This document shows positions 1 to 64,000 of a stretch of 64,000 nucleotides of DNA, one piece after another. Numbering within the stretch: position 1 is the stretch's first letter; each line of letters begins with the position of its first letter. The position numbers were made by a program, and so were the translations under genes. Source of the DNA: Limnobaculum xujianqingii (lineage in GTDB: Bacteria; Pseudomonadota; Gammaproteobacteria; Enterobacterales; Enterobacteriaceae); NCBI RefSeq assembly GCF_013394855.1, contig NZ_JABMLK010000002.1, positions 868,001 to 932,000 on the forward strand, read 5' to 3'. The notes under the pieces were generated by a model. That model searched no databases. It had not been told where the DNA came from and was given only the letters and a program-made list of their open reading frames with translations.

Positions 1-320
1 GTCATAAATAATGATGTGAATAAATTTTTTCAACCATGAATGAAAATATTTATATCAAAATTATTCGTATTGGTTATAATCAGAAGGTTTGACTACACCT
101 CTTCAAAAATCAATAAATTTGTTTTGTTTTCTATCGCCTTTGGTCGTTAAACCAATAGGTGCTCCTATTCCTGCGCCCAAAAAATGAGGCGAGAGGGTAG
201 TGAGAGGGCTAAATACAAATGGCTTAGCCTAAACAACTCATTGATTAATTTAAAGTCAGGGTAGGAAAACGTCCAAATAGTAATAACTGATGACGATATA
301 ATTAAAAGGCGGAATTAACA
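1..320. other. Upstream region with no recognised gene
   Basis: These 320 bases lie before the first complete gene. They are AT-rich at the left end, and I see no convincing coding frame, tRNA or strong hairpin. The last 20 bases contain a purine-rich stretch (AAAAGGCGGA) that serves as the ribosome-binding site of the following GTG-started transporter gene. A promoter for that gene must lie here, but no hexamer pair is clear enough to call. Confidence 0.5.
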
Positions 321-1574
321 GTGACCAACGAAGTGATTAACCTGACAGAAAGCCAAAAAGTGCCGGTTGTCGAAGAGGCAAAAAGAAGAAAATATGCCTA
401 TAAAGCGGTTATCGCTTCTACTGTCGGTTATGCGATGGATGGATTTGATTTACTCATTCTTGGTTTTATTCTCAATGCAGAAGCGCTGGGCTTAGGGTTA
501 ACTACCAGTGAGGCCGGATCGTTGGTCACCTGGACGCTAATCGGCGCGGTAATTGGTGGTCTGGTATTCGGTGTTTTGAGCGATTATTACGGTCGGGTAA
601 AGGTACTTACCTGGTCAATCGTTTTATTTGCTGGTTTCACCGGAATGTGCGCTTTGGCACAAGGATACTGGGATTTACTGATTTATCGTACCATCGCGGG
701 TATAGGCTTAGGCGGTGAGTTTGGTATCGGTATGGCGCTGGCTGCTGAAGCATGTCGACCCAATGAGCGGGCGCGTATGTCTTCATATGTAGGTATCGGA
801 TGGCAGGCAGGTGTTCTGGCGGCAGCACTGTTAACTCCGCTGTTACTACCGGTCATTGGCTGGCGCGGAATGTTTGCAATTGGAGTGATTCCGGCACTAG
901 CCTCTTTCGTTATTCGCCACTACATTGGTGAACCAGAAATCTTTGTTAAAAAGAGCAAAGAAAAACGTAAAGGAAATCCATTTAAAGCGCTGGTCTCCGA
1001 TCGCGAAACCATCAAAGCCAGCATAGGTATTTCGATTCTTACCTCAGTTCAAAACTTTGGCTACTACGGCATCATGATTTGGATGCCATCTTACCTGAGC
1101 CAGCAGTTTAACTACTCCTTAACCAAATCAGCCATGTGGACCGCCGTAACCGTAGTAGGTATGGCTTTCGGTATCTGGCTGTTTGGTCAACTGGCTGACC
1201 GTTATGGCCGACGCCCGATATTTCTTATCTATCAGGTTGGTGCAGCACTGATGGTATTAGCCTATTCACAGCTAACCGACCCGTTTAGCCTGTTGATTGG
1301 TGGCGCAGTAATGGGAATGTTCGTTAACGGCATGATGGGAGGATATGGCGCATTGATATCAGAAGTCTACCCAACTGAAGCCAGAGCAACTGCACAAAAC
1401 GTCCTGTTCAACATCGGACGCGGCATCGGCGGCCTGGGACCACTGGTAGTCGGATTGATAGTCTCCCTTTACTCCTTCCAGACAGCCATTGCACTACTGG
1501 CTTCACTATACGTACTGGACATCCTTGCCACACTATTCCTGATCCCAGAAAAAGCCGGCAAACCGTTGGAGTAA
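321..1574 (+). CDS. MFS transporter, organic/aromatic acid:H+ symporter type
   Basis: This is a 417-residue inner-membrane permease of the major facilitator superfamily with about 12 hydrophobic segments in two halves. The loop 2-3 signature is visible as GVLSDYYGR, its second-half counterpart as GQLADRYGRRP, and the first-helix motif as GYAMDGFDLLILGF, which is typical of the aromatic-acid and metabolite:H+ symporter subfamilies. These proteins take up organic acids with protons; the substrate here cannot be read from sequence. The start is a GTG with AAGGCGGA about 8 bases upstream. The gene stands alone, with no catabolic genes beside it, and converges on cnoX. The family call is sure; the substrate is unknown. 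Confidence 0.85.
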   Translation: MTNEVINLTESQKVPVVEEAKRRKYAYKAVIASTVGYAMDGFDLLILGFILNAEALGLGLTTSEAGSLVTWTLIGAVIGGLVFGVLSDYYGRVKVLTWSIVLFAGFTGMCALAQGYWDLLIYRTIAGIGLGGEFGIGMALAAEACRPNERARMSSYVGIGWQAGVLAAALLTPLLLPVIGWRGMFAIGVIPALASFVIRHYIGEPEIFVKKSKEKRKGNPFKALVSDRETIKASIGISILTSVQNFGYYGIMIWMPSYLSQQFNYSLTKSAMWTAVTVVGMAFGIWLFGQLADRYGRRPIFLIYQVGAALMVLAYSQLTDPFSLLIGGAVMGMFVNGMMGGYGALISEVYPTEARATAQNVLFNIGRGIGGLGPLVVGLIVSLYSFQTAIALLASLYVLDILATLFLIPEKAGKPLE

Positions 1575-1610
1575 TTTTGGTCACGAATTGGATCTTTGCA
1601 AAGGCCAATT

Positions 1611-1682
1611 GTCGGGAGAGGGTGCCGTGGGGGTCGACTTGGCGTAAGCCAACGAAGTGCCCGTAGGCAGCCTAGGCCCGAC
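1611..1682. repeat. Structured inverted-repeat element between convergent genes
   Basis: GTCGGG at 1611-1616 pairs with CCCGAC at 1677-1682, and the bases just inside continue as an imperfect stem (GGGTGCC against GGCAGCC). A separate perfect hairpin, TTGGC-GTAA-GCCAA, occupies 1639-1652. The element is markedly more GC-rich than its surroundings. It lies between two convergent genes, so it may be a terminator or a dispersed palindromic repeat. No second copy was noticed in this window. Confidence 0.5.
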
Positions 1683-1709
1683 ACACTCCAGACGCCAGTA
1701 CAAATGGTC

Positions 1710-1759
1710 TTCCGGCCGGGCACAAAGTCTATATAAGCACTTTACCATTACGGCCGGAA
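1710..1759. terminator. Inverted repeat TTCCGGCCG/CGGCCGGAA in convergent intergenic region
   Basis: A perfect 9-base inverted repeat, TTCCGGCCG (1710-1718) and CGGCCGGAA (1751-1759), encloses 32 bases. It lies just 3' of both the MFS gene and cnoX. There is no clean U-tract, so the termination role is inferred from position only. Confidence 0.4.
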
Positions 1760-1796
1760 TATCCTCTGAATCTAATTAAATTCAATCTAACCAACA

Positions 1797-2651
1797 TCAA
1801 TACAACAACGAATACAACCGACGCCTAAACTTCGCCGCCAGTGCATCACCGGTTCCCAGCGCCGCCAGAATATCCAACATGGTTTTCTTAGCGCTACCGT
1901 CTGCCGCATCCAGCGAATGAGTCAAATGTTTCATCAGCAGAATTAATGCTTCTTCATTACGTCCAACGGTATGCAACTGCAACGCTAATTGAACTGCCAG
2001 TTCGGCATTATCAGGCTGAGCTTCAACCTGCAGCTGTAGCTGCTGAATTTCCGGAGTATCAGCCGCTTGCTTCAACAGTTCAATTTGAGCTACCAGCCCC
2101 TGATAGCGGGTATCACGGTCCTGAAGTGGAATCGTCGCCAGCACGCTTTCTGCTTCATCGCTGCGATTCAGAGCAATCTGTGTTTCTGCCAGCATCAGAC
2201 CAATATCGCTGCGTTGATTGCTTAGCTGCCAGGCATCTTTCAGTAATGGCAGCGCATCAATGTATTTACCTTCACGCATCAGCTCATCCGCTTCAGCGGC
2301 TTTCAGCTCTTCTTCTTTAGGCAGAAAACGGTTCAACAATTCACGGATAGCTTCTTCCGGCTGCGGCCCCTGAAAACCATCGGCAGGCTGACCGTCTTTA
2401 AACAGATAGACAGTAGGAATAGCTCGAATACCAAACTGACCTGCAATCATCGGCTGAGTATCACAGTCAATTTTTGCCAGCGTAAACTTACCGGCATATT
2501 CAGCCGCTAATTTTTCCAGAACCGGGTCCAGCAGCTCACAATGTTGACTGCGGGGTGACCAGAAATAGAACAGTACCGGTATCTGCGATGACTGCTCCAG
2601 CACTTGCTGAAAATTAGACTCGTTGACGTCAATGATGGCATTAGTGGTCAT
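1797..2651 (-). CDS. cnoX: CnoX (YbbN) chaperedoxin
   Basis: The 284-residue protein has an N-terminal thioredoxin fold (residues ~1-110) followed by a TPR-like helical region, the architecture of E. coli CnoX/YbbN, which also has 284 residues. CnoX is a bleach-activated holdase that also forms mixed disulfides with clients and works with GroEL and DnaK. The active site reads SQHC (within [10 protein letters not shown]) instead of CXXC, as in the E. coli protein, so it lacks thioredoxin reductase activity. The cis-proline region is present as [10 protein letters not shown]. It lies downstream of ybbO on the same strand, 80 bases away, as in E. coli. Confidence 0.95.
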
Positions 2652-2731
2652 AATAGATTCTCTTTAATCGCTTCTTCTGTGAGAGTTATTAAGCAAATAT
2701 ATATGGGCATTATTACTAGCTTCAAGCGTTG

Positions 2732-3508
2732 CTAACCTTTATTTGCCAAAATCTTATCCATTAAGCGATCGGGCAACAGGCGTTTGCAAATTGCCATAAC
2801 TTTTGTCACCAAAGTAACCCGATAGCGAATTTTTGCACGTGGGCTTTCCAACGCATGACGAACGATGGGAATCAGCGCCTCCGGAGGCAGCGTAAAACGT
2901 TTAGCCACCGGTGGATTTTTTACCGGACTATCGCTTCGGGTTTGGTTAACGTTATCGCTAAAAGCGGTGCTAATAGGACCAGGTTCAATCAGACTAACCT
3001 GAATACCACTGCCGTATAGCTCAAGCCGCAGCGCATCGGACCAGGCTTCCAGCGCATATTTACTGGCAGCATATAGCCCACGTCCCGGAGTGGAGATAAC
3101 TCCCATTACTGAACTGGTTTGAATAATGCGACCTTCACCCTGTTTCAACATCGATGGCAGAAGCAATTGGGTCAGCTCATGGGCACCAAATAAATTGGTG
3201 GAAAATTGCTGCTCAAACTGACGGCGTGAAATGGTATTCAGCCGCCCATAGACACCATATCCACCATTATTGAACAGTGCATAAAGTTTACCCTCAGTCA
3301 TGGCCAATACTTCGGCGGCAGCTTGCTGAATACTTTCACTGTCATCTAAATCCAGCCTGACCACTTCAAATCCTTTTTGCCGAAGCATGTCTATATCTTC
3401 TGGTTTCCGGCAGGTAGCAATCACCCGATAGCCACGCTGTTTGAGAGCGGTTGCCGTCACTAAACCAATGCCGCTGGAACAGCCGGTAATTAAAATCGCC
3501 TTTTGCAT
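2732..3508 (-). CDS. ybbO: YbbO, short-chain dehydrogenase/reductase
   Basis: This is a 258-residue classical SDR. The Rossmann glycine motif TGCSSGIG is near residue 10, NNGG (usually NNAG) near 85, and the catalytic YAASK near 150. E. coli YbbO is an NADP-dependent aldehyde reductase acting on long-chain and other aldehydes. I chose the ATG at 3508 because GGAGA lies about 10 bases upstream. The frame stays open for 20 more codons into tesA, but those residues precede the normal fold. It ends 80 bases before cnoX and follows tesA, an order shared with E. coli. Confidence 0.92.
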   Translation of the reverse strand: MQKAILITGCSSGIGLVTATALKQRGYRVIATCRKPEDIDMLRQKGFEVVRLDLDDSESIQQAAAEVLAMTEGKLYALFNNGGYGVYGRLNTISRRQFEQQFSTNLFGAHELTQLLLPSMLKQGEGRIIQTSSVMGVISTPGRGLYAASKYALEAWSDALRLELYGSGIQVSLIEPGPISTAFSDNVNQTRSDSPVKNPPVAKRFTLPPEALIPIVRHALESPRAKIRYRVTLVTKVMAICKRLLPDRLMDKILANKG

Positions 3509-3533
3509 AACTTTACATTCTCCGTAATCGGGC

Positions 3534-4187
3534 TTATTTCGCCTGTTTTTCAGCAGCAAGACCAACATAGGGAGCCAGGGTTTGCTCCATTAAATCGGTA
3601 ATTTCCGGCTGTGCTTCGGCAGTAGGGTGCAGGCCGTCAGGCTGCATCAATTCAGGCTTAATGGCGATTTTTTCCATGAAGAAAGGAAGTAACGGAATTT
3701 GATGTTGTTGTGCTAATTTAGGGTAAATTGCTGTAAAGGCATCGGTATATCGACGGCCATAGTTTGGGCTGATACGTATTTGCATTAACAGCGGCTGTGC
3801 ATTAGCTTGTTTCACTAATGTAATAATATGTGTTAAATCCCGTTCAATATCGGCCGTCGGAAAACCTCGTAAACCATCATTTGCGCCCAGTTCAATCAGA
3901 ACCCAGCGCGGTTGGTGCGTTTTCAGTAATTCCGGTAAGCGGGATAGCCCTTGCGCAGCGGTATCACCACTGATGCTGGCATTGATCACCGCGGGAGCTT
4001 TTGGATTCAATTTCCAGCGTTCATCCAACTGTGTGGCCCAGGCCTGTTGGATAGGAAGCTGATAACCGGCGCTTAAACTGTCGCCCAGAATAAGTAGCGT
4101 ATCCGCAGCTGCGATACGTATTGATGACAATCCCAGTAATAAAAGGATCGGGATATGCCTGAGAATAATGTTCTTGAAGTTCATCAT
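3534..4187 (-). CDS. tesA: TesA, periplasmic acyl-CoA thioesterase I / lysophospholipase L1
   Basis: This is a 217-residue SGNH/GDSL hydrolase with a signal peptide of about 28 residues ending AAA before DTLLILGDSLSAG. The catalytic blocks are GDSLS (nucleophile Ser), the glycine in ASISGDT, GAND, and the C-terminal DGLHP carrying Asp and His. The family cleaves acyl-CoA thioesters and lysophospholipids in the periplasm. The first 33 bases of the gene overlap, head to head, the 5' end of ybbA on the other strand. From memory of the two E. coli N-termini, the same overlap exists there. Confidence 0.95.
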   Translation of the reverse strand: MMNFKNIILRHIPILLLLGLSSIRIAAADTLLILGDSLSAGYQLPIQQAWATQLDERWKLNPKAPAVINASISGDTAAQGLSRLPELLKTHQPRWVLIELGANDGLRGFPTADIERDLTHIITLVKQANAQPLLMQIRISPNYGRRYTDAFTAIYPKLAQQHQIPLLPFFMEKIAIKPELMQPDGLHPTAEAQPEITDLMEQTLAPYVGLAAEKQAK

Positions 4188-4841
4188 TTAAATAAATTTG
4201 TTGGTGAAGGAGAGCATAAGCTCAACATCCTTACCGGAGTTGAGTTAGTTGTCAAATCTGCTGAAACAATAGCACTAATTGGTGAGTCAGGTTCAGGTAA
4301 ATCGACATTGCTGGGTATTCTTGCTGGCCTGGATGATGGCAGCGATGGGGATATCAAGCTATTAGGTCAGTCACTGCCAGGGCTGGATGAAGAGGCCAGA
4401 GCCGCATTGCGCGCTCAAAATGTGGGGTTTGTGTTTCAATCATTTATGTTGGTACCAACCCTGACCGCGTTAGAGAATGTTCAATTACCTGCATTGTTGC
4501 GCGGGGATAATGAACGCAGCAGTAAAGAGCAGGCGACTCAACTGCTGGAACAGCTTGGATTAGGTCAGCGTATTGGACATTTACCCGCGCAACTTTCCGG
4601 TGGTGAACAGCAACGGGTGGCCATTGCTCGCGCTTTTATTGGTCGTCCTAAAATTCTGTTTGCTGATGAACCTACGGGAAACCTTGACCGTCAGACAGGA
4701 ATAAAAATTGCCGACCTGTTGTTCTCTCTGAATCGTGATTATGCCACTACGCTGGTATTGGTTACTCATGATGAAACGCTGGCAGCACGCTGCCAACGCA
4801 GACTGCGCTTACGCGACGGTAAGCTGTGGGAGGAGTCATGA
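4155..4841 (+). CDS. ybbA: YbbA, ABC transporter ATP-binding protein (LolD/MacB-like)
   Basis: This is a 228-residue ABC ATPase with Walker [10 protein letters not shown] near residue 40, signature LSGGEQQR near 143, Walker [13 protein letters not shown] and the switch histidine in VLVTHD. It belongs to the LolD/MacB/FtsE-type subfamily that powers mechanotransmission rather than solute import. It partners with YbbP, whose ATG overlaps the ybbA stop (ATGA), indicating translational coupling. The start overlaps tesA on the opposite strand, so the two divergent promoters must lie inside each other's coding sequence. Confidence 0.95.
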
Positions 4842-7273
4842 TTTGGCGCTGGTTTTGGCGGGAGTGGCGTTCCCCCTCGCTGTTGATCGTCTGGTTCTCT
4901 CTGACTTTGGCAGTAGCCTGTGTACTGGCTCTGGGCAGTATCAGCGATCGAGTGGAAAAGGGGCTAAGCCAGCAGAGTCGTGACTTTATCGCAGCCGATC
5001 GCGTTTTAACCGCCAGCCGTCCAGTATCGGTTGAGTGGCTGCAGCAGGCAGAAAAAAATAAGTTGACGGTAAGTCGCCAACTGTCATTTATGACTATGGC
5101 TTATGCCAACGATGTGCCTTTGCTGTCATCGGTTAAGGCCGTCGATCTGAATTATCCGCTGTACGGTAAATTAGAAACAGCACCCGATAATCTGCGTCCG
5201 GAAGTGGGTAGTGTTTTAGTGGCACCGCGTTTGTTGGCACTGCTAAATGCACATCCGGGAGAAATGCTGGAAGTGGGTGATGCGACTTTTCGTATTGCGG
5301 GGGAAATTCGTCAGGAACCGGACTCAGGATTTAATCCTTTCCAGACGGCACCGCGTATTTTAATGAATTATGCGGATATTGAGAAAACCGGAGCAGTTCA
5401 GCCGGGCAGCCGGTTAACTTATCGTTATCTGTTCGCGGGTGCAGAGCAGGATCTTAACCGTTTTGGTGATTTTATAGCTCCTCAGCTTCGTCCGGATCAG
5501 CGCTGGTTTGGTATGGAACAGTCCGGAACTGCAGTTGGTAAGTCGCTGCAGCGGGCTCAAAACTTCCTGTTACTGTCGGCTATTTTAACCTTGTTATTGT
5601 CCGTTGCCGCGGTAGCCGTCTCAATGAGCCATTACTGTCGTAGCCGTTATAACCTGATTGCCGTGTTGAAAACTCTGGGTGCCGGACGACAGTCGCTGCG
5701 CAAATTGGTGATCGGGCAATGGTTATCGGTACTGCTTTTGGCTGCCGTAGTGGGTTGCTCTATTGGTCTGTTGTTTGAAAGAGGCTTAATGGTGCTGTTG
5801 GCACCGGTTCTGCCAAAAGCATTGCCTGCGGCAGGTTTATGGCCATGGTTATGGAGCCTGGGAACATTACTGTTTATTTCAGTGATTGTTGGGTTACGTC
5901 CTTATAAGCAGTTATTAGCAACCCGGCCTTTACGAGTACTGCGTGAAGATGTGGTTAGCAATGTCTGGCCACTGAGGTTCTATTTACCGATTATTAGCGT
6001 GGTAGTGGTGTTATTGCTGGCTGCGCTGGTTGGGTTTAACCCTATGTGGTGGGGGGCGCTGTTTGGTATTCTGGTGCTATCTTTGCTGCTGGGAGCCCTT
6101 GGTTGGTGCAGCTTGTTACTGTTACGGCGCATTACGCTCAAGAGTCTGGCATTGCGTTTAGCGGTTAATCGTTTATTACGCCAACCCTGGATAACAACCA
6201 GTCAGCTTTCTGCTTTTTCATTCTCGTTTATGCTATTGGCTTTGCTGTTTATGTTACGGGGCGAACTATTGGAGCGTTGGCAGCAGCAGATCCCACCGGG
6301 TAGCCCAAATTACTTCGTAATGAATATGACTAAGCAGCAATTGCCTGAGCTGGAACAGTTCTTTACCAGCCATCAAATTGCGCCGGGCGAGTTTTATCCG
6401 ATTGTACGGGTGCGGTTAACCCAAATAAATCAGCAGGAAGCGACTAAACTGGTGAAAGAGGACGATCCGGGAGGTGAGGCGGTCAATCGTGAACTGAACC
6501 TGACCTGGCTGTCTATTAATAAGCCATCACCAAACGAGATTACTAAAGGAACCTGGCCGCCGAAATCGGGTGAAGTGTCCATTGATGACGGTCTGGCGGA
6601 ACGTTTGAATCTGAATATTGGTGATAAGCTGACTTTTAGTGGTGATACCCAAACCTTTGAAGCTACGATCTCCAGCCTGCGGCGGGTTGACTGGGAGAGT
6701 CTGAAGCCTAACTTCTATTTTATCTTCCCGGAAGGCTCACTGGATAGTTTACCGCAAACCTATTTAACCAGCTTCCGCTATCAGCAAGAGGGACCGGCAC
6801 TGGTTCAACTAAACCGCCAGTTCCCAACTTTGAGCCTGATGGATATTGGCAGCATTCTTAAACAGATTTCTACCGTATTCCAGCAGGTAGCTCAGGCACT
6901 GGAAGCAATGGTGGTGTTGGTAGTGGTTTGTGGTGTGTTACTGCTGTTAGCTCAGGTACAGGTAGGAATGCGTCAACGGCGACAGGAACTGGTGGTCTAC
7001 CGTACTCTGGGAGCTGGCAAACGCCTGCTGCGACGTACGCTGTGGAGTGAATTTGCTTTACTGGGATTAGCTGCGGGTATTACGGCTGCTATCGGCGCTG
7101 AAGTCTCTCTGTGGTGGTTACAGTATAAGGTGTTTGATTTTCCATGGCAGCCAAACTACCTGATGTGGATTGTACTTCCGCCTCTGTGCGCAGCATTGTT
7201 ATCGTTATGCGGTGGATGGTTAGGGATAAGTTTGCTGAAAGGAAAGGCGCTGTATCGACGCTACCAGGAGTAG
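4838..7273 (+). CDS. ybbP: YbbP, FtsX/LolC-type ABC permease
   Basis: This is an 811-residue inner-membrane protein: one N-terminal transmembrane helix, a periplasmic domain, then two groups of hydrophobic helices (residues ~240-470 and ~690-805) flanking a second periplasmic domain. This tandem FtsX architecture matches E. coli YbbP (about 804 residues). YbbAP is thought to act on envelope lipids or acyl compounds together with neighbouring tesA; that role is inference. The start is the ATG sharing bases with the ybbA stop, preceded by GGGAGGAG. In E. coli rhsD and the allantoin genes follow; here purK follows directly. Confidence 0.93.
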   Translation: MIWRWFWREWRSPSLLIVWFSLTLAVACVLALGSISDRVEKGLSQQSRDFIAADRVLTASRPVSVEWLQQAEKNKLTVSRQLSFMTMAYANDVPLLSSVKAVDLNYPLYGKLETAPDNLRPEVGSVLVAPRLLALLNAHPGEMLEVGDATFRIAGEIRQEPDSGFNPFQTAPRILMNYADIEKTGAVQPGSRLTYRYLFAGAEQDLNRFGDFIAPQLRPDQRWFGMEQSGTAVGKSLQRAQNFLLLSAILTLLLSVAAVAVSMSHYCRSRYNLIAVLKTLGAGRQSLRKLVIGQWLSVLLLAAVVGCSIGLLFERGLMVLLAPVLPKALPAAGLWPWLWSLGTLLFISVIVGLRPYKQLLATRPLRVLREDVVSNVWPLRFYLPIISVVVVLLLAALVGFNPMWWGALFGILVLSLLLGALGWCSLLLLRRITLKSLALRLAVNRLLRQPWITTSQLSAFSFSFMLLALLFMLRGELLERWQQQIPPGSPNYFVMNMTKQQLPELEQFFTSHQIAPGEFYPIVRVRLTQINQQEATKLVKEDDPGGEAVNRELNLTWLSINKPSPNEITKGTWPPKSGEVSIDDGLAERLNLNIGDKLTFSGDTQTFEATISSLRRVDWESLKPNFYFIFPEGSLDSLPQTYLTSFRYQQEGPALVQLNRQFPTLSLMDIGSILKQISTVFQQVAQALEAMVVLVVVCGVLLLLAQVQVGMRQRRQELVVYRTLGAGKRLLRRTLWSEFALLGLAAGITAAIGAEVSLWWLQYKVFDFPWQPNYLMWIVLPPLCAALLSLCGGWLGISLLKGKALYRRYQE

Positions 7274-7286
7274 CAATTTCTGATAG

Positions 7287-7327
7287 TTAAGAGGGTTTCG
7301 TTCTGGTGTGAACGAAGCCCTCTGTTA
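7287..7327. terminator. Bidirectional terminator between ybbP and purK
   Basis: GAGGGTTTCGTTC (7291-7303) pairs with GAACGAAGCCCTC (7310-7322) with a single G-U wobble and a 6-base loop. The stem is flanked by TTAA sequences that extend it. It lies between two convergent genes and can stop transcription from both sides. Confidence 0.75.
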
Positions 7328-7338
7328 AGCGATTCTGG

Positions 7339-8406
7339 TTAACTTAATTTATCTAAAGCCCAGTCAATGCCGGACCAGTAAACTTCGTCCATCATCGGTT
7401 TTAACTGCAATAATGATTGTTTTAATACCTTAGTGTCAGGATGATTCAGGTTTAAATGTCCAACCTTTCTACCTTCCCTAACTTCTTTGTCGTACCAGTG
7501 CAGATGAACCAACGGCAGCGATAGCCACTGTGGATTGACGCCGGTACCGATCAAATTGACCATTATCGATGGTGTCGCTACATCTGGTTGCGGCATTGGC
7601 AGGTCCAGAATTGCGCGTAAATGAAGCTCAAACTGGCTAATGGAGGCACCATTTTGTGTCCAGTGTCCACTGTTATGCACTCGGGGAGCCAGCTCATTAA
7701 TCAGCAGATTATCACCAACAATAAAGCACTCCATTGCCATCACACCAACGTATTTTAGCTCATTGAGGATAGCGCTAAGCATCTCTTCAGCCTGCTGCTG
7801 TAAGTGAACATTGGGTTCTGGTAACGCAATGCTGGTACGCAAAATACCTTCTTCATGCAGGTTGTGAGTCAATGGATAGAAAACGCATTTCCCCTGATGG
7901 TTACGGGCACCAACCAGAGAAACTTCTCCGCTAAAGTAGATGCCTTGTTCAACAATGCACTCGCCATAAACTTCATCAGGTAGATGTTGTTCGTCACCGG
8001 GTTTTACCCGCCATTGGCCACGACCGTCATAACCACCAACCCGGCGTTTAACGATGGCCAGTGACCCAAGGCGGTTGAGAACCGCAGGCCATTCGGTTGC
8101 CGCGTTTAGCGGCTGCCAGGGAGCCGTTGCCAGATTAAGCCTATCCAGTAATTGCTTTTGCGTCAGGCGATCAGCCAGCAGAGGAAAGATATCCCGATTA
8201 ACAAAACCACGGTGGTTTGCCAGTACCTGAGTTAATGGTGTATCTGGCCAGCGTTCGATTTCAGCAGTAATCACTGCATGCTGGTAAGGAACGGCTTCGG
8301 GTTCTGCATCCAGTCCTACGGGATAAACGGCAATTCCCAAAGGTTCTCCCGCCTGACGTAACATTCGGCCTAACTGACCATTACCTAATACGCAAACGGG
8401 TTTCAT
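7339..8406 (-). CDS. purK: PurK, N5-carboxyaminoimidazole ribonucleotide synthase
   Basis: This 355-residue ATP-grasp enzyme has the same length as E. coli PurK. It converts AIR, bicarbonate and ATP to N5-CAIR in purine synthesis. Visible landmarks are the N-terminal [13 protein letters not shown], the ATP-grasp segment [15 protein letters not shown] and the metal/ATP region [13 protein letters not shown]. It overlaps purE by four bases (ATGA), so the two are translationally coupled, and it is governed by the PurR box upstream of purE. Confidence 0.97.
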
Positions 8407-8912
8407 GCCGGTTCCCTCGGATCGGGATTATCCAGTACTTCATCGGTTTGTTTACGTCGCCATTCTGCCAGACGAGTAGCAATGGGCTCATCATGTAGTG
8501 CCAGTATCTGAGCGGCCAGCAGGGCGGCATTGGCTGCACCAGCTTTACCAATCGCCAGCGTACCAACCGGAATGCCACGTGGCATCTGAACGATGGAGTA
8601 CAGGCTATCTATACCGCTTAAGGCCGCACTTTGCACCGGAACACCAAGTACGGGCACCAAAGTTTTAGCCGCCAGCATTCCCGGTAAATGAGCTGCACCG
8701 CCAGCACCTGCGATGATTACATCAAACCCATTGTTTTGCGCTTGCTCAGCAAAACTGAATAGCTTATCAGGGGTACGGTGTGCAGAAACAACTTCGGTAT
8801 GAAAAGGGATATTTAAAGCGGTCAGAATATCGGCGGCAAATTGCATGGTAGCCCAGTCACTTTTGGACCCCATAACAATAACAATTTTGGCCTTGGCAGC
8901 GTTGGCTGGCAT
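8403..8912 (-). CDS. purE: PurE, N5-CAIR mutase
   Basis: This 169-residue class I PurE interconverts N5-CAIR and CAIR. The nucleotide-binding motif MGSKSDW is at residues ~14-20, and the catalytic-loop glycine stretch [11 protein letters not shown] is near 73. It heads the purEK operon; a match to the PurR operator sits about 147 bases upstream of the ATG, implying purine repression. lpxH follows the promoter region on the same strand but is oriented to transcribe toward it from upstream. Confidence 0.97.
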
Positions 8913-9058
8913 AGGTGTGATGCTCCTGTGTTAGTGCAGGCAGTAATTGAAATCTTAGGATAAAACATAACGCGACGACATACGGTTATCAACCAACGAG
9001 CGACAATATGTTGATACTCTCGGTATGAGGGCGTAGAGGATACCACGGCTTGCGGGTA

Positions 9059-9074
9059 AGGAAAACGTTTGCGT
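9059..9074 (-). promoter_or_regulatory. PurR operator upstream of purEK
   Basis: On the minus strand the 16 bases read ACGCAAACGTTTTCCT, which fits the PurR consensus ANGCAANCGNTTNCNT at every fixed position. In E. coli the purEK promoter is controlled by a similar PurR box, so purine-dependent repression is a safe inference. An AT-rich segment just upstream (TTATAAC on the minus strand) is a possible promoter element. Confidence 0.88.
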
Positions 9075-9142
9075 GGTGTAATTTGTTATAATTATTGTGG
9101 AAAAATCAGCAACAAGATGACGGGAGTGTCGGTTTCAAAAAA

Positions 9143-9868
9143 TCAGAGGGGGAAGCTTGCCAACTCAATCTGGTCGTCAGGATTGACGCGTAATACTGAA
9201 CCACTTTCATGCCAGGCTCCCAGAACTGCACGTTGAGATAATCGCCCGCCAATGGTCATATCATGAATAGCAGGTCGGTGGGTATGACCATGTATCATAT
9301 GTATCACCTGATGATCTTTGAGTGCTTTAATGACCGCCAGTGGGTTGACGTCCATCATCAGTGAAGATTTGGTGCGGTTACTTCTTTTACTTTGACGACG
9401 CAGCTTTCCCGCAATTTTTTGACGTAAAAACAGCGGCATAGACAGGAAAATTCTCTGAATAATTGGATTGCGAATATAACGGCGAAAACGCAGATAGCCG
9501 GGGTCGTCTATACACAGGGTATCACCATGCAGAATCAGTACTTTCTGACCATAAACGTCGATGACGCACTCTTCCGGCAATAACACCATTTTGCTACGTT
9601 TGGCGAAATCTTTACCGATAAGAAAATCACGGTTGCCATGAATAAAATAGCACGGGACTCCTTTATCGTGCAGTTCGGCCAGCGCCTGAGCTACAATATC
9701 GTGGAGTTCATTAGGGTCATCATCGCCGATCCAAAACTCAAACAGGTCGCCCAGAATATAAAGCGCATCTGCATGAACAGCCTCTCTTTGCAGAAAGGCG
9801 AGAAAACCGGCAGTGATTGCCGGCTCATTGTCACTGAGGTGAAGATCGGCGATAAATAGTGTGGTCAT
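9143..9868 (-). CDS. lpxH: LpxH, UDP-2,3-diacylglucosamine pyrophosphatase
   Basis: This is a 241-residue calcineurin-like phosphoesterase of lipid A synthesis that hydrolyses UDP-2,3-diacylglucosamine to lipid X and UMP at the cytoplasmic face of the inner membrane. All metal ligands known for LpxH are in place: Asp8 and His10 (ADLH), Asp41 (GDLF), Asn79 (GNRD), His114 (LHGD), His195 and His197 (GHTH). It starts nine bases after ppiB ends, so the two are probably co-transcribed, as in E. coli. Confidence 0.97.
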
Positions 9869-9877
9869 CGATGGCTA

Positions 9878-10375
9878 TTATTCTTCGTCTACGGTGACGC
9901 TATTAATAATTACATCTTCAACCGGAACGTCCTGATGCATGCCAGAGCGTTTAGTTTTAACACTTTTGATCTTATCAACCACGTCCATACCTTCAACCAC
10001 TTCAGCAAATACACAATACCCCCAGCCGTCGCCGCTTTCTGAACGGAAATTCAGGAAGTCATTATCTACCAGGTTAATAAAGAATTGTGCTGTTGCAGAG
10101 TGAGGTGCAGCGGTACGAGCCATTGCCAGAGTACCTCGGGTATTTTTCAGCCCGTTGTTGGCTTCGTTTTTGATGCTGTCGTTAGTATTTTTCTCATCCA
10201 TACCTGAGGTGTAACCGCCGCCTTGAATCATAAATCCATTGATCACGCGGTGAAAAAGGGTTCCGTCATAGAAACCACTACGGCAATAATCTAAAAAATT
10301 TTGCGCAGTAGCTGGTGCTTCTTTAGTGAAAAGCTTTATCGCAATATCGCCGTGGTTGGTATGAAGAGTAATCAT
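9878..10375 (-). CDS. ppiB: PpiB, cytoplasmic cyclophilin peptidyl-prolyl isomerase
   Basis: This is a 165-residue cyclophilin with no signal peptide, so it is the cytoplasmic PpiB rather than PpiA. Catalytic and binding residues are visible in [13 protein letters not shown] (Arg, Phe, Gln) and in the [12 protein letters not shown] block. It catalyses proline cis-trans isomerisation. In E. coli it lies divergent from cysS; here 5.7 kb of accessory DNA separates the two genes. Confidence 0.96.
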
Positions 10376-10633
10376 TGAATATCCTGAAATTTAGTAGTTA
10401 ATCAATCAACTGTTTATTGTATCTCAAGGTGCTTATTGCTGCACCCATTGGTTTATAGCATTTTGAAATTGTTTACCAGTACTTTATTCTGGTTTTGTCA
10501 CTAAGACTGAATTATTAATTTATTAACCGACGATTAATATCGATAATTGTGACTGTCTGCATATAAATATGGGAATTTCGAGGCAATCTTCCCATTAAAA
10601 CTATCCGCCAGTCACCTGATTAATAGTTAATAA

Positions 10634-11332
10634 TTATAGTTTTATCTCGCGTATTGTAGAAAGAAGTTGAAGGGCTAAAGGATGTAACTCTTTCTGCGTA
10701 TCAGGCAAAAAACCCATCATCACGGCTGCGCCAATCAATCGTCCCGATGCACTAAATATAGGACAAGAAATTGCTCGAGCGCCGGGAATACCTTCAGTTT
10801 CTGTTAAACGGATTGAGTAACCCGATTGAATTATTTGCTGTCGTTCTTCTTCGCTTAAGACTTTTTCATACTTATAGCTTTCGTCATAAGTTAAAAAGAT
10901 TTTTCCTGCCGCGCTATTGGTCAGTGGGATAGGGGTATTATCTTTATAGTCAATCTCAATATTCTTATTGCTACGATTGTACTGAACCAGACTGATCGAG
11001 TTGCCCTTTTGGATAGCGAGGCCGGTGGAGATATTGAGTTTATCCCTGAGTAAGGATAACGCATTATTGATGGCTGTTAATGTACCATTCTGCTTTTGAG
11101 CAGCAGTGCCCAAAACGGATAGTTTATTACCAAGAGAGTAGAGGCTGGTTTCTGGATCCTGATAAATCATATCGCACCGACTTAATGATACCAGATACTT
11201 ATGTAATCGACTTTTTGACAGTCCGGACAGGCGTGCAATATCAATTGCTCTGGCTGGCTTATCGTGTTCAGCCAACGCTTCCAGAATAGTAATTGCAATT
11301 TCTACAGAGTTTATACCCTGGGTATCTGACAT
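10634..11332 (-). CDS. IclR-family transcriptional regulator
   Basis: This 232-residue protein has an N-terminal winged helix-turn-helix (residues ~8-70, with ARAIDIARLSGLSKSRLHKYL as the recognition region) and a C-terminal IclR effector domain with the usual AAGKIFLTY and GIPGARAISCPIF segments. IclR regulators bind small metabolites and repress or activate adjacent genes. It is divergent from the reductase operon starting at 11612, whose promoter region carries a 15-bp palindrome, making that operon its likely target. The effector is unknown. Confidence 0.85.
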   Translation of the reverse strand: MSDTQGINSVEIAITILEALAEHDKPARAIDIARLSGLSKSRLHKYLVSLSRCDMIYQDPETSLYSLGNKLSVLGTAAQKQNGTLTAINNALSLLRDKLNISTGLAIQKGNSISLVQYNRSNKNIEIDYKDNTPIPLTNSAAGKIFLTYDESYKYEKVLSEEERQQIIQSGYSIRLTETEGIPGARAISCPIFSASGRLIGAAVMMGFLPDTQKELHPLALQLLSTIREIKL

Positions 11333-11487
11333 CCGAAATGCGCCTCAACAAACATATGAATACAAAATGACCCGAGAGTTTACCTTTTTTTAGCCGGTCT
11401 GACCAGAATAACCCCTATAACACTAACTCGAAAGGGTAGTGACCACGTTTTCCTATGCCTAATGCTAAGTAAGCATAAAGAGGTAAA

Positions 11488-11501
11488 TTGATCTCGATCA
11501 G
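11488..11501. promoter_or_regulatory. FNR-like box upstream of the reductase operon
   Basis: TTGAT-CTCG-ATCAG matches the FNR consensus TTGAT-N4-ATCAA at nine of ten fixed positions. If it acts as a class II activator site (centred 41.5 bases before the start), transcription would begin near 11536. An anaerobic switch suits the molybdoenzyme encoded downstream. Confidence 0.65.
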
Positions 11502-11502
11502 T

Positions 11503-11536
11503 ACACCATAAATTAACTATGGTTAATTTATGGTGT
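11503..11536. promoter_or_regulatory. Perfect 15-bp inverted repeat, probable IclR-family operator
   Basis: ACACCATAAATTAAC (11503-11517) and its exact reverse complement (11522-11536) flank TATG. The palindrome lies two bases after the FNR-like site and would overlap the -10 region and start of an FNR-dependent promoter. It sits in the divergent region between the IclR gene and the reductase operon. No U-tract follows, so an operator is likelier than a terminator. Confidence 0.6.
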
Positions 11537-11611
11537 CTTTCTTGCGTTATTTAATAGAAAGGCGGGCAAATGTGAGGATGACCATAAAACATAAGATGTG
11601 GCGGAAACATC

Positions 11612-13945
11612 ATGAAAAACATATCGGATATCAGACTGAATCGTCGAACCTTATTAAAAGGATTGGGGGTTATTGGCCTGGCCAGTATTTCGCCTTGCGC
11701 GTTTTCACTGGTTAGTGAGGATAAAAAGCCATTACCACGAGTTCGCTTGAAGCTCAGCGATTATCAGACTTTTCGCTCCACCTGCGCGATGGAGTGTTTA
11801 CACTGCAATTTAACGGCCTATGTCTATCAGGGTGAGCTGAAGAAGATTGAGGCCAGTAAAGATTTCAATGTGAAGTGCTGCCTACGGGGAATGAGTCGTA
11901 CTAAGTGGGTTTATCATAAACAGCGAATAAAAACACCGCTGCTTCGGGTTGGTGAAAAAGGGGAAGGCAAATTTAAACCGATCTCATGGAATGAGGCGCT
12001 GGACCTGATTGAGAAAAACATTCGTGACACTATTGCTACTCATGGCAACAAAGGAATGTTGATTTCTACCCATGCAGGCAATATGGACTCGATCAAAAAT
12101 GACATGGGAAAAGCGTTTTTTGACTATCTGGGTGGTTCAACTAAACAAGCAGGCTCTCTTTGTTGTTCTGCGGTAACCGCAGCCATGATGCCAATGGTAG
12201 GGCTGCGTTATGCGGATATGCGCGATACGATTGCAGATAGTCGCTATATCCTTTGCTGGGGGAATAACCCGGCAGTGACCATGCAGGCCTATTTTAAAGA
12301 ATACATTAAGGCACAGGCCAATGGTGCCCGCCTGGTGGTAATTGATCCACGTTTTAATGAAACGGCGGCGAAAGCCGATGAGTGGATCCCTATTATACCG
12401 GGTACTGATACCGCGCTGGCGCTGGGTATGATAAAAATCATTATGGATGAGCAACTGTATGATGCTGATTTCTTACGTCAGCATACAGGTGCCGTCTATT
12501 TAGTTGATGCTCAGAAAAAACAGCTGCGGGAAAAACCAGATGATGCGGAAAGCTATCTGGTATATGACACCTTAACGCAAAGCACCGTTCGCCATGATGC
12601 GCCAGGCATTGTTCCTGCGCTAACCCAAACCGAGCTACCTGCTAATGCTGAATACACCACGGTATTTGAGCTGATCCGCACCGAGTCACAACAGTGGGAT
12701 TTAGCTAAAGTAGAAGCTGAAACCGATGTGCCAGCGGCCACAGTACTTCGTCTGGCAAGAGAGTATGCCAGTAATAAACCGTCGATGATTGTACAGAATA
12801 TGTCCGGGGCACAACGTACTGAATTTGGTACTTATGTGGCAGCGGGTCAGTTCTATCTGGCATTGTTGACCGGCAACATGGGTAAAGCCGGTGGTGGAGT
12901 ATGTGATGCCGGTGGTGTGCGTCAGATGATGAAAATCAACGCACCGTTACCAGCACCAAAAGACGTACAAAAGATCCCACCAATTCCGGTATCAAAAGTG
13001 GGCGATTGGATTGTTAACGATCGGCCGCATCCAATCAATTTCTGGTGGATTATGACCATGGGCGTACTGACCCAGTTGCCTAACACCAATATGGTGAAAA
13101 AAGCGCTGAAGAAAGTGCCTTTCGTGGTGGTTGCCGACAACCTGATGACATCAACTACGTTGTATGCTGATTTAGTCTTACCTGTGACTACCATTTTTGA
13201 AGATGTCAGTCTGATGGCTGGGGTTCGTAGCCACTATGTGCAATTGATGGAAAAAGCGGTAGAGCCAGTCGGTGAGGCAAAACCAGATTATTGGATTTTT
13301 GCCCGACTGGCAGAACGTTTTGGCTTTGGTGAAGTGTTTAATCAACCGATTGAGCATTACATTGAAAACTGTCTGGCTGGAACCGGAATCACTATTGAGC
13401 AACTGCGCAAGGGGCCGATTAAGCCCGTTGATGCGCCATGGATTCCATTTAAGGACGGTATTTTCCGTACACCAACTAAAAAAGCTCACTTCTTTATTGA
13501 AGAGTGGCAGAAAAAGAACTTCGCACCCATTGTCACCTATATGCAGGTGAAAGAGTCGCCAAAGGGATCCCCTGATCTGGCTCAGAAATACCCACTAATG
13601 GCAGTTCAACGCAAACTGGCGCGTAGCATTCACTCCAGCCACGGTATGAATGAGTGGATCCTCGAGGTTCAGCGTAATCAGCCTAATATTCTGATTCATC
13701 CGGATGACGCGGCCAGCCGTAATATTCGTGATGGTGAATGGGCAATTGCTTTTAACCATCGGGGAGAACATCGGGCACTGGCGGTTGTTACCCGTCAGAT
13801 TAAACGTGGTGTTGTCAGCCTGGATAACGGCTGGTGGGAACAGCAGGGGGGCAGCAGTAGCCATGTGACTAACGATTTGATTGAAGTACTGGGAACAGGT
13901 CATAGCTGTAACAGTACCTTAGTCGATGTCAGAGCGGAGGCGTAA
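11612..13945 (+). CDS. Molybdopterin oxidoreductase, DMSO-reductase family catalytic subunit (Tat-exported)
   Basis: This is a 777-residue catalytic subunit. The N-terminus carries a twin-arginine signal (Arg11-Arg12 in NRRTLLKG, then a hydrophobic stretch), so the folded enzyme is exported to the periplasm. Cys58-x3-Cys62-x2-Cys65 followed by Cys89/Cys90 is the [4Fe-4S] cluster site of the family. The segment GSLCCSAV (residues 181-188) lies where the molybdenum ligand is expected, so Cys184, Cys185 or Ser186 is the candidate; this differs from the serine region of DmsA. The B and C subunit genes follow at once. The substrate is unknown: S- or N-oxides and sulfur oxyanions are all possible. 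No TorD/DmsD chaperone gene is nearby. Confidence 0.85.
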   Translation: MKNISDIRLNRRTLLKGLGVIGLASISPCAFSLVSEDKKPLPRVRLKLSDYQTFRSTCAMECLHCNLTAYVYQGELKKIEASKDFNVKCCLRGMSRTKWVYHKQRIKTPLLRVGEKGEGKFKPISWNEALDLIEKNIRDTIATHGNKGMLISTHAGNMDSIKNDMGKAFFDYLGGSTKQAGSLCCSAVTAAMMPMVGLRYADMRDTIADSRYILCWGNNPAVTMQAYFKEYIKAQANGARLVVIDPRFNETAAKADEWIPIIPGTDTALALGMIKIIMDEQLYDADFLRQHTGAVYLVDAQKKQLREKPDDAESYLVYDTLTQSTVRHDAPGIVPALTQTELPANAEYTTVFELIRTESQQWDLAKVEAETDVPAATVLRLAREYASNKPSMIVQNMSGAQRTEFGTYVAAGQFYLALLTGNMGKAGGGVCDAGGVRQMMKINAPLPAPKDVQKIPPIPVSKVGDWIVNDRPHPINFWWIMTMGVLTQLPNTNMVKKALKKVPFVVVADNLMTSTTLYADLVLPVTTIFEDVSLMAGVRSHYVQLMEKAVEPVGEAKPDYWIFARLAERFGFGEVFNQPIEHYIENCLAGTGITIEQLRKGPIKPVDAPWIPFKDGIFRTPTKKAHFFIEEWQKKNFAPIVTYMQVKESPKGSPDLAQKYPLMAVQRKLARSIHSSHGMNEWILEVQRNQPNILIHPDDAASRNIRDGEWAIAFNHRGEHRALAVVTRQIKRGVVSLDNGWWEQQGGSSSHVTNDLIEVLGTGHSCNSTLVDVRAEA

Positions 13946-13947
13946 TC

Positions 13948-14502
13948 ATGGTCAGACAATATGGATTTTTAGTCGATATGCGCGGCTGTTATGGCTGTAA
14001 AACCTGTTCAATGGCCTGTAAGTCAGAAAATGCTACACCTACCGGTGTCTTATGGCGTCGCGTCAGGGAGTTCAATTTTGACGATCCTAATGGCATGGCA
14101 TTTATCAGCATGTCATGTAACCACTGCGACGATCCTCAGTGTATGAAGGTATGCCCTGCAGATACCTACAGTAAGCGGCCTGACGGCATTGTGGTTCAGG
14201 ACCATGAAAAATGTATTGGTTGCCGGATGTGCATTATGGCTTGCCCGTATAACGCACCGGTATTTGATCCGGTGGAAGGGAAAACCAGCAAGTGCAACCT
14301 GTGTGCAGAACGGCTGGATGAAGGATTGAAGCCTCGTTGTGTGGAGTCTTGTCCGGCTGGTGTATTGCAGTTTGGTGATATTGATGAGTTACGTAAACGC
14401 TACAGTGCTGATTTATCACGCATTGAAACGCGTTATAAACTGCCGGATCACCGTATCAGTCATCCGAACATTGTAATCATCCCCGCTGGTGATAAGGAAT
14501 AA
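13948..14502 (+). CDS. DmsB-like four-cluster ferredoxin subunit
   Basis: This 184-residue electron-transfer subunit has four Cys groups typical of DmsB/PhsB: Cys14-x2-Cys17-x2-Cys20-x3-Cys24; CNHCDDPQCMKVC; CIGCRMCIMAC; and CNLC with a later CVESC. It should carry four [4Fe-4S] clusters and pass electrons from the membrane anchor to the molybdenum subunit. It begins two bases after the catalytic subunit stops. It lacks a signal of its own, so it would travel with the Tat-bearing partner. Confidence 0.9.
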   Translation: MVRQYGFLVDMRGCYGCKTCSMACKSENATPTGVLWRRVREFNFDDPNGMAFISMSCNHCDDPQCMKVCPADTYSKRPDGIVVQDHEKCIGCRMCIMACPYNAPVFDPVEGKTSKCNLCAERLDEGLKPRCVESCPAGVLQFGDIDELRKRYSADLSRIETRYKLPDHRISHPNIVIIPAGDKE

Positions 14503-14514
14503 GGAGATACCATC

Positions 14515-15384
14515 ATGTCTGAATATGAACTTCCTTTAGTCTTTTTCACCGTACTGTGTCAGTGGGCCGTTGGCTCCATTATTGCTATTACGGCATTAAT
14601 GACGGTTCAACCGGTATGGTTGAATGAAGAGACGCGTTTTAACCGGTTGCGCTATATGGCACTGGTTATTTTAGTTATTAATATTGTTGGTTCGTTTTTG
14701 TCACTGTTACATCTGGGGTCTCCGCTGGGAGCCTATCGCGCCATTTTAGGTCTTGGGCACTCATGGCTAAGTCGTGAAGTGGTGGCCTTCTTCTTACTGA
14801 ATGGCGTGGTATTCATCTGGGCTGTTGTGATGTTTCGTTTTAACCGCAATCGCTCTCTGGTAAAAAGTGCCAGCTTTGTCGCTTCTCTGGCGGGTATTGC
14901 AGCGATTCTGGTTTCGGCTCAGGTTTATTATCAAATGGCCAGCCACCCAATGTGGCATTCACTGGTAACACACCTCAGTTTTATTGCTACGGCATTATTA
15001 TTGGGATTTGTCACCATTAGTCTGATGGTGGCGGTCTATCATTATCGTCAACAAGCGCAGCAAAGCAAGATTCCGGGACTCATGCTGACCGGTATTCTGT
15101 TGGGTGTGTTGCTTATGTTATGCGTGGTGCTGTGGTACAGCCATGGTCTGAATGGACAAGGCCAGATGGTTGGTAGTGCTATCGCTGTATTAGGCTCAGG
15201 TCTGATGGGATGGTTAATCTTTGGTGGCTTAATCACCGGAACCGGCGTTGCTACATACCTGTATAAGCAATCATCTGTTTCCATGGCAAAAGCTACACTG
15301 TTGATGTTGGTGGTGCTCTCTGCCGCCGTTTGCGGACGGATGCTGTTTTATAGCGGAGTAATGAGCCAATCACCCTGGTTTTAA
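14515..15384 (+). CDS. DmsC-like membrane anchor subunit
   Basis: This is a 289-residue polytopic inner-membrane protein with about eight hydrophobic helices and DmsC-family features (ELPLVFFTVLCQWAVGS at the N-terminus, SLLHLGSP after helix 2, SWLSREV before helix 3). DmsC proteins anchor the reductase and oxidise menaquinol. AAGGAGATACC precedes the ATG, 12 bases after the ferredoxin gene, and a strong terminator at 15400-15431 ends this three-gene operon. Confidence 0.88.
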   Translation: MSEYELPLVFFTVLCQWAVGSIIAITALMTVQPVWLNEETRFNRLRYMALVILVINIVGSFLSLLHLGSPLGAYRAILGLGHSWLSREVVAFFLLNGVVFIWAVVMFRFNRNRSLVKSASFVASLAGIAAILVSAQVYYQMASHPMWHSLVTHLSFIATALLLGFVTISLMVAVYHYRQQAQQSKIPGLMLTGILLGVLLMLCVVLWYSHGLNGQGQMVGSAIAVLGSGLMGWLIFGGLITGTGVATYLYKQSSVSMAKATLLMLVVLSAAVCGRMLFYSGVMSQSPWF

Positions 15385-15399
15385 TTTGTACTAACTGAA

Positions 15400-15431
15400 G
15401 CTGCCCGATAATGTAGCTCGGGCAGCTTTTT
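15400..15431 (+). terminator. Intrinsic terminator after the reductase operon
   Basis: GCTGCCCGA (15400-15408) pairs perfectly with TCGGGCAGC (15418-15426) and is followed by five T residues. It separates the reductase operon from the ridA-like gene, so the latter is either served by read-through or has its own promoter. Confidence 0.88.
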
Positions 15432-15469
15432 CATTATCAAATTGAGAAATAACCTATAAGGATATTTTG

Positions 15470-15913
15470 ATGCTGAAGAAAACCTGTTTGTCTGTTGTGA
15501 TGGCGACCGTATTGCTATCTGTTGGTGTGGCTCAGTCTGCGGAACGTAATGTGGTGATGCCTGAAGGTACTAAACCTTCAGCGCTTTTCTCTCCGGCTAT
15601 TGAAGCTAATGGCTTTGTTTTTACTTCCGGCCAATTACCTATTGATCCTGCAACTGGAAAAATGGTGGAAGGTATTGAAGCGCAAACCGAGCAGGCGATA
15701 GCTAACTTGCGTGCGGTATTGGAAGCGGGTGGTTCATCTCTGGATAAGCTGGTTAAGGTTAACATCTATCTGAATAATATTGATGATTACGCCAGTATGA
15801 ATAAGGTTTATGCCAAGGCATTCAAAGGTACTCCTCCAGCGCGAACTGCTTTACAGGTAGGTAAGATCCCTCTTGGTGCTTCGATTGAAATTGAAGGTAT
15901 TGCGGTAAAATAG
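15470..15913 (+). CDS. RidA-family protein with signal peptide (periplasmic)
   Basis: This 147-residue protein has a clear Sec signal (LKKTCLSVVMATVLLS, cleavage near AQSA-E) followed by a complete RidA/YjgF domain: LFSPAIEANGFVFTSGQLP, the conserved arginine in TPPARTALQV and the C-terminal IEIEGIAV. Cytosolic RidA hydrolyses reactive enamines and imines; export of such a protein is uncommon. The ATG at 15470 has AAGGA at a good distance, while a TTG one codon earlier is unlikely. It lies just past the terminator of the reductase operon, and a link to that enzyme is only inferred. Confidence 0.85.
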   Translation: MLKKTCLSVVMATVLLSVGVAQSAERNVVMPEGTKPSALFSPAIEANGFVFTSGQLPIDPATGKMVEGIEAQTEQAIANLRAVLEAGGSSLDKLVKVNIYLNNIDDYASMNKVYAKAFKGTPPARTALQVGKIPLGASIEIEGIAVK

Positions 15914-15940
15914 TGCTTTCTGATTAGCTGAACTTTGTTA

Positions 15941-15967
15941 GCAGCGGAGGAGGTAACCCTCTGCTGC
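15941..15967. terminator. Stem-loop after the ridA-like gene
   Basis: GCAGCGGAGG (15941-15950) pairs with CCTCTGCTGC (15958-15967) through ten base pairs, one of them G-U, with a seven-base loop. No U-tract follows. It lies 28 bases after the ridA-like stop and may end or stabilise that transcript. Confidence 0.5.
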
Positions 15968-16081
15968 AACCCACCATAGTGATATATACCTCATGAATCA
16001 TGGGGTTCCTCTTGCAATGCCCTGATAATCAGGTTTCAATATATCTTTCCAATCAACTAATCAAACGGTAACAGGCTTCCA

Positions 16082-17470
16082 ATGCTAAAGATTTTCAATA
16101 CCCTGAGCAGACAAAAAGAAGAATTTAAACCCATTCATGCGGATAAAGTCGGCATGTATGTATGCGGGGTAACCATTTATGACCTGTGTCATATCGGGCA
16201 TGGACGTACTTTTGTTGCCTTTGATGTTGTGTCTCGCTACCTGCGTTTTTTGGGTTATAACCTGACTTATGTAAGAAATGTGACGGATGTTGATGACAAG
16301 ATTATTCGTCGGGCGACAGAAAATAAAGAGAGCTGCGAGCAGCTAACAACCAGAATGCTGGCCGAAATGCATGCCGATTTTGATGCATTAAACATTGCTC
16401 GTCCTGATTTAGAACCGCGTGCGACTCATCATATCGCTGAAATTATTGAGCTGGTTGAACTGTTATTGCAGCGTAATCATGCCTATGTGGCAGATAACGG
16501 TGATGTGATGTTTGCGGTCGATACCGATCCTGATTATGGTTTGTTATCCCGTCAGGACTTAGAACAGCTTCAGGCTGGTGCCCGAGTTGAAATCGCCGAT
16601 GTAAAACGTAATCCAATGGATTTCGTACTGTGGAAAATGTCTAAACCGGGTGAGCCAAGCTGGGAATCTCCATGGGGTGACGGCCGTCCGGGTTGGCATA
16701 TTGAGTGTTCAGCTATGAACAGTAAACAGCTAGGCGAGCACTTTGATATTCACGGTGGTGGTTCTGACCTGATGTTCCCTCATCATGAAAACGAAATTGC
16801 TCAGTCGACCTGCGCTCACGATGGTCCTTACGTTAATTACTGGATGCATTCCGGTATGGTGATGATCGATCGGGAAAAAATGTCTAAATCACTGGGTAAC
16901 TTTTTCACTATCCGTGATGTGTTGAAACATTATGATGCTGAAACAGTGCGTTATTTTCTGATGTCTGGTCACTATCGCAGCCAACTGAATTACAGCGAAG
17001 AAAATCTTAAGCAGGCAAGAACGGCGCTTGAACGTTTGTATACCGCGTTGCGTGGTACGGATGAGGCGGTAAAAGCACAGGGTAACACTGAGTTTGAGGC
17101 TAGATTCCGTGAAGCAATGGATGATGACTTTAATACCCCGGAAGCCTATTCCGTACTGTTTGATATGGCTCGGGAAATTAATCGCCTCAAAGCGGAAGAC
17201 ATAACTGCAGCCAATCAACTTGCTGCAGAACTGCGTTGTTTATCGGGTGTATTGGGCCTGTTGGAACAATCACCGGAATCTTTCCTGCAGGGCGCAGGCC
17301 AAAATGCAGATGACAGTGAAGTTGCAGAGATTGAAGCATTGATTAAGCAGCGTAACGATGCTCGTCAGACAAAAGATTGGGCTATGGCGGATGTAGCGCG
17401 TAATCGCTTAACCGAGATGGGCATCATTCTGGAAGATGGTCCGCAGGGTACGGTTTGGCGTCGTAAGTAA
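16082..17470 (+). CDS. cysS: CysS, cysteinyl-tRNA synthetase
   Basis: This 462-residue class I aminoacyl-tRNA synthetase has the normal family length. HIGH is at residues 37-40, KMSKS near 268, and the zinc site includes Cys28 and the GWHIECSAM and HHENEIAQS segments. It charges tRNA-Cys. A perfect palindromic terminator follows ten bases after the stop. In E. coli cysS faces away from ppiB; here the IclR/reductase/RidA insert separates them. Confidence 0.97.
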
Positions 17471-17480
17471 CTATTTGAAT

Positions 17481-17518
17481 AGATATAAAAAAGCGCCTGA
17501 AGGCGCTTTTTTATATCT
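17481..17518. terminator. Bidirectional terminator between cysS and folD
   Basis: A 17-base stem runs from AGATATAAAAAAGCGCC (17481-17497) to its exact complement (17502-17518) around TGAA. The stem supplies both the GC-rich core and an A-tract/T-tract on either side, so it can terminate both convergent genes. Confidence 0.93.
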
Positions 17519-17525
17519 GTCAGCA

Positions 17526-18386
17526 TCACATCGGATCGTGATAAAGCTCGCAAGCCTGTAAGGTATTTTGCATTAGCGTAGCCACTGTCATAGGGCCAAC
17601 ACCACCGGGGACCGGGGTAATCCAACTTGCGCGTTCAGCAGCGGCTTCATATTCCACATCACCGACCACTTTTCCGCTTTCTAACCGGTTAATACCCACG
17701 TCAATAACGATAGCGCCAGGTTTAATCCACTCTCCGCGCACAAAGCCAGGACGACCAACGGCGGCAACAATCAAATCAGCCTCTCTGACTTTCTTTTCCA
17801 TGTTGGTGGTAAAGCGATGGGTGATTGTGGTGGTACAGCCAGCAAGCAGCAATTCCAGCCCCATTGGACGACCAACAATGTTTGAGGCTCCAATAACCAG
17901 TGCATCTAAGCCGTAAGTATTGATCTCACAACGTTGTAGCATGGTAATGATACCGCGAGGTGTACAAGGACGAAGTTTTGGCGTGCGTTGGCACAAGCGA
18001 CCGATATTATAAGGATGGAAGCCATCGACATCTTTTTCCGGAGAGATACGTTCCAGAATCTTGATGTTATCAAAGCCCTGTGGCAGAGGTAATTGAACCA
18101 AAATACCATCAATCAGCGGATCGTTATTCAGGGAGTCAATGAGTTCAAGCAACTCATTTTCAGTGCAGGTCATATCCAGATTGAATGAGCGAGACAAAAA
18201 ACCAACCTCTTCACAGGCACGGCGTTTGCTATTGACATAAATCTGCGATGCGGGGTTCTCACCAACCAGAATAACAGCCAAACCAGGAGCGCGTTTACCT
18301 GCCTGAAGGCGTTGTTGAACACTTACGGCAATTTCAGTTCTTAGTTGTTGAGCTATTGCCTTACCATCAATAATCTTTGCTGACAT
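17526..18386 (-). CDS. folD: FolD, methylenetetrahydrofolate dehydrogenase/cyclohydrolase
   Basis: This 286-residue bifunctional enzyme interconverts 5,10-methylene- and 10-formyl-tetrahydrofolate using NADP. Landmarks are [13 protein letters not shown] (catalytic Lys), [16 protein letters not shown] and the nucleotide motif [11 protein letters not shown], plus [10 protein letters not shown] at the C-terminus. I chose the ATG at 18386 because MSAKIIDGK matches the usual start; the frame is open for 12 more codons. It converges on cysS. Confidence 0.95.
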
Positions 18387-18529
18387 CTGAGAATAGATCC
18401 ATTTTTTAACAACGGGTGTCATATTCTGTCAGAAGCGAAGCGTTCTGTCAGGGAGAAGTTGTGATTAATTAGAAAAGTAGGGAAATCACTGATGCTGAAG
18501 GGTATCGAACCGTTTGGATTTGCATATCA

Positions 18530-18616
18530 TCACCTGACCCAGCCCATCCAGATGGCTACCATATAGAAAACCGTGCAGAGAATAATAAAAGAGGCTGCAT
18601 ATTTGATCTTTTCCAT
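18530..18616 (-). CDS. Small single-span membrane peptide, 28 residues
   Basis: A 29-codon frame starts at an ATG preceded by GGAG and, nearer, CAGG. The peptide begins MEKIKYAASFIILC, continues with hydrophobic residues through FYMVAIW and ends MGWVR, so it looks like one transmembrane helix with charged ends. It lies in an otherwise empty stretch between folD and a DUF411 gene. Small bioenergetic or regulatory membrane peptides have this shape, but I recognise no homologue. Confidence 0.55.
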   Translation of the reverse strand: MEKIKYAASFIILCTVFYMVAIWMGWVR

Positions 18617-18726
18617 ACCTGACTTTCACTCCTTATTATTTTATTTCGAAGTAAAAGATAGCATTCAAATCTTAACTAATTCTTAAATGATGGGATTGCT
18701 CAGGAACAACAGCCATTTATTAGAGG

Positions 18727-18759
18727 ACTCAGTGCGAAAAGAATGGTTTCGCACTGAGT
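18727..18759. terminator. Stem-loop 3' of the DUF411 gene
   Basis: ACTCAGTGCGAAA (18727-18739) pairs perfectly with TTTCGCACTGAGT (18747-18759) around a seven-base loop. It lies 14 bases beyond the DUF411 stop on the minus strand. There is no U-tract on that side, so it may be a 3' stabiliser or a weak terminator. Confidence 0.6.
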
Positions 18760-18772
18760 TATCAATAAAAAC

Positions 18773-19207
18773 TTAATGTGAGCTATAAATAGTACGTTTA
18801 TCGTTAGCATCAAAGGTCATGACTGAATAAGCCTCTTTCTCATAACCGTCATCCATCCCAGGACTGCCGCCAGGCATTCCAGGTGTACTCAGGCCAATAA
18901 TATCCGGGCGTTCTTTCAACAAACGCTTAATATCATCTGCAGGTACGTGACCTTCAATCACATAACCATCAACCATAGCGGTATGGCAAGACATATACTC
19001 CATAGGGATCTTATGCTTTTGCTTAAGCTGATAGAATTCGCGGTCGTTGTTTATCATTACCGTTTCTACTTTAAATCCACCTTCCTCCATCTTTTTAGCC
19101 CATAAAGAGCAGCAACCACAGGTAGGCGATTTATACATAGTTATGCTGGTTGCCAGCGCAGAGCCTGAACTGAACAGTAAAATTAAAGCTAATAAGCCAG
19201 ATTTCAT
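18773..19207 (-). CDS. DUF411 family periplasmic metal-linked protein
   Basis: This 144-residue protein has a signal peptide (MKSGLLALILLFSSGSALA) followed by a DUF411 domain: a thioredoxin-like start with YKSPTCGCCSLWAKKM, YMSCHTAMVDGYVIEGHVPADDI in the middle, and a Met/Gly/Pro-rich tail region. DUF411 proteins often lie in copper or other metal-resistance loci, but no activity is proven here. The ATG at 19207 has GGAG eight bases upstream. The Cys-containing periplasmic gene 73 bases upstream on the same strand is probably in the same operon. Confidence 0.85.
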   Translation of the reverse strand: MKSGLLALILLFSSGSALATSITMYKSPTCGCCSLWAKKMEEGGFKVETVMINNDREFYQLKQKHKIPMEYMSCHTAMVDGYVIEGHVPADDIKRLLKERPDIIGLSTPGMPGGSPGMDDGYEKEAYSVMTFDANDKRTIYSSH

Positions 19208-19280
19208 TGGGATCTCCAAAAAATATTTATCACATTAATAAATCAAGTAACGAACTTAATTGAGCGAAAAATATCCGGAG

Positions 19281-19703
19281 CTATTCTCGAAAACGGCAAA
19301 AGCGAATCTCAGCCGTCAGCTCCTGTATTGGTGGAGCAAGGCAGTTTAATGAGGGAACTGATTTTGTTAATGGTGAATAAACCAGCGGCTGGGTAGTTTC
19401 AGGTATCAGTGCGACAACGACATGGTTACCCGAATCGATTTGTGTTGCGTCAGGTAAACAATGTTTTTCACATAGAGGAGAAAGATGCTCATTACTCTGT
19501 TTTTCAGATAATGATTGCACATGTTGGCTGTGTAGTGCCTGGACTGTAGTTTCAGGATCTGCCACCCGGCAATCATGACTGGCAATAGCAAGCTGTGTGC
19601 TTAACAACAAGCAGGAAAAAGTAAGTATCCATACAAGGGAACGTTTACTTAAGCGACTTATGAGTCGTAACAGTGAATGATTTTTAGTCATTATTTGATT
19701 CAT
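19281..19703 (-). CDS. Small secreted Cys-containing protein, possibly DUF2946-like
   Basis: This is a 140-residue protein with an N-terminal hydrophobic segment (SLVWILTFSCLLLSTQLA, then IASHDC) and a HLSPLCEKHCLPD motif that recalls DUF2946-type proteins found with copper-handling genes. The C-terminus ends IRFCRFRE. It is followed on the same strand by the DUF411 gene, which strengthens a metal-related reading. The family call rests on recalled resemblance and is tentative. Confidence 0.6.
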   Translation of the reverse strand: MNQIMTKNHSLLRLISRLSKRSLVWILTFSCLLLSTQLAIASHDCRVADPETTVQALHSQHVQSLSEKQSNEHLSPLCEKHCLPDATQIDSGNHVVVALIPETTQPLVYSPLTKSVPSLNCLAPPIQELTAEIRFCRFRE

Positions 19704-19905
19704 GTTATAGGGGCTTCAAAGCCAACTAAGCCGAAAAGCTATAGTAAAGTAACTTAAATAGCAATCATGTCTGGCCTCAATAAATCAAATACTATGCAGT
19801 AACTTAAATATATGACGAACTTAAGGAAGTAAATGAGAGAAAACAGATGCGATTTATTCAACGTTAAAAATGCATGTTGTAGGTAATGGTGATGATAATC
19901 TAAAG

Positions 19906-19982
19906 TGGCGCCCCCAGAAGGATTCGAACCTTCGACCTACGGCTTAGAAGGCCGTTGCTCTATCCAGCTGAGCTATGGGAGC
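19906..19982 (-). tRNA. argU: tRNA-Arg (anticodon TCT)
   Basis: Read on the minus strand, the 77 bases fold as a full tRNA: acceptor GCTCCCA pairing with TGGGGGC, D-arm GCTCAGCTGGATAGAGC, anticodon stem ACGGC/GCCGT around CTTCTAA (anticodon TCT), T-arm GAAGG-TTCGAAT-CCTTC, discriminator G and encoded CCA. It reads AGA and AGG. The E. coli counterpart argU lies in the same folD neighbourhood and is a phage integration site. I found no repeat of its 3' end in this window. Confidence 0.97.
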
Positions 19983-20793
19983 GTAGAAGAAATTGCTATA
20001 ACTAAAAACACCTTCAGATGCTTTAGTGGGGTCGAATTATACGGCTCTTGCGAACTCAGTCAATGGGTTTTACGCGTTAATTCGGGTGGAATGCTATTTT
20101 CATCAGTATATTGAATATATATTAACCAATTACCTTGATTTTCATTATATAATTTCTTGCAGCAGCACAATAAAGTGAGGGCTATTGGTTAAATTAGTTA
20201 GCTATTTTTGAACGGTATTTAAAATAAGGAAGGTAATATATTTACCTTTTGTAATACCAAGTAATGTATCACCAGTCAGAGCTAATGTTACTGCTTTGTT
20301 AATTTGTTTTTTATATGATAAACATGCAATTGGTTAATTATATTGTGAAATTGAATTCGAATACCTTTATCTGAATTTTTGATTGAGTTATAAAAATAAT
20401 TAATAGTGAAATTTCAAAGTCAATACAACTAATTTATTAAACTATCAATAAAAAATTAATTTCATAGTTAATTGTTTTTGTGGTGTTTTTTCTGGTTGGT
20501 TTCCGTGACTCCACTTATGGTTTTATTATGATGTTTTTTTAAATTATTGTGTAACATATTTTCACTCCTATTATTTACATCATGATAGCTCTGATTAATA
20601 TCATCATGATTTTTTTGTTTTTAATTTTTAAGCTATAAGAATTAGTCATACATTCGTGTGATTATGAATATTCAGGTTATATTATTTTAAAAAATAAAAT
20701 CCGTTTAAATGAACTAAATTAATAGTGTTGCTTGATATTGGGTGATGAAGTGCTTGTCATATGTATTTACTTATTAAGGTAAGAGGTAACACT
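19983..20793. other. AT-rich intergenic stretch, one small frame inside
   Basis: About 800 bases separate tRNA-Arg from the chitinase pseudogene. The stretch is very AT-rich. It holds a weak hairpin (AAGGTAA at 20230-20236 with TTACCTT at 20242-20248, then TTT) and one minus-strand frame with a good ribosome-binding site (20468-20557). No other gene is visible. Confidence 0.5.
20468..20557 (-). CDS. Candidate 29-residue basic peptide
   Basis: A minus-strand ATG is preceded by AATAGGAGTGAAAAT, a strong ribosome-binding site at the right distance. The frame gives 29 residues, beginning MLHNNLKKHHNKT and ending QKKHHKNN, rich in Lys, His and Asn, with no hydrophobic segment. It lies alone in AT-rich DNA. 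I do not recognise it. Its reality depends mainly on the ribosome-binding site, and AT-rich DNA can give such frames by chance. Confidence 0.45.
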   Translation of the reverse strand: MLHNNLKKHHNKTISGVTETNQKKHHKNN

Positions 20794-22656
20794 ATGCATT
20801 TAAAAAAATAAAAATTATAGGGGGGACTTACTGCTGCAATAGTATTCAGTACGTTCTCTGCTCATGCGGTACTTCAGGTAACCAGTACTGCAACGCCATA
20901 TACGATTAATGCCAGCGACCTGGACAAAAAGGAAAAGGAGCTGACTAAAGATCCATTAATGCAGAAAGTGAAAGAGTCCATCCGTACCGCCAGCAATGAT
21001 GTTGTGGATCAAATTGCGGCAGGGCGATCTACTAACCCGGATAACGTGAAACGCGTAGAGAAAATTATTTCTCCGGAAGCCTGGAATTACCTGTTTCCTT
21101 TGCGTGCGCCAGAATATACCTATGAAAACTTCCTGAAGGCTATTGGTAAGTTTCCTGCTGTGTGTGGGACTTACAGCGATGGGCGTGACTCTGATGCCAT
21201 TTGCCGTAAGGGGCTGGCAACAATGTTTGCCCACTTTGCTCAGGAAACTGGCGGGCATGAAAGCTGGAGGCCTGAAGCTGAATGGCGGCAGGGGTTGGTT
21301 TGGTTACGTGAAATGGGCTGGAAAGAAGGAGAGCCAGGTGGCTATAACGGAGAATGTAATCCGGATGTGTGGCAAGGGCAAACCTGGCCCTGTGGTAAAG
21401 ATAAGAATGGTCAGTTCCTGAGTTATTTTGGTCGGGGAGCTAAGCAACTTTCTTATAACTACAACTATGGACCATTTTCTGAGGCCATGTTTGGTGACGT
21501 TCGTACACTGTTAGATAAGCCTGAACTAGTTGCCGATACCTGGTTGAATCTGGCCAGTGCAGTTTTCTTTTATGTTTATCCGTAGCCACCAAAACCAAGT
21601 ATGTTGCATGTTATTGATGGAACCTGGCAACCAAATGCTCATGATAAAGAGAGCGGGCTTGTTCCGGGATTTGGTGTAACGATCCAAATTATTAATGGTG
21701 GTGTAGAGTGCGGTGGCCCAACTGAAATCGCTCAGTCATTAAATCGTATTGCTTACTATCAGGAGCAGACTAAATATTTGAAAGTACCGGTTCCGGCATC
21801 GGAAGTTCTTGGCTGTAAAAATATGAAGCAGTTTGATGCTGGTGGTGCGGGTGCCTTACCTATCTATTGGGAACAGGATTGGGGGTGGAGTCCCGATACG
21901 CCTGATGGAAGTACTTACGCTTGCCAGTTGGTTGGATACCAAACACCATTTACTGCCTTTAAAGAAGGCGATTATAGAAAATGTGTTGAGCATTTCTTTA
22001 ATGTAAAAGTTGTTGGTGGTAGCGAGCCAACTCCGGAACCAACCCCAACTCCAATACCGGAACCAACACCGACACCGGAACCAACACCAGAACCAACTCC
22101 AACACCAGAACCAACTCCAACACCGGAGCCAACTCCAACGCCTGAACCTGAGCCAGAACCAATACCGAATGCAGCACCTGTTGCGGTTTTAACCGGGCCA
22201 ACTGGGCCGGTAACCAGCGGAGCTCATGTTGTATTGAATGGTGCAAACTCCAGCGATCCTGATGGTGATAAGTTGACTTACAGCTGGATTATACCTGATG
22301 GTCAAATTATCAGTGGAGAGGATAAACAGAGCCTGTCATTTGTTGCTCCAGAATTAACTGAAGGAAAACAATATCAGTTCACCCTGACGGTTACGGATGG
22401 CAAACTGAGTAGTGCAGCAGAATATACACTGACAGTAATGCCAGTGGCTAAACCTGATCCAGTTCCTGAACCAACACCGAGTCAATATCCTGCATGGACT
22501 GCGAAAAAGACCTGGAAACCAGGTGATATGGCGACTAACCGCGGGAAAACTTATCAGTGCCGCCCGTTCCCGAATGGAGCGTGGTGTAATGTTGCTCCTG
22601 CCTATTATGAGCCTGGAAAGGGCTTAGCATGGCAAGATGCCTGGACTCTGAAATAA
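20794..22656 (+). pseudogene. Secreted GH19 chitinase with PKD and chitin-binding domains, interrupted
   Basis: One continuous reading frame encodes a signal peptide, a GH19-like catalytic domain (FAHFAQETGGHESW, YFGRGAKQLSYNYNYG), a Pro-Thr-Glu linker of EPTPTP repeats (22021-22167), a PKD domain (22168-22440) and a C-terminal CBM5/12 chitin-binding module (from YPAWTAKKTW at 22486). It is broken by in-frame TAA (20809), TAG (20818) and TAG (21583). The first two vanish if the A-run at 20802-20808 is one base longer and the following G-run one shorter, restoring a normal signal peptide. The third replaces a residue in YP-x-PPKPSM, perhaps CAG to TAG. Everything else is intact, so decay is recent. 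Confidence 0.85.
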
Positions 22657-22686
22657 GTTACTTTCGGTCATTGTTATTTAACCTTT

Positions 22687-22708
22687 ACGCCAGCAATATT
22701 GCTGGCGT
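22687..22708. terminator. Palindromic stem-loop after the chitinase pseudogene
   Basis: ACGCCAGCAAT (22687-22697) and ATTGCTGGCGT (22698-22708) form a perfect 22-base palindrome 30 bases beyond the stop codon. No U-tract follows, but the position fits a terminator shared with the convergent small lipoprotein gene. Confidence 0.55.
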
Positions 22709-22772
22709 GAATTTAAACGTCAGATAGATTAGGGCAATAAAACGATGAAGATTGATGCAGAATTTTTTTGTT

Positions 22773-22904
22773 TTAAAAGCTAATTCCAGTACCTATACCA
22801 ATACTTGCACCAGAACTACCGCCGGAGCCGCTGACACCAGCTCCCTGATATGAGGAACAAGCCGTAAGCAATAGGGCTAGTATCACTGGCATAATTCTCT
22901 TCAT
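22773..22904 (-). CDS. Small lipoprotein, 43 residues
   Basis: A 44-codon frame starts at an ATG with AGAGG seven bases upstream. The peptide begins MKRIMPVILALLLTAC, a lipoprotein signal with lipobox LTAC, followed by SSYQGAGVSGSGGSS and a Gly/Ser/Ile-rich tail ending GIGTGISF. After processing the mature lipopeptide would be under 30 residues. It is convergent with the chitinase pseudogene. I do not recognise a family; the signal and ribosome-binding site make it a credible gene. Confidence 0.7.
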   Translation of the reverse strand: MKRIMPVILALLLTACSSYQGAGVSGSGGSSGASIGIGTGISF

Positions 22905-23250
22905 CTGTTTGCCTCTGTTTAATTACAAAGTTTGGTGGTGAATTTTTGGCTTCTGTAGTGAGTTATGCATAGATTTTGTCATGACAGAAGTTGTCGAGTC
23001 ATTTAATAATTTTTAACTTATTTTGTATAGGGGGCAGGCGATCATTTTGCCTGGTTGGTGTTATAACCTGAATAGATACTATTAAGACACGATTTTATTT
23101 TATGTGTATCACTATATAGTCGGGAAATTTGGATGTAAATGTTGAATTTCTATCTAATCAGAGATGGTAGTTAAAGAGAATAATTAAGAATTTCGAATGA
23201 ATAAAGTTAGTTAGAATAGCTCATTCGCTCGGTACTGAGGTACTAGTGAA
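22905..23250. other. Intergenic stretch without a visible gene
   Basis: These 346 bases between the small lipoprotein gene and the next minus-strand frame show no convincing frame, RNA gene or strong hairpin. They should contain the lipoprotein promoter at the left end. Confidence 0.5.
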
Positions 23251-23583
23251 CTATTCTGACATTGAGATTGAGTTGGCTTGTTTCAACACTTTATTTTTAT
23301 ATAACTCATGGTGTAGTTCTACGATAGCTATCATGTTAGATATTGATGCTTTATAAGGGCCATAGGGGCCATAAGGTCCAATTTGGGTCCCTGGAGCATA
23401 CATTTTGTCTAATGCCCATATAGCACAACATTGGTTATTGAATTCAAAGACGATGGCCTCTTCAGTCGTGTCAATAACACATCCTTTGTTCAGTAAAGTA
23501 GTGATAAACTCGTCATAATCACGATCATATTTCTGTTTGTATCGACACCCATATACAAGGTGGTAGAAGATTTTTTTTAACAT
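23251..23583 (-). CDS. Hypothetical protein, 110 residues
   Basis: The frame encodes a soluble protein with no signal peptide that starts MLKKIFYHLVYGCRYKQKYD and contains an unusual tandem GPYGPYGPYK near residue 70. The tandem is coded by near-repeats of GGCCCCTATGGCCC on the minus strand. Upstream there is no strong ribosome-binding site. I do not recognise a family. It could be a real orphan gene of the accessory region. Confidence 0.5.
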   Translation of the reverse strand: MLKKIFYHLVYGCRYKQKYDRDYDEFITTLLNKGCVIDTTEEAIVFEFNNQCCAIWALDKMYAPGTQIGPYGPYGPYKASISNMIAIVELHHELYKNKVLKQANSISMSE

Positions 23584-24125
23584 AGTGTTTCTATACTGTA
23601 TTGATTTTTCTTAGCATAGTTAACATTTTCATATTATCAACTATGGATGGAATATTTTTTTATACGGTTAATACAACGTCCTACGTTCTGATATACCCAG
23701 TATGTGTTGTATACAGGCTAAAAGTGAGTTTGTTCTCTAAGCTCAACTTGAAAGATTACACTGTAAAGCGTTGCTGTTTATATAATAAAAAAACAAATTG
23801 TAAAATTAAATTTGTTTGAAAAAACTCTTTATGGTAATTATTTTATAAATTATTGCCCATCGTCAGGTAAGAGAAGTCTGGTTGTTATTAAAGTGTCAAT
23901 TTAGTTAAAAATATGTAGTGAATCTTTAAGTTTTTTGACTGGTACTAAACATTCAAATTATAAATAGACTAATCAATTTAATTGAATAACTAAATAAAAT
24001 ATATCCTTATTATGATGAAGGTATAACATTTACATACCATTCAATTCTTTTTGGTTTTTTACTAAGCAATATGTTATTCATATATTAATTTACTGAAAAT
24101 ATACTTTGAGAGATAATTTTATATA
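23584..24125. other. AT-rich intergenic stretch
   Basis: More than 500 bases of AT-rich DNA separate the hypothetical gene from the terminator of the microcin-like gene. A plus-strand frame at 23601-23819 lacks a ribosome-binding site and looks accidental. I see no other structure. Confidence 0.45.
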
Positions 24126-24157
24126 AAACAGCAGGCAATCTTAATTACCTGCTGTTT
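24126..24157 (-). terminator. Terminator of the 69-residue microcin-like gene
   Basis: AAACAGCAGG (24126-24135) pairs perfectly with CCTGCTGTTT (24148-24157). On the minus strand the stem is followed by TTTTATAT. It begins ten bases after the stop of the microcin-like gene, supporting both the strand and a monocistronic unit. Confidence 0.8.
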
Positions 24158-24166
24158 GACTATCTA

Positions 24167-24376
24167 TTATTTCTTAAATGCACCAAATGGATCTTTTAGC
24201 ATATTAACAATAGATGCACCAATCCACGGAAGTTTACCTAAAGTAGCCTCAATGATTTTGTTTTCAAAATTATTGATAGATTCTGCAGCAGCACCCAGAC
24301 CTAGTTTGCCTAAAGCTGAACCGAAGATGCCAGCACCATTGACTTGTTCAATTTCTTGTTCTGTCAGATTTCTCAT
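24167..24376 (-). CDS. Microcin-like peptide precursor with double-glycine-type leader
   Basis: The 69-residue precursor begins MRNLTEQEIEQVNGAG, which fits the class II microcin/bacteriocin leader pattern (MR-L-x-x-x-E-[IL]-x-x-V-x-G-[GA]). Cleavage after GA would leave a 54-residue peptide starting GIFGSALGKLGLGAA, rich in Gly and Ala, with no cysteine and a lysine-bearing end (FGAFKK). Class II microcins are exported and trimmed by peptidase-containing ABC transporters and kill relatives. The ATG at 24376 has AAGGA seven bases upstream. No exporter or evident immunity gene is adjacent. The leader is 13/18 identical to that of 42708-43019. Confidence 0.75.
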   Translation of the reverse strand: MRNLTEQEIEQVNGAGIFGSALGKLGLGAAAESINNFENKIIEATLGKLPWIGASIVNMLKDPFGAFKK

Positions 24377-24729
24377 TGTCATATCCTTATATTTTTCGGA
24401 GAGAAAAATTATATTAAGATTTATATTTAATTTAACAAAAGCGTTTTAATGATTCATGCAGTTTTAATTTCTGCACAGGTGTAATTTAATGGCTATAGAA
24501 TATTAGTCAATGGTGTATTTATACGATCGTGTTGTTTATTTATCGTTGGTTACTTTTATTAAGTCTTATCTTATTTTTATTTTATATTAAATTGAGTATT
24601 GTTTTATTTTTATCTAAATTATTAGATTGCAACAATATTATTAGTAATGAAATTATTTTAATTTTTATTGTTGGAGCTTTTTGATTTGGAAAAGTGAAGA
24701 GGTAATAGAATAAAACCCAAATATAATTA
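24377..24729. other. Promoter-side intergenic region of the microcin-like gene
   Basis: About 350 AT-rich bases lie between the microcin-like gene and the dkgB terminator. The region should hold the microcin-like gene's promoter, but no hexamers are clear. A minus-strand frame of 67 codons (24582-24785) runs through the dkgB terminator and is unlikely to be a gene. Confidence 0.4.
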
Positions 24730-24753
24730 GCGGATATAGTTAATAATATCCGC
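24730..24753 (-). terminator. Terminator of dkgB
   Basis: GCGGATAT (24730-24737) pairs with ATATCCGC (24746-24753). The hairpin lies 23 bases downstream of the dkgB stop on the minus strand and is followed there by a T-rich sequence. Confidence 0.65.
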
Positions 24754-24775
24754 TTTAAGCAAGAATTAAACGATA

Positions 24776-25579
24776 CTAATCCCAATCAGGCGCCAGTCCT
24801 TCCGGGCTTACCAGACGGCCTGAACAATCTAAATTGGCTATTTCAGCCATATCTTTTTCTGACAGGCGAAGCTGTTGGGCTAAAAGATTGCTGGCCAGAT
24901 TTTCACGTTTTGTCGAAGAAGGAATAACGGCGTAACCTGATTGCATGGCCCAGGCAAGGATAACTTGCGCTGAAGTAGCGTTGTGACGAGTCGCGATATT
25001 TTTGATGACTTCATCTTGTAATGCTTTGCCGTAAGCTAGTGTCATGTAGGAAGTAATACTGATGTTATTCCTTTGGGCAAATTCAACAACTTGCTTATTT
25101 TGTAAATAAGGTGAGAGTTCAATTTGGTTAGTGGCAATATTTTCTGCACCAACGGCATCTATCGCATTTTGCATTAGTGCAATAGTAAAATTGGATACCC
25201 CAATCTGGCGAGTTAACCCCAGCTCTTTTGCCTTAATCAGCTCTGCCATATATTCAGCCACTGAAACTTCATCATTGGGAGAGGGCCAGTGAATCAATGT
25301 GAGATTGACATAGGAGGTTTTTAATTTTTCCAGGCTTTCACGCAGACTGGGAATTAGCTTTTCTTTACTCAGGTTAGCTATCCATATTTTTGTAGTAATA
25401 AAAAGCTCTTCGCGGTTGATGCCACTTTGGCTGATGGCCGTGCCAATTTCAGCTTCATTCTCATAAATTTGTGCTGTATCGATAACGCGATATCCTAAAT
25501 CGAGCGCATTACGGACTGAATCAATGACCACTTCATTTTGAAGACGGAAAGTACCTAATCCAAATACAGGAATATTCAT
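24776..25579 (-). CDS. dkgB: DkgB, 2,5-diketo-D-gluconate reductase B (aldo-keto reductase)
   Basis: This 267-residue aldo-keto reductase has the same length as E. coli DkgB (YafB). The active-site set is visible: Asp in [12 protein letters not shown] with Tyr, Lys in TTKIW and His in [13 protein letters not shown]; the NADPH-binding end is [12 protein letters not shown]. It reduces diketo sugars, methylglyoxal and other carbonyls. It is followed by its own hairpin and stands alone. Confidence 0.93.
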
Positions 25580-25746
25580 ATCATTTTCTCTTTTGTACGA
25601 TAAGGGGAATGTAATAATTTTGTTACTATTTGGTCATCATGGCAAAAAAGAGAGAGTAGAAAAAGTTACTTTGCAGCATAACTGTTTTGCTTTAGCAGCA
25701 AGGATCGTTTGAGTTAAGAAGATATATCAGGATAAATTGAAAAAAT

Positions 25747-25775
25747 AAAAAATATCCCCGTCAACAGACAGGGAT
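25747..25775 (-). terminator. Intrinsic terminator of an unassigned minus-strand transcript
   Basis: On the minus strand ATCCCTGTC (25775-25767) pairs with GACGGGGAT (25762-25754) with one G-U pair around TGTT, followed by A and six T residues. No recognised gene lies upstream within 500 bases, so the structure points to a small RNA or very small gene. Confidence 0.7.
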
Positions 25776-25801
25776 AATCATCTTGGTATCTAAATATTTT
25801 G

Positions 25802-25870
25802 TTATTGTAATAGTAGCAGTGACATGATGAACGCCGCTTTGATTACAATGGCATATGCCGGTTCGAACAC
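25802..25870 (-). CDS. Very short hydrophobic frame before an orphan terminator
   Basis: A GTG-started frame of 22 codons reads FEPAYAIVIKAAF followed by IMSLLLLQ and stops 27 bases before the terminator. The composition is that of a tiny membrane peptide, but no ribosome-binding site precedes the GTG or the TTG one codon earlier. The same transcript could equally be a non-coding small RNA. Confidence 0.25.
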   Translation of the reverse strand: MFEPAYAIVIKAAFIMSLLLLQ

Positions 25871-26346
25871 CAAATTAATAATAGTGATAATAAATTCTTT
25901 TTGTTAAGCACTTCTTAATTCTCTGACAATAATAAACAAACTAAAGTAAATCATTTTTACTAATCATAGATAAAAAATAAAATCATAGATCTTATTTTTA
26001 TCCTTTTAATTCAATGGAATAAGTCTTTTTGATTTTGTCTTTATGATTTTTTCTCGTTAAATTAAGGTGTTGTTCATTTATCAAGGCTGTTTTTAAATCA
26101 TAAAATGTCATCTTAGTGAAAATAAATGGAAGAAATGATTGTGTAATCTAACTAAGTGTGGCTTAATGATTACCGGTTTGTAGTACAGACCTATTTATGT
26201 ATAGTAATTTAAAGCAGTTCGCCATTTAGCGTTATCTCTGATATCACTTCTTCAAGAATTCCTTCTAATTAGTTCCCATAAGTAAAACTGACAAACAGAC
26301 CATCAAATAATTTATGGTAATTTAATAAGAGTTAGAGGAATACACG

Positions 26347-26559
26347 ATGTCTAATACAATGACTGGTTTAGTAAAGTGGTTTAACAGCGATAAAGGTTTT
26401 GGTTTTATTTCTCCTAAAGATGGCAGCAAAGATGTATTCGTACATTATTCAGCTATCCAGGGTACAAACTTCAAAACTTTGGAAGAAGGTCAAGAAGTAT
26501 CTTTCTCTATCGAGAACGGTGCTAAAGGCCCATCAGCGGTTAACGTTGTTGCTTGCTAA
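26347..26559 (+). CDS. CspA-family cold-shock protein
   Basis: This 70-residue single cold-shock domain has both RNA-binding motifs, KGFGFI and VFVHYS (usually VFVHFS), in a five-stranded OB fold. The N-terminus [17 protein letters not shown] resembles CspA/CspB more than CspE. These proteins melt RNA secondary structure and act as antiterminators. A terminator follows at 26628-26655. In E. coli a csp gene (cspE) lies near tatE; here about 19 kb separates this gene from tatE. Confidence 0.93.
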
Positions 26560-26627
26560 TCAGCATTTCTGATAATTCATTATGTAGATTGGCCCGATGG
26601 CTTAACGCATAACGAGTTATTAATAAA

Positions 26628-26655
26628 AACCTGGGATAATTACCCGGGTTTTTTT
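26628..26655 (+). terminator. Terminator of the CspA-family gene
   Basis: AACCTGGG (26628-26635) pairs with CCCGGGTT (26643-26650), one pair being G-U, and is followed by a run of seven T residues. Confidence 0.88.
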
Positions 26656-26849
26656 ATGCTTGAAATTCATTATATCTCCGTAAAATCCCCTCATGTTACC
26701 GCACAAAAAGACTAAAAAATGGCGTTTATAATCCCCGTTTTAGCACAACCTGTTTGTCATTAGATGAAATATTGAGCTATGTTTAAAAAGTAAACATAAA
26801 TTTGATAACAGAAAATCATCTGAAGATGAGCATGATAGGGGAAATTGAA

Positions 26850-27071
26850 ATGATTAAAAAATTAACAATGATTTTATCGAGTCTGGTTTTAGTATTTGGT
26901 CTTTCTGCATGTGCCAGCGACTATGTAATGACGACCAATACCGGTCAAATTATTATTTCACATGGAAAACCAGTTTTAGATAAAGAGACGGGCATGACCA
27001 GCTATGTCGATCAGGATGGGAATGAACATCAAATTAAATCAGACGAAATTTCAGAGATGGTCGAAAAATAG
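26850..27071 (+). CDS. YgdI/YgdR-family lipoprotein (DUF903)
   Basis: This is a 73-residue lipoprotein: signal MIKKLTMILSSLVLVFG with lipobox LSAC, then a small beta-rich domain reading SDYVMTTNTGQIIISHGKP and GMTSYVDQDGNEHQI, as in YgdI/YgdR. I placed the start at 26850, where GGGGAAATTGAA precedes the ATG; the upstream open frame is not signal-like. Function of the family is unknown. It is followed by an exceptionally long perfect hairpin. Confidence 0.88.
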   Translation: MIKKLTMILSSLVLVFGLSACASDYVMTTNTGQIIISHGKPVLDKETGMTSYVDQDGNEHQIKSDEISEMVEK

Positions 27072-27095
27072 AGCTTTATAGCTAATTCAGTGAGT

Positions 27096-27146
27096 TTATA
27101 TAACATCAAGGCCCCGGCATTATACTGGGGCCTTGATGTTATATAA
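27096..27146. terminator. Perfect 20-bp stem-loop after the DUF903 lipoprotein gene
   Basis: The 20 bases at 27096-27115 (starting TTATATAACATC, ending GGCCCC) are exactly complementary to 27127-27146, with an 11-base loop. It lies 24 bases after the lipoprotein stop. There is no pure U-tract; the AT-rich base of the stem may serve instead. Confidence 0.75.
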
Positions 27147-27257
27147 GTAAATAATCACCAGCAGTAATTGATTGTGTGATTTATAGTTATTAATGTCCTG
27201 TCAGGTTGAGTTGGTGATTTACCGGCTTGAGAGATATCAGTGAATAGGGGTCTATTG

Positions 27258-27518
27258 ATGAGAAAAATGATAAAGGTAGCGTGTATTACATCAGGGCTAT
27301 TTGTCGCTGCACTGATTCAAGGGTGTTCTACTGGCTCAAAAACACAGGATGTTTCTGCCATTGGTGGGCAAGGAAATCCCGCTGATACATATTGCACCAG
27401 TGTTGGTGGCAAAGTTCAGCCAAGGCAAAATGCCAAAGGCAGCTATTCAGTTTGTTCTTTTAAAGACGGTTTACAGCTTGATACATGGGAACTCTATCGT
27501 GCCAATCATAAGAGTTAA
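27258..27518 (+). CDS. DUF333 lipoprotein
   Basis: This 86-residue protein has a lipoprotein signal (MRKMIKVACITSGLFVAALIQGC shape, lipobox IQGC) and one DUF333 domain: NPADTYCTSVGGK, then YSVCSFKDG and DTWELYR, with the two conserved cysteines of that domain. The start at 27258 has AGGGG eight bases upstream. DUF333 domains occur in small enterobacterial envelope proteins such as HslJ neighbours; their role is not known. Confidence 0.87.
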   Translation: MRKMIKVACITSGLFVAALIQGCSTGSKTQDVSAIGGQGNPADTYCTSVGGKVQPRQNAKGSYSVCSFKDGLQLDTWELYRANHKS

Positions 27519-27919
27519 TGCTGACTTTCCACATGGATATAAGGATCAATTCGGCTGTCGTCAGGGTTATACCTCAAATTTGTTATTGACTTAATATATC
27601 GTTGTATATTAATTTATATAGCGATTGAGCACATCCTCACCGAATGGCTTGATTAGATGTACTGTTAAATTGCTCGCTTCGCCCTGATCGCCATCAGGGC
27701 TTTTTCTTTTCTGAGTTCAGCTAAAGCTATTTCCTTTGTTATTTGAGTTCTGGATAGCGCGTTCTTGCTAAAAATTCATATCAAAAAATTAATCTCAGCA
27801 ATGTGTCCTGGAAATTTCGCTGTAACGGAATTCTTGCCGAAGATATCTGGTAAATATTTTTTTCAACATGCTAAAGTTAAAGCGTTTGAACAGGAATAAT
27901 TGTTAACAAGGGATATTTT
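27519..27919. other. Intergenic region with a terminator
   Basis: These 400 bases hold the intrinsic terminator at 27681-27705 and, to its right, the promoter side of the next gene. I see no further gene; the DUF333 gene's 3' flank is AT-rich and featureless. Confidence 0.5.
27681..27705 (+). terminator. Intrinsic terminator
   Basis: GCCCTGAT (27681-27688) pairs perfectly with ATCAGGGC (27693-27700) around CGCC and is followed by TTTTT. It is 160 bases past the DUF333 gene, so a small RNA or long 3' end may precede it. Confidence 0.88.
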
Positions 27920-28456
27920 ATGAAAAAAGCCGTATTTGCATTAGCTATGTTTATGAGTTTGCCTGCACTGGCTGAAGACAGCTCTGTGGTGAAAGACAGT
28001 ATTAAGAGTACTGTTTCCGGAGTGATTGCTGCGGGTAAAGATGCGCTTAGTGGTGTGAAAGATGGTGTCGACGATGGTCGTCAGTCAGGTAGCAGCATTG
28101 ACGGTGCTGTTATTGTGACAGATAAAGAGAATCTGACTAAATATGTTACTGTCTCTGTTTTGTCAGCGGAAAAAGTAGCAGACCAAGAGTATAAATTGAC
28201 GCTGGCTTTACGTAATAACACCGATAAAATTGTTCGGCTGTCGAATCTTAATGAAAGTAAATCACTCATTCTTATCGATAAGGACGGGTTCATTTCCTCT
28301 TTAAAAACGCCCCTAACACCAGGTGAATTTGATATCACGATTCCGGAAAATGCTGGTGTTAAGCAACGCTATGTTTTTGGTGGTGTTGAAGATGTTCCGG
28401 CAACACTGCGTCTTTATGGTATGGATATCGCAGTACCAGCCCCCGCTGCTAAGTAA
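27920..28456 (+). CDS. Periplasmic protein of unknown function, 178 residues
   Basis: A signal peptide (MKKAVFALAMFMSLPALA, cut before EDSS) leads into an Ala/Gly/Asp-rich segment (residues ~20-60) and then a beta-strand-rich domain with LTLALRNNTDKIVRLSNL, resembling an immunoglobulin-like fold. AAGGGATATTTT precedes the ATG. I do not recognise a family. A hairpin follows at 28505-28530, so it is its own transcription unit. Confidence 0.75.
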   Translation: MKKAVFALAMFMSLPALAEDSSVVKDSIKSTVSGVIAAGKDALSGVKDGVDDGRQSGSSIDGAVIVTDKENLTKYVTVSVLSAEKVADQEYKLTLALRNNTDKIVRLSNLNESKSLILIDKDGFISSLKTPLTPGEFDITIPENAGVKQRYVFGGVEDVPATLRLYGMDIAVPAPAAK

Positions 28457-28504
28457 ACTTTTCTAATTAGTATTTTCTGTTTTACTATTCAGTACATCAT
28501 GTTT

Positions 28505-28530
28505 CCGACGATATTATAAAATATCGTCGG
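28505..28530 (+). terminator. Stem-loop before alkB
   Basis: CCGACGATATT (28505-28515) pairs perfectly with AATATCGTCGG (28520-28530) around ATAA and is followed by AGTCTTTC. It ends the unit of the preceding periplasmic gene. Confidence 0.75.
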
Positions 28531-28558
28531 AGTCTTTCTGTTTTGAGTAATCATAGCG

Positions 28559-29212
28559 ATGACATTTGATCTGTTTGAACATCTTGAACCACCAGATGTA
28601 GTCCGGGAAGAATTGGCACCTGGTGCTGTGATTTTACGTCATTTTGTTCTTCCACAGGCGAAAGTGATACTTGCTCAGGTAGCGACAGTTGTTGGATGTT
28701 CACCATTTCGCCATATGACTACGCCAGGTGGCTATGGTATGTCAGTCGCAATGACTAATTGTGGCGATTATGGTTGGGTAACCGATCGTCAGGGATATCG
28801 TTACAGCGAAGCAGATCCCCTCACCGGTAAAGCATGGCCACCAATAGCACCATTACTTTATCAACTGGCTGTAGAAGCGGCTGAACAGGGTGGTTTTTCT
28901 GATTTCCAGCCGAATGTTTGCTTAATTAATCGTTATGCTATTGGCGCGAAGATGTCGTTACATCAGGATAAGGATGAAAAGAACTTTAATTATCCTATTG
29001 TTTCAATGTCGTTTGGTTTACCCGCCGTATTTCAATTTGGTGGGCTTTCACGCAGCGATAGCGTACAGAAATGTTCACTTACCCAAGGGGATGTGGTGGT
29101 TTGGGGCGGCGTTTCACGTTTGGCCTATCATGGGATTTTACCGGTAAAATCCGGTCATCATCCTGATACGGGCGATTGCCGCATTAACCTTACTTTCCGC
29201 CAGATAGACTGA
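28559..29212 (+). CDS. alkB: AlkB, alkylated-DNA repair dioxygenase
   Basis: This is a 217-residue Fe(II)/2-oxoglutarate dioxygenase, one residue longer than E. coli AlkB. It removes 1-methyladenine and 3-methylcytosine lesions by oxidative demethylation. The iron triad is visible as HQD and the later His in LAYHGI; the 2-oxoglutarate arginines are in CRINLTFR; substrate recognition uses the TTPGGYGMSVAMTNCGD region. Unlike E. coli, no ada gene precedes it. The ribosome-binding site is weak. Confidence 0.95.
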   Translation: MTFDLFEHLEPPDVVREELAPGAVILRHFVLPQAKVILAQVATVVGCSPFRHMTTPGGYGMSVAMTNCGDYGWVTDRQGYRYSEADPLTGKAWPPIAPLLYQLAVEAAEQGGFSDFQPNVCLINRYAIGAKMSLHQDKDEKNFNYPIVSMSFGLPAVFQFGGLSRSDSVQKCSLTQGDVVVWGGVSRLAYHGILPVKSGHHPDTGDCRINLTFRQID

Positions 29213-29388
29213 GGTGGCTTTTCTGCTGGTTGAGTGAGTAATGCACTTTACTTGAATAAGCCTTTTTTAGGTCAATAGTGAATACAATTTATGAAATGGC
29301 AATATTTATTTCTTGTAAACCTGACGTATATTAATTAGTCAGTTACGAAAGTATGAAGAATAGCGCTAATTAACTCAAGGGTGATAAC

Positions 29389-29763
29389 GTGTCAGATGTA
29401 TTCAATGCCTGGTTAAATGGGTACCGACAGATTTTTGACTATAAGGGTAGAGCGAGACGACGAGATTTTGCCTGGTTTCTGCTATTACAGTTAGTCGCCT
29501 TTTTTGCTGTTGCCAGCGTAACCAGTATCCTGTTTGGTAATAGTGGAATGATAACGGAAACTGTTGCCAGCGCGCTAATGATGGTAACAATCTTGACTAC
29601 CTTGTCGTATAACGTACGTCGTTTACATGACTGCGATCAGAGCGGGTGGTGGTGTTTTGGCTATTTGATTCTTGCCGGAGTCTTCATTGTTGCCTCGCTA
29701 ATGCTCAGGCCAACGGACGGAAGTAATCAATATGGTCCGGATCCCAGAGCTACAACTCGTTAA
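29389..29763 (+). CDS. DUF805 membrane protein
   Basis: This is a 124-residue inner-membrane protein of the YhaH/YhaI (DUF805) family: N-terminal FDYKGRARRRDFAWF, a long hydrophobic pair of helices, then VRRLHDCDQSGWWCF, a further helix and the C-terminal GSNQYGPDP. The function of the family is unknown. The start is GTG with AAGGGTG upstream; a terminator follows directly. Confidence 0.9.
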   Translation: MSDVFNAWLNGYRQIFDYKGRARRRDFAWFLLLQLVAFFAVASVTSILFGNSGMITETVASALMMVTILTTLSYNVRRLHDCDQSGWWCFGYLILAGVFIVASLMLRPTDGSNQYGPDPRATTR

Positions 29764-29774
29764 TTTTACACTAT

Positions 29775-29807
29775 AATAAAAGAGTAGCTTAAAGTTGCTC
29801 TTTTATT
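29775..29807 (+). terminator. Terminator of the DUF805 gene
   Basis: AATAAAAGAG (29775-29784) pairs with CTCTTTTATT (29798-29807), the T-rich right arm acting as the U-tract. It also lies only 14 bases before the next small gene. Confidence 0.75.
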
Positions 29808-29820
29808 ACAGGTGTTTCAG

Positions 29821-30009
29821 ATGGCCGGTTTACCGCTATTAATTTTTATTATTTTTCCTGCCGGGTTGGCGTTGTTGATACGTTTTTTTTCCCGGTTAGC
29901 CGGGAAAAATGTGCGATTTTTTCCGATTTTTTTATTACTGGTAATTATCAGTTTTTCCCTGTCGGTGGCTTATATGGTTTATCACTATGGCTTCCACAAA
30001 CTCAACTGA
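29821..30009 (+). CDS. Small two-span membrane protein, 62 residues
   Basis: The peptide starts MAGLPLLIFIIFPAGLALLI, has a short basic loop (RFFSRLAGKNVRFF) and a second helix (FLLLVIISFSLSVAYMVY), ending HYGFHKLN. I chose the ATG at 29821, which has AGGTG nine bases upstream, over a GTG three codons earlier. No family is recognised. It could be an accessory membrane protein of the DUF805 locus. Confidence 0.55.
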   Translation: MAGLPLLIFIIFPAGLALLIRFFSRLAGKNVRFFPIFLLLVIISFSLSVAYMVYHYGFHKLN

Positions 30010-30092
30010 TATTGATAGACAATCACCATCAATTTCTATTTTTATATAGAAATGCGTAGCAATACCTTAGTGAAATTTGAATGTATAAAGTT

Positions 30093-30974
30093 TCAGGTGG
30101 GGGAAAGGGTAGCAAACAGACTAACTAATGAGAGTACAAGAATGCCTAACAGGATCTCCAGTACGGTAAATAACACGAAATATCGCATCGCATTACTGCC
30201 TTGCTGATTCATTTCTGGCACTAGTCTATAGCGGTTATACAGGGCAATCATAACCATCATCATTACCAGAAAAACTTTAATGCCGAGTAGTTGCAGATAA
30301 GCCGATGACCAGTTAACTGGCCAACGTTGCAGAATCAGGACGCTATTGATGATGCCGGTGAATATCACCAGTATGACGGCCAGATGACCTACCTGAGAAA
30401 ATCGAATTAATGTGCTAATAGCATCAGAACGATAGTGTTCAACGGACAAATAGCGCAGGCAAACTAATAAAGGAATCAGCGCACCTAACCAGTATCCAGC
30501 GGATATTAAATGCAGAGCATGATTTGCCCGATGTAACCAGCCAATAGCACCGCTATGTAGAGTGGTATGACCTACAAATCCCAGTGAGATTAATAATAAA
30601 AAGGCCAATAGGGTAATCAGGCTAAAACGCCAGTAGATGGGAAGAAGCAGGCAAATAGTCGCAGTGAATGTAAATATGATTTGCCAACGCCAGGCCATAC
30701 CAAATGAGGTTGAGAGCACATCAGTGATAATGCTTCCTTTAATGGTATCTGGCCAACCATCGCCCATTAAGCCACTCTGTATAGCGATTATCCCGACTGA
30801 GGTTAACAGTGCTATTAACAAGCTATAAGTCAATAACCTGCGGAGATCGTACTGAAGTGATAGTCGAAACTTTCCATGGCTCAGACAACTGACGAACAGG
30901 GTGATACCAAACAGCAATGTCACCGCAGAAAAATGCAATAATCTGAAAAATATATGAAAAGCGTCCAGGCTCAT
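30093..30974 (-). CDS. yebZ: CopD/YebZ-family copper-resistance membrane protein
   Basis: This 293-residue inner-membrane protein has about eight hydrophobic helices and CopD-family features: a His-containing FRLLHFSAVTLLFG start, HTTLHSGAIGWLHRANHALHLISAGYWLG in the middle and LQLLGIKVFLVMMM. CopD proteins are thought to take copper across the inner membrane with periplasmic CopC. It shares one base with the copC-type gene (ATG directly overlapping its stop), so the pair is coupled, as yobA-yebZ in E. coli; the third gene yebY is absent here. Confidence 0.88.
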   Translation of the reverse strand: MSLDAFHIFFRLLHFSAVTLLFGITLFVSCLSHGKFRLSLQYDLRRLLTYSLLIALLTSVGIIAIQSGLMGDGWPDTIKGSIITDVLSTSFGMAWRWQIIFTFTATICLLLPIYWRFSLITLLAFLLLISLGFVGHTTLHSGAIGWLHRANHALHLISAGYWLGALIPLLVCLRYLSVEHYRSDAISTLIRFSQVGHLAVILVIFTGIINSVLILQRWPVNWSSAYLQLLGIKVFLVMMMVMIALYNRYRLVPEMNQQGSNAMRYFVLFTVLEILLGILVLSLVSLFATLSPT

Positions 30975-31354
30975 TAATCAGGCTTTACTATAAACTGAAA
31001 TTTGCCTTTAGTCTTATGGCCATCAACAGAGACTACGTGCCAGTTGACAGTATATTGCCCAACTGGCAGTGAGGCTTTTAGCGGTGCGACCATACGGGTG
31101 TTATCAGTAGCATCCAAAAACAAGTTATCAGTAGGTATTACTTTGTTATTTGGATCGAGTAACTCAATTTTGCTGAATTTTACTTCGATACCTTCTGAAT
31201 ACTTTAATGATATTTCTTTTGGTGACGTTGTCAGGATACTTTCTGCTGCGGGCATTTGCTGTTTCAGATGGGCATGGGCCAGTACCAATGGTGAGGTTAA
31301 ACTGAATAATATAACTAACAGGGAAGCCAATAAGTGGGGCAAACGAAGATACAT
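30974..31354 (-). CDS. yobA: CopC/YobA-family periplasmic copper-binding protein
   Basis: This is a 126-residue protein with a signal peptide ending VLA before HAHLKQQMPA. The exposed N-terminal His after cleavage, plus the later WHVVSVDGHKTKG, are the Cu(II) ligands of the CopC family. It delivers or buffers copper in the periplasm for its CopD-type partner encoded next. The ATG at 31354 has GAGG six bases upstream; an upstream TTG is less likely. Confidence 0.92.
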   Translation of the reverse strand: MYLRLPHLLASLLVILFSLTSPLVLAHAHLKQQMPAAESILTTSPKEISLKYSEGIEVKFSKIELLDPNNKVIPTDNLFLDATDNTRMVAPLKASLPVGQYTVNWHVVSVDGHKTKGKFQFIVKPD

Positions 31355-31762
31355 AACTAACCTCAAAGGCAAGAAACCAAATAATGGATCAAAATGTTAA
31401 CATTGTTCATTTTGTCTGTATAGAATTGATAACAATTCTCATTGATTGTAAACCAAAGAGTTCATAAAACTTTCCATAACTATCCAATAAATCATTATTT
31501 ATTTTTTAGAATGAGCAATTCTTCTTTTTTATCTGAAATTAAATTTAAATTGGATTTTTATTCTGTATTTTAAGTTTAATTTATATCTTAATTGCTGGTT
31601 TTTTATTTAATTTATGGTTTTAAATTCTTTTTATAGAATTTGATTTTAGTTTATTTGTCTGTATATTTCTAATTCAAGGCATTCTGGCTGTTATTACCTG
31701 GATAGATATGGGGTTGAAGGTTTGTCCGGGCAAGTTTTCTGTTTGGTGGAGCGGATACGAAA
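31355..31762. other. AT-rich divergent promoter region of yobA and leuE
   Basis: The 408 bases between divergent yobA and leuE are very AT-rich and carry no gene. A Fur-like sequence sits at 31428-31446. leuE has GGAG about 11 bases before its ATG at the right end. Confidence 0.45.
31428..31446. promoter_or_regulatory. Possible Fur-like box upstream of yobA
   Basis: GATAACAATTCTCATTGAT matches the 19-base Fur consensus at about 12 positions, the best part being GATAA and TCATT. It lies 74 bases before the yobA ATG. The match is modest and could be chance in AT-rich DNA. Confidence 0.3.
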
Positions 31763-32407
31763 ATGCTTGAAAATTTAGGTGTAATAAACCTCTGGACTTA
31801 TGTTATTGGTGTAATTTTCATTACATTAATACCCGGACCTAATTCTATTTTTGTACTGACCAGTAGCGCTAGACATGGCGTAAAAGAAGGCTATAAAGCT
31901 TCTTTTGGCGTGTTTTTGGGCGATGCTACCTTGATTTTTCTGGCATTTATTGGTGTCGCTTCACTGGTTCGCACATCACCACTATTCTTTAGCATTGTTA
32001 AATATGCCGGAGCGGCCTATTTACTCTATCTGGGTGGACGCATTCTCTATACGACTTTAATCAAAAGAGAAGGGCATACCGTAGCTGAAACGCCAAAAGC
32101 GACCAAAGAGCATACTTTTAGAAAAGCGCTGTTATTAAGTTTAACCAATCCTAAAACGATTATCTTTTATGTTTCCTTCTTTGTTCAGTTTGTTAGTCCT
32201 GACTATCCCAATACGGCAGTTCCTTTCTTTATTTTGGGTAGCATATTAGAAGCATTTAGTATGTTGTATCTTTCTGTCTTGATTTTTGGTGGGGCTACAC
32301 TGGCTTCTATGTTCCGCCAGCGTTATGGACTGGCTAAACTATCCAACGGATGTATCGGTACATTATTTTTGGCATTTGGACTTAAGTTAGCATTAGCAAC
32401 TTCCTGA
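31763..32407 (+). CDS. leuE: LeuE-type amino-acid exporter (LysE/RhtB family)
   Basis: This 214-residue inner-membrane protein has six hydrophobic segments and the LysE/RhtB signature LIPGPNSIFVL near residue 27, GVFLGDATLIFLAFIGVA, and SLTNPKTIIFYVSFFVQF, very close to E. coli LeuE (YeaS), an exporter of leucine and related amino acids. It ends with a good terminator. Substrate assignment by resemblance only. Confidence 0.85.
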   Translation: MLENLGVINLWTYVIGVIFITLIPGPNSIFVLTSSARHGVKEGYKASFGVFLGDATLIFLAFIGVASLVRTSPLFFSIVKYAGAAYLLYLGGRILYTTLIKREGHTVAETPKATKEHTFRKALLLSLTNPKTIIFYVSFFVQFVSPDYPNTAVPFFILGSILEAFSMLYLSVLIFGGATLASMFRQRYGLAKLSNGCIGTLFLAFGLKLALATS

Positions 32408-32430
32408 TTCTAAAGGGCATATCAGCACTT

Positions 32431-32471
32431 AATGTCAGTTCTCATTTAACCATGAGAATTGACATTTTTTT
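32431..32471 (+). terminator. Terminator of leuE
   Basis: AATGTCAGTTCTCAT (32431-32445) pairs with ATGAGAATTGACATT (32452-32466), with one G-U pair, and runs into seven T residues. Confidence 0.88.
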
Positions 32472-32608
32472 GTTAATAAATTGAAAGTCTGCTTGAGATA
32501 AGGGAGATTAGCTGATATCAAAGATTAATGTGTTGGATAACGGGAAGTTATCTAAAATATGATCGGTTTTGATAACAGATAATCAGTAAGCGAAAGGGAA
32601 TCATTAAA

Positions 32609-32989
32609 ATGAAATATAATTTGCAGACATTGCTAGCCATTACTGCTGTGGCAGTAATCTTTAATTTGCCAATGGCTCAGGCCGAAAGCTATCAGGTTTG
32701 TGTTGATAAATATACTGATGCTTCAGGTAATAGAACTGCATCCCTCAGTGATTGTCATGGGAATGACTATGTTATTCGTCCTCAGTCGATGAGGCCTAAC
32801 TCGGTTGTTTCCGGTTCCGATCGCCGTATGTATTCTTCAGGCAGAGAACGTTCATCTGGTCGTTATCAGGTTGATGAGTCTACTTATGCCAGCGATCGTT
32901 GGTGTGATGATAGTGGGTGTTACCGTATCCAAAATAAGCGTAATCTTTGTGTGCTGGAAGTCACGGGTGAATTGGTCGACTGCAATTAA
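32609..32989 (+). CDS. Secreted Cys-containing protein, 126 residues
   Basis: A signal peptide (MKYNLQTLLAITAVAVIFN, cleaved near AQA-E) leads to a short hydrophilic protein with six cysteines after cleavage (VCVDKY, SDCHG, WCDDSGCYR, LCVLEV, VDCN), so it is probably disulfide-stabilised in the periplasm. AAAGGGAATC precedes the ATG. I do not recognise a family. A YceK-like lipoprotein gene follows on the same strand after 58 bases and may be co-transcribed. Confidence 0.75.
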   Translation: MKYNLQTLLAITAVAVIFNLPMAQAESYQVCVDKYTDASGNRTASLSDCHGNDYVIRPQSMRPNSVVSGSDRRMYSSGRERSSGRYQVDESTYASDRWCDDSGCYRIQNKRNLCVLEVTGELVDCN

Positions 32990-33047
32990 TTTATCTGTAT
33001 TGATAAGCTGCAATTGCGGTGGCCTGGTTAATAAGGAAGAGGGCAAA

Positions 33048-33281
33048 ATGGTTAAGAAGATTATGGTATTGGTTATGCTCTCTTCATTTCTCTGTGGTTG
33101 TGGTAGCTTTGCCAGTCGCTTTGAGGGCGGATACCATGATGAATATTATTCAGGCGTGAAATATTCAGTACATCAGGCTGACAGAGGTTATGGGTTTTAC
33201 TATCTTGACGTTCCCTTTTCTTTTATCTTTGATACTGTGATGTTACCAGCAGATATTATTCGGATAGAATCAACTCATTAA
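33048..33281 (+). CDS. YceK/YidQ-family lipoprotein (DUF1375)
   Basis: This is a 77-residue lipoprotein: signal MVKKIMVLVMLSSFLCGC, lipobox LCGC, then GSFASRF, YYSGVKYSV and the family's closing DVPFSFIFDTVMLPADI. The same pattern (GxxxSR, YxGV, LDLPFSLxxDTLLLPxD) defines E. coli YceK and YidQ, of unknown function. The ATG at 33048 is chosen for GGAAGAGGG just upstream; the longer open frame to the left overlaps the previous gene. Confidence 0.87.
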   Translation: MVKKIMVLVMLSSFLCGCGSFASRFEGGYHDEYYSGVKYSVHQADRGYGFYYLDVPFSFIFDTVMLPADIIRIESTH

Positions 33282-33547
33282 CTGTTTGTAAAATGATCAA
33301 TTCATTAAGTGCTCCTGATGCAAAAAAATTATTTTTAGCACACTTTCATTTTTCACAAAAACATTGTTATGAGATTGATAAATAATTTCACTCGAATAGT
33401 AAAATAACACTATGAGTTTTTATATTTCTCTATTTTTAGCGTAAAATAATTAGATAGTTATCTTTTGGCTATATGGAAAAAATGGGTAAGAGACCGGTTG
33501 ATATCGGATTGGTATAACATAATAAAATTAATTGATATCTATTATCA

Positions 33548-33757
33548 TCAAGGTGTTGGAACGCTTGGGATTACTTTTCTTTGTATAATCAGTTGAATAC
33601 GCTTTATCTTATGCTCGGTAATATCATGAATACCTACAGGTTTATAGCATTCAGAACATATTGAGCCATAAATATCATCGAAAGATTCTACCTGTTGGTT
33701 GGAGCGAAATGATGTGTTGCCACACCTTGAACATTGAAATTTAAAGTCAGGACACAT
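33548..33757 (-). CDS. Small zinc-ribbon protein, 69 residues
   Basis: Two CxxC pairs, CSRCGN and CSECYKPV, separated by about 20 residues, form a zinc ribbon; an additional Cys follows the initiator Met. The C-terminal third is basic (HKIKRIQLIIQRK). No signal peptide. The ATG at 33757 has GGGGG five bases upstream. Family and partner unknown; it stands alone in AT-rich DNA. Confidence 0.65.
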   Translation of the reverse strand: MCPDFKFQCSRCGNTSFRSNQQVESFDDIYGSICSECYKPVGIHDITEHKIKRIQLIIQRKVIPSVPTP

Positions 33758-34136
33758 AATCGCCCCCAATAGGTTTAGCTAATAATTTCTTAAATAATTT
33801 ATACCATATTTATTATATTAAAATAGGTGTTCTTTAGTACACTAAATTAAGATAACTGTTTCAGTTTGTGTTTTATCTTATGTTTTAGTTATCTTTATAA
33901 TGTTCATATAATATTTAAAATAAATTTGATTGCGTTTTTATGTTTGTCTAATTAAAAATATATAAAAATAATGTTATAAAAGTTAATTGTTAGTTAATTA
34001 ATGTATTGTAGTGATTAAAATGGTGATGTTTCATCTTCTGTTATTCACTCTTTTTCTGGCATTATTTTTGTTTGTCTCCTTACCGGGTATCCGTTAACCT
34101 GCGGGCCTGATTCAATGACTTCAGATACAGAACAAT
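33758..34136. other. AT-rich promoter region before endA
   Basis: About 380 AT-rich bases carry no recognised gene. Near the right end an 11-codon frame (34115-34150, [11 protein letters not shown]) overlaps the endA start in another frame; the endA ATG itself has a poor ribosome-binding site, so coupling is possible but unproven. Confidence 0.4.
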
Positions 34137-34871
34137 ATGATTGGGTATAAATGGTGGGTTAGTACCCTCAGTCTGCTTTTTTTTCCATTATATGGGTTGG
34201 CAGCAAAACCAGACGCAGTAGAGCCTATTAGCTTTAGTAAGGCAAAGCAGCTGGCAATAGAGATCCACCGGGATGCAAGCCAAAGCTTTTATTGTGGTTG
34301 CTCAATTCAGTGGTTTGGCCGCAAAGGCGTACCCGATCTGGAAGGGTGTGGATATCAAATTAGGAAAAATGTTGAACGGGCGGGTCGTATAGAGTGGGAA
34401 CATGTGGTGCCTGCCTGGCAGTTTGGTCATCAGCGGCAATGCTGGCAAAAAGGCGGTAGAAAAAATTGCACGCAAGATCCGGTATATAACGTAATAGAAA
34501 CCGACCTGCATAATTTACAGCCAGCCATTGGCGAAATTAATTACGATCGTTCTAATTTTCAGTTTGGCCAGTGGAATGGTCCTGCAACTCAGTATGGACA
34601 ATGCCAAATGAAAGTAGATTTTAAGAACAAAACGGTGGAACCACCAGAGAGAGCACGGGGTATGATTGCCCGAACCTATTTTTATATGCGCGATCGCTAT
34701 CATTTCCGTTTGTCAAAGCAACAAACAGAACTGTTCGAAGTTTGGAATATGTTTTATCCCGTGACAGAATGGGAATGCGAACGGAATCAACGCATATTGA
34801 AGGTTCAGGGTAATGACAATCCATATATCTCGACATTATGTGAAAAAAACGAGATAAAATTACTTAAATAG
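34137..34871 (+). CDS. endA: EndA, periplasmic endonuclease I
   Basis: This 244-residue secreted nuclease has a signal peptide ending GLA before AKPDAV, the beta-beta-alpha metal core [12 protein letters not shown], and the [18 protein letters not shown] block of the endonuclease I family; conserved cysteines form disulfides. It cuts DNA in the periplasm and is blocked by tRNA in E. coli. In E. coli endA lies near sprT; here it sits in an accessory stretch, so it may be relocated or an extra copy. Confidence 0.92.
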
Positions 34872-35098
34872 ATTATCGATAGTGTTTAGTTTTTATATTT
34901 TAAATTTTGGTAAGATTTTGTTTTATTAAGCATATAAAAAATTTAAAAATAAGAAATCAGTGTGTTGCTTTTTATTTTTTATCACGCCGTTAAAAACTAC
35001 TCATAGATATTTTTTGATGATACAATTTAGGCTGAACAATCATGATGTTGTTCCAAGTTGTTGTTATTTTTATAATTAAATTTCAAGGAAATGAATAA

Positions 35099-35413
35099 AT
35101 GAAACCTTCCCGCGTTCTTCTTTCTTCCGTTGTTGCTTTTTCTTTACTGGCTTTAAGTGGTTGTGGTGAAAAAGAGCCTGCTAAGGCTGCGGATAATGGT
35201 TTACCAGCTGAGTGTAATGAGTATGTTAATACCATTACTACTTGTGTAAACAAACTGGGTAAAGACAACAAGGCTATGGCCGATCAGTTTAAAACTCAGA
35301 TGGATGCTGCAACTGAATCCTGGAAACAAATGAGTGACAAAGAAGCTCTGAAAAACAGCTGTAAAGCTGCTATGGATGCATTCAAACCTACTCTGTCTCA
35401 ATTAGGTTGTTAA
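35099..35413 (+). CDS. DUF5339-like small lipoprotein
   Basis: This 104-residue lipoprotein has a signal MKPSRVLLSSVVAFSLLALS with lipobox LSGC, then a helical domain with ECNEYVNTITTCVNKLG, a Gln/Met-rich helix and C-terminal cysteines (NSCKAAMDAF, SQLGC), the pattern of DUF5339 proteins of the enterobacterial envelope. AAGGAAATGAATAA precedes the ATG. A hairpin follows at 35426-35453. Function unknown. Confidence 0.75.
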   Translation: MKPSRVLLSSVVAFSLLALSGCGEKEPAKAADNGLPAECNEYVNTITTCVNKLGKDNKAMADQFKTQMDAATESWKQMSDKEALKNSCKAAMDAFKPTLSQLGC

Positions 35414-35425
35414 TCTAATTAATAT

Positions 35426-35453
35426 CACGCCGTAGTTATATAATTACGGCGTG
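35426..35453 (+). terminator. Stem-loop after the DUF5339-like gene
   Basis: CACGCCGTA (35426-35434) pairs perfectly with TACGGCGTG (35445-35453) around a 10-base AT loop. It lies 13 bases past the stop codon. The downstream sequence is only moderately T-rich. Confidence 0.7.
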
Positions 35454-35531
35454 GTGTTGTAGAAATTAATTTCCTAATAGTTCAATTAATTCCACTTTCT
35501 TCTATTTCAAACTATCAGTTTTTATACCTCA

Positions 35532-36146
35532 TTATACTGATTTAAAATTCATTCCTTTAAATACGCGCAGGGGATTTCCCCGTTCTATTTGATGATGGAA
35601 CATACGGCGCTCCGCTTTTAGTTCAGCTCCGGCCTGCTGGCGCAACTGTTCCAGACGGTGTGCTATCAATAATATCGCCAGGCGTTTATTAGCATGTTGA
35701 CTTCTTTCTGATTGAACTTTGACGCTGATTCCTGTCGCAATATGAGTTGCCCGAATTGCTGAGTCAGTCTTATTAACGTGTTGTCCGCCAGGGCCTGAAG
35801 CACGTAATGATTCAAATTGAATTTCACTCTCCAACTTCGGATTGTTTTGTTCAAATTGAGCAATGCCAATAAACCAATTCTTACGTTCATGGTTAGGTCG
35901 ATAGGGACTACTACATATCCATAATATCGAACCGCACCAGTTATCAGCCAACTGTGTCGCAGCCGTTCCGCTAAGGGAAATCAGTACTGAACGAAATCCA
36001 TCTGGTCGTCGGGAGGGCTCAGTTTCCAGACATTCAACCTGCACATTTATCGCATTAGCTTCTTTTATCAATTGTTTTAGCGCTTTGCCAACGGCCAGAC
36101 AGCATTCATCTGGCCCCTGAGCAGAAGAGATCTGCAATAGTATCAT
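35532..36146 (-). CDS. prfH: PrfH, release-factor homologue of the RtcB-PrfH rescue system
   Basis: This 204-residue protein has the catalytic GGQ loop ([19 protein letters not shown]) of peptide-chain release factors and a basic C-terminal stretch, but lacks the codon-recognition domain of RF1/RF2. PrfH homologues encoded with RtcB2 have been reported to release peptides from ribosomes cut in the decoding centre, so that RtcB can reseal 16S rRNA. Its ATG overlaps the rtcB stop by four bases, so the two are coupled. Confidence 0.92.
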
Positions 36147-37282
36147 TCGCTTTTCCCTCCACTGGTTTTATAGGTTAAAACAGGTTTCAGCCGCGCCAGA
36201 ATTTTGATTAATCCTGCTCCAACCATGCTATCGATCACAGTCTCAATCGATTTATAAGCCTGTGGCGCTTCTTCATAAATCAGTTGGCGATCCTGACAGA
36301 TAACCCGGCTTCCTAATTCAGTACGGCTTAACTGAATCGGAGAAAAACGCTCAGACAAGCGGCCTTTACACTCAGTCCGCATCCATTTTCTACCCGCACC
36401 GTGAGCCAGTGAGTGAAGACTGATATCTGATAATGTTGGCATGACCAGGTAGCTATAATTGCCGCGTGAGCCCGGTATAATCACCGGTCCCTTATTGGCA
36501 GGGCTGGCACCTTTACGGTGCAGCCAGCCATTAGCCCCATTAATCTGTGCTGCTTCAACCAGATTATGGTTAATATCCAACAGACATTCTCCGGTTGTCT
36601 TGATTTGTTCCAGCAGTCGTTGAGCTATAAGGCGGCGATTTAGTTCGGCAAAGCTTAGAGCCTGATGATGCTCATTCAGGTATTCTTTCGCTTCGGGAGA
36701 ACCTGTTATTACACCCCCATGGTTAAAGCGTTCAACATGACGACGTAAAATTGCCTGACCTAATCCTCGCGATCCGCTATGCACTAATAGCTGAAGTTGT
36801 TGTGGGATCAGCCCTAATTGATTGGTTATATCAGGATGATAAACCTGATCTACCTGCTGTAACTCTGCAAAGTGGTTTCCACCGCCAACAGAACCGAGAG
36901 CATCAGAAAAAGGCGAGTTCATCATTTCATCAGGGAGATGCTGCTGTAGCCATTCTGAGCTGGCAAAGTCTCTCATGCGAGAAATACTTTTTTCTAACTT
37001 ATCCAGATTTGGCCGTTTAGTTTGTATGGTGGTTTGCCATAAGCCCATTCCACAGCCAATATCATTACCCACTAAAGCGGGATAAAAACGGTTTACTGAA
37101 AAAAATGCTGCACCAACCGGATAGCCTCTGCCGGGATGCAGGTCTGGCATGCCTACTACCTGAACCATATCCGGCAGTGAGGCGGTTGTATTTAATTGTT
37201 GGATCGCGTTGCTTTCGATCCAGGTGTCATCCGACGCGATATAAGATACGCGTTCAGATAAAGGACGAATAAAATTGCCCAT
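36143..37282 (-). CDS. rtcB: RtcB2-type RNA ligase
   Basis: This is a 379-residue RtcB ligase, which joins 3'-phosphate and 5'-hydroxyl RNA ends with GTP and Mn(II). The metal Cys is in GNDIGCGMG, metal histidines in GGGNHF and HSGSRGLG, and the guanylylated His in [10 protein letters not shown]. It is shorter than the canonical housekeeping RtcB (about 408) and encoded with prfH, as in RtcB2-PrfH operons that counter ribotoxins such as colicin E3. I chose ATG 37282 ([12 protein letters not shown]) with GGA seven bases upstream; 37294 is an alternative. A leader peptide precedes it. Confidence 0.9.
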
Positions 37283-37303
37283 ATACCAATCCATATATTG
37301 GAG

Positions 37304-37375
37304 AAAAAATAAAATCGAATTGGCAGGCCGAAGCCAGGGAGTATAACGGGTAGGGTTAGTCCTGGGTACGCCTGC
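37304..37375 (-). promoter_or_regulatory. Candidate transcription attenuator before rtcB
   Basis: On the minus strand GCAGGC (37375-37370) can pair with GCCTGC (37328-37323), and inside it CCAGG (37365-37361) with CCTGG (37338-37334); the structure is followed by a T-rich tract TTTTATTTTTT (37314-37304). A local GGC-TTCG-GCC hairpin (37335-37326) competes with both stems. The left arms lie inside the last codons of the leader peptide, so ribosome position could decide between structures. Pairing is moderate, so this is a prediction. Confidence 0.45.
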
Positions 37376-37403
37376 AAAGGGTATTTAATTGAATTTGTTG
37401 CAT
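37356..37403 (-). CDS. Leader peptide MQQIQLNTLCRRTQD upstream of rtcB-prfH
   Basis: A 16-codon frame (15 residues plus TAA) starts at 37403 behind AAAGGAGG, a near-complete complement of the 16S rRNA 3' end, six bases before the ATG. It contains the adjacent codons TGC AGG CGT (Cys-Arg-Arg), the AGG being rare in enterics and read by the tRNA-Arg(TCT) type present in this window. The codons for CRRTQ form the left arms of the predicted attenuator. It ends 73 bases before the rtcB ATG. Confidence 0.6.
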   Translation of the reverse strand: MQQIQLNTLCRRTQD

Positions 37404-37409
37404 GATATA

Positions 37410-37417
37410 CCTCCTTT
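37410..37417 (-). promoter_or_regulatory. Full-strength Shine-Dalgarno of the leader peptide
   Basis: AAAGGAGG on the minus strand, six bases before the leader ATG, matches the anti-Shine-Dalgarno fully. It is far stronger than the site in front of rtcB itself, an unusual investment for a 15-residue product. Confidence 0.8.
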
Positions 37418-37451
37418 GTCAGTGAATTGTGGGTTGAGTAAAAACGGCGGC

Positions 37452-37480
37452 ATCATAGACCCCCCTCTAATAAATAGCAA
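37452..37480 (-). promoter_or_regulatory. Sigma70-type promoter of the rtcB-prfH operon
   Basis: On the minus strand TTGCTA (37480-37475) and TATGAT (37457-37452) are separated by exactly 17 bases, a good -35/-10 pair. Transcription should begin near 37445, leaving a leader RNA of about 160 bases before rtcB. No sigma54 (-24/-12) element was seen, unlike the RtcR-controlled rtcBA operon of E. coli. Confidence 0.6.
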
Positions 37481-37505
37481 TATCTATTATTTTAAATTTA
37501 CGACG

Positions 37506-38132
37506 TCATTTCTTTCCCACTAGCGTTAAAAGTGGTGAGTCAAATATTGCATCGGGAGATATAACGGTCTCATCCAATGGAATCGATGAACCGTATCGTT
37601 CTGCCAGTTTCTTTTTCACCGGGGAGGAGGTGAGATCAAATTCTCGTAATTTTTGCAGATCGCCAATTTTCATGCCAAGCGCATTAAAATAGATTTTCCA
37701 TACCAGTTCAGAGCAATATAGCCGCTCATCTGACCATGAAAAACTCAAATCATAGGGGGCATTGGCATATCGCTGTGCGGTTTTTTGTATTTGTTGCTGT
37801 TGTTCGACCGTCAAAGGGTGCTTGAGCCTTTTTATCACATATTTACCGTTGGTACCTCGTTCAATCCATTGATTTAACGGTGTGTATTGCACTTGTTTAG
37901 ATGCTTCATATACATAAGGTTTTTTATTTTTAAACAGAATGATCCCCATATGGCTATAAGGCGAATGCGTTGCTAATTGAATAGCCTGACTTTGAGATGA
38001 CCGGGAGGTGTGAAATATGATGTCTCCTGACTGTGGCTGATAACCATAGCTTTTTGGCAGAAAGATAAATAGCGACGCTACAATAATAATAGCTAGCGCT
38101 GTCAGTAAGATAGGAAGTCTGGTTCTGGTCAT
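37506..38132 (-). CDS. yiiX: YiiX-family permuted papain-like amidase/hydrolase
   Basis: This is a 208-residue exported or membrane-anchored protein (N-terminal hydrophobic segment to residue ~25) with the circularly permuted NlpC/P60-like fold of YiiX/YaeF: QSGDIIFHTSRSSQSQAIQLATHSPYSHMGI carries the catalytic His and RLYCSELVWKIY the Cys. It is close to E. coli YiiX over its length. The substrate is not known; lipid or peptide amide bonds are suggested for the family. It is a single gene. Confidence 0.87.
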   Translation of the reverse strand: MTRTRLPILLTALAIIIVASLFIFLPKSYGYQPQSGDIIFHTSRSSQSQAIQLATHSPYSHMGIILFKNKKPYVYEASKQVQYTPLNQWIERGTNGKYVIKRLKHPLTVEQQQQIQKTAQRYANAPYDLSFSWSDERLYCSELVWKIYFNALGMKIGDLQKLREFDLTSSPVKKKLAERYGSSIPLDETVISPDAIFDSPLLTLVGKK

Positions 38133-38357
38133 AGATTAACGAAGCTCAGTAAAAGGATAGACTCAGAATAACGGGGATTAATGAAGTGAGTGTGAAGTGA
38201 TTTACAGGACTCATAACAGGCCCCATGCAGAGAAATGTTACAAATTAATTTATGCTACAACATAAGATCCGGGTAGTTTTTGGTTGATTAGCATCTGGGG
38301 GTACTGTAGCGTGACTCACACATAGTAAGGTGTTGTTATTAGCGGTCACAGGGATTT

Positions 38358-38960
38358 ATGACTCTATACGATCTTAAGCCACGGTTTCAGGCTTTATTGA
38401 GACCTCTGTTAAAGCGTCTTTTTCGCGCTGGTGTAACGGCTAATCAGGTTACGCTGGCCGCCTTGATAGCATCGGTTGCTATCGGAGTGCTGCTCTTCTT
38501 TTTTCCTCGTCCGGTTCTATTTCTGATTCTTCCCATATTCCTGTTTATTCGTATGGCGCTAAATGCCATTGATGGTTTACTAGCTCGGGAATATAACCAA
38601 AAATCAAAACTGGGCGCATTGCTAAATGAAACTGGTGACGTGATTTCTGATGCTGCGCTCTATTTGCCTTTTGCGCTGTTGCCGGGTGCAACGCCGTGGC
38701 AGGTTTTGCTGGCGGTATTGTTGTCTATTCTGACCGAATTTTGCGGCGTACTGGCTCAAACGATTGGTGCCTCAAGACGTTATGATGGGCCAATGGGGAA
38801 AAGTGACCGAGCACTGATTTTTGGTGCCTATGCTCTGGCTATTTTTATTTGGCCAGTGTGTATGGAATGGAGTTGGATACTGTTTTCTGTGGTATCTGTT
38901 TTATTGGTATGGACCTGCCTGAATCGCTGTCGCAGAGCATTGGCAGAGGTTAACTCATAA
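38358..38960 (+). CDS. ynbA: YnbA, CDP-alcohol phosphotransferase family protein
   Basis: This 200-residue membrane protein has the CDP-alcohol phosphotransferase signature spread as DGLLARE, KSKLGALLNETGDVISD (DG-x2-AR-x8-G-x3-D-x3-D pattern). Such enzymes move a phosphoalcohol onto CDP-linked lipids to make phospholipid head groups. The length and sequence match E. coli YnbA. It starts the ynb-type cluster; ynbB begins 15 bases later, so they are co-transcribed. Confidence 0.9.
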   Translation: MTLYDLKPRFQALLRPLLKRLFRAGVTANQVTLAALIASVAIGVLLFFFPRPVLFLILPIFLFIRMALNAIDGLLAREYNQKSKLGALLNETGDVISDAALYLPFALLPGATPWQVLLAVLLSILTEFCGVLAQTIGASRRYDGPMGKSDRALIFGAYALAIFIWPVCMEWSWILFSVVSVLLVWTCLNRCRRALAEVNS

Positions 38961-38975
38961 CCGGGGAACCATAAT

Positions 38976-39893
38976 ATGAGCCCAATACTCATTCGTGCGT
39001 TAATCATCATGTTTGCTCTGCTGATTATCGCCAGCATTACTATCCGAGTGATGTCTCTACGTTCACCAGAACGTGACTGGATAGAATTGCGTCAGAGAAT
39101 TAACACCTGGTGGTGGATTGTTATTGTTTTTGCATTGGCGATTTCCACCCCTCGGGTAATCTCTCTGACGATTTTTGCCATTATTAGTTTCCTGGCGTTA
39201 AAAGAGTATCTGACGCTAATACCAACCCGGCGTACCGACCATATGCCTTTATTATGGGCTTATATTGCGATCCCTATTCAGTATTACTGGATTGGCATTG
39301 AATGGTACAGCATGTTCCTGGTATTTATTCCGGTTTATGTTTTCTTGTTCCTGCCAATGCGTATGGTGCTGATTGGTAATAATAAAGATTTTCTCCATTC
39401 GGCTTCGATGTTGCATTGGGGAGTAATGACAACGGTATTTGCTATTAGTCACGTAGCCTATCTGACAGTGCTGCCCGGTAAGCCTGAAACCGGGCCTTTA
39501 TTAGTTATTTTTCTGGTGGTTTTGACCGAGTGTAATGACATTGCTCAATACTTATGGGGCAAATCGTTTGGTCGTATCAAAGTGATTCCAAAAGTCAGCC
39601 CGAATAAAACCCTGGAAGGTTTAGTGGGTGGGGTGATGACAACCATGTTTTTGGCCTGGTTATTGGGTGGAATATTAACGCCTCTAAGTGGCTGGGAATC
39701 AGTGCTGGTTGGATTATTGATTGGTATTACCGGCTTTATAGGTGATGTAGTAATGTCCGCGGTTAAGCGAGATATCGGCGTAAAAGATTCGGGTAAATTA
39801 CTGCCAGGACATGGTGGTATTTTAGACCGTCTGGATTCACTGATTTATACCGCGCCGCTGTTTTTTCACATTTTATACTATTTACACTATTAA
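38976..39893 (+). CDS. ynbB: YnbB, CdsA-like CDP-diglyceride synthase
   Basis: This is a 305-residue polytopic protein with about eight helices and the CdsA-family C-terminal signature SAVKRDIGVKDSGKLLPGHGGILDRLDS, which makes CDP-diacylglycerol from phosphatidate and CTP. E. coli YnbB, a paralogue of CdsA, can partly replace it. Upstream it is six bases from the acyltransferase frame. With YnbA it would supply and use CDP-diacylglycerol locally. Confidence 0.92.
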   Translation: MSPILIRALIIMFALLIIASITIRVMSLRSPERDWIELRQRINTWWWIVIVFALAISTPRVISLTIFAIISFLALKEYLTLIPTRRTDHMPLLWAYIAIPIQYYWIGIEWYSMFLVFIPVYVFLFLPMRMVLIGNNKDFLHSASMLHWGVMTTVFAISHVAYLTVLPGKPETGPLLVIFLVVLTECNDIAQYLWGKSFGRIKVIPKVSPNKTLEGLVGGVMTTMFLAWLLGGILTPLSGWESVLVGLLIGITGFIGDVVMSAVKRDIGVKDSGKLLPGHGGILDRLDSLIYTAPLFFHILYYLHY

Positions 39894-39911
39894 CTCGCGA
39901 TGGAGGTCAGA

Positions 39912-40544
39912 ATGAACCGACTATTGCGTTTACTGTTTGTGGTGGTAATTGCTTATCCGGTGGTGTTGGCATGGTTGGGGGTTTCCGTTGCTAATCGTAA
40001 ACGCCTACCAACAAAAGGACCGGGAATTATCATTGCTAACCATAATAGTCATTTGGATTTATTAACGTTATTAACGCTATTTCCTCTATCAAAGGTGCAT
40101 CTGGTGCACCCGGCGGCGGCAGCTGATTATTTTCTGAAAAACCGCTGGGTAGCCTGGTTTGCTACCCGAGTGGTTGGGATAATTCCTGTCGTACGGGGTG
40201 GCGATCCAAAACAGAGCGATCCTCTGGCTGGATGCGTTCAGGCACTACAGGAAGGAAAGATATTAGTATTGTTTCCCGAAGGTACCCGTGGAGAACCTGA
40301 ACGTTTATCTGAATTTAAATCCGGGCTCTGGTATTTGTGTCAGCAATTTCCAGAAGTACCGGTAACCCCAGTATTTATGCATGGGCTGGGGCGAGCTATG
40401 GGGAAAGGACAATGGATACCGGTACCTTTCTTTATTGACGTCTATGTTGATGAGCCTGTTTATTGTCGCTCAGACAAGTCGGTCTTTATATCGGATTTAA
40501 AACAGCGATTTGAATCGCTGCAAAATAATGCACAAGGGAGATAG
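39912..40544 (+). CDS. PlsC-like lysophospholipid acyltransferase
   Basis: This 210-residue membrane-bound acyltransferase has the catalytic HX4D motif in ANHNSHLDLL near residue 45 and the substrate motif FPEGTRGEPERL near 120, as in 1-acyl-glycerol-3-phosphate acyltransferases. I chose ATG 39912, with GGAGGTCAG directly upstream. It lies between ynbB and ynbC; as I recall, the E. coli ynbABCD operon lacks a gene here. It would make phosphatidate for YnbB; that is inference from family. Confidence 0.88.
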   Translation: MNRLLRLLFVVVIAYPVVLAWLGVSVANRKRLPTKGPGIIIANHNSHLDLLTLLTLFPLSKVHLVHPAAAADYFLKNRWVAWFATRVVGIIPVVRGGDPKQSDPLAGCVQALQEGKILVLFPEGTRGEPERLSEFKSGLWYLCQQFPEVPVTPVFMHGLGRAMGKGQWIPVPFFIDVYVDEPVYCRSDKSVFISDLKQRFESLQNNAQGR

Positions 40545-40546
40545 TC

Positions 40547-42307
40547 ATGAGTTTAGCGCAACCTCGGACCGCAACGGAGAATTGGTTTAAAACTTCTGAT
40601 GGAACGGAATTATTCTATCGTTGCTGGCCTCAGCATGAAGGCATTGCCGATAAAGTCATTGTGCTTTTCCATCGTGGACATGAACACTCCGGCCGTTTAC
40701 AGCACATTGTTGATGAACTGAATATGCCAAATGTTCCGATGTACGCATGGGATGCCCGAGGCCATGGTAAAACAGCGGGGGAGAGGGGCTATAGCCCAAG
40801 CATAGGAACGTCAGTACGAGATGTGGATGAGTTTGTACGCTATGTTTCCGCAGACAGCGGTGTGCCGATGGAAAACGTCATCGTGATTGCACAGAGTGTT
40901 GGTGCGGTACTGGCTGCTACCTGGGCTCATGATTATGCGCCAAAAATTCGGGGACTGATTCTGGCTTCTCCGGCATTTAAGGTCAAACTGTATGTTCCGT
41001 TTGCCCGGGCTGGATTGGGGTTAATGAAGAGCTTCCGCGGTTTGTTCTATGTGAACTCCTATGTTAAAGGAAAATATCTGACTCACGATCAAGAGCGGGT
41101 TGACTCTTTTAATCAGGATCCGCTGATCACCCGGGCTATTGCGGTCAATATACTGTTGGAGTTGTACAGCACTTCTGAACGCATTGTAGCAGACGCCTCT
41201 GCGATCACTATTCCAACCCAGTTACTGATCTCCGGCGATGATTATGTGGTACATCATAAGCCTCAACATCAGTTCTATCAGCGCTTGAATACCTCGGTTA
41301 AAGAGAAGCATATTCTGAGTGGATTTTATCACGATACATTAGGTGAGAAAGATCGCCATTTGGCATTTGATAAAATTCGGGCCTTCATCGATAAGTTATT
41401 CACTATAGCACCCCAACGCCACGATTATAGTGAAGAGGATCGCTGGAGTGCCAATGCGGACAAGTATCGTGAGTTAATGGCTCCATTGCCGCATTATTCG
41501 ATAAAACGTTACTATTATCGCGGGCTCACGTCAGCCATGTCCTCTTTGGGCAAAGCATCAAAAGGTGTACGTCTCGGTTTTGAAACTGGTTTTGATTCAG
41601 GCAGTACGCTGGATTATGTTTATCGTAATCAGCCGGAAGGCAGTAATAGCTTTGGGCGTTTTATTGATAAACAGTACCTGAATAGCATTGGCTGGCGAGG
41701 AATTCGTCAACGTAAGATAAATATTGAAACCTTAATTCGTCAGGCCATTGGCGATCTTAAACAGCGTAATATGCCGGTACGTATTGTTGATATTGCCGCA
41801 GGCCACGGTCGTTATGTATTGGATGCGATAGGGGATGCGCAGGATGTTGAGTCTATCCTTCTGCGGGATTACAGTGAATTGAATGTGGAACAAGGCAAAA
41901 AGATGATTGCCGAGCGCCATCTGTCAGAGAAGGCTGATTTCGTCGTGGGTAATGCTTTCGACCGTCAAAGTCTGGCTGAATTGAATCCAAATCCAACACT
42001 GGGAATCGTTTCCGGATTATATGAGCTATTTCCTGAGAATAAAGATGTTCAGGCTTCATTATTAGGGCTGGCAGATACCATCCCTGAAGGTGGATTGCTG
42101 GTATATACCGGTCAACCATGGCATCCACAGCTTGAAATGATAGCTCGCTCCCTCACCAGTCATCAAAGCGGGAAGCCTTGGGTCATGCGTTGTCGTACAC
42201 AGGGAGAGATGGACAGTATGGTAGAACATGCCGGATTTGAGAAAAAAATTCAGTTGATTGATGACTGGGGAATTTTCAGTGTTTCAATTGCAGTACGGGT
42301 TAAATAG
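40547..42307 (+). CDS. ynbC: YnbC, alpha/beta hydrolase fused to a SAM methyltransferase
   Basis: This is a 586-residue fusion. Residues ~1-290 form a monoacylglycerol-lipase-like alpha/beta hydrolase with nucleophile motif AQSVGAV (an unusual form of GxSxG) and HGRGHEHSGR-type oxyanion region VLFHRGHEHSG; a catalytic His lies in GFYHDTLGE. Residues ~380-586 form a class I methyltransferase with motif I VDIAAGHGRYVLDA. E. coli YnbC has about 585 residues. It starts two bases after the acyltransferase stop and ends with a terminator at 42331. Confidence 0.9.
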   Translation: MSLAQPRTATENWFKTSDGTELFYRCWPQHEGIADKVIVLFHRGHEHSGRLQHIVDELNMPNVPMYAWDARGHGKTAGERGYSPSIGTSVRDVDEFVRYVSADSGVPMENVIVIAQSVGAVLAATWAHDYAPKIRGLILASPAFKVKLYVPFARAGLGLMKSFRGLFYVNSYVKGKYLTHDQERVDSFNQDPLITRAIAVNILLELYSTSERIVADASAITIPTQLLISGDDYVVHHKPQHQFYQRLNTSVKEKHILSGFYHDTLGEKDRHLAFDKIRAFIDKLFTIAPQRHDYSEEDRWSANADKYRELMAPLPHYSIKRYYYRGLTSAMSSLGKASKGVRLGFETGFDSGSTLDYVYRNQPEGSNSFGRFIDKQYLNSIGWRGIRQRKINIETLIRQAIGDLKQRNMPVRIVDIAAGHGRYVLDAIGDAQDVESILLRDYSELNVEQGKKMIAERHLSEKADFVVGNAFDRQSLAELNPNPTLGIVSGLYELFPENKDVQASLLGLADTIPEGGLLVYTGQPWHPQLEMIARSLTSHQSGKPWVMRCRTQGEMDSMVEHAGFEKKIQLIDDWGIFSVSIAVRVK

Positions 42308-42330
42308 TCTTTAAATAATATATTTTTCTG

Positions 42331-42355
42331 AGGCCCTTATTTAAGGGCCTTTTTT
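42331..42355 (+). terminator. Terminator after ynbC
   Basis: AGGCCCTTA (42331-42339) pairs perfectly with TAAGGGCCT (42342-42350), followed by T residues. It cuts the lipid operon from the downstream microcin-like gene. Confidence 0.88.
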
Positions 42356-42707
42356 ATTGCCTGAATTTTATTTTTTAATAAGTAATGGCTCGTATTTAAT
42401 GTCCATTTCATTATGGGGTAATGCGCTTTAATTTATTTCAACTTAATTCTAAGTGGTGTTATGTGCATAACTTAACAAAAAACATTATTTTGTGAAAAAA
42501 TTGTTTATCTTAATATGTTTTATATGTTAAAAAATAAATATACAAAACGAAGCTTGCTAACTTAATTAAAAGAATTATTTGTTGGTTGAATTTCCACCAA
42601 ATAATAATGGGTGATTATTCTTAATAAATAATCATTAATATTAAATAAATAGTTAGTAACTAAGATAGATCGCATACAGCGATTTTGTATATGAAAGGAG
42701 ATTTACC
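42356..42707. other. AT-rich promoter region of the second microcin-like gene
   Basis: The 350 bases are AT-rich and without a gene. A weak -35/-10 pair (TTGTTT at 42501, TATGTT at 42523, 16 apart) and an inverted repeat TGATTAT/ATAATCA (42612-42618, 42628-42634) are candidate control sites. AAAGGAG at 42694-42700 is the ribosome-binding site of the next gene. Confidence 0.4.
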
Positions 42708-43019
42708 ATGAGAAAATTAACCGTAGCAGAAATTGAATCTGTATCTGGCGCAGGAATCTTTACTGATGCTTTTCGCGATTTTGGTCAGGGGATCGGCGAT
42801 GCTATTGATATCGGTAATACTCCAGGAAATAAAGGTGAATACGGTGCCGCTATTGGAACTGCGATTGGAGCATTAGCCGATGGTGGACTGAATTTAATCA
42901 AAGGTATTGGCGATTTTGGTGTGAATGGTATTGCTCAAATAGGCGCACCAGTTATTGATTCGGTTTTTAATGGTGTTGCGGCTATTATTAAAGCTATCAA
43001 TCCATTAAAAATTGGCTAA
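42708..43019 (+). CDS. Microcin-like peptide precursor with double-glycine-type leader
   Basis: The 103-residue precursor starts MRKLTVAEIESVSGAG, the class II microcin leader pattern, so cleavage after GA would free an 88-residue peptide starting GIFTDAFRDFGQGIG. The mature part is rich in Gly, Ala and Ile, has no cysteine and repeats short GIG/GAI units that suggest a membrane-active helix pair. The ribosome-binding site AAAGGAG is strong. It is inserted between ynbC and ynbD, framed by a terminator before and a stem-loop after. No exporter or clear immunity gene is adjacent. Confidence 0.8.
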   Translation: MRKLTVAEIESVSGAGIFTDAFRDFGQGIGDAIDIGNTPGNKGEYGAAIGTAIGALADGGLNLIKGIGDFGVNGIAQIGAPVIDSVFNGVAAIIKAINPLKIG

Positions 43020-43400
43020 TTAAATAACCATGACTCTCACCGGGAAGATACAGTTTTATTTCCCGGTGGGGGCAGGATAATAGTTCCTTTCTCTTGCTTT
43101 TTTCTCTTTGTTTTTTATATCAACTTTGTAGTTTTTCATTAATCACTTTAGTTTTAAGTAAGGTGCTATTGATATAAATAATATGTACCATCTTTAATCT
43201 TAAAAATTAAAGAAAATATAGTGCTATTTGGATAATAGCTACGTGAAATATTTTCTGACAAAGGAAAACGACAAACATTATCGAAAGAACTTTCTAAATC
43301 AGCATGATTGGTTATCATAACGCCAGAACAACGCAATAAAAACGTTGAGAATGCAAACGATAGTGCCGGGTGACGGCGTATCATGGACTGAGTGCGTCGA
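43020..43400. other. Intergenic region between the microcin-like gene and ynbD
   Basis: The region holds the stem-loop at 43038-43068 and a minus-strand 72-codon frame (43166-43384). That frame has no clear ribosome-binding site and no hydrophobic helix, so it does not look like an immunity protein. The rest should contain a promoter for ynbD. Confidence 0.4.
43038..43068 (+). terminator. Stem-loop after the second microcin-like gene
   Basis: CACCGGGAA (43038-43046) pairs perfectly with TTCCCGGTG (43060-43068) around a 13-base loop, 18 bases past the stop. It has no U-tract but fits a 3' end. Confidence 0.65.
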
Positions 43401-44720
43401 ATGAATGAACTAACGTTAAATCCAGACTCTCGCCGGCAGCTTTGGTTACGTGCTGGTATCTGGCTGCTGTTTTTGGCACCTTTCTTCTTTTTAACCTATG
43501 GACAGGTGAATCAATTTACTGCAACGCGAGATGATGTTGGAGTACTGGCATTTAGCTGGGAATCATCAATTCCTTTTTGGCCATGGACCATTGTTCCTTA
43601 CTGGAGCATTGATCTGTTGTATGGCATTTCACTGTTTATTTGTACTTCTCGTCGTGAGCTGATGGTGCATGGCCTGCGTCTGGCTGTTGCTTCCGTTGCG
43701 GCTTGTGTCGGTTTTTTGCTTTTTCCGTTGAGATTTAGTTTTGTCAGGCCGGTAAGTGACGGTATGTTCGGTTGGCTATTTCAGCAATTGGAGATGTTCG
43801 ATCTTCCCTATAATCAGGCCCCGTCACTGCATATAATTCTGCTTTGGTTGCTCTGGTTGCGCTTCTATCCCCATACTTCTTCAAAGTGGCGTTGGCTGTT
43901 ACACAGTTGGTTTACCTTAATCGGTATCTCAGTGTTGACCACCTGGCAGCATCATTTTATTGATGTGATTACCGGATTATTTGTCGGCGTTATTATTAGT
44001 TATGCCTTACCTGTCGCTTCCCGTTGGCGCTGGCAACCAAGTCAGGATCCTTTTGCCCGTCGATTAGCGGTTTATTACTCTTCCGCAGCCTTAGTTTTAA
44101 CAACTCTGGCCTGTTGGTTGGGAAGTGGTTTTTGGATACTGATATGGCCAGCGGTTGCATTGCTGATGGTGGCATTAGGCTATAGCGGGTTGGGAAGTGC
44201 GATTTTTCAAAAAAATGCGGCGGGTAATATGTCACCTTCGGCACGTCTGCTACTAGCGCCTTATCAAATTGGAGCATGGTGTTCATTCCGTTATTTTAGT
44301 GCTAAATACGATCGAAATAATCAGATTACTGAAGGGATCCTGCTAGGCAGTTATCCACGCCACAATGTGTCGGCAAATGCCGTGCTGGATATGACTTCGG
44401 AGTGGCAAAGAAGTGCTCGTATTCCAGCGGTTGCCTATATTGCTTGCCCGCAGCTTGATTTACTGGCACCGAGTGAAGAGGAACTACAGCATTCCGTACA
44501 GGCGCTTAATGAGCTATATCCCCATGGACAAGTGTTAGTACATTGTGCATTGGGGTTATCACGTAGTGCAATTGTGATAGCAGCCTGGTTGTTACAGCAA
44601 CAGAGAGTGACCAGTGTTGAAGAGGCTGAGGCGATGATTCGTCAGGCACGCCCAAAGATTATTTTTAGAGAGTCTCACCTGAATGTTCTGAATTGCTGGG
44701 CTAAGCGTTACTTAGTTTAA
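43401..44720 (+). CDS. ynbD: YnbD, PAP2 phosphatase fused to dual-specificity phosphatase
   Basis: This is a 439-residue membrane protein in two parts. The N-terminal ~300 residues have about eight helices with PAP2-like motifs (PSLHIILLW, and TWQHHFIDVITG for the H-x3-D core), as in lipid phosphate phosphatases. The C-terminal ~130 residues form a dual-specificity tyrosine-phosphatase fold with signature VHCALGLSRS. It matches E. coli YnbD. A GTG three codons earlier (43392) is an alternative start; neither has a strong ribosome-binding site. Confidence 0.87.
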   Translation: MNELTLNPDSRRQLWLRAGIWLLFLAPFFFLTYGQVNQFTATRDDVGVLAFSWESSIPFWPWTIVPYWSIDLLYGISLFICTSRRELMVHGLRLAVASVAACVGFLLFPLRFSFVRPVSDGMFGWLFQQLEMFDLPYNQAPSLHIILLWLLWLRFYPHTSSKWRWLLHSWFTLIGISVLTTWQHHFIDVITGLFVGVIISYALPVASRWRWQPSQDPFARRLAVYYSSAALVLTTLACWLGSGFWILIWPAVALLMVALGYSGLGSAIFQKNAAGNMSPSARLLLAPYQIGAWCSFRYFSAKYDRNNQITEGILLGSYPRHNVSANAVLDMTSEWQRSARIPAVAYIACPQLDLLAPSEEELQHSVQALNELYPHGQVLVHCALGLSRSAIVIAAWLLQQQRVTSVEEAEAMIRQARPKIIFRESHLNVLNCWAKRYLV

Positions 44721-44739
44721 TAACCGGAAAGGTAACTGA

Positions 44740-45153
44740 ATGATGATTGAGCATCCGATAGCAGGAAAAGTGTTAGTCATTACGCTAAATAGCTGGCGTT
44801 ATTTTGCGGCGCTTTCTGCATTTGCCATGTTATTTACATTGCTTATGCTATTTTTCGCTGATTATTCAGTGGTGATACTGGCTATTTCTTTAGTGTCTGG
44901 ACTTGCTTGCCACTACTATTGCTGGCGCCTGTGGATGGACTCTCATCTGTTCAATATTCTTTACCGTTTTCCTGAAAAAACTGAGGTTTTTGATACGGCG
45001 ATCAATATGTGCTGGGGAAAGAAAGGAGAGAATAACCGCAGTCTGGATTCCCGCTGGACAGGTGCTCGTCAATTGCTGCACCGGGCAGCGCTTTTAGTAT
45101 TAGTTCAGTGGAGTATGGTTATTCTGACGGTTCTGTTTTCGGGTGTTGAGTAG
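44740..45153 (+). CDS. Membrane protein of the ynb cluster, 137 residues
   Basis: The protein has two adjacent N-terminal helices (YFAALSAFAMLFTLLMLFF and VVILAISLVSGLACHYY), a hydrophilic middle and a C-terminal helix (AALLVLVQWSMVILTVLF). It follows ynbD by 19 bases with CCGGAAAGG upstream of the ATG, so it is probably co-transcribed. I do not recognise a family. Its place suggests a role in the same lipid pathway. Confidence 0.7.
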   Translation: MMIEHPIAGKVLVITLNSWRYFAALSAFAMLFTLLMLFFADYSVVILAISLVSGLACHYYCWRLWMDSHLFNILYRFPEKTEVFDTAINMCWGKKGENNRSLDSRWTGARQLLHRAALLVLVQWSMVILTVLFSGVE

Positions 45154-45249
45154 ATATCAGCAAGTTGATAAATACGGATTGTTTTAATCTGTTACATTTC
45201 AAAATTGTGATTGCCTGATATTTATCGTACAAAGAAAGTAGGGTTAATT

Positions 45250-45303
45250 ATGTCGACGAAATCGACAGCAGATAAAGTAAGAAGGTTTATATGGCTGGTA
45301 TAA
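45250..45303 (+). CDS. Possible 17-residue upstream frame overlapping tatE start
   Basis: An ATG at 45250, preceded by AGGG, opens an 18-codon frame ([17 protein letters not shown]) that overlaps the first 13 bases of tatE in another frame and covers its ribosome-binding site. It could couple or damp tatE translation. It may be chance. Confidence 0.3.
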
Positions 45304-45485
45304 GCATTACTAAATTGTTGATCATCGGTGCGCTGATTGTTCTGTTATTTGGTACTAACAAGTTACGTACATTAGGTAGTGATTTGGGTGCGGCAATTAA
45401 AGGCTTTAAAAAAGCGATGGATAATGATACGCCATCCGCAGATGTAACCAATGAAGCGGCTCCACAGGTAGAAAATAAAAAGTAA
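45291..45485 (+). CDS. tatE: TatE, Tat translocase TatA-type subunit
   Basis: This 64-residue protein has an N-terminal membrane helix ([16 protein letters not shown]), the hinge glycine and an amphipathic helix [20 protein letters not shown], the TatA/E pattern. It helps translocate folded twin-arginine proteins, which would include the molybdoenzyme at 11612. It is placed next to lipA as in E. coli, with a shared bidirectional terminator between them. Confidence 0.95.
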
Positions 45486-45521
45486 TTATCTGATTGGCCT
45501 GTTTTCCAGGGTTAATAAATG

Positions 45522-45552
45522 AAAAAGCGTGCAATGAATTGCACGCTTTTTT
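45522..45552. terminator. Bidirectional terminator between tatE and lipA
   Basis: AAAAAGCGTGCAA (45522-45534) pairs perfectly with TTGCACGCTTTTT (45539-45551) around TGAA. A-tract and T-tract flank the GC core on both sides, so it serves both convergent genes. Confidence 0.92.
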
Positions 45553-45589
45553 ATGAGATTGTTTTGCTGACTTGGCGTGGCTCAGCCAA

Positions 45590-46555
45590 TTATTTTACTT
45601 CTTCACCTTTTGCTTGCATGTCGGCATGGTATGAAGATCGAACAAAAGGTCCACAGGCTGCGTGGGTGAAGCCCATTGCCATAGCTTCAGCCTTCATCTC
45701 ATCAAACTCAGCAGGGCTCACATAACGCTGAACCGCAAGATGGTGGCGGCTTGGCTGCAGATATTGTCCCAGGGTTAACATGGTTACACCATGAGCTCGT
45801 AAATCACGCATAACTTCGATGATTTCCTGATTAGTTTCTCCCAGACCTACCATTAATCCTGATTTGGTTGGAATATCAGGATGGGCCTGTTTAAAGCGTT
45901 CTAACAGCTTTAGTGACCAACTGTAGTCAGCGCCCGGACGTACCTGCCGATAAAGGCGAGGAATGTTCTCCAGATTATGGTTAAACACATCTGGCGGAGT
46001 AGCTGTGAGTATGTCTAATGCACGATCCATTCGGCCGCGAAAATCGGGGACCAGAGTTTCAATCTTAATGGTGGGGTTTTTATCACGAATTGCGCTGATA
46101 CAATCAGCAAAATGCTGTGCTCCGCCATCCCGTAGGTCATCACGGTCAACTGAGGTGATAACTACATAGCGTAGTCCCATATCCTGTATGGTTTGTGCCA
46201 GTTTTTGTGGTTCATTAGCATCTGGCGCCATTGGGCGACCATGGGCTACGTCGCAGAAAGGGCAGCGACGGGTACAAATTGCACCGAGAATCATGAAGGT
46301 TGCCGTACCGTGGTTAAAACATTCTGCCAGGTTAGGACAGGAAGCTTCTTCACAAACAGAATGTAATCCGTTCTTGCGCATTGCGGCTTTGATTCCCTGA
46401 ATACGGCTTGAATCTGCGGGTAACTTAATTTTCATCCATTCAGGTTTGCGTAGCATCTCCTGACGCTCAGTCTCCACCGACTTCACTGGGATTAGTGCCA
46501 TTTTGTCGGCATCACGATACTTGATGCCGCGTTCCATCTGAATTGGTTTACTCAT
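45590..46555 (-). CDS. lipA: LipA, lipoyl synthase
   Basis: This 321-residue radical-SAM enzyme has the same length as E. coli LipA. The auxiliary cluster cysteines are in [12 protein letters not shown] and the radical-SAM triad in CTRRCPFC. It inserts two sulfurs into octanoyl groups on E2 and H proteins. It overlaps lipB by eight bases; in E. coli ybeF intervenes, so the genes are coupled more tightly here. Confidence 0.97.
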
Positions 46556-47219
46556 AATCGTTAATATTCCAATAGATTGGCTCGGGGTGCTGATAACCGA
46601 GTAATTGTGTAAATTCCTGTATCAGGACAGGATGAACATGTTCAAAGCGGACTGATTCAGTTAACTGTTTTACCTGCGTCATTTGCATACCGGCGTAGCC
46701 GCAGGGATTAATACGGGTGAATGGTTCAAGGTCCATATCGATATTCAAGGCTAATCCATGCAGAGAGCACCCACGACGGATACGTAATCCGAGGGAACAG
46801 ATTTTATCATGATTGACATAAACACCGGGAGCATCCGGGCGGGCCTTCGCCTGAATATCAAAATGAGCCAACGTTCTAATGACCGTCTGTTCCAGGGCAG
46901 TAACCAGCTCTCTGACACCCATCTTTTTTCGCTTTAGATCAATCATGATATACATCACTTGCTGGCCCGGCCCATGATAGGTGACCTGGCCCCCGCGATC
47001 GCTCTGTATTACCGGAATATCACCGGCAGCCAGAACGTGTTCGGCTTTGCCTGCCTGACCCTGAGTAAATACCCGAGGATGCTGAACTAACCACAGCTCA
47101 TCAGATGTCGTATTTTCTCTACGGTCGGTAAAGGTATGCATCGCCTGAGATACGGGTAGATAAGGCTGTACCCCAAGTTGACGTAATATAATGGTGTCTT
47201 GTTGCAAGGAGGTCATCAT
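46548..47219 (-). CDS. lipB: LipB, octanoyltransferase
   Basis: This 223-residue enzyme transfers octanoate from acyl carrier protein to lipoate-dependent proteins. The conserved [30 protein letters not shown] and catalytic Cys in NPCGYAG (with its partner Lys in the family's conserved position) are all visible. It is the first gene of the lipB-lipA pair. A second ATG follows the first; either may start it. Confidence 0.96.
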
Positions 47220-47361
47220 AACGTTGCAAAAATGGTAAAAACATTATACCCACCGTTTTGGGAGACCACCAGACGAAATAGGAAGATTCGGTCTTTTAAA
47301 GCAATAGGAGGGAGCCACACTATCGAAGTGTTGAGTATTATTGGTGTTAACCCGGCACCAA

Positions 47362-47784
47362 TCAGGTGCCGATTTCGCTCATTATCATCCAGCCCACGCC
47401 ATATCGATCGGTGAGCATGCCAAAACCACTGGACCAGAAAGTGCGCTGAAACGGTAAATTGACTTTCCCCCCTGAGGAAAGTGACTTAAATAAGCGTTCA
47501 GCGTCGGTTTTACTGTCTGCTTTCAGGGAGAGGCTAAAGCCGTTGAACTCAGGGTGCATGCGATCGCATTGACCATCCGAGGCCATAAATTGTGTATGGC
47601 CCACGTTGACATTGGCATGCATAATCTTATCTTTCCATTCATCGGGAACCGGGGTAAGCAGTGCATCGGGCGATTCACTGTAACGCATGATCAGAGTGAT
47701 TCTGGCACCAATGCTGCGCTGGTAAAACTGTAATGCCTCTTCACAGTTACCAGCAAAAAACAGATAAGGCTGGACTTCCATCAT
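47362..47784 (-). CDS. VOC-family protein, PhnB/YjdN-like
   Basis: This 140-residue protein of the vicinal-oxygen-chelate fold starts VQPYLFFAGNCEEALQFY and contains the paired beta-alpha-beta units of PhnB/YjdN (MHANVNVGHTQFMASD; SLSLKADSKTDAERLF). Family members bind a metal but most have no assigned reaction. A hairpin (CGGCACC/GGTGCCG, 47353-47371) overlaps its stop. The gene sits between lipB and ybeD, which are neighbours in E. coli, so it looks inserted. Confidence 0.87.
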   Translation of the reverse strand: MMEVQPYLFFAGNCEEALQFYQRSIGARITLIMRYSESPDALLTPVPDEWKDKIMHANVNVGHTQFMASDGQCDRMHPEFNGFSLSLKADSKTDAERLFKSLSSGGKVNLPFQRTFWSSGFGMLTDRYGVGWMIMSEIGT

Positions 47785-47978
47785 ATATCCTCTCTCTATA
47801 GTTTGAAGTAAAACGGTCGATGGTTTTCCTTATTTCAAGAATAGTGTTGACGACTCAGTTCTGCCACTGATAGCTGAGGTAGCTATGACAAGATATTTAA
47901 TAGAAGAATAAAGCGCTTAATATAAAGAAGAGAGGATCTGTTACGGAGAGTTACATAATGGGCTATTTGACCCAATAA

Positions 47979-48007
47979 AAAACGGACAGAAATATTCTGT
48001 CCGTTTT
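47979..48007. terminator. Terminator of ybeD
   Basis: AAAACGGACAGAA (47979-47991) pairs perfectly with TTCTGTCCGTTTT (47995-48007) and gives a T-tract on the minus strand. It lies 27 bases past the ybeD stop. Confidence 0.85.
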
Positions 48008-48033
48008 ATTCATTACGTATTTTTGTTGGCTAA

Positions 48034-48297
48034 TTACAGCACCATACGCACAATCTCGATATCACCCAGCTCTTCATATAGCGTTTCTACTTGCTCAATA
48101 TGCGTTGCGTTAATAGTGATAGAGACGGAGTGGTAGTTTCCTTTGCTACTGGGTTTAACCTGAGGGTTATAATCGCCAGGCGCATGGCGTTGTACCACTT
48201 CCACTACCTGGTCGACCAGCTCAGGTTGTGCCAGGCCCATCACTTTATAAGTAAAAGAACATGGGAACTCGAGCAGTTCATTCAGTTTCGTTTTCAT
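48034..48297 (-). CDS. ybeD: YbeD, DUF493 regulatory-like protein
   Basis: This is an 87-residue protein equal in length to E. coli YbeD and nearly identical to what I recall: [38 protein letters not shown] and [15 protein letters not shown]. The fold resembles ACT-like domains; it may relate to lipoate supply, as it sits near lipB in E. coli. GGAG lies nine bases before the ATG at 48297. Confidence 0.96.
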
Positions 48298-48421
48298 GGT
48301 TGCTCCAACAAAAATTAAAAAAGAGTGTGGCCTATAAAAATTATAGCTCCCGCTGTGAGGGGAGCTATATATCATCAGGCTTATTTATTATATGGGGCCT
48401 GAAATTTGTATTTCAAGGGGA

Positions 48422-49648
48422 CTAGCCGAACCAGCGATGGAACAGCAATTTGATATGGTCAACCATGCGACCAAAGAAACCGCCTTCCTGAACTTCGTTT
48501 AATACCACTAATGGACGCTGTTCAATGGTTTTGCCATCCAGTTGGAAATTAATAGTACCAACAGCCTGACCTTTCGCCAGAGGAGCGTTAATTTCACTGT
48601 TAGTCAGAGTATAACTGGCTTTCAGGTCGTTAAGACGTCCGCGCGGAATGGTTAATGAGGCATTTTTGTCTACGCCTAATTGAACGCGATCGGTATCACC
48701 AAACCAGACAGGTTCTGAAGCAAACTCTTTGCCTACTTGCAGTGGAGTAACGGTTTCAAAGAAACGGAAGCCCCAGGTCAGTAATTTTTTACTTTCAGCT
48801 TCACGGCCTTTAAAGGTACGTCCACCCATAACAACGGAGATTAAACGCATATTACCTTCGGTCGCAGAAGCAACCAGGTTATAACCTGCGGCTGAAGTAT
48901 GACCGGTTTTTATGCCATCAACATTCAGGCTGGTATCCCACAGTAAACCATTACGGTTTGGCTGTTTGATATTATTGAAGTAATACTCTTTCTCTTTATA
49001 TACCGCATACTCTTCCGGTACATCACGAATCAGCGCCTGACCGATAATGGCCATATCCCGGGCCGAACTAAACTGACCAGCAGCATCTAAACCATGTACG
49101 GTGCCAAAGTGGGTATTTTGTAATCCCAGAGCCTTTACATAGTTGTTCATGATATTAACGAAAGCATCCTGGCTGCCGGCAACGTGTTCAGCCATGGCTA
49201 CACAAGCATCATTTCCTGATTGAATAATAATACCGCGATTAAGCTCAGAAACTTTAACCTGAGTTCCGGGTTGTAAGAACATCAGGGACGAGCCTTTAAA
49301 TACCGGATTTCCAGTAGCCCAGGCTTCTTTACTGATGGTGACATTATCATTCAGGCTGATTTTTCCCGCTTTAATACTCTGACCGATAACATAACTGGTC
49401 ATCATTTTAGTCAGGCTGGCCGGGTCTCTGCGGGTATCCGCATTCATTTCTGCCAGTACCTTGCCTGAGTTATAGTCCATCAGAATATAGGCTTCAGCAT
49501 CGATTTGAGGAACGGCTGGAATGATAGTGGTAAGATTTACATCATCAGCTTTAACGACGGAAGTCGTACCCAGAGCGATGAATGCGCCCAAAGTCAGACT
49601 TTTGAGCAGAGTATGGCGAAATGGTTTTGTAGATAGCGTCTGTTTCAT
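48422..49648 (-). CDS. dacA: DacA, D-alanyl-D-alanine carboxypeptidase (PBP5)
   Basis: This is a 408-residue penicillin-binding protein 5 with a signal peptide, SxxK at Ser78-Lys81 (SLTK), SGN in [12 protein letters not shown] in DGIKTGHT, and a C-terminal amphipathic anchor ([20 protein letters not shown]). It trims terminal D-Ala from peptidoglycan and keeps cell shape. It follows rlpA on the same strand in the usual order. Confidence 0.97.
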
Positions 49649-49798
49649 AAGCGGGACAACAATATCCGTAGAAAGTTAATAACGGCCACAGTATAACAGG
49701 TGACCAGCCAAGGGGCACCCAACGCGTGTTGTTTTATGGGTATCCGGTGCCGCTGAATTTTTCCATGTCTGTAAGACGATAAGGTGACAACTCGCTGA

Positions 49799-50866
49799 TT
49801 AGCGTGATGCTACCAAGATAATACTATTAGGCTGTCCCTGGCTTGCTAAACGTTGTTGCAATTCTTGAGCTTGTTCTCTGGTACTGAAAGGGCCTAACTG
49901 GATGCGATAGTACGCTCCGCCAGCAGACACCATTCCTGGTACGTTCAGTTGGCTACTTAATCTTTTTTGTACTTCAACGGCTCTCTGGTGGTCATTCACT
50001 GCGCTAACCTGAACCAAAAAACCAGTAGAAGTCGCACTCACCGATTGAGCATTATCCCTGTCGGGAGATGCCGGTACGTTGACGGTTGAATTTGGTGTTG
50101 CAGGAATACTTACTCTTTCAGACTGTGCTGGCGCACTAAGCAATAGGTTATGGTTATTATCCGCAGGGGTAGGTATTGCTATCCGATTGTCCGGTTGTGC
50201 AGGAATATTCACTTGCACTTCCTGCTGAGCGCTCAGACTTTGTTGAGGTGTTGAAATTACCTGATTGCCAATTAATGGACGGTTTTGAAGCTCATAGGAG
50301 CGTTTTGCAACCGTTGAGCCGATAGTTCCCGGACCAGATAGCTGACCGTTTGGTGACACGACGATGACATCCAGCCTGACTTTAGTTTGGCCGGTAATAT
50401 TCAGACGATCGGCTGCAGCTTTAGATAAATCGATGACCCGGCCTTTAGTAAAGGGACCACGATCGTTCACGCGCACAACTAACTGACGACCATTACTTAA
50501 ATTAGTTACTCGTACATAGCTGGGAAGAGGCAGAGTAGGATGTGCAGCGCTTAACTCGTAGGCATCAAAGATTTCGCCGGTGGCGGTTTTATTTCCGTGT
50601 AACTCCTGACCATACCAGCTTGCCAAACCTTCTTCGCTGAAATTCTCCGGCTGAGTGATAATACGGTAATTTTTACCTCTCACCTTATAATCTTTCATTG
50701 TGCCAATATTATAAGGTTCGTAGCGGGGTTCAACACCGCTAATTTCTGTTGCTGGTCCGGAATGAGGCAGCGGTGGCAATGTCGGTGTTTTAGGTGGTGG
50801 GGGCGTTGACTCACAGGCCGCCAGCATGAAACCCATTGCACAAATCCATAGCCACTGTTTACGCAT
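49799..50866 (-). CDS. rlpA: RlpA, septal ring lytic transglycosylase lipoprotein
   Basis: This 355-residue outer-membrane lipoprotein has lipobox LAAC after MRKQWLWICAMGFM, a double-psi beta-barrel domain (EGLASWYGQELHGNKTATGEIFD, VRVNDRGPF) and a C-terminal SPOR domain that binds denuded glycan (TGFLVQVSAVNDHQRA). The catalytic Glu/Asp pair of the family (active in Pseudomonas) appears present (GNKTATGE, NDRGP), unlike E. coli RlpA, which I recall as altered there. The ATG at 50866 has AAGGA upstream; an upstream Met is in rodA. Confidence 0.93.
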   Translation of the reverse strand: MRKQWLWICAMGFMLAACESTPPPPKTPTLPPLPHSGPATEISGVEPRYEPYNIGTMKDYKVRGKNYRIITQPENFSEEGLASWYGQELHGNKTATGEIFDAYELSAAHPTLPLPSYVRVTNLSNGRQLVVRVNDRGPFTKGRVIDLSKAAADRLNITGQTKVRLDVIVVSPNGQLSGPGTIGSTVAKRSYELQNRPLIGNQVISTPQQSLSAQQEVQVNIPAQPDNRIAIPTPADNNHNLLLSAPAQSERVSIPATPNSTVNVPASPDRDNAQSVSATSTGFLVQVSAVNDHQRAVEVQKRLSSQLNVPGMVSAGGAYYRIQLGPFSTREQAQELQQRLASQGQPNSIILVASR

Positions 50867-50876
50867 CAACTCGTCC

Positions 50877-51986
50877 TTAAACGTTTTTCGAAAGTAGTTT
50901 TCTGTGGGTATGTATCGACATAACAATACCCATCCCGGCCATCAGCACAATTAATGCAGAACCACCGTAACTGATGAACGGTAACGGTACGCCAACTACT
51001 GGCAAAATTCCACTAACCATACCGATATTGACAAAAACATACACACAGAGAATCATCACTATCCCGCCAATCAGCACACGGCCAAAACTGGTCTGGGCAT
51101 GAGCCGCCAGCATAAATCCACGGATAATGACGCATAAATAGAGCGCTAGCAGTACCAGCACGCCAATTAATCCCAGCTCTTCAGCCAGAACGGCAAAAAT
51201 AAAGTCAGTGTGACGTTCTGGCAGAAACTCCAATTGTGACTGAGTTCCATGTAGCCAGCCTTTACCCCATAACCCACCAGAACCAATGGCAATCTTTGAC
51301 TGAATAATATGATATCCAGCTCCCAGGGGGTCACTTTCCGGATCGAGCAACATCATCACTCGCCCTCGCTGATAATCATGCATCAGGAAGAACCAGAGAA
51401 CCGGAATAAAGGCGGCCACGGCCAGAGCGGCAACAAGTATTAGTCGCCAGCTCATACCTGCCAGAAACAGAATAAATAGGCCAGATGCGGCAACCAGTAT
51501 TGATGTTCCTAAATCAGGCTGGGCAGCCACCAGCAGAGTAGGGAAGAAAATTATTACCAGAGCAATACCGGTGTTTTTCAATGAGGGAGGGCAGGAGTCA
51601 CGGTTTATATAGCGGGCAACCATCAGTGGAACCGCTATTTTAGCAATTTCTGACGGTTGGAATCGCACCACCCCCAAATCTAACCAGCGCTGTGCTCCTT
51701 TACTGATCTGACCAAAAACGTCTACCAGAATCAGTAAGATAACACAGAAAATATACAGGTAAGGAGCCCAGTTTTCATACACTCGGGGGGGAATTTGAGC
51801 CATCACCAACATCACACCAAACCCAAGAATAGTCTGGCTGATTTTACGTTCCATCATCTCCGGATCTTGCCCGCTGGCGCTCCACAGTACAAAAAAGCTA
51901 TAGGCCAGCAGCACCAACAGTAAGAAGGTCATAATGGGGTCAATATGGATTTTGGTCCATATCGTTGGTTTTTTGTTATCGCTCAT
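50877..51986 (-). CDS. mrdB: MrdB (RodA), peptidoglycan glycosyltransferase
   Basis: This 369-residue SEDS-family protein has ten helices; it polymerises glycan strands of the rod complex with PBP2. Signature stretches include [31 protein letters not shown] and [15 protein letters not shown]. It lies 20 bases after mrdA in the conserved mrdAB-rlpA operon. Confidence 0.97.
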
Positions 51987-52006
51987 TGGTTATTTATCAG
52001 CCACTG

Positions 52007-53908
52007 TCAGTCACCATCACTGTGTGATGCATTAAGTTCAGGCATTGCTGTGTTCTGATCGTTCAGCAATATATGGTCAAGAATACGGCGTACAATTGGA
52101 CCTGCATTACCGCCGCCGCCGCCGCCGTTTTCAAGAATCATTGAAACAGCCACTCTCGGACTATCATAAGGAGCAAAGCCAACAAACAGTGCGTGGTCAC
52201 GCAGGTGTTCTGAAATCTTTTTAGCGTTATAGACTTCATTTTTCTTCAAACCAAAAACCTGTGCGGTTCCTGATTTACCTGCCGCTTTATAAGGTGTACC
52301 CGCAAATACGCGGCGAGCCGTACCGTTAGGACGCGATACCACTCCATACATACCATCTTTGGCGATTTCCCAGAAACCAGATTTTATGTCACCAATATGG
52401 ACATTTTCTTTCTGCTGATAGGGCACTAATTTACCATTAATCTTTGTGCCGCTGAGCAAATGAGGTGTTTTAACTAAACCATCGTTAATCAGCGTCACCA
52501 GTGATTTGGACATTTGAAGCGGAGTGGCGGTCCAGTAGCCCTGACCGATACCCACAGGAATAGTATCACCCTGATACCACTGTTTTTTATGGCGTTTCAT
52601 TTTCCATTCGCGGGTTGGCATTACGCCAGGATACTCTTCAGCAATATCAATACCGCTATATTCACCATAGCCAAATTTTCTCATCCAGCCTGATAGACGG
52701 TCGATTCCCATGTCATAGGCGACCTGATAGAAATAGGTATCAGCAGACTCTTCCAGTGCACGAGTAACGTCCAGATGACCATGGCCAGAACGTTTCCAGT
52801 CGCGATAGCGTTTATCCGTGTTAGGGAGTTGCCACCAACCGGGATCGTAAATCGAGGTTTTCTTAGTAATAACCCCTTCAGATAGTGCAGCGACGGCAAT
52901 ATAGGGTTTCACTGTTGAAGCTGGAGGGTAGGTACCCTGAGTGGTACGGTTGATAAGCGGTCTGTCCGGATCGTTTAACAGTTTTTGGTAATCACTGTAG
53001 GCAATGCCATCAACAAACATATTTGGGTCATAGCTTGGGCTGGAAACCATAGCTAATATTCCACCATCGCGCGGATCGCTGACAACCACAGCGGCACGAC
53101 GGGTACCCAGTAATTCTTCAATATATTTTTGCAGACTTAAATCAACGGTCAGATAGATGTCTTTACCCGCCTGAGGTGGCTGTTCATTTAGCTGGCGAAT
53201 GACCCGACCACGGCTGTTAACTTCAACCTCTTCATAACCGGGTTTACCATGCAGCACTTCTTCGTAATATTTCTCAATACCCTGCTTACCAATATCATGT
53301 GTGGCAGAGTAATCTTGCAGCTGGTTGCTGGCAGCCAGACGCTCTAAATCTTGCGTATTTATTTTTGAAACGTAACCAACAACATGGGTCAGGGCAGAAC
53401 CATAAGGATAGAAGCGGCGCTGATATCCTTTTATCTCAATACCAGGGAAACGATATTGATTAACGGCAAAGTGAGCAATCTGTAGCTCTGTAAGTTTAGT
53501 TTTTAACGCGATGGGTGTGAAACGGCGTGAGTTTTTACGCTCTTTTTCAAAGTTAGCTATATCATCATCATCTAAATCAACAACGGAGCGTAGTTCTTCC
53601 ATTATGCCTTTTAGATTACTGATTTTTTCCGGAACTAATTCAAGCTGATAGATAGTTCGGTTTTCTGCTAACACTACACCATTACGGTCATAAATTAATC
53701 CGCGAGTAGGGGCAATAGGAACCAGCTTAATCCGGTTGTCATTAGAACGGGTCTGATAGTCTTCAAAACGTTTAATTTGGATGTTGTAGAGGTTAGCAAT
53801 AAGAACAGCAATAAGAATAATGACACCAATAAGAGCAACCAGTGCCCGGCGTATAAATAAAGCAGATTCTGCCGTGTGGTCACGGAAGGCGTTAGGTTCT
53901 TTTTTCAT
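52007..53908 (-). CDS. mrdA: MrdA (PBP2), rod-complex transpeptidase
   Basis: This is a 633-residue class B penicillin-binding protein: N-terminal transmembrane helix, pedestal domain, and transpeptidase with STVK near residue 330 (PPASTVKPYI), SAD in EESADTYFY and KSGTAQ near 545. It crosslinks side-wall peptidoglycan and is the target of mecillinam. A Gly-rich run GGGGGGN near residue 597 and the Asn/Asp-rich C-terminus are minor peculiarities. Confidence 0.97.
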   Translation of the reverse strand: MKKEPNAFRDHTAESALFIRRALVALIGVIILIAVLIANLYNIQIKRFEDYQTRSNDNRIKLVPIAPTRGLIYDRNGVVLAENRTIYQLELVPEKISNLKGIMEELRSVVDLDDDDIANFEKERKNSRRFTPIALKTKLTELQIAHFAVNQYRFPGIEIKGYQRRFYPYGSALTHVVGYVSKINTQDLERLAASNQLQDYSATHDIGKQGIEKYYEEVLHGKPGYEEVEVNSRGRVIRQLNEQPPQAGKDIYLTVDLSLQKYIEELLGTRRAAVVVSDPRDGGILAMVSSPSYDPNMFVDGIAYSDYQKLLNDPDRPLINRTTQGTYPPASTVKPYIAVAALSEGVITKKTSIYDPGWWQLPNTDKRYRDWKRSGHGHLDVTRALEESADTYFYQVAYDMGIDRLSGWMRKFGYGEYSGIDIAEEYPGVMPTREWKMKRHKKQWYQGDTIPVGIGQGYWTATPLQMSKSLVTLINDGLVKTPHLLSGTKINGKLVPYQQKENVHIGDIKSGFWEIAKDGMYGVVSRPNGTARRVFAGTPYKAAGKSGTAQVFGLKKNEVYNAKKISEHLRDHALFVGFAPYDSPRVAVSMILENGGGGGGNAGPIVRRILDHILLNDQNTAMPELNASHSDGD

Positions 53909-53932
53909 CCAAAAACTATTTCATTCAATTTG

Positions 53933-54403
53933 CTATTCACGGTGATAAGGATGATTTGTTGTGATACTCCATGCACGATAAAGGCTCTCTGCCACCAAAA
54001 CCCTTACTAATGGATGAGGTAAGGTTAATGGTGATAAGGACCAACTCTGCTCGGCAGCACTTTTACAGGCAGGGGCCAAACCTTCCGGCCCACCAATCAG
54101 TAAACTCACATCGCGCCCATCCTGCTTCCATAACTCCAACTGTTGTGCCAGTTGTGGTGTCTCCCAAGGTCGACCGGGAATGTCTAAAGTGACAATTCGG
54201 TTACCTTTACCCACAGCAGCCAACATGAGTTCACCTTCTTTTTCCAGAATGCGTTTAATATCTGCATTTTTACCGCGCTTTCCAGCGGGGATTTCTGTTA
54301 ATTCAAAGGGCATATCTTTGGGGAAACGGCGGATATAATCATTAAATCCGGTTTGCACCCAGTCGGGCATTTTTGTCCCTACTGCGATAAGCTGCAGTTT
54401 CAC
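53933..54403 (-). CDS. rlmH: RlmH, 23S rRNA pseudouridine-1915 N3-methyltransferase
   Basis: This is a 156-residue SPOUT methyltransferase with trefoil-knot segment [14 protein letters not shown] and the C-terminal [24 protein letters not shown]. It modifies pseudouridine 1915 in assembled 70S ribosomes. It starts three bases after rsfS ends, forming a ribosome-function pair upstream of mrdAB, as in E. coli. Confidence 0.97.
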
Positions 54404-54406
54404 CCG

Positions 54407-54724
54407 TTAACTCCAGAGTTTTTCTAGTTCATACAACTGGCGACTATCAGCCTGCAATACATGAACTATGACATCGTCCAAATCAACTACCACCCAATCA
54501 CCGGCATTTTGACCTTCAATACCAAGAGGTAACATACCCGCCTGACGAGCAGATTGAACAACATGATCGGCAATAGACTGAACGTGTTTGCTGGAGGTGC
54601 CGGTACAAATAATCATACAGTCAGTAATACTGGATATTTTACTGACGTCAATTCTGACAATGTCCAGACCTTTCAGATCTTCTATTTTATCAATAACAAA
54701 TGATTGGAGCTCACTACCTTGCAA
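54407..54724 (-). CDS. rsfS: RsfS, ribosomal silencing factor
   Basis: This 105-residue protein binds uL14 and blocks 30S-50S joining in stationary phase. The family core is seen as [33 protein letters not shown] and [16 protein letters not shown]. In E. coli cobC lies between rsfS and nadD; here only a 158-base gap is present. Confidence 0.96.
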
Positions 54725-54882
54725 AGGTTCCCCCTCCGGATAAAAATCTCTTCATATTATAAGGAATAATCTACTATTTTACGGACATGACAACATCAGT
54801 GTTAATCACCGTAATATAATAAAGTGAATTTAACGGGTTTTTGTATTTTTAACCGATGGCGGATAATAGCATGGTTCCAGCC

Positions 54883-55545
54883 TTAACGGTATAAGCCCTG
54901 TTGTTCTATATACTGTTGTACTGTTGGTGGCAGTAGGTCATCGAGACTAATACCATTATGCTTGCGTCGGCGAATATCGGTGGCAGAAATATCTAATAGT
55001 GGCGTATGGGCAAGGTAGATTAAACCGTTAGCCTGTTGCTTTAAGTTATCAATATTGGTGGTGCGATGTTGTTCCAGCCAATACTCCAACTCCGGAGTAT
55101 CCAGCTTATCGGTATATCCCGGGCGGGCACAAACCAAAAGATGGCAGTAATCTAAGAGTGATTGCCAGCGGTGCCAGTAGTGCAATGTCAGCAGAGAGTC
55201 CTGACCGATAATAAAAGCTAACGGAATCTTTTCCCCTTGTTCATGGCGAATTTCTTCCAGAGTATCGATGGTATAAGACGGAGCGAGGCGATGTAACTCT
55301 CGTTCGTCAACGGAAAACAGCGGATTACCAGCCACTGCCAGTTTAACCATTTCCAGCCGTTGTTGAGTATTGGCTTCCGGCTGTGGTCGATGAGGCGGTA
55401 CATGGTTAGGTAATAGCGTAATACGATTAAGACCCACTTCCTGAGCTAAAGCTTCAACGGGTTTTAAATGCCCGTAATGAATGGGATCAAAGGTACCACC
55501 AAATAAGGCGTGAATAGCCTCGCCGCTTTCTATCCTGTCAGACAT
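54883..55545 (-). CDS. nadD: NadD, nicotinate-mononucleotide adenylyltransferase
   Basis: This 220-residue nucleotidyltransferase makes deamido-NAD. It has the (H/T)xGH-type motif [14 protein letters not shown] near residue 17, [10 protein letters not shown] and the ISATDIRRR segment at the end. It overlaps holA by eight bases, so it is coupled to it. Confidence 0.97.
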
Positions 55546-56569
55546 CTAAACGCGCCTCAGATAAAGGTTTACCGCATAGCAGCATCATCAGACTTTCCAG
55601 ACCATCCCAGATAGACTGCCCAAAGTCCTGTTTTACAATTAACTCAAGCTGAGTGAGCAGGGCAACAGCTTGGTTCAGTTGAACCGCCGTTAACCGTTGT
55701 AACGCTTGCGTTAACAAAGGGCGCCGATTTTGCCATATCTTTTGTTGATCGAATAGTGTTCTGAGGGGAGTTTGCCGCATTTTTCTTTGTAAATTCAAAA
55801 GATGCAGTAATTCTCGTTGCAGGGTGCGAATCAAAATCAGAGATTCGGTCTCTTCCAGACGTAACTGGTGGAGAATATGAAACGCTCTTTTGGCTTTTCC
55901 TGCCAGAATGGCATCAATCCAATGGTAAGGGGTAAAGTGAGCAGCATCGTTAACCGCCTGTTCAACCCTTGGCAAAGTGAGCTTCCCATCGGGATAAAGT
56001 AGAGAAAGGCGTTCAAGTGCCTGTGAAAGCGCCAGCAGGTTGCCTTCATAGCAGTAGGACAAGAGTTGGATTGCTGCTTCATCGATTGTTAACTTAAACG
56101 TTTTTGCCCGTTGAGCAACCCAGCGAGGTAAGTGGGCCTGTTCCGGCGTTAAGCAACTGACATAAACGCTATGTTCACCCAATGTTTTAAACCAGGCGCT
56201 GTTTTCCTGAGCTTTGGTAAGTTTAGGTCCACGCAAAATAAGCAAAATGTCAGGATTCAGCAGCGTTGCTAATTGTTTAAGTTGTTCACCAATAGTCGCA
56301 TTAGCGCCATTCTCAGGAAACTGAAGGATAAATATTTTTCGGCTGGAGAAAAGACTGAGCGACTGGCATTCGGTGAAGATAGATTCCCAATCAGTTTGGG
56401 GGCCAATATCGTAGCTAAAACTTTCACTAAAACCTTGAGCTAATGCCGCGCGACGAATGGCATCCTGACTCTCTTCCAGCAATAAAGGTTCGTTACCATA
56501 CAGTTGATAGCAACTACGCAGCCCCTCATGGAGCTGCGCATTAAGTTGCTCAGGATAGAGTCGAATCAT
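55538..56569 (-). CDS. holA: HolA, DNA polymerase III delta subunit
   Basis: This is a 343-residue clamp-loader subunit, same length as in E. coli, which opens the beta clamp. It begins [30 protein letters not shown], has the DVa clamp-contact [11 protein letters not shown] and ends with a helical collar. Its start overlaps lptE's stop by four bases and it overlaps nadD downstream. Confidence 0.96.
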
Positions 56570-57144
56570 TGAACCGTAACGGCACCGCGAGCAGGTGTGA
56601 CCGGCTGGCTGTCTGATTCATCTTCTGGTTGTTCGGTGGTTTGAACAGTGATCAATTTACGTACCAGCTGTTGCGCCAGTTGTTCTCTCATTTCCTGATA
56701 AAGCATATCCTGCTCAGCATCTTTTGCTAATGCGGTTAATGGGTTATCAAAGAAAGAGCGGAATACTTTTGCATTAATTGGATAAATACCTTTTCCAGGG
56801 ATCATTACTTGAGCGCTGGCAGACATAACCATTTGATATTCAGCAGTGGTACCGTTTTGGAAAATAGAAACGGTATCCTGACCAGAAGCTACACCGCCCA
56901 GCCGTAAAGATGGCGTACTTTTTAGCGTATCTTTGTCAGTCGTTGAACTATCAACAATAGTTACACCATTTTGGCGTAACTGGCTGCGTACCGCTCTGGT
57001 CATTGGGCCATAAGGGTCGGATGTATCCAGAATCAGCGTTTTTAACTCGCCGGGGACACTGGTCGTACCGCGTAAGTTAAACCCGCATCCGGCAGTGACC
57101 AGCACTGCCATAGCAACGATGATTGTTACAATAGGATGTCGCAC
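56566..57144 (-). CDS. lptE: LptE, LPS-assembly lipoprotein
   Basis: This 192-residue outer-membrane lipoprotein has lipobox VTAGC followed by [19 protein letters not shown]; it forms the plug of the LptD channel and delivers LPS to the surface. The hydrophilic tail ([16 protein letters not shown]) is typical. It follows leuS by 14 bases in the conserved leuS-lptE-holA-nadD string. Confidence 0.95.
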
Positions 57145-57158
57145 ATATACTCCTTGGC

Positions 57159-59741
57159 TTAACCTACAACCAGATTTAAAAGTTTCCCTGGAACATAAAT
57201 CACTTTACGAATAGTGACGCCATCCAGATATTTAGCAATTTGAGGATCGGCCATCGCAATCGCCTTAACCTGTTCTTCGGTAATATCGGCGGCTACGGTG
57301 ATTTTGCTCCGGACTTTACCATTAACCTGAACCACCACCAACTTCTCGTCTTCAACCATAGCGGCTTGGTCCGCAACTGGCCATGGTGATGAATCAATAT
57401 CACCCTGACCACCCAGCGATTGCCACAGAGTGAAACAGATGTGTGGGGTAAATGGATAAAGCAGACGAACAACTGCCAGCAGCGCTTCTTGCATCAGTGC
57501 ACGATCTTGTTCACTCTCTTGCGGCGCGCGGGTTAACTTATTCATTAACTCCATTACGGCAGCAATCGCAGTGTTAAAAATCTGACGGCGACCAATGTCA
57601 TCATTCACTTTAGCGATGGTTTTATGCAGATCGCGACGCAACGCTTTTTGCTCGTCGTTCAGAGCGCTAACATTCAGCTCTGCAACAGCACCTTTTGACA
57701 GATGGTCATAAGCCAGACGCCATAAGCGTTTCAGGAAGCGGTTAGCGCCTTCAACGCCAGACTCTTGCCATTCCAGCGTCATTTCTGCAGGAGAAGCAAA
57801 CATCATGAACAGACGCACGGTGTCCGCACCGTATTTTTCAACAATATCCTGTGGATCAATACCGTTATTTTTAGATTTCGACATTTTAGCCATGCCACTG
57901 TAAACCAGTTCACGACCCTCTTTATCGAAAGCTTTAATGATGCGTTGTTTATCATCACGTTCTACGGTGACTTCGCTTGGTGCAATCCAGATACGCTCAC
58001 CAGTACCAGATGTGTAGTAAAAGGCATCGGCTAATACCATTCCCTGACATAACAGGCGTTTAGCTGGTTCATCGGAAGTAACCAGACCAGCATCACGCAG
58101 CAGTTTATGGAAGAAACGGAAATACATCAGGTGCATGATGGCATGTTCAATACCACCAACATACTGGTCAACTGGCAGCCAGTAGTTCGCTGCTGCCGGG
58201 TCCAGCATGCCTTTATCATATTGAGGGCAGGTATAACGTGCGTAATACCAGGATGACTCCATAAAGGTGTCAAAAGTGTCGGTTTCACGCAGAGCTGGTT
58301 GTCCGTTATAGGTTGCTTTAGCCCATTCCGGATCGGCTTTAATTGGGCTAGTGATACCATTCATGGTGACATCTTCTGGCAGGATAACCGGCAGTTGATC
58401 GTCAGGTGTCGGTACCACGGTACCGTCTTCCAGCGTCATCATTGGAATTGGTGCGCCCCAATAACGTTGACGGGATACACCCCAGTCGCGTAAGCGATAA
58501 TTGATTTTACGCTCACCCACGTTCATTGATACCAGCTTATCTGCAATGGCATTGAAACCGGCATCAAAATCCAGCCCGTCGAACTCACCAGAGTTAAACA
58601 GTACGCCTTTTTCAGTGCTTGCCTGTTGGCTTAGATCTGGCTCAGTGCCTTCGGCGGTTAAAATAACCGGTTTAATCGGCAGATTATATTTGGTGGCAAA
58701 TTCCCAGTCGCGCTCGTCATGTCCCGGAACTGCCATAACGGCACCTGTGCCATAATCCATCAGCACAAAGTTAGCGATCCAGACAGCCAGTTTTTCACCC
58801 GTTAAAGGATGAATAACATATAAACCAGTAGCAACCCCTTTTTTCTCCATGGTGGCCATTTCGGCTTCGGCTACTTTGGTATTCCGGCATTCATCAATAA
58901 ATGCATTCAGAGCAGGGTTATTTTGCGCTGCCAGAGCAGCCAGTGGGTGACCAGCGGCAATAGCAACATAGGTCACGCCCATAAAAGTATCAGGGCGAGT
59001 GGTATAGACAGACAGACTGTCAGCAGAACCCTCAACAGCAAACTTGATTTCCACCCCTTCAGAGCGGCCAATCCAGTTACGCTGCATGGTTTTAACCTGC
59101 TCAGGCCAGCTTTCAAGGGTATCCAGATCGTCTAACAGTTGATCGGCATAGGCCGTAATTTTAATAAACCATTGCGGGATTTCTTTACGTTCAATCGGCG
59201 TATCACAACGCCAGCAGCAGCCATCAATAACTTGTTCGTTAGCCAGTACCGTCTGGTCATTTGGACACCAGTTTACTGCGGAGGTTTTTTTGTAAACTAA
59301 ACCTTTTTCATACAGCTTGGTGAAGAACCATTGTTCCCAACGATAATAATCAGGATCGCAGGTGGCCAATTCACGACTCCAGTCATAACCAAAACCTAAC
59401 AGCTTTAACTGGTTTTTCATGTAGGCAATATTTTCGTAGGTCCAGGGTGCCGGAGCAGTGTTATTTTTAACCGCAGCACCTTCAGCAGGAAGACCAAACG
59501 CATCCCAGCCAATTGGCTGCAGTACGTTTTTGCCCTGCATACGCTGGTAACGAGAAATTACGTCGCCGATAGTGTAGTTACGTACGTGGCCCATATGTAG
59601 TCGCCCCGAAGGGTAAGGCAACATGGAGAGGCAGTAATATTTTTCTTTTGTTGGGTCTTCAGTGACCTGAAAGGTTTTGTTTTCTTGCCAATGGTTTTGT
59701 ACGTGAGATTCAATATCTTCCGGGCGGTATTGCTCTTGCAT
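57159..59741 (-). CDS. leuS: LeuS, leucyl-tRNA synthetase
   Basis: This 860-residue class I synthetase has normal length. HMGH (in [13 protein letters not shown]) near residue 43 replaces HIGH, the zinc finger is [12 protein letters not shown], the editing CP1 domain has [16 protein letters not shown], and KMSKS is near 620 ([11 protein letters not shown]). It heads the leuS-lptE-holA-nadD operon. Confidence 0.97.
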
Positions 59742-59913
59742 GGCGACGCATCGTCCTTCTGTTTTAATTTGCTAAATGACTAGCAGTAGCATTTATCTGC
59801 AATTGGGAAATAGATCCCCATAGGATAGCCGATAAGCGTCGGCCTCAACAATACTCAAAAGCATGGTAAATGATTTTTATGTTAAATATTTATCGCAAAG
59901 CAGGGGATGACCT

Positions 59914-60561
59914 TCAGTTATGGGGTACTGAAGGTGAGTTTATTGATGATGTGCGATGTTCCTGATAGTAAAACAGGCTGGAAATCAGGCAAAGAGAGTA
60001 GCCAAATAGTTCCGCACCTTCTTCAACGGCTGCTTTGATGTTATACATTAAGAAGCGCGACTCTTCCGGATGAAGGTTGTACCATAAGAATTTCATGCCA
60101 AATAGCCGGGAAAAAATCAGAATACATACCAGACCGGAGATCATAAAACCATAGTTGGACGACCGGGTGAAGTTAACCAACTGCACCAGTGTGCTTTTGA
60201 TATTAAAAGCGGCGTAAAGTATACAGATGGCGGCAACCAGTAAAGCAGGATAAAGCCAAAATCCGTGATGAATCATATCTAAAACACTATCGAATTCACG
60301 AATAAGCATACAGCTAAAAAAACCAGCAATCAGTACACTCGAATTTCTGATATCAATTCTCTTCCATGCCAGCCGCAGAAATAACAGAATGCTAATCAGC
60401 AACATGCTTTCCTGAGAGATCTCAACAAATGAGAGCTCATCTAATTGATTACCTACCAGAGTAATGTCGAGAAACATCATTCCAGTCGCTATTGCAGCAG
60501 CCAGAGAGTAAAGCAGAAATTGTTGTATGGCACGATACAAGATCGAGAGTTCAGTTTGCAT
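59914..60561 (-). CDS. Integral membrane protein of unknown function, 215 residues
   Basis: The protein has about six hydrophobic helices and a conserved-looking C-terminal segment NIKAAVEEGAELFGYSLCL, with acidic pairs that could sit in the membrane plane. It has no recognised domain. A perfect stem (ACCTTCAGT/ACTGAAGGT, 59910-59935) overlaps its stop. It lies between leuS and gltL on the same strand but 158 bases from the former, so it is probably its own unit. Confidence 0.7.
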   Translation of the reverse strand: MQTELSILYRAIQQFLLYSLAAAIATGMMFLDITLVGNQLDELSFVEISQESMLLISILLFLRLAWKRIDIRNSSVLIAGFFSCMLIREFDSVLDMIHHGFWLYPALLVAAICILYAAFNIKSTLVQLVNFTRSSNYGFMISGLVCILIFSRLFGMKFLWYNLHPEESRFLMYNIKAAVEEGAELFGYSLCLISSLFYYQEHRTSSINSPSVPHN

Positions 60562-60682
60562 AGAAAATCACAATCATTAATGGGCGCTTTGGCATGATAA
60601 GAGAAGGCGAGAAGTGTATCAAAGTGGTGTGTTTATACAGGACTTAATGTGCTGTTAGGGATGTTTTGTAGGCTGATTGTAT

Positions 60683-60709
60683 AAAGGCTCTGCAAATTGC
60701 AGAGCCTTT
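60683..60709 (-). terminator. Terminator of the glt operon
   Basis: AAAGGCTCTGCAA (60683-60695) is complementary to TTGCAGAGCCTTT (60697-60709); the working loop is CAAATTG. It lies 19 bases past the gltL stop. Confidence 0.8.
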
Positions 60710-60727
60710 AAGTATTGAGAAATCATC

Positions 60728-61456
60728 TTAATGCAGGATTTTCGCCAGAAAATCTTTGGCACGATCGGATTGAGGATTATTAAAGAAGTCATCTTTTTTG
60801 GTGTCTTCGATAATTTTGCCTTCATCCATAAACAGAATGCGGTGCGCAACTTTTTTAGCAAAGCCCATCTCGTGCGTAACCACCATCATAGTCATTCCTT
60901 CGTAAGCCAGCTCAACCATAACATCCAGAACTTCATTAATCATTTCCGGATCGAGTGCAGAGGTTGGTTCATCAAACAGCATGGCAATTGGATCCATACA
61001 TAAAGCACGGGCAATAGCTACACGCTGCTGTTGCCCACCAGAAAGCTGGCTTGGAAACTTGTTAGCATGGCTGGTTAATCCAACGCGATCTAACAGTGCC
61101 AACCCTTTCTTTTGTGCTTCATCTTTACTGCGATTGAGCACTTTAATTTGAGCCAGCGTCAGGTTTTCAATGATTGACAGGTGGGGGAACAATTCAAAAT
61201 GTTGGAACACCATACCAACCCGGGCACGTAACTGTGCCAGATTGGTTTTAGGATCGTTAACCGCAATACCATCAACCAGGATAGTACCTTGCTGAATTGG
61301 CTCAAGGCCGTTAACCGTTTTAATCAGGGTAGATTTACCGGAACCGGAAGGGCCACAAACTACGACCACTTCACCCTTGTTCACTTCGGTTGTGCAATCT
61401 GACAACACCTGAAAACGGTCATACCATTTAGAAACATGTTTTAAGGAAATCATCAA
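60728..61456 (-). CDS. gltL: GltL, glutamate/aspartate ABC transporter ATPase
   Basis: This 242-residue ABC ATPase has Walker [10 protein letters not shown], signature LSGGQQQR, Walker [13 protein letters not shown] and switch VVTHE. It energises glutamate/aspartate uptake with GltJK and GltI. Its start overlaps the gltK stop by four bases. Confidence 0.96.
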
Positions 61457-62139
61457 ACTGTCGTCCTTTTTTTCAAATAAGTTACAAGTAAGGAGGCGGA
61501 TAAACAGACAATAAAGTAGACGAAACCAGCAAATAAAACCATCTCAATTTCGGTACCAGAGGTCTTACCAACGTTAGTTGCGCTACGGAAGAAGTCTGCC
61601 AGGCCGATAACGTACACCAGTGCGGTATCCTGAAACAGAATGATGCCTTGAGTCAGCAACAGTGGCGTCATGGCTTTAAATGCCTGAGGCAGAATGATCA
61701 AACGCATGGATTGCCATGGGGTCATGCCTAATGCCAGTGCAGCGGAGTTTTGTCCGCGGGCAACACTCTGTAAACCAGCACGAATAATTTCTGAGTAGTA
61801 GGCCGCTTCAAACAGTGAGAAGGCGATAACAGCAGAAATAAAACGAATATCCGTTTGTGGTGACAGTCCCAGAAACTTTTGTAGTATCTGAGGCACAATC
61901 AGGTAAAACCACATCAGAACCATAACCAGCGGTACGGAGCGGAAAGTATTAACGTAAGCCGCAGCAATCCAACTAATCCAGCGGAAAGGTGGAGGTGCCA
62001 GTCGGAAAATCGCTAATGCGGTTCCCCAGGCGATACCAAAAACGATCGCGCTGATAGCTATTTTCAGCGTAACCCACATGCCCTCCAGCAGATAAGGCAT
62101 GCTTGGAATAATAGTACTCCAGTCAAATTCAAGCATCAT
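61453..62139 (-). CDS. gltK: GltK, glutamate/aspartate ABC permease
   Basis: This is a 228-residue inner-membrane permease with five helices and the EAA loop [23 protein letters not shown] that docks with the ATPase. It starts on the last base of gltJ (overlap of one base) and overlaps gltL, so the permeases are coupled. Confidence 0.95.
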
Positions 62140-62876
62140 TATCCTCCAAAGGTGCCAGGCAGACGGGTTTTCTTCTCAACCAGCTTCATCAGTCGCATAA
62201 CTACGATGTTAATCAATACGTAAGCGACGGTGACAGCAAGGAAGGATTCGTAAGCGTAGCCGGAGTACTCCAACAGCTTGTTTGCCTGCGCAGAAAGTTC
62301 AATCAGACCAATGGTTGATGCCACAGCGGAGTTTTTCACCATGTTAAGCATTTCAGAGGTCAACGGTGGAATAATAATGCGGTAAGCGTTAGGTAACAGC
62401 ACGTGGCGATATGCCTGAGGCAGGGTTAGCCCTAATGCCAGCGCAGCGCCTCTTTGTCCACGAGGAAGTGACTGAATAGCAGTTCTGACTTGTTCACACA
62501 CACGGGCACCAGTAAAGAAGCCCAGACAGCAGACAGAGACCACAAAGAATTGGATATTTGGATCCAGATCGCCTTTAAACCAATCACCAATAGATGCCGG
62601 TAATAACTCAGGCACCAACAGATACCAGATAAAAAATTGTACAATTAATGGAACGTTACGAAATAGTGCAACGTACAGGGTTCCCATACCGGAAAGTACA
62701 CGGTTAGGAACAGTGCGTAAAATACCAAACAGCGATCCCAGAATAAACGCCAGAATCCATGAGCATATGGACAGTGCTACCGTGACCTGAAAACCAGCCC
62801 ACAGCCAATCCAGATAGGTAGTATTTCCAAACGGGGCTTGTTCTAAGAATATTCCCCAATTCCAGTTTCCAAACAT
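62139..62876 (-). CDS. gltJ: GltJ, glutamate/aspartate ABC permease
   Basis: This 245-residue permease has five helices and the EAA loop [23 protein letters not shown]. It pairs with GltK. It follows gltI after a 97-base gap that contains a stem-loop likely to raise the binding protein over the permeases. Confidence 0.95.
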
Positions 62877-62908
62877 AACTTAGCCCTTATTATTTCTTTT
62901 TATCGGCA

Positions 62909-62938
62909 TCCCTTTACGCCGAATTGAGCGTAAAGGGA
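62909..62938 (-). promoter_or_regulatory. Intercistronic stem-loop between gltI and gltJ
   Basis: TCCCTTTACGC (62909-62919) pairs perfectly with GCGTAAAGGGA (62928-62938). Such a structure after a binding-protein gene usually protects the upstream mRNA or partly ends transcription, raising GltI relative to the membrane parts. Confidence 0.75.
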
Positions 62939-62973
62939 GCCAACCTAGAGCCGATAACTGCGATGTAACTCTG

Positions 62974-63870
62974 TTAGTTCAGGGCTTTATCGTTCGGTGC
63001 TTTAAACAGTTTCTTCATATCTTCTGACAGTTCGAAGTTCATGTTCAGATTCTTCGGTGGAATAGGCTGTTTGAACCATTTGTCATAGGATTTTTCTGCT
63101 GCGCCAGAGGTTTGCGCTTGAGCAATAGTTTCGTCCATCAGCTTTTTAAACTGAGCGTCGCCTTTGCGCAGCATACAACCGTAGGCTTCAAATGATTGTG
63201 GTTTGGCAACAATTTCCCACTGATCCGGTTTCTTAGATTTTGCTCTTTCACCGGCCAGTAATGCGTCATCCATCATGAAGGCAACTGCACGACCGCTTTC
63301 CACAGTACGGAATGCATCACCATGGTCTTTAGCACTGATGATTTTCATGTTTAATTTGTCGGAATCGTTCAGCTTGTTCAGGATAGTTTCTGAAGTGGTA
63401 CCTGAGGTTACCGCAACATTTTTATCTTTCAGATCGGCAAACTCTTTAATGCCAGAATCTTTTTTGGTCAGAAGACGAGTACCGACGACAAACAGAGTGT
63501 TAGAGAAATCAACTTGCTTTTGACGCTCTACGTTATTGGTGGTTGAACCACACTCGAAATCAAAAGTACCGTTCTGCAACAATGGAATACGGTTTTGAGA
63601 GGTAATAGGAATTAATTTGACCTGAAGGTTTGGTAAGTCCAGTTTCTTTTTAACCGCATCAACAATCAGGTTGGAGTAATCTTGTGAATAACCGACAACA
63701 TTCTGCTGATTATCATAGTAAGAGAAAGGAACAGAAGATTCCCGGTGACCAACGGTGATGACTCCCGTGTCTTTAATCTTCTTCAGTGTACCGTCCAAAT
63801 CCTCTGCGTGGAGCGCCGTACTTGTCAGACCCATTAAAACTAGCGGTAGTGCTAACTTGCGTAATTGCAT
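62974..63870 (-). CDS. gltI: GltI, glutamate/aspartate periplasmic binding protein
   Basis: This 298-residue family 3 solute-binding protein has a signal peptide ending ALHA before EDLDG. Landmarks are VITVGHRESSVPFSYYD, VGYSQDY, TSGTTSETILNK and the closing KWFKQPIPPKNLNMNFE. It captures glutamate and aspartate for GltJKL and is the first gene of the operon; the promoter lies in 63871-64000. AAGGAGTAAGTC precedes the ATG. Confidence 0.96.
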   Translation of the reverse strand: MQLRKLALPLVLMGLTSTALHAEDLDGTLKKIKDTGVITVGHRESSVPFSYYDNQQNVVGYSQDYSNLIVDAVKKKLDLPNLQVKLIPITSQNRIPLLQNGTFDFECGSTTNNVERQKQVDFSNTLFVVGTRLLTKKDSGIKEFADLKDKNVAVTSGTTSETILNKLNDSDKLNMKIISAKDHGDAFRTVESGRAVAFMMDDALLAGERAKSKKPDQWEIVAKPQSFEAYGCMLRKGDAQFKKLMDETIAQAQTSGAAEKSYDKWFKQPIPPKNLNMNFELSEDMKKLFKAPNDKALN

Positions 63871-64000
63871 GACTTACTCCTTCATTGTTATCAGTATGAT
63901 GTTGTAACCGTTTTTTGTTGCCCATCAGTCAGTCTGAAGACTGCCAATGATGTAATTAAAATGTAGTTTAATGCTGTGTTTGTGTAAAACAATTAACACC

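Follow-up and report, generated by a model that had tools for sequence, protein, structure and literature searches.

A leader frame over alternative RNA pairings before rtcB2-prfH, a probable translational attenuator in Limnobaculum xujianqingii and its relatives

In Limnobaculum xujianqingii the rtcB2-prfH gene pair is preceded by a short reading frame with a strong Shine-Dalgarno (SD) sequence, which raises the question of whether the state of the ribosome is linked to the expression of the two genes, and by what means. An earlier note on this DNA had proposed such a link. We judge the link likely, and find an SD-led leader whose codons are overlapped by mutually exclusive RNA pairings.

The locus and its leader frame

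The leader, a promoter-like site, rtcB2 and prfH all lie on the minus strand of the window, by which we mean the whole 64,000-nt stretch of L. xujianqingii DNA that was analyzed (Table 1). The likely start of rtcB2 is the codon that opens MGNFIRPL at 37282, with an in-frame ATG further upstream at 37294, while prfH and the end of rtcB2 overlap by 4 bases. A second gene of the RtcB family is present elsewhere in the genome. On the plus strand of the window, at 42708-43019, we also observed a 103-residue ORF starting MRKLTVAEIESVSGAG, with a Gly- and Ala-rich core after a leader-like start that we take to resemble the double-glycine leaders of microcin-like peptides; searches of Pfam and NCBIfam gave no match for this ORF.

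Table 1. Features of the rtcB2-prfH locus and its leader in the window
Feature	Coordinates	Strand	Evidence
Putative sigma70 promoter, TTGCTA-17-TATGAT	37452..37480	-	9/12 consensus matches
Segment 1, CUG/CAAAG/GGUAU around the leader SD	37407..37422	-	1:2 duplex -12.9 kcal/mol in the window
Leader SD AAAGGAGG, within segment 1	37410..37417	-	Sequence
Leader ORF MQQIQLNTLCRRTQD*, 15 aa, ATG...TAA	37356..37403	-	SD-led ORF kept in relatives
Segment 2, left arm of 2:3, GCAGGC (37375-37370) and CCAGG (37365-37361)	37361..37375	-	Outer 6 pairs in 16/16 rows of alignment A2
Segment 3, right arm of 2:3, CCUGG (37338-37334) and GCCUGC (37328-37323)	37323..37338	-	Swap test, alignment A2
Left arm of 3:4, GCCUGCCAAUUC	37317..37328	-	3:4 duplex -15.7 kcal/mol
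T-rich tract in the loop of 3:4	37304..37315	-	No terminator-like site found
Segment 4, rtcB2 ribosome-binding site (RBS) GGAUUGGU and start region (AU)GGGC	37277..37292	-	Pairs with segment 3
rtcB2	36143..37282	-	NCBIfam TIGR03073 release_rtcB (PRK09588/TIGR03073 type), 569.6 bits (cut-off 271.8)
prfH	35532..36146	-	NCBIfam TIGR03072 release_prfH, 318.4 bits (cut-off 166.65)

It was previously suggested that the leader is read from a sigma70 promoter. The proposed site has its -35 element at 37480-37475 and its -10 element at 37457-37452, separated by 17 bases. Since the scan that gave this site found 6 promoter-like sites, compared to 8.8 expected from shuffling, the site alone proves nothing. 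The suggestion gains from the orthologues, as such sites (at least 9 matches) are enriched upstream of the leader, being found in 16 of 64 non-redundant loci compared to 4.2 after shuffling. In loci such as L022 and L034 G/C-rich bases directly follow the -10 box, e.g. TATACGCGCG, a stretch that we presume to be akin to the discriminators of growth-rate-controlled promoters.

The relatives were represented by 113 rtcB2 loci, of which 30 came from the family of the window (the window included), 3 from E. coli and 80 from other records. As several genomes had been fetched twice, these amount to 93 distinct sequences, and to 64 after the removal of near copies. At all 113 loci the leader was picked from a 290-base upstream window, with AAAGGGGG accepted as an SD and Ile accepted at residue 3. 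A frame of 9-30 codons, led by an SD with a score of at least 4 and ending before rtcB2, was found at every one of the 113 fetched loci. For the non-redundant set the count was 64/64 compared to 4.1 in shuffled sequences, and with an SD score of at least 7 it was 48/64 compared to 0.1. The 15-residue frame with a strong SD that the earlier note had pointed out in the window is thus a feature kept by its relatives, and a chance ORF was rejected on the strength of this conservation and of the covariance-model matches given below. Around the leader SD the invariant columns in an alignment of 20 rows (A1) are AAGG and, one base on, GG.

Inside the frame many loci carry a TTGC[AG]G core, the TGC of which is in frame in 42 of the 43 non-redundant loci that have it, at codon 8, 9, 10 or 13; the single out-of-frame exception is L101. 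This argues for translation of the leader frame. The peptides themselves vary by lineage, with ...LC[RG]xxQx in the Enterobacterales, ...LILCRTSRD in Pectobacterium, ...ITLCRSRLA in Pseudomonas, MQKNTTSLWAGSAVAGL.. in the Comamonadaceae, MQKLNTTAPFLGLAG in Massilia and MRRNKSSYKPRLG in Photobacterium. At many Enterobacterales loci Thr, Asn, Gln, Tyr and His also seemed frequent at leader codons 2-6, the part of the frame in which a stall should count.

Spread of the leader among rtcB2 loci

The distribution of the leader was followed with a covariance model (R1) built from 16 rows, the window among them, and run with strict filters up to an E-value of 0.01, the E-values being rough. In the window the model matched at 37421-37313 with 101.2 bits, the window being one of its training rows. 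Among 392 genomes of the window's family R1 matched in 47, at one place in each and with the training rows included in that number. All 47 belong to the 54 genomes that have RtcB2 (match E-value of at most 1e-90), and none of the remaining 338 genomes was positive. In each of the 7 RtcB2 genomes that gave no R1 match (G206, G342, G163, G372, G315, G070 and G280) a leader frame was found on reading; the model misses divergent leaders owing to the strict filters and the E-value limit.

Outside this family, a 13-codon leader was found in 27 of 27 further RtcB2 loci of the Pseudomonadaceae (the family of locus L083). Searches across the class and the phylum gave few further RtcB2 loci, with clear leaders in L119 and L205, a possible one in L122 and a doubtful one at the distant locus L208. 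Because there are distant RtcB2 loci at which no leader was seen (L120, L121, L123, L206 and L207), not every RtcB2 gene comes with the element. In E. coli the 211-base leader region had a match in 5347 of 5426 genomes, and in 4066 a single place covered 80% or more of the region; plasmids accounted for 15 of the 5369 places matched. In a separate genome (G028:C1:4095107-4096297) an RtcB2 match with four in-frame stops adjoins a well-scoring leader, which points either to a leader that persists after its gene or to recent decay. No Rfam family matched the leader of the window up to an E-value of 5, and a known Rfam element was rejected for that reason.

Alternative pairings and the predicted effect of the ribosome

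The pairing segments that had been described before rtcB, GCAGGC with GCCUGC and CCAGG with CCUGG, were found in the window. Together they form the stem referred to here as 2:3, which the earlier note had taken for a putative terminator. Upstream of it, segment 1 (CUG.CAAAG..GGUAU) pairs with segment 2 (AUACC-CUUUG-CAG), and this 1:2 stem hides the leader SD. The stem that had been missed is 3:4, in which GCCUGCCAAUUC pairs in the window with GGAUUGGU-(AUAU)-GGGC, covering both the RBS and the start of rtcB2. As GCCUGC is common to both, full 2:3 and full 3:4 exclude each other. In several relatives it is UUGCCC that pairs with the start region AUGGGCAA, overlapping the inner stem bases of 2:3. 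In the Enterobacterales RNAalifold draws 2:3 together with the SD-proximal part of 3:4, showing that these two can coexist.

Taken alone, the leader of the window folds no more stably than shuffled sequence (z -0.37), and the evidence for RNA structure is therefore comparative. Part of it comes from an alignment-free partner-swap test, in which the duplex energy of the segments of a locus is compared to that obtained when segments are exchanged between loci. Across the 64 loci, true partners paired better for 1:2 (z -9.6), 2:3 (z -9.6) and 3:4 (z -7.4), while the control pairings 1:3, 1:4 and 2:4 gave +1.9, +1.2 and +0.4. In 33 divergent loci, at most 72% similar and with loci of the Pseudomonadaceae among them, the respective values were -6.3, -6.9 and -4.6 compared to +0.5, +0.6 and +0.4 for the controls, and for each of the three stems none of 5000 permutations equaled the real partners. 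Kinship is unlikely to explain the difference, since relatedness acts on the controls as well.

Covariation was also scored in an alignment (A2) of 16 enterobacterial rows of the 64 non-redundant loci, from which loci with insertions and divergent families were left out, as were 4 Proteus rows of the 20 in A1, where MAFFT had misplaced the right arm. All 16 rows paired in the outer 2:3 stem, where 2 of the 6 pairs showed double changes; for the SD-proximal 3:4 stem 83% of cells were paired, and 1 of its 6 pairs showed such changes. For the two stems jointly, paired cells and covariation score exceeded 500 of 500 shuffles, while the count of double-change pairs was reached by 25 and that of further pair types by 443 of the 500. 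Stem 1:2 showed no covariation in the enterobacterial alignment. At L119 a long perfect 2:3 stem is built from a different sequence. The check among relatives that the earlier note had proposed, for a conserved short frame and for covarying stems, thus came out in its favor, with the frame in 64/64 loci and all three stems standing out in the swap tests. By eye, insertions sit in loops: the 3:4 loop in L068, L089, L169 and the E. coli locus L117, and the 2:3 loop in L033 and L074. In L117 (1490-1900, E. coli O157:H7) the 3:4 loop holds a repeat, which we take to be ERIC-like; the annotation of this strain lists both rtcB2 and prfH as incomplete pseudogenes.

What a ribosome on the leader might do to these pairings was predicted by masking its footprint and refolding the 64 loci at equilibrium with ViennaRNA. 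With the P-site at the start codon the predicted fold held on average 14.1 expected pairs of 2:3 and 6.6 of 3:4, and over codons 1-5 the values ranged from 11.5 to 14.1 (11.5 at codon 5) and from 6.6 to 9.1. With the P-site on the last five sense codons 2:3 fell to 0.5-1.4 pairs and 3:4 held 12.5-13.1. The same prediction for 14 new loci of the Pseudomonadaceae, start compared to stop, was 14.0 and 0.1 pairs for 2:3 and 6.2 and 12.4 for 3:4. With no ribosome on the leader the predicted fold was mixed (2:3 9.95, 3:4 10.2 pairs). The naked leader of the window is predicted to be in 2:3, with 17.7 pairs, so that 1:2 would need to form first, during transcription.

Placing the ribosome at the leader start was predicted to expose the rtcB2 RBS more than placing it at the leader stop, with a mean difference of +0.069 over the 64 loci, compared to 0.0017 in 20 shuffled sets (sd 0.0148, highest 0.049). 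The difference was above +0.05 in 37 of the 64 loci and below -0.05 in none. For the rtcB2 start region, the mean unpaired fraction was 0.334 with the ribosome at the leader stop (0.487 shuffled) and 0.403 with it at the leader start, still below the shuffles (0.489). The predicted change on switching is therefore modest (mean 0.40 vs 0.33); in the window the gain in RBS exposure is only +0.05, and at L193 the exposure is reversed, 0.38 at the start and 0.42 at the stop. Together, the masked folds and the exposure values predict that a ribosome stuck early on the leader opens rtcB2 and that one completing the leader does not.

Mode of action and known counterparts

In attenuators of the ermC type a ribosome stalled on the leader peptide decides between a closed form, in which 1:2 and 3:4 are paired, and an open form, in which 2:3 is paired, segment 4 being the downstream RBS. 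The arrangement before rtcB2-prfH is alike in that 1:2, 2:3 and 3:4 co-evolve, without 1:3, 1:4 or 2:4, and in that segment 4 holds the RBS and start, predicted to be less exposed once the leader is completed, an effect that is modest and reversed in L193. It differs in that the leader peptides differ wholly between lineages, with no conserved stalling peptide, and in that no drug specificity is shown; homology is not claimed. The attenuators of the trp and his operons also have a leader ORF overlapping alternative stems, as here, but here neither a conserved run of regulatory codons nor a terminator was found.

We consider it likely that the leader acts as an ermC-like four-segment attenuator, probably at the level of translation. 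Comparison of sequences establishes the leader itself, its three pairings and their co-evolution, an exclusive link to rtcB2 in one family and canonical terminators that are not enriched; we infer the switching, damaged ribosomes as the natural signal, and a main effect on how translation of rtcB2 starts, not on transcription. Points against this reading are the modest predicted change in exposure, the coexistence of 2:3 with part of 3:4 in the Enterobacterales, the predicted 2:3 fold of the naked window leader, the weak parts of the covariation count, the slight excess of large-loop terminator-like sites, the transcriptional model published for P. aeruginosa and the distant loci at which no leader was seen. 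In such an attenuator the leader SD would act as segment 1 and the latter half of the leader frame as segment 2, with the right arm of 2:3 serving as segment 3 and the RBS and start codon of rtcB2 as segment 4. At rest, either 1:2 and 3:4 would form or a ribosome completing the leader would cover segment 2, and both ways 3:4 would close rtcB2. Under induction a ribosome would initiate on the strong leader SD but fail beyond about codon 5, whether drug-bound, damaged or short of usable tRNA, and would occupy segment 1; 2:3 could then pair, 3:4 would be broken or weakened, and rtcB2 with its coupled prfH would be translated.

A leader of this kind is already known in Pseudomonas. According to the published accounts, rtcB2 of P. 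aeruginosa is armZ (PA5471) and prfH is the adjoining PA5470, and about 250 bp upstream lies PA5471.1, a leader of 13 residues (PMC12057347, PMC3516279, PMC13041342). The system is published as driving the MexXY pump through MexZ. Stalled translation of PA5471.1 switches armZ on, for which the explanation given is a terminator (PMC12057347, PMC13041342). The leader of our locus L193 (MIQFSTLCRLRLA), whose third and fourth codons are CAG and TTC and which starts 254 bases from the gene, presumably is PA5471.1, as it agrees with the published description (13 residues, Q3, F4, about 250 bp upstream). The leader of the window is the counterpart of the PA5471.1-armZ leader. Like PA5471.1, with L193 identified by that description, it is a short SD-led frame followed by rtcB2 and then prfH, with alternative pairings and the common core ACCCTTTGCAGGC. 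It is unlike the published model in that consensus scans found no intrinsic terminator and in that 3:4 covers the start of rtcB2; in the window 73 bases separate the leader stop from the gene, compared to 212 in L193. The published induction of armZ by a stalled leader (PMC13041342) fits the translational-attenuator reading.

That the switch works on transcription, with a completed leader allowing a terminator and a stalled ribosome preventing it, so that read-through yields the operon mRNA, was proposed for the P. aeruginosa leader (PMC12057347, PMC13041342), and the armZ transcript is said there to rise in a leader-stalling mutant (PMC12057347). Overlapping helices fit this account equally well, and when loops of up to 40 are allowed terminator-like sites show a slight excess, being found in 35 of the 64 loci compared to 30.3 (sd 1.8) over 4 shuffled sets. 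On the other side, consensus scans with loops up to 40 found no intrinsic terminator-like site in the leader of the window, nor did a simple consensus scan in the leader region of L193, and canonical sites (loops up to 8) show no enrichment, at 7 of 64 loci compared to 9.6 (sd 3.0) shuffled. The T-tract, moreover, does not begin until about 8 bases past stem 2:3 and is located between the two arms of 3:4. On these grounds the terminator that the earlier note had read into 2:3 and the T-tract was rejected, and attenuation of transcription appears unlikely, although it keeps a real share of our expectation. The same note had 2:3 end transcription unless a ribosome stalled at the Arg codons AGG CGT, making the leader a sensor of tRNA-Arg loss. 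There is indeed an overlap between the Arg codons and the left arm of 2:3, but a ribosome there is predicted to do the opposite of what was claimed: it masks segment 2 and favors the closed form, with 0.3 and 0.0 expected pairs of 2:3 and 12.9 of 3:4 for the P-site at codons 11 and 12 of the window. Nor are the two codons conserved, as Arg-Arg follows the core Cys in just 5 of the 42 non-redundant loci with an in-frame TTGC[AG]G core, Gly (11 loci) or Ser (2 loci) takes the first place in 13 of the 42, and in L101, L119 and L205 the core RNA CUUUGCAG lies in another frame. An Arg-codon sensor was accordingly rejected as highly improbable, and what is constrained seems to be the RNA.

Initiation, rather than elongation, might also set the switch, if 30S subunits that lack the anti-Shine-Dalgarno left the leader SD free and the outcome depended on how the naked leader folds; the earlier note had similarly seen in the dependence on the anti-Shine-Dalgarno a sensor of 16S 3'-end cleavage. 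The leader SD is very strong and held in 1:2, and the naked leader of the window is predicted in 2:3, as this would ask; yet over the 64 loci the naked fold is the mixed one given above, and 1:2, once formed, favors a closed gene, making this a very unlikely account. Broader in scope, and doubtful on balance though conceivable, is that the ermC-like leader serves as a general sensor of ribosome integrity. RtcB2-PrfH counters a nick in the decoding centre of 16S rRNA, and ribosomes so nicked might start on the leader SD, be unable to elongate and open the switch. PrfH would then free the nicked ribosomes from the leader, RtcB2 would reseal them and the gene would close again, in which case drug-efflux induction in P. 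aeruginosa would be a later use of a repair circuit.

Other reports touch on the gene pair from different sides. In the portions of these sources available, RtcB2-PrfH protects E. coli ATCC 25922 against colicin E3, in a paper whose main text contains neither the word "leader" nor "upstream" (PMC9223846); neither "leader" nor "stem" appears where Baranov and co-workers describe the gene pair (PMC1586002); the truncated homologue ykfJ of E. coli K-12 responds to 4-azaleucine (PMC3516279); and a riboswitch-entropy screen placed in its top 50 per strand, uncommented, a stretch of K-12 some 100 bases upstream of the prfH-ykfJ operon (PMC4448311). In a literature search that mostly did not extend to subscription papers, no account of an rtcB2-prfH leader outside Pseudomonas was found. 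Nor did the cited sources, in the parts available, contain the wide occurrence of the leader before rtcB2-prfH, the joint evolution of its three stems or the stem that closes the RBS.

Closing of the rtcB2 start site would be a simple alternative to the terminator assumed in P. aeruginosa. The leader joins two mostly separate literatures, that on the PA5471.1-ArmZ-MexXY drug response and that on RtcB2-PrfH as a defence against colicin-cut ribosomes. E. coli strains with an intact operon are predicted to carry the same switch, which opens the question to tests in laboratory strains other than Pseudomonas, and the arrangement suggests how bacteria could sense damage to their ribosomes and turn on its repair.
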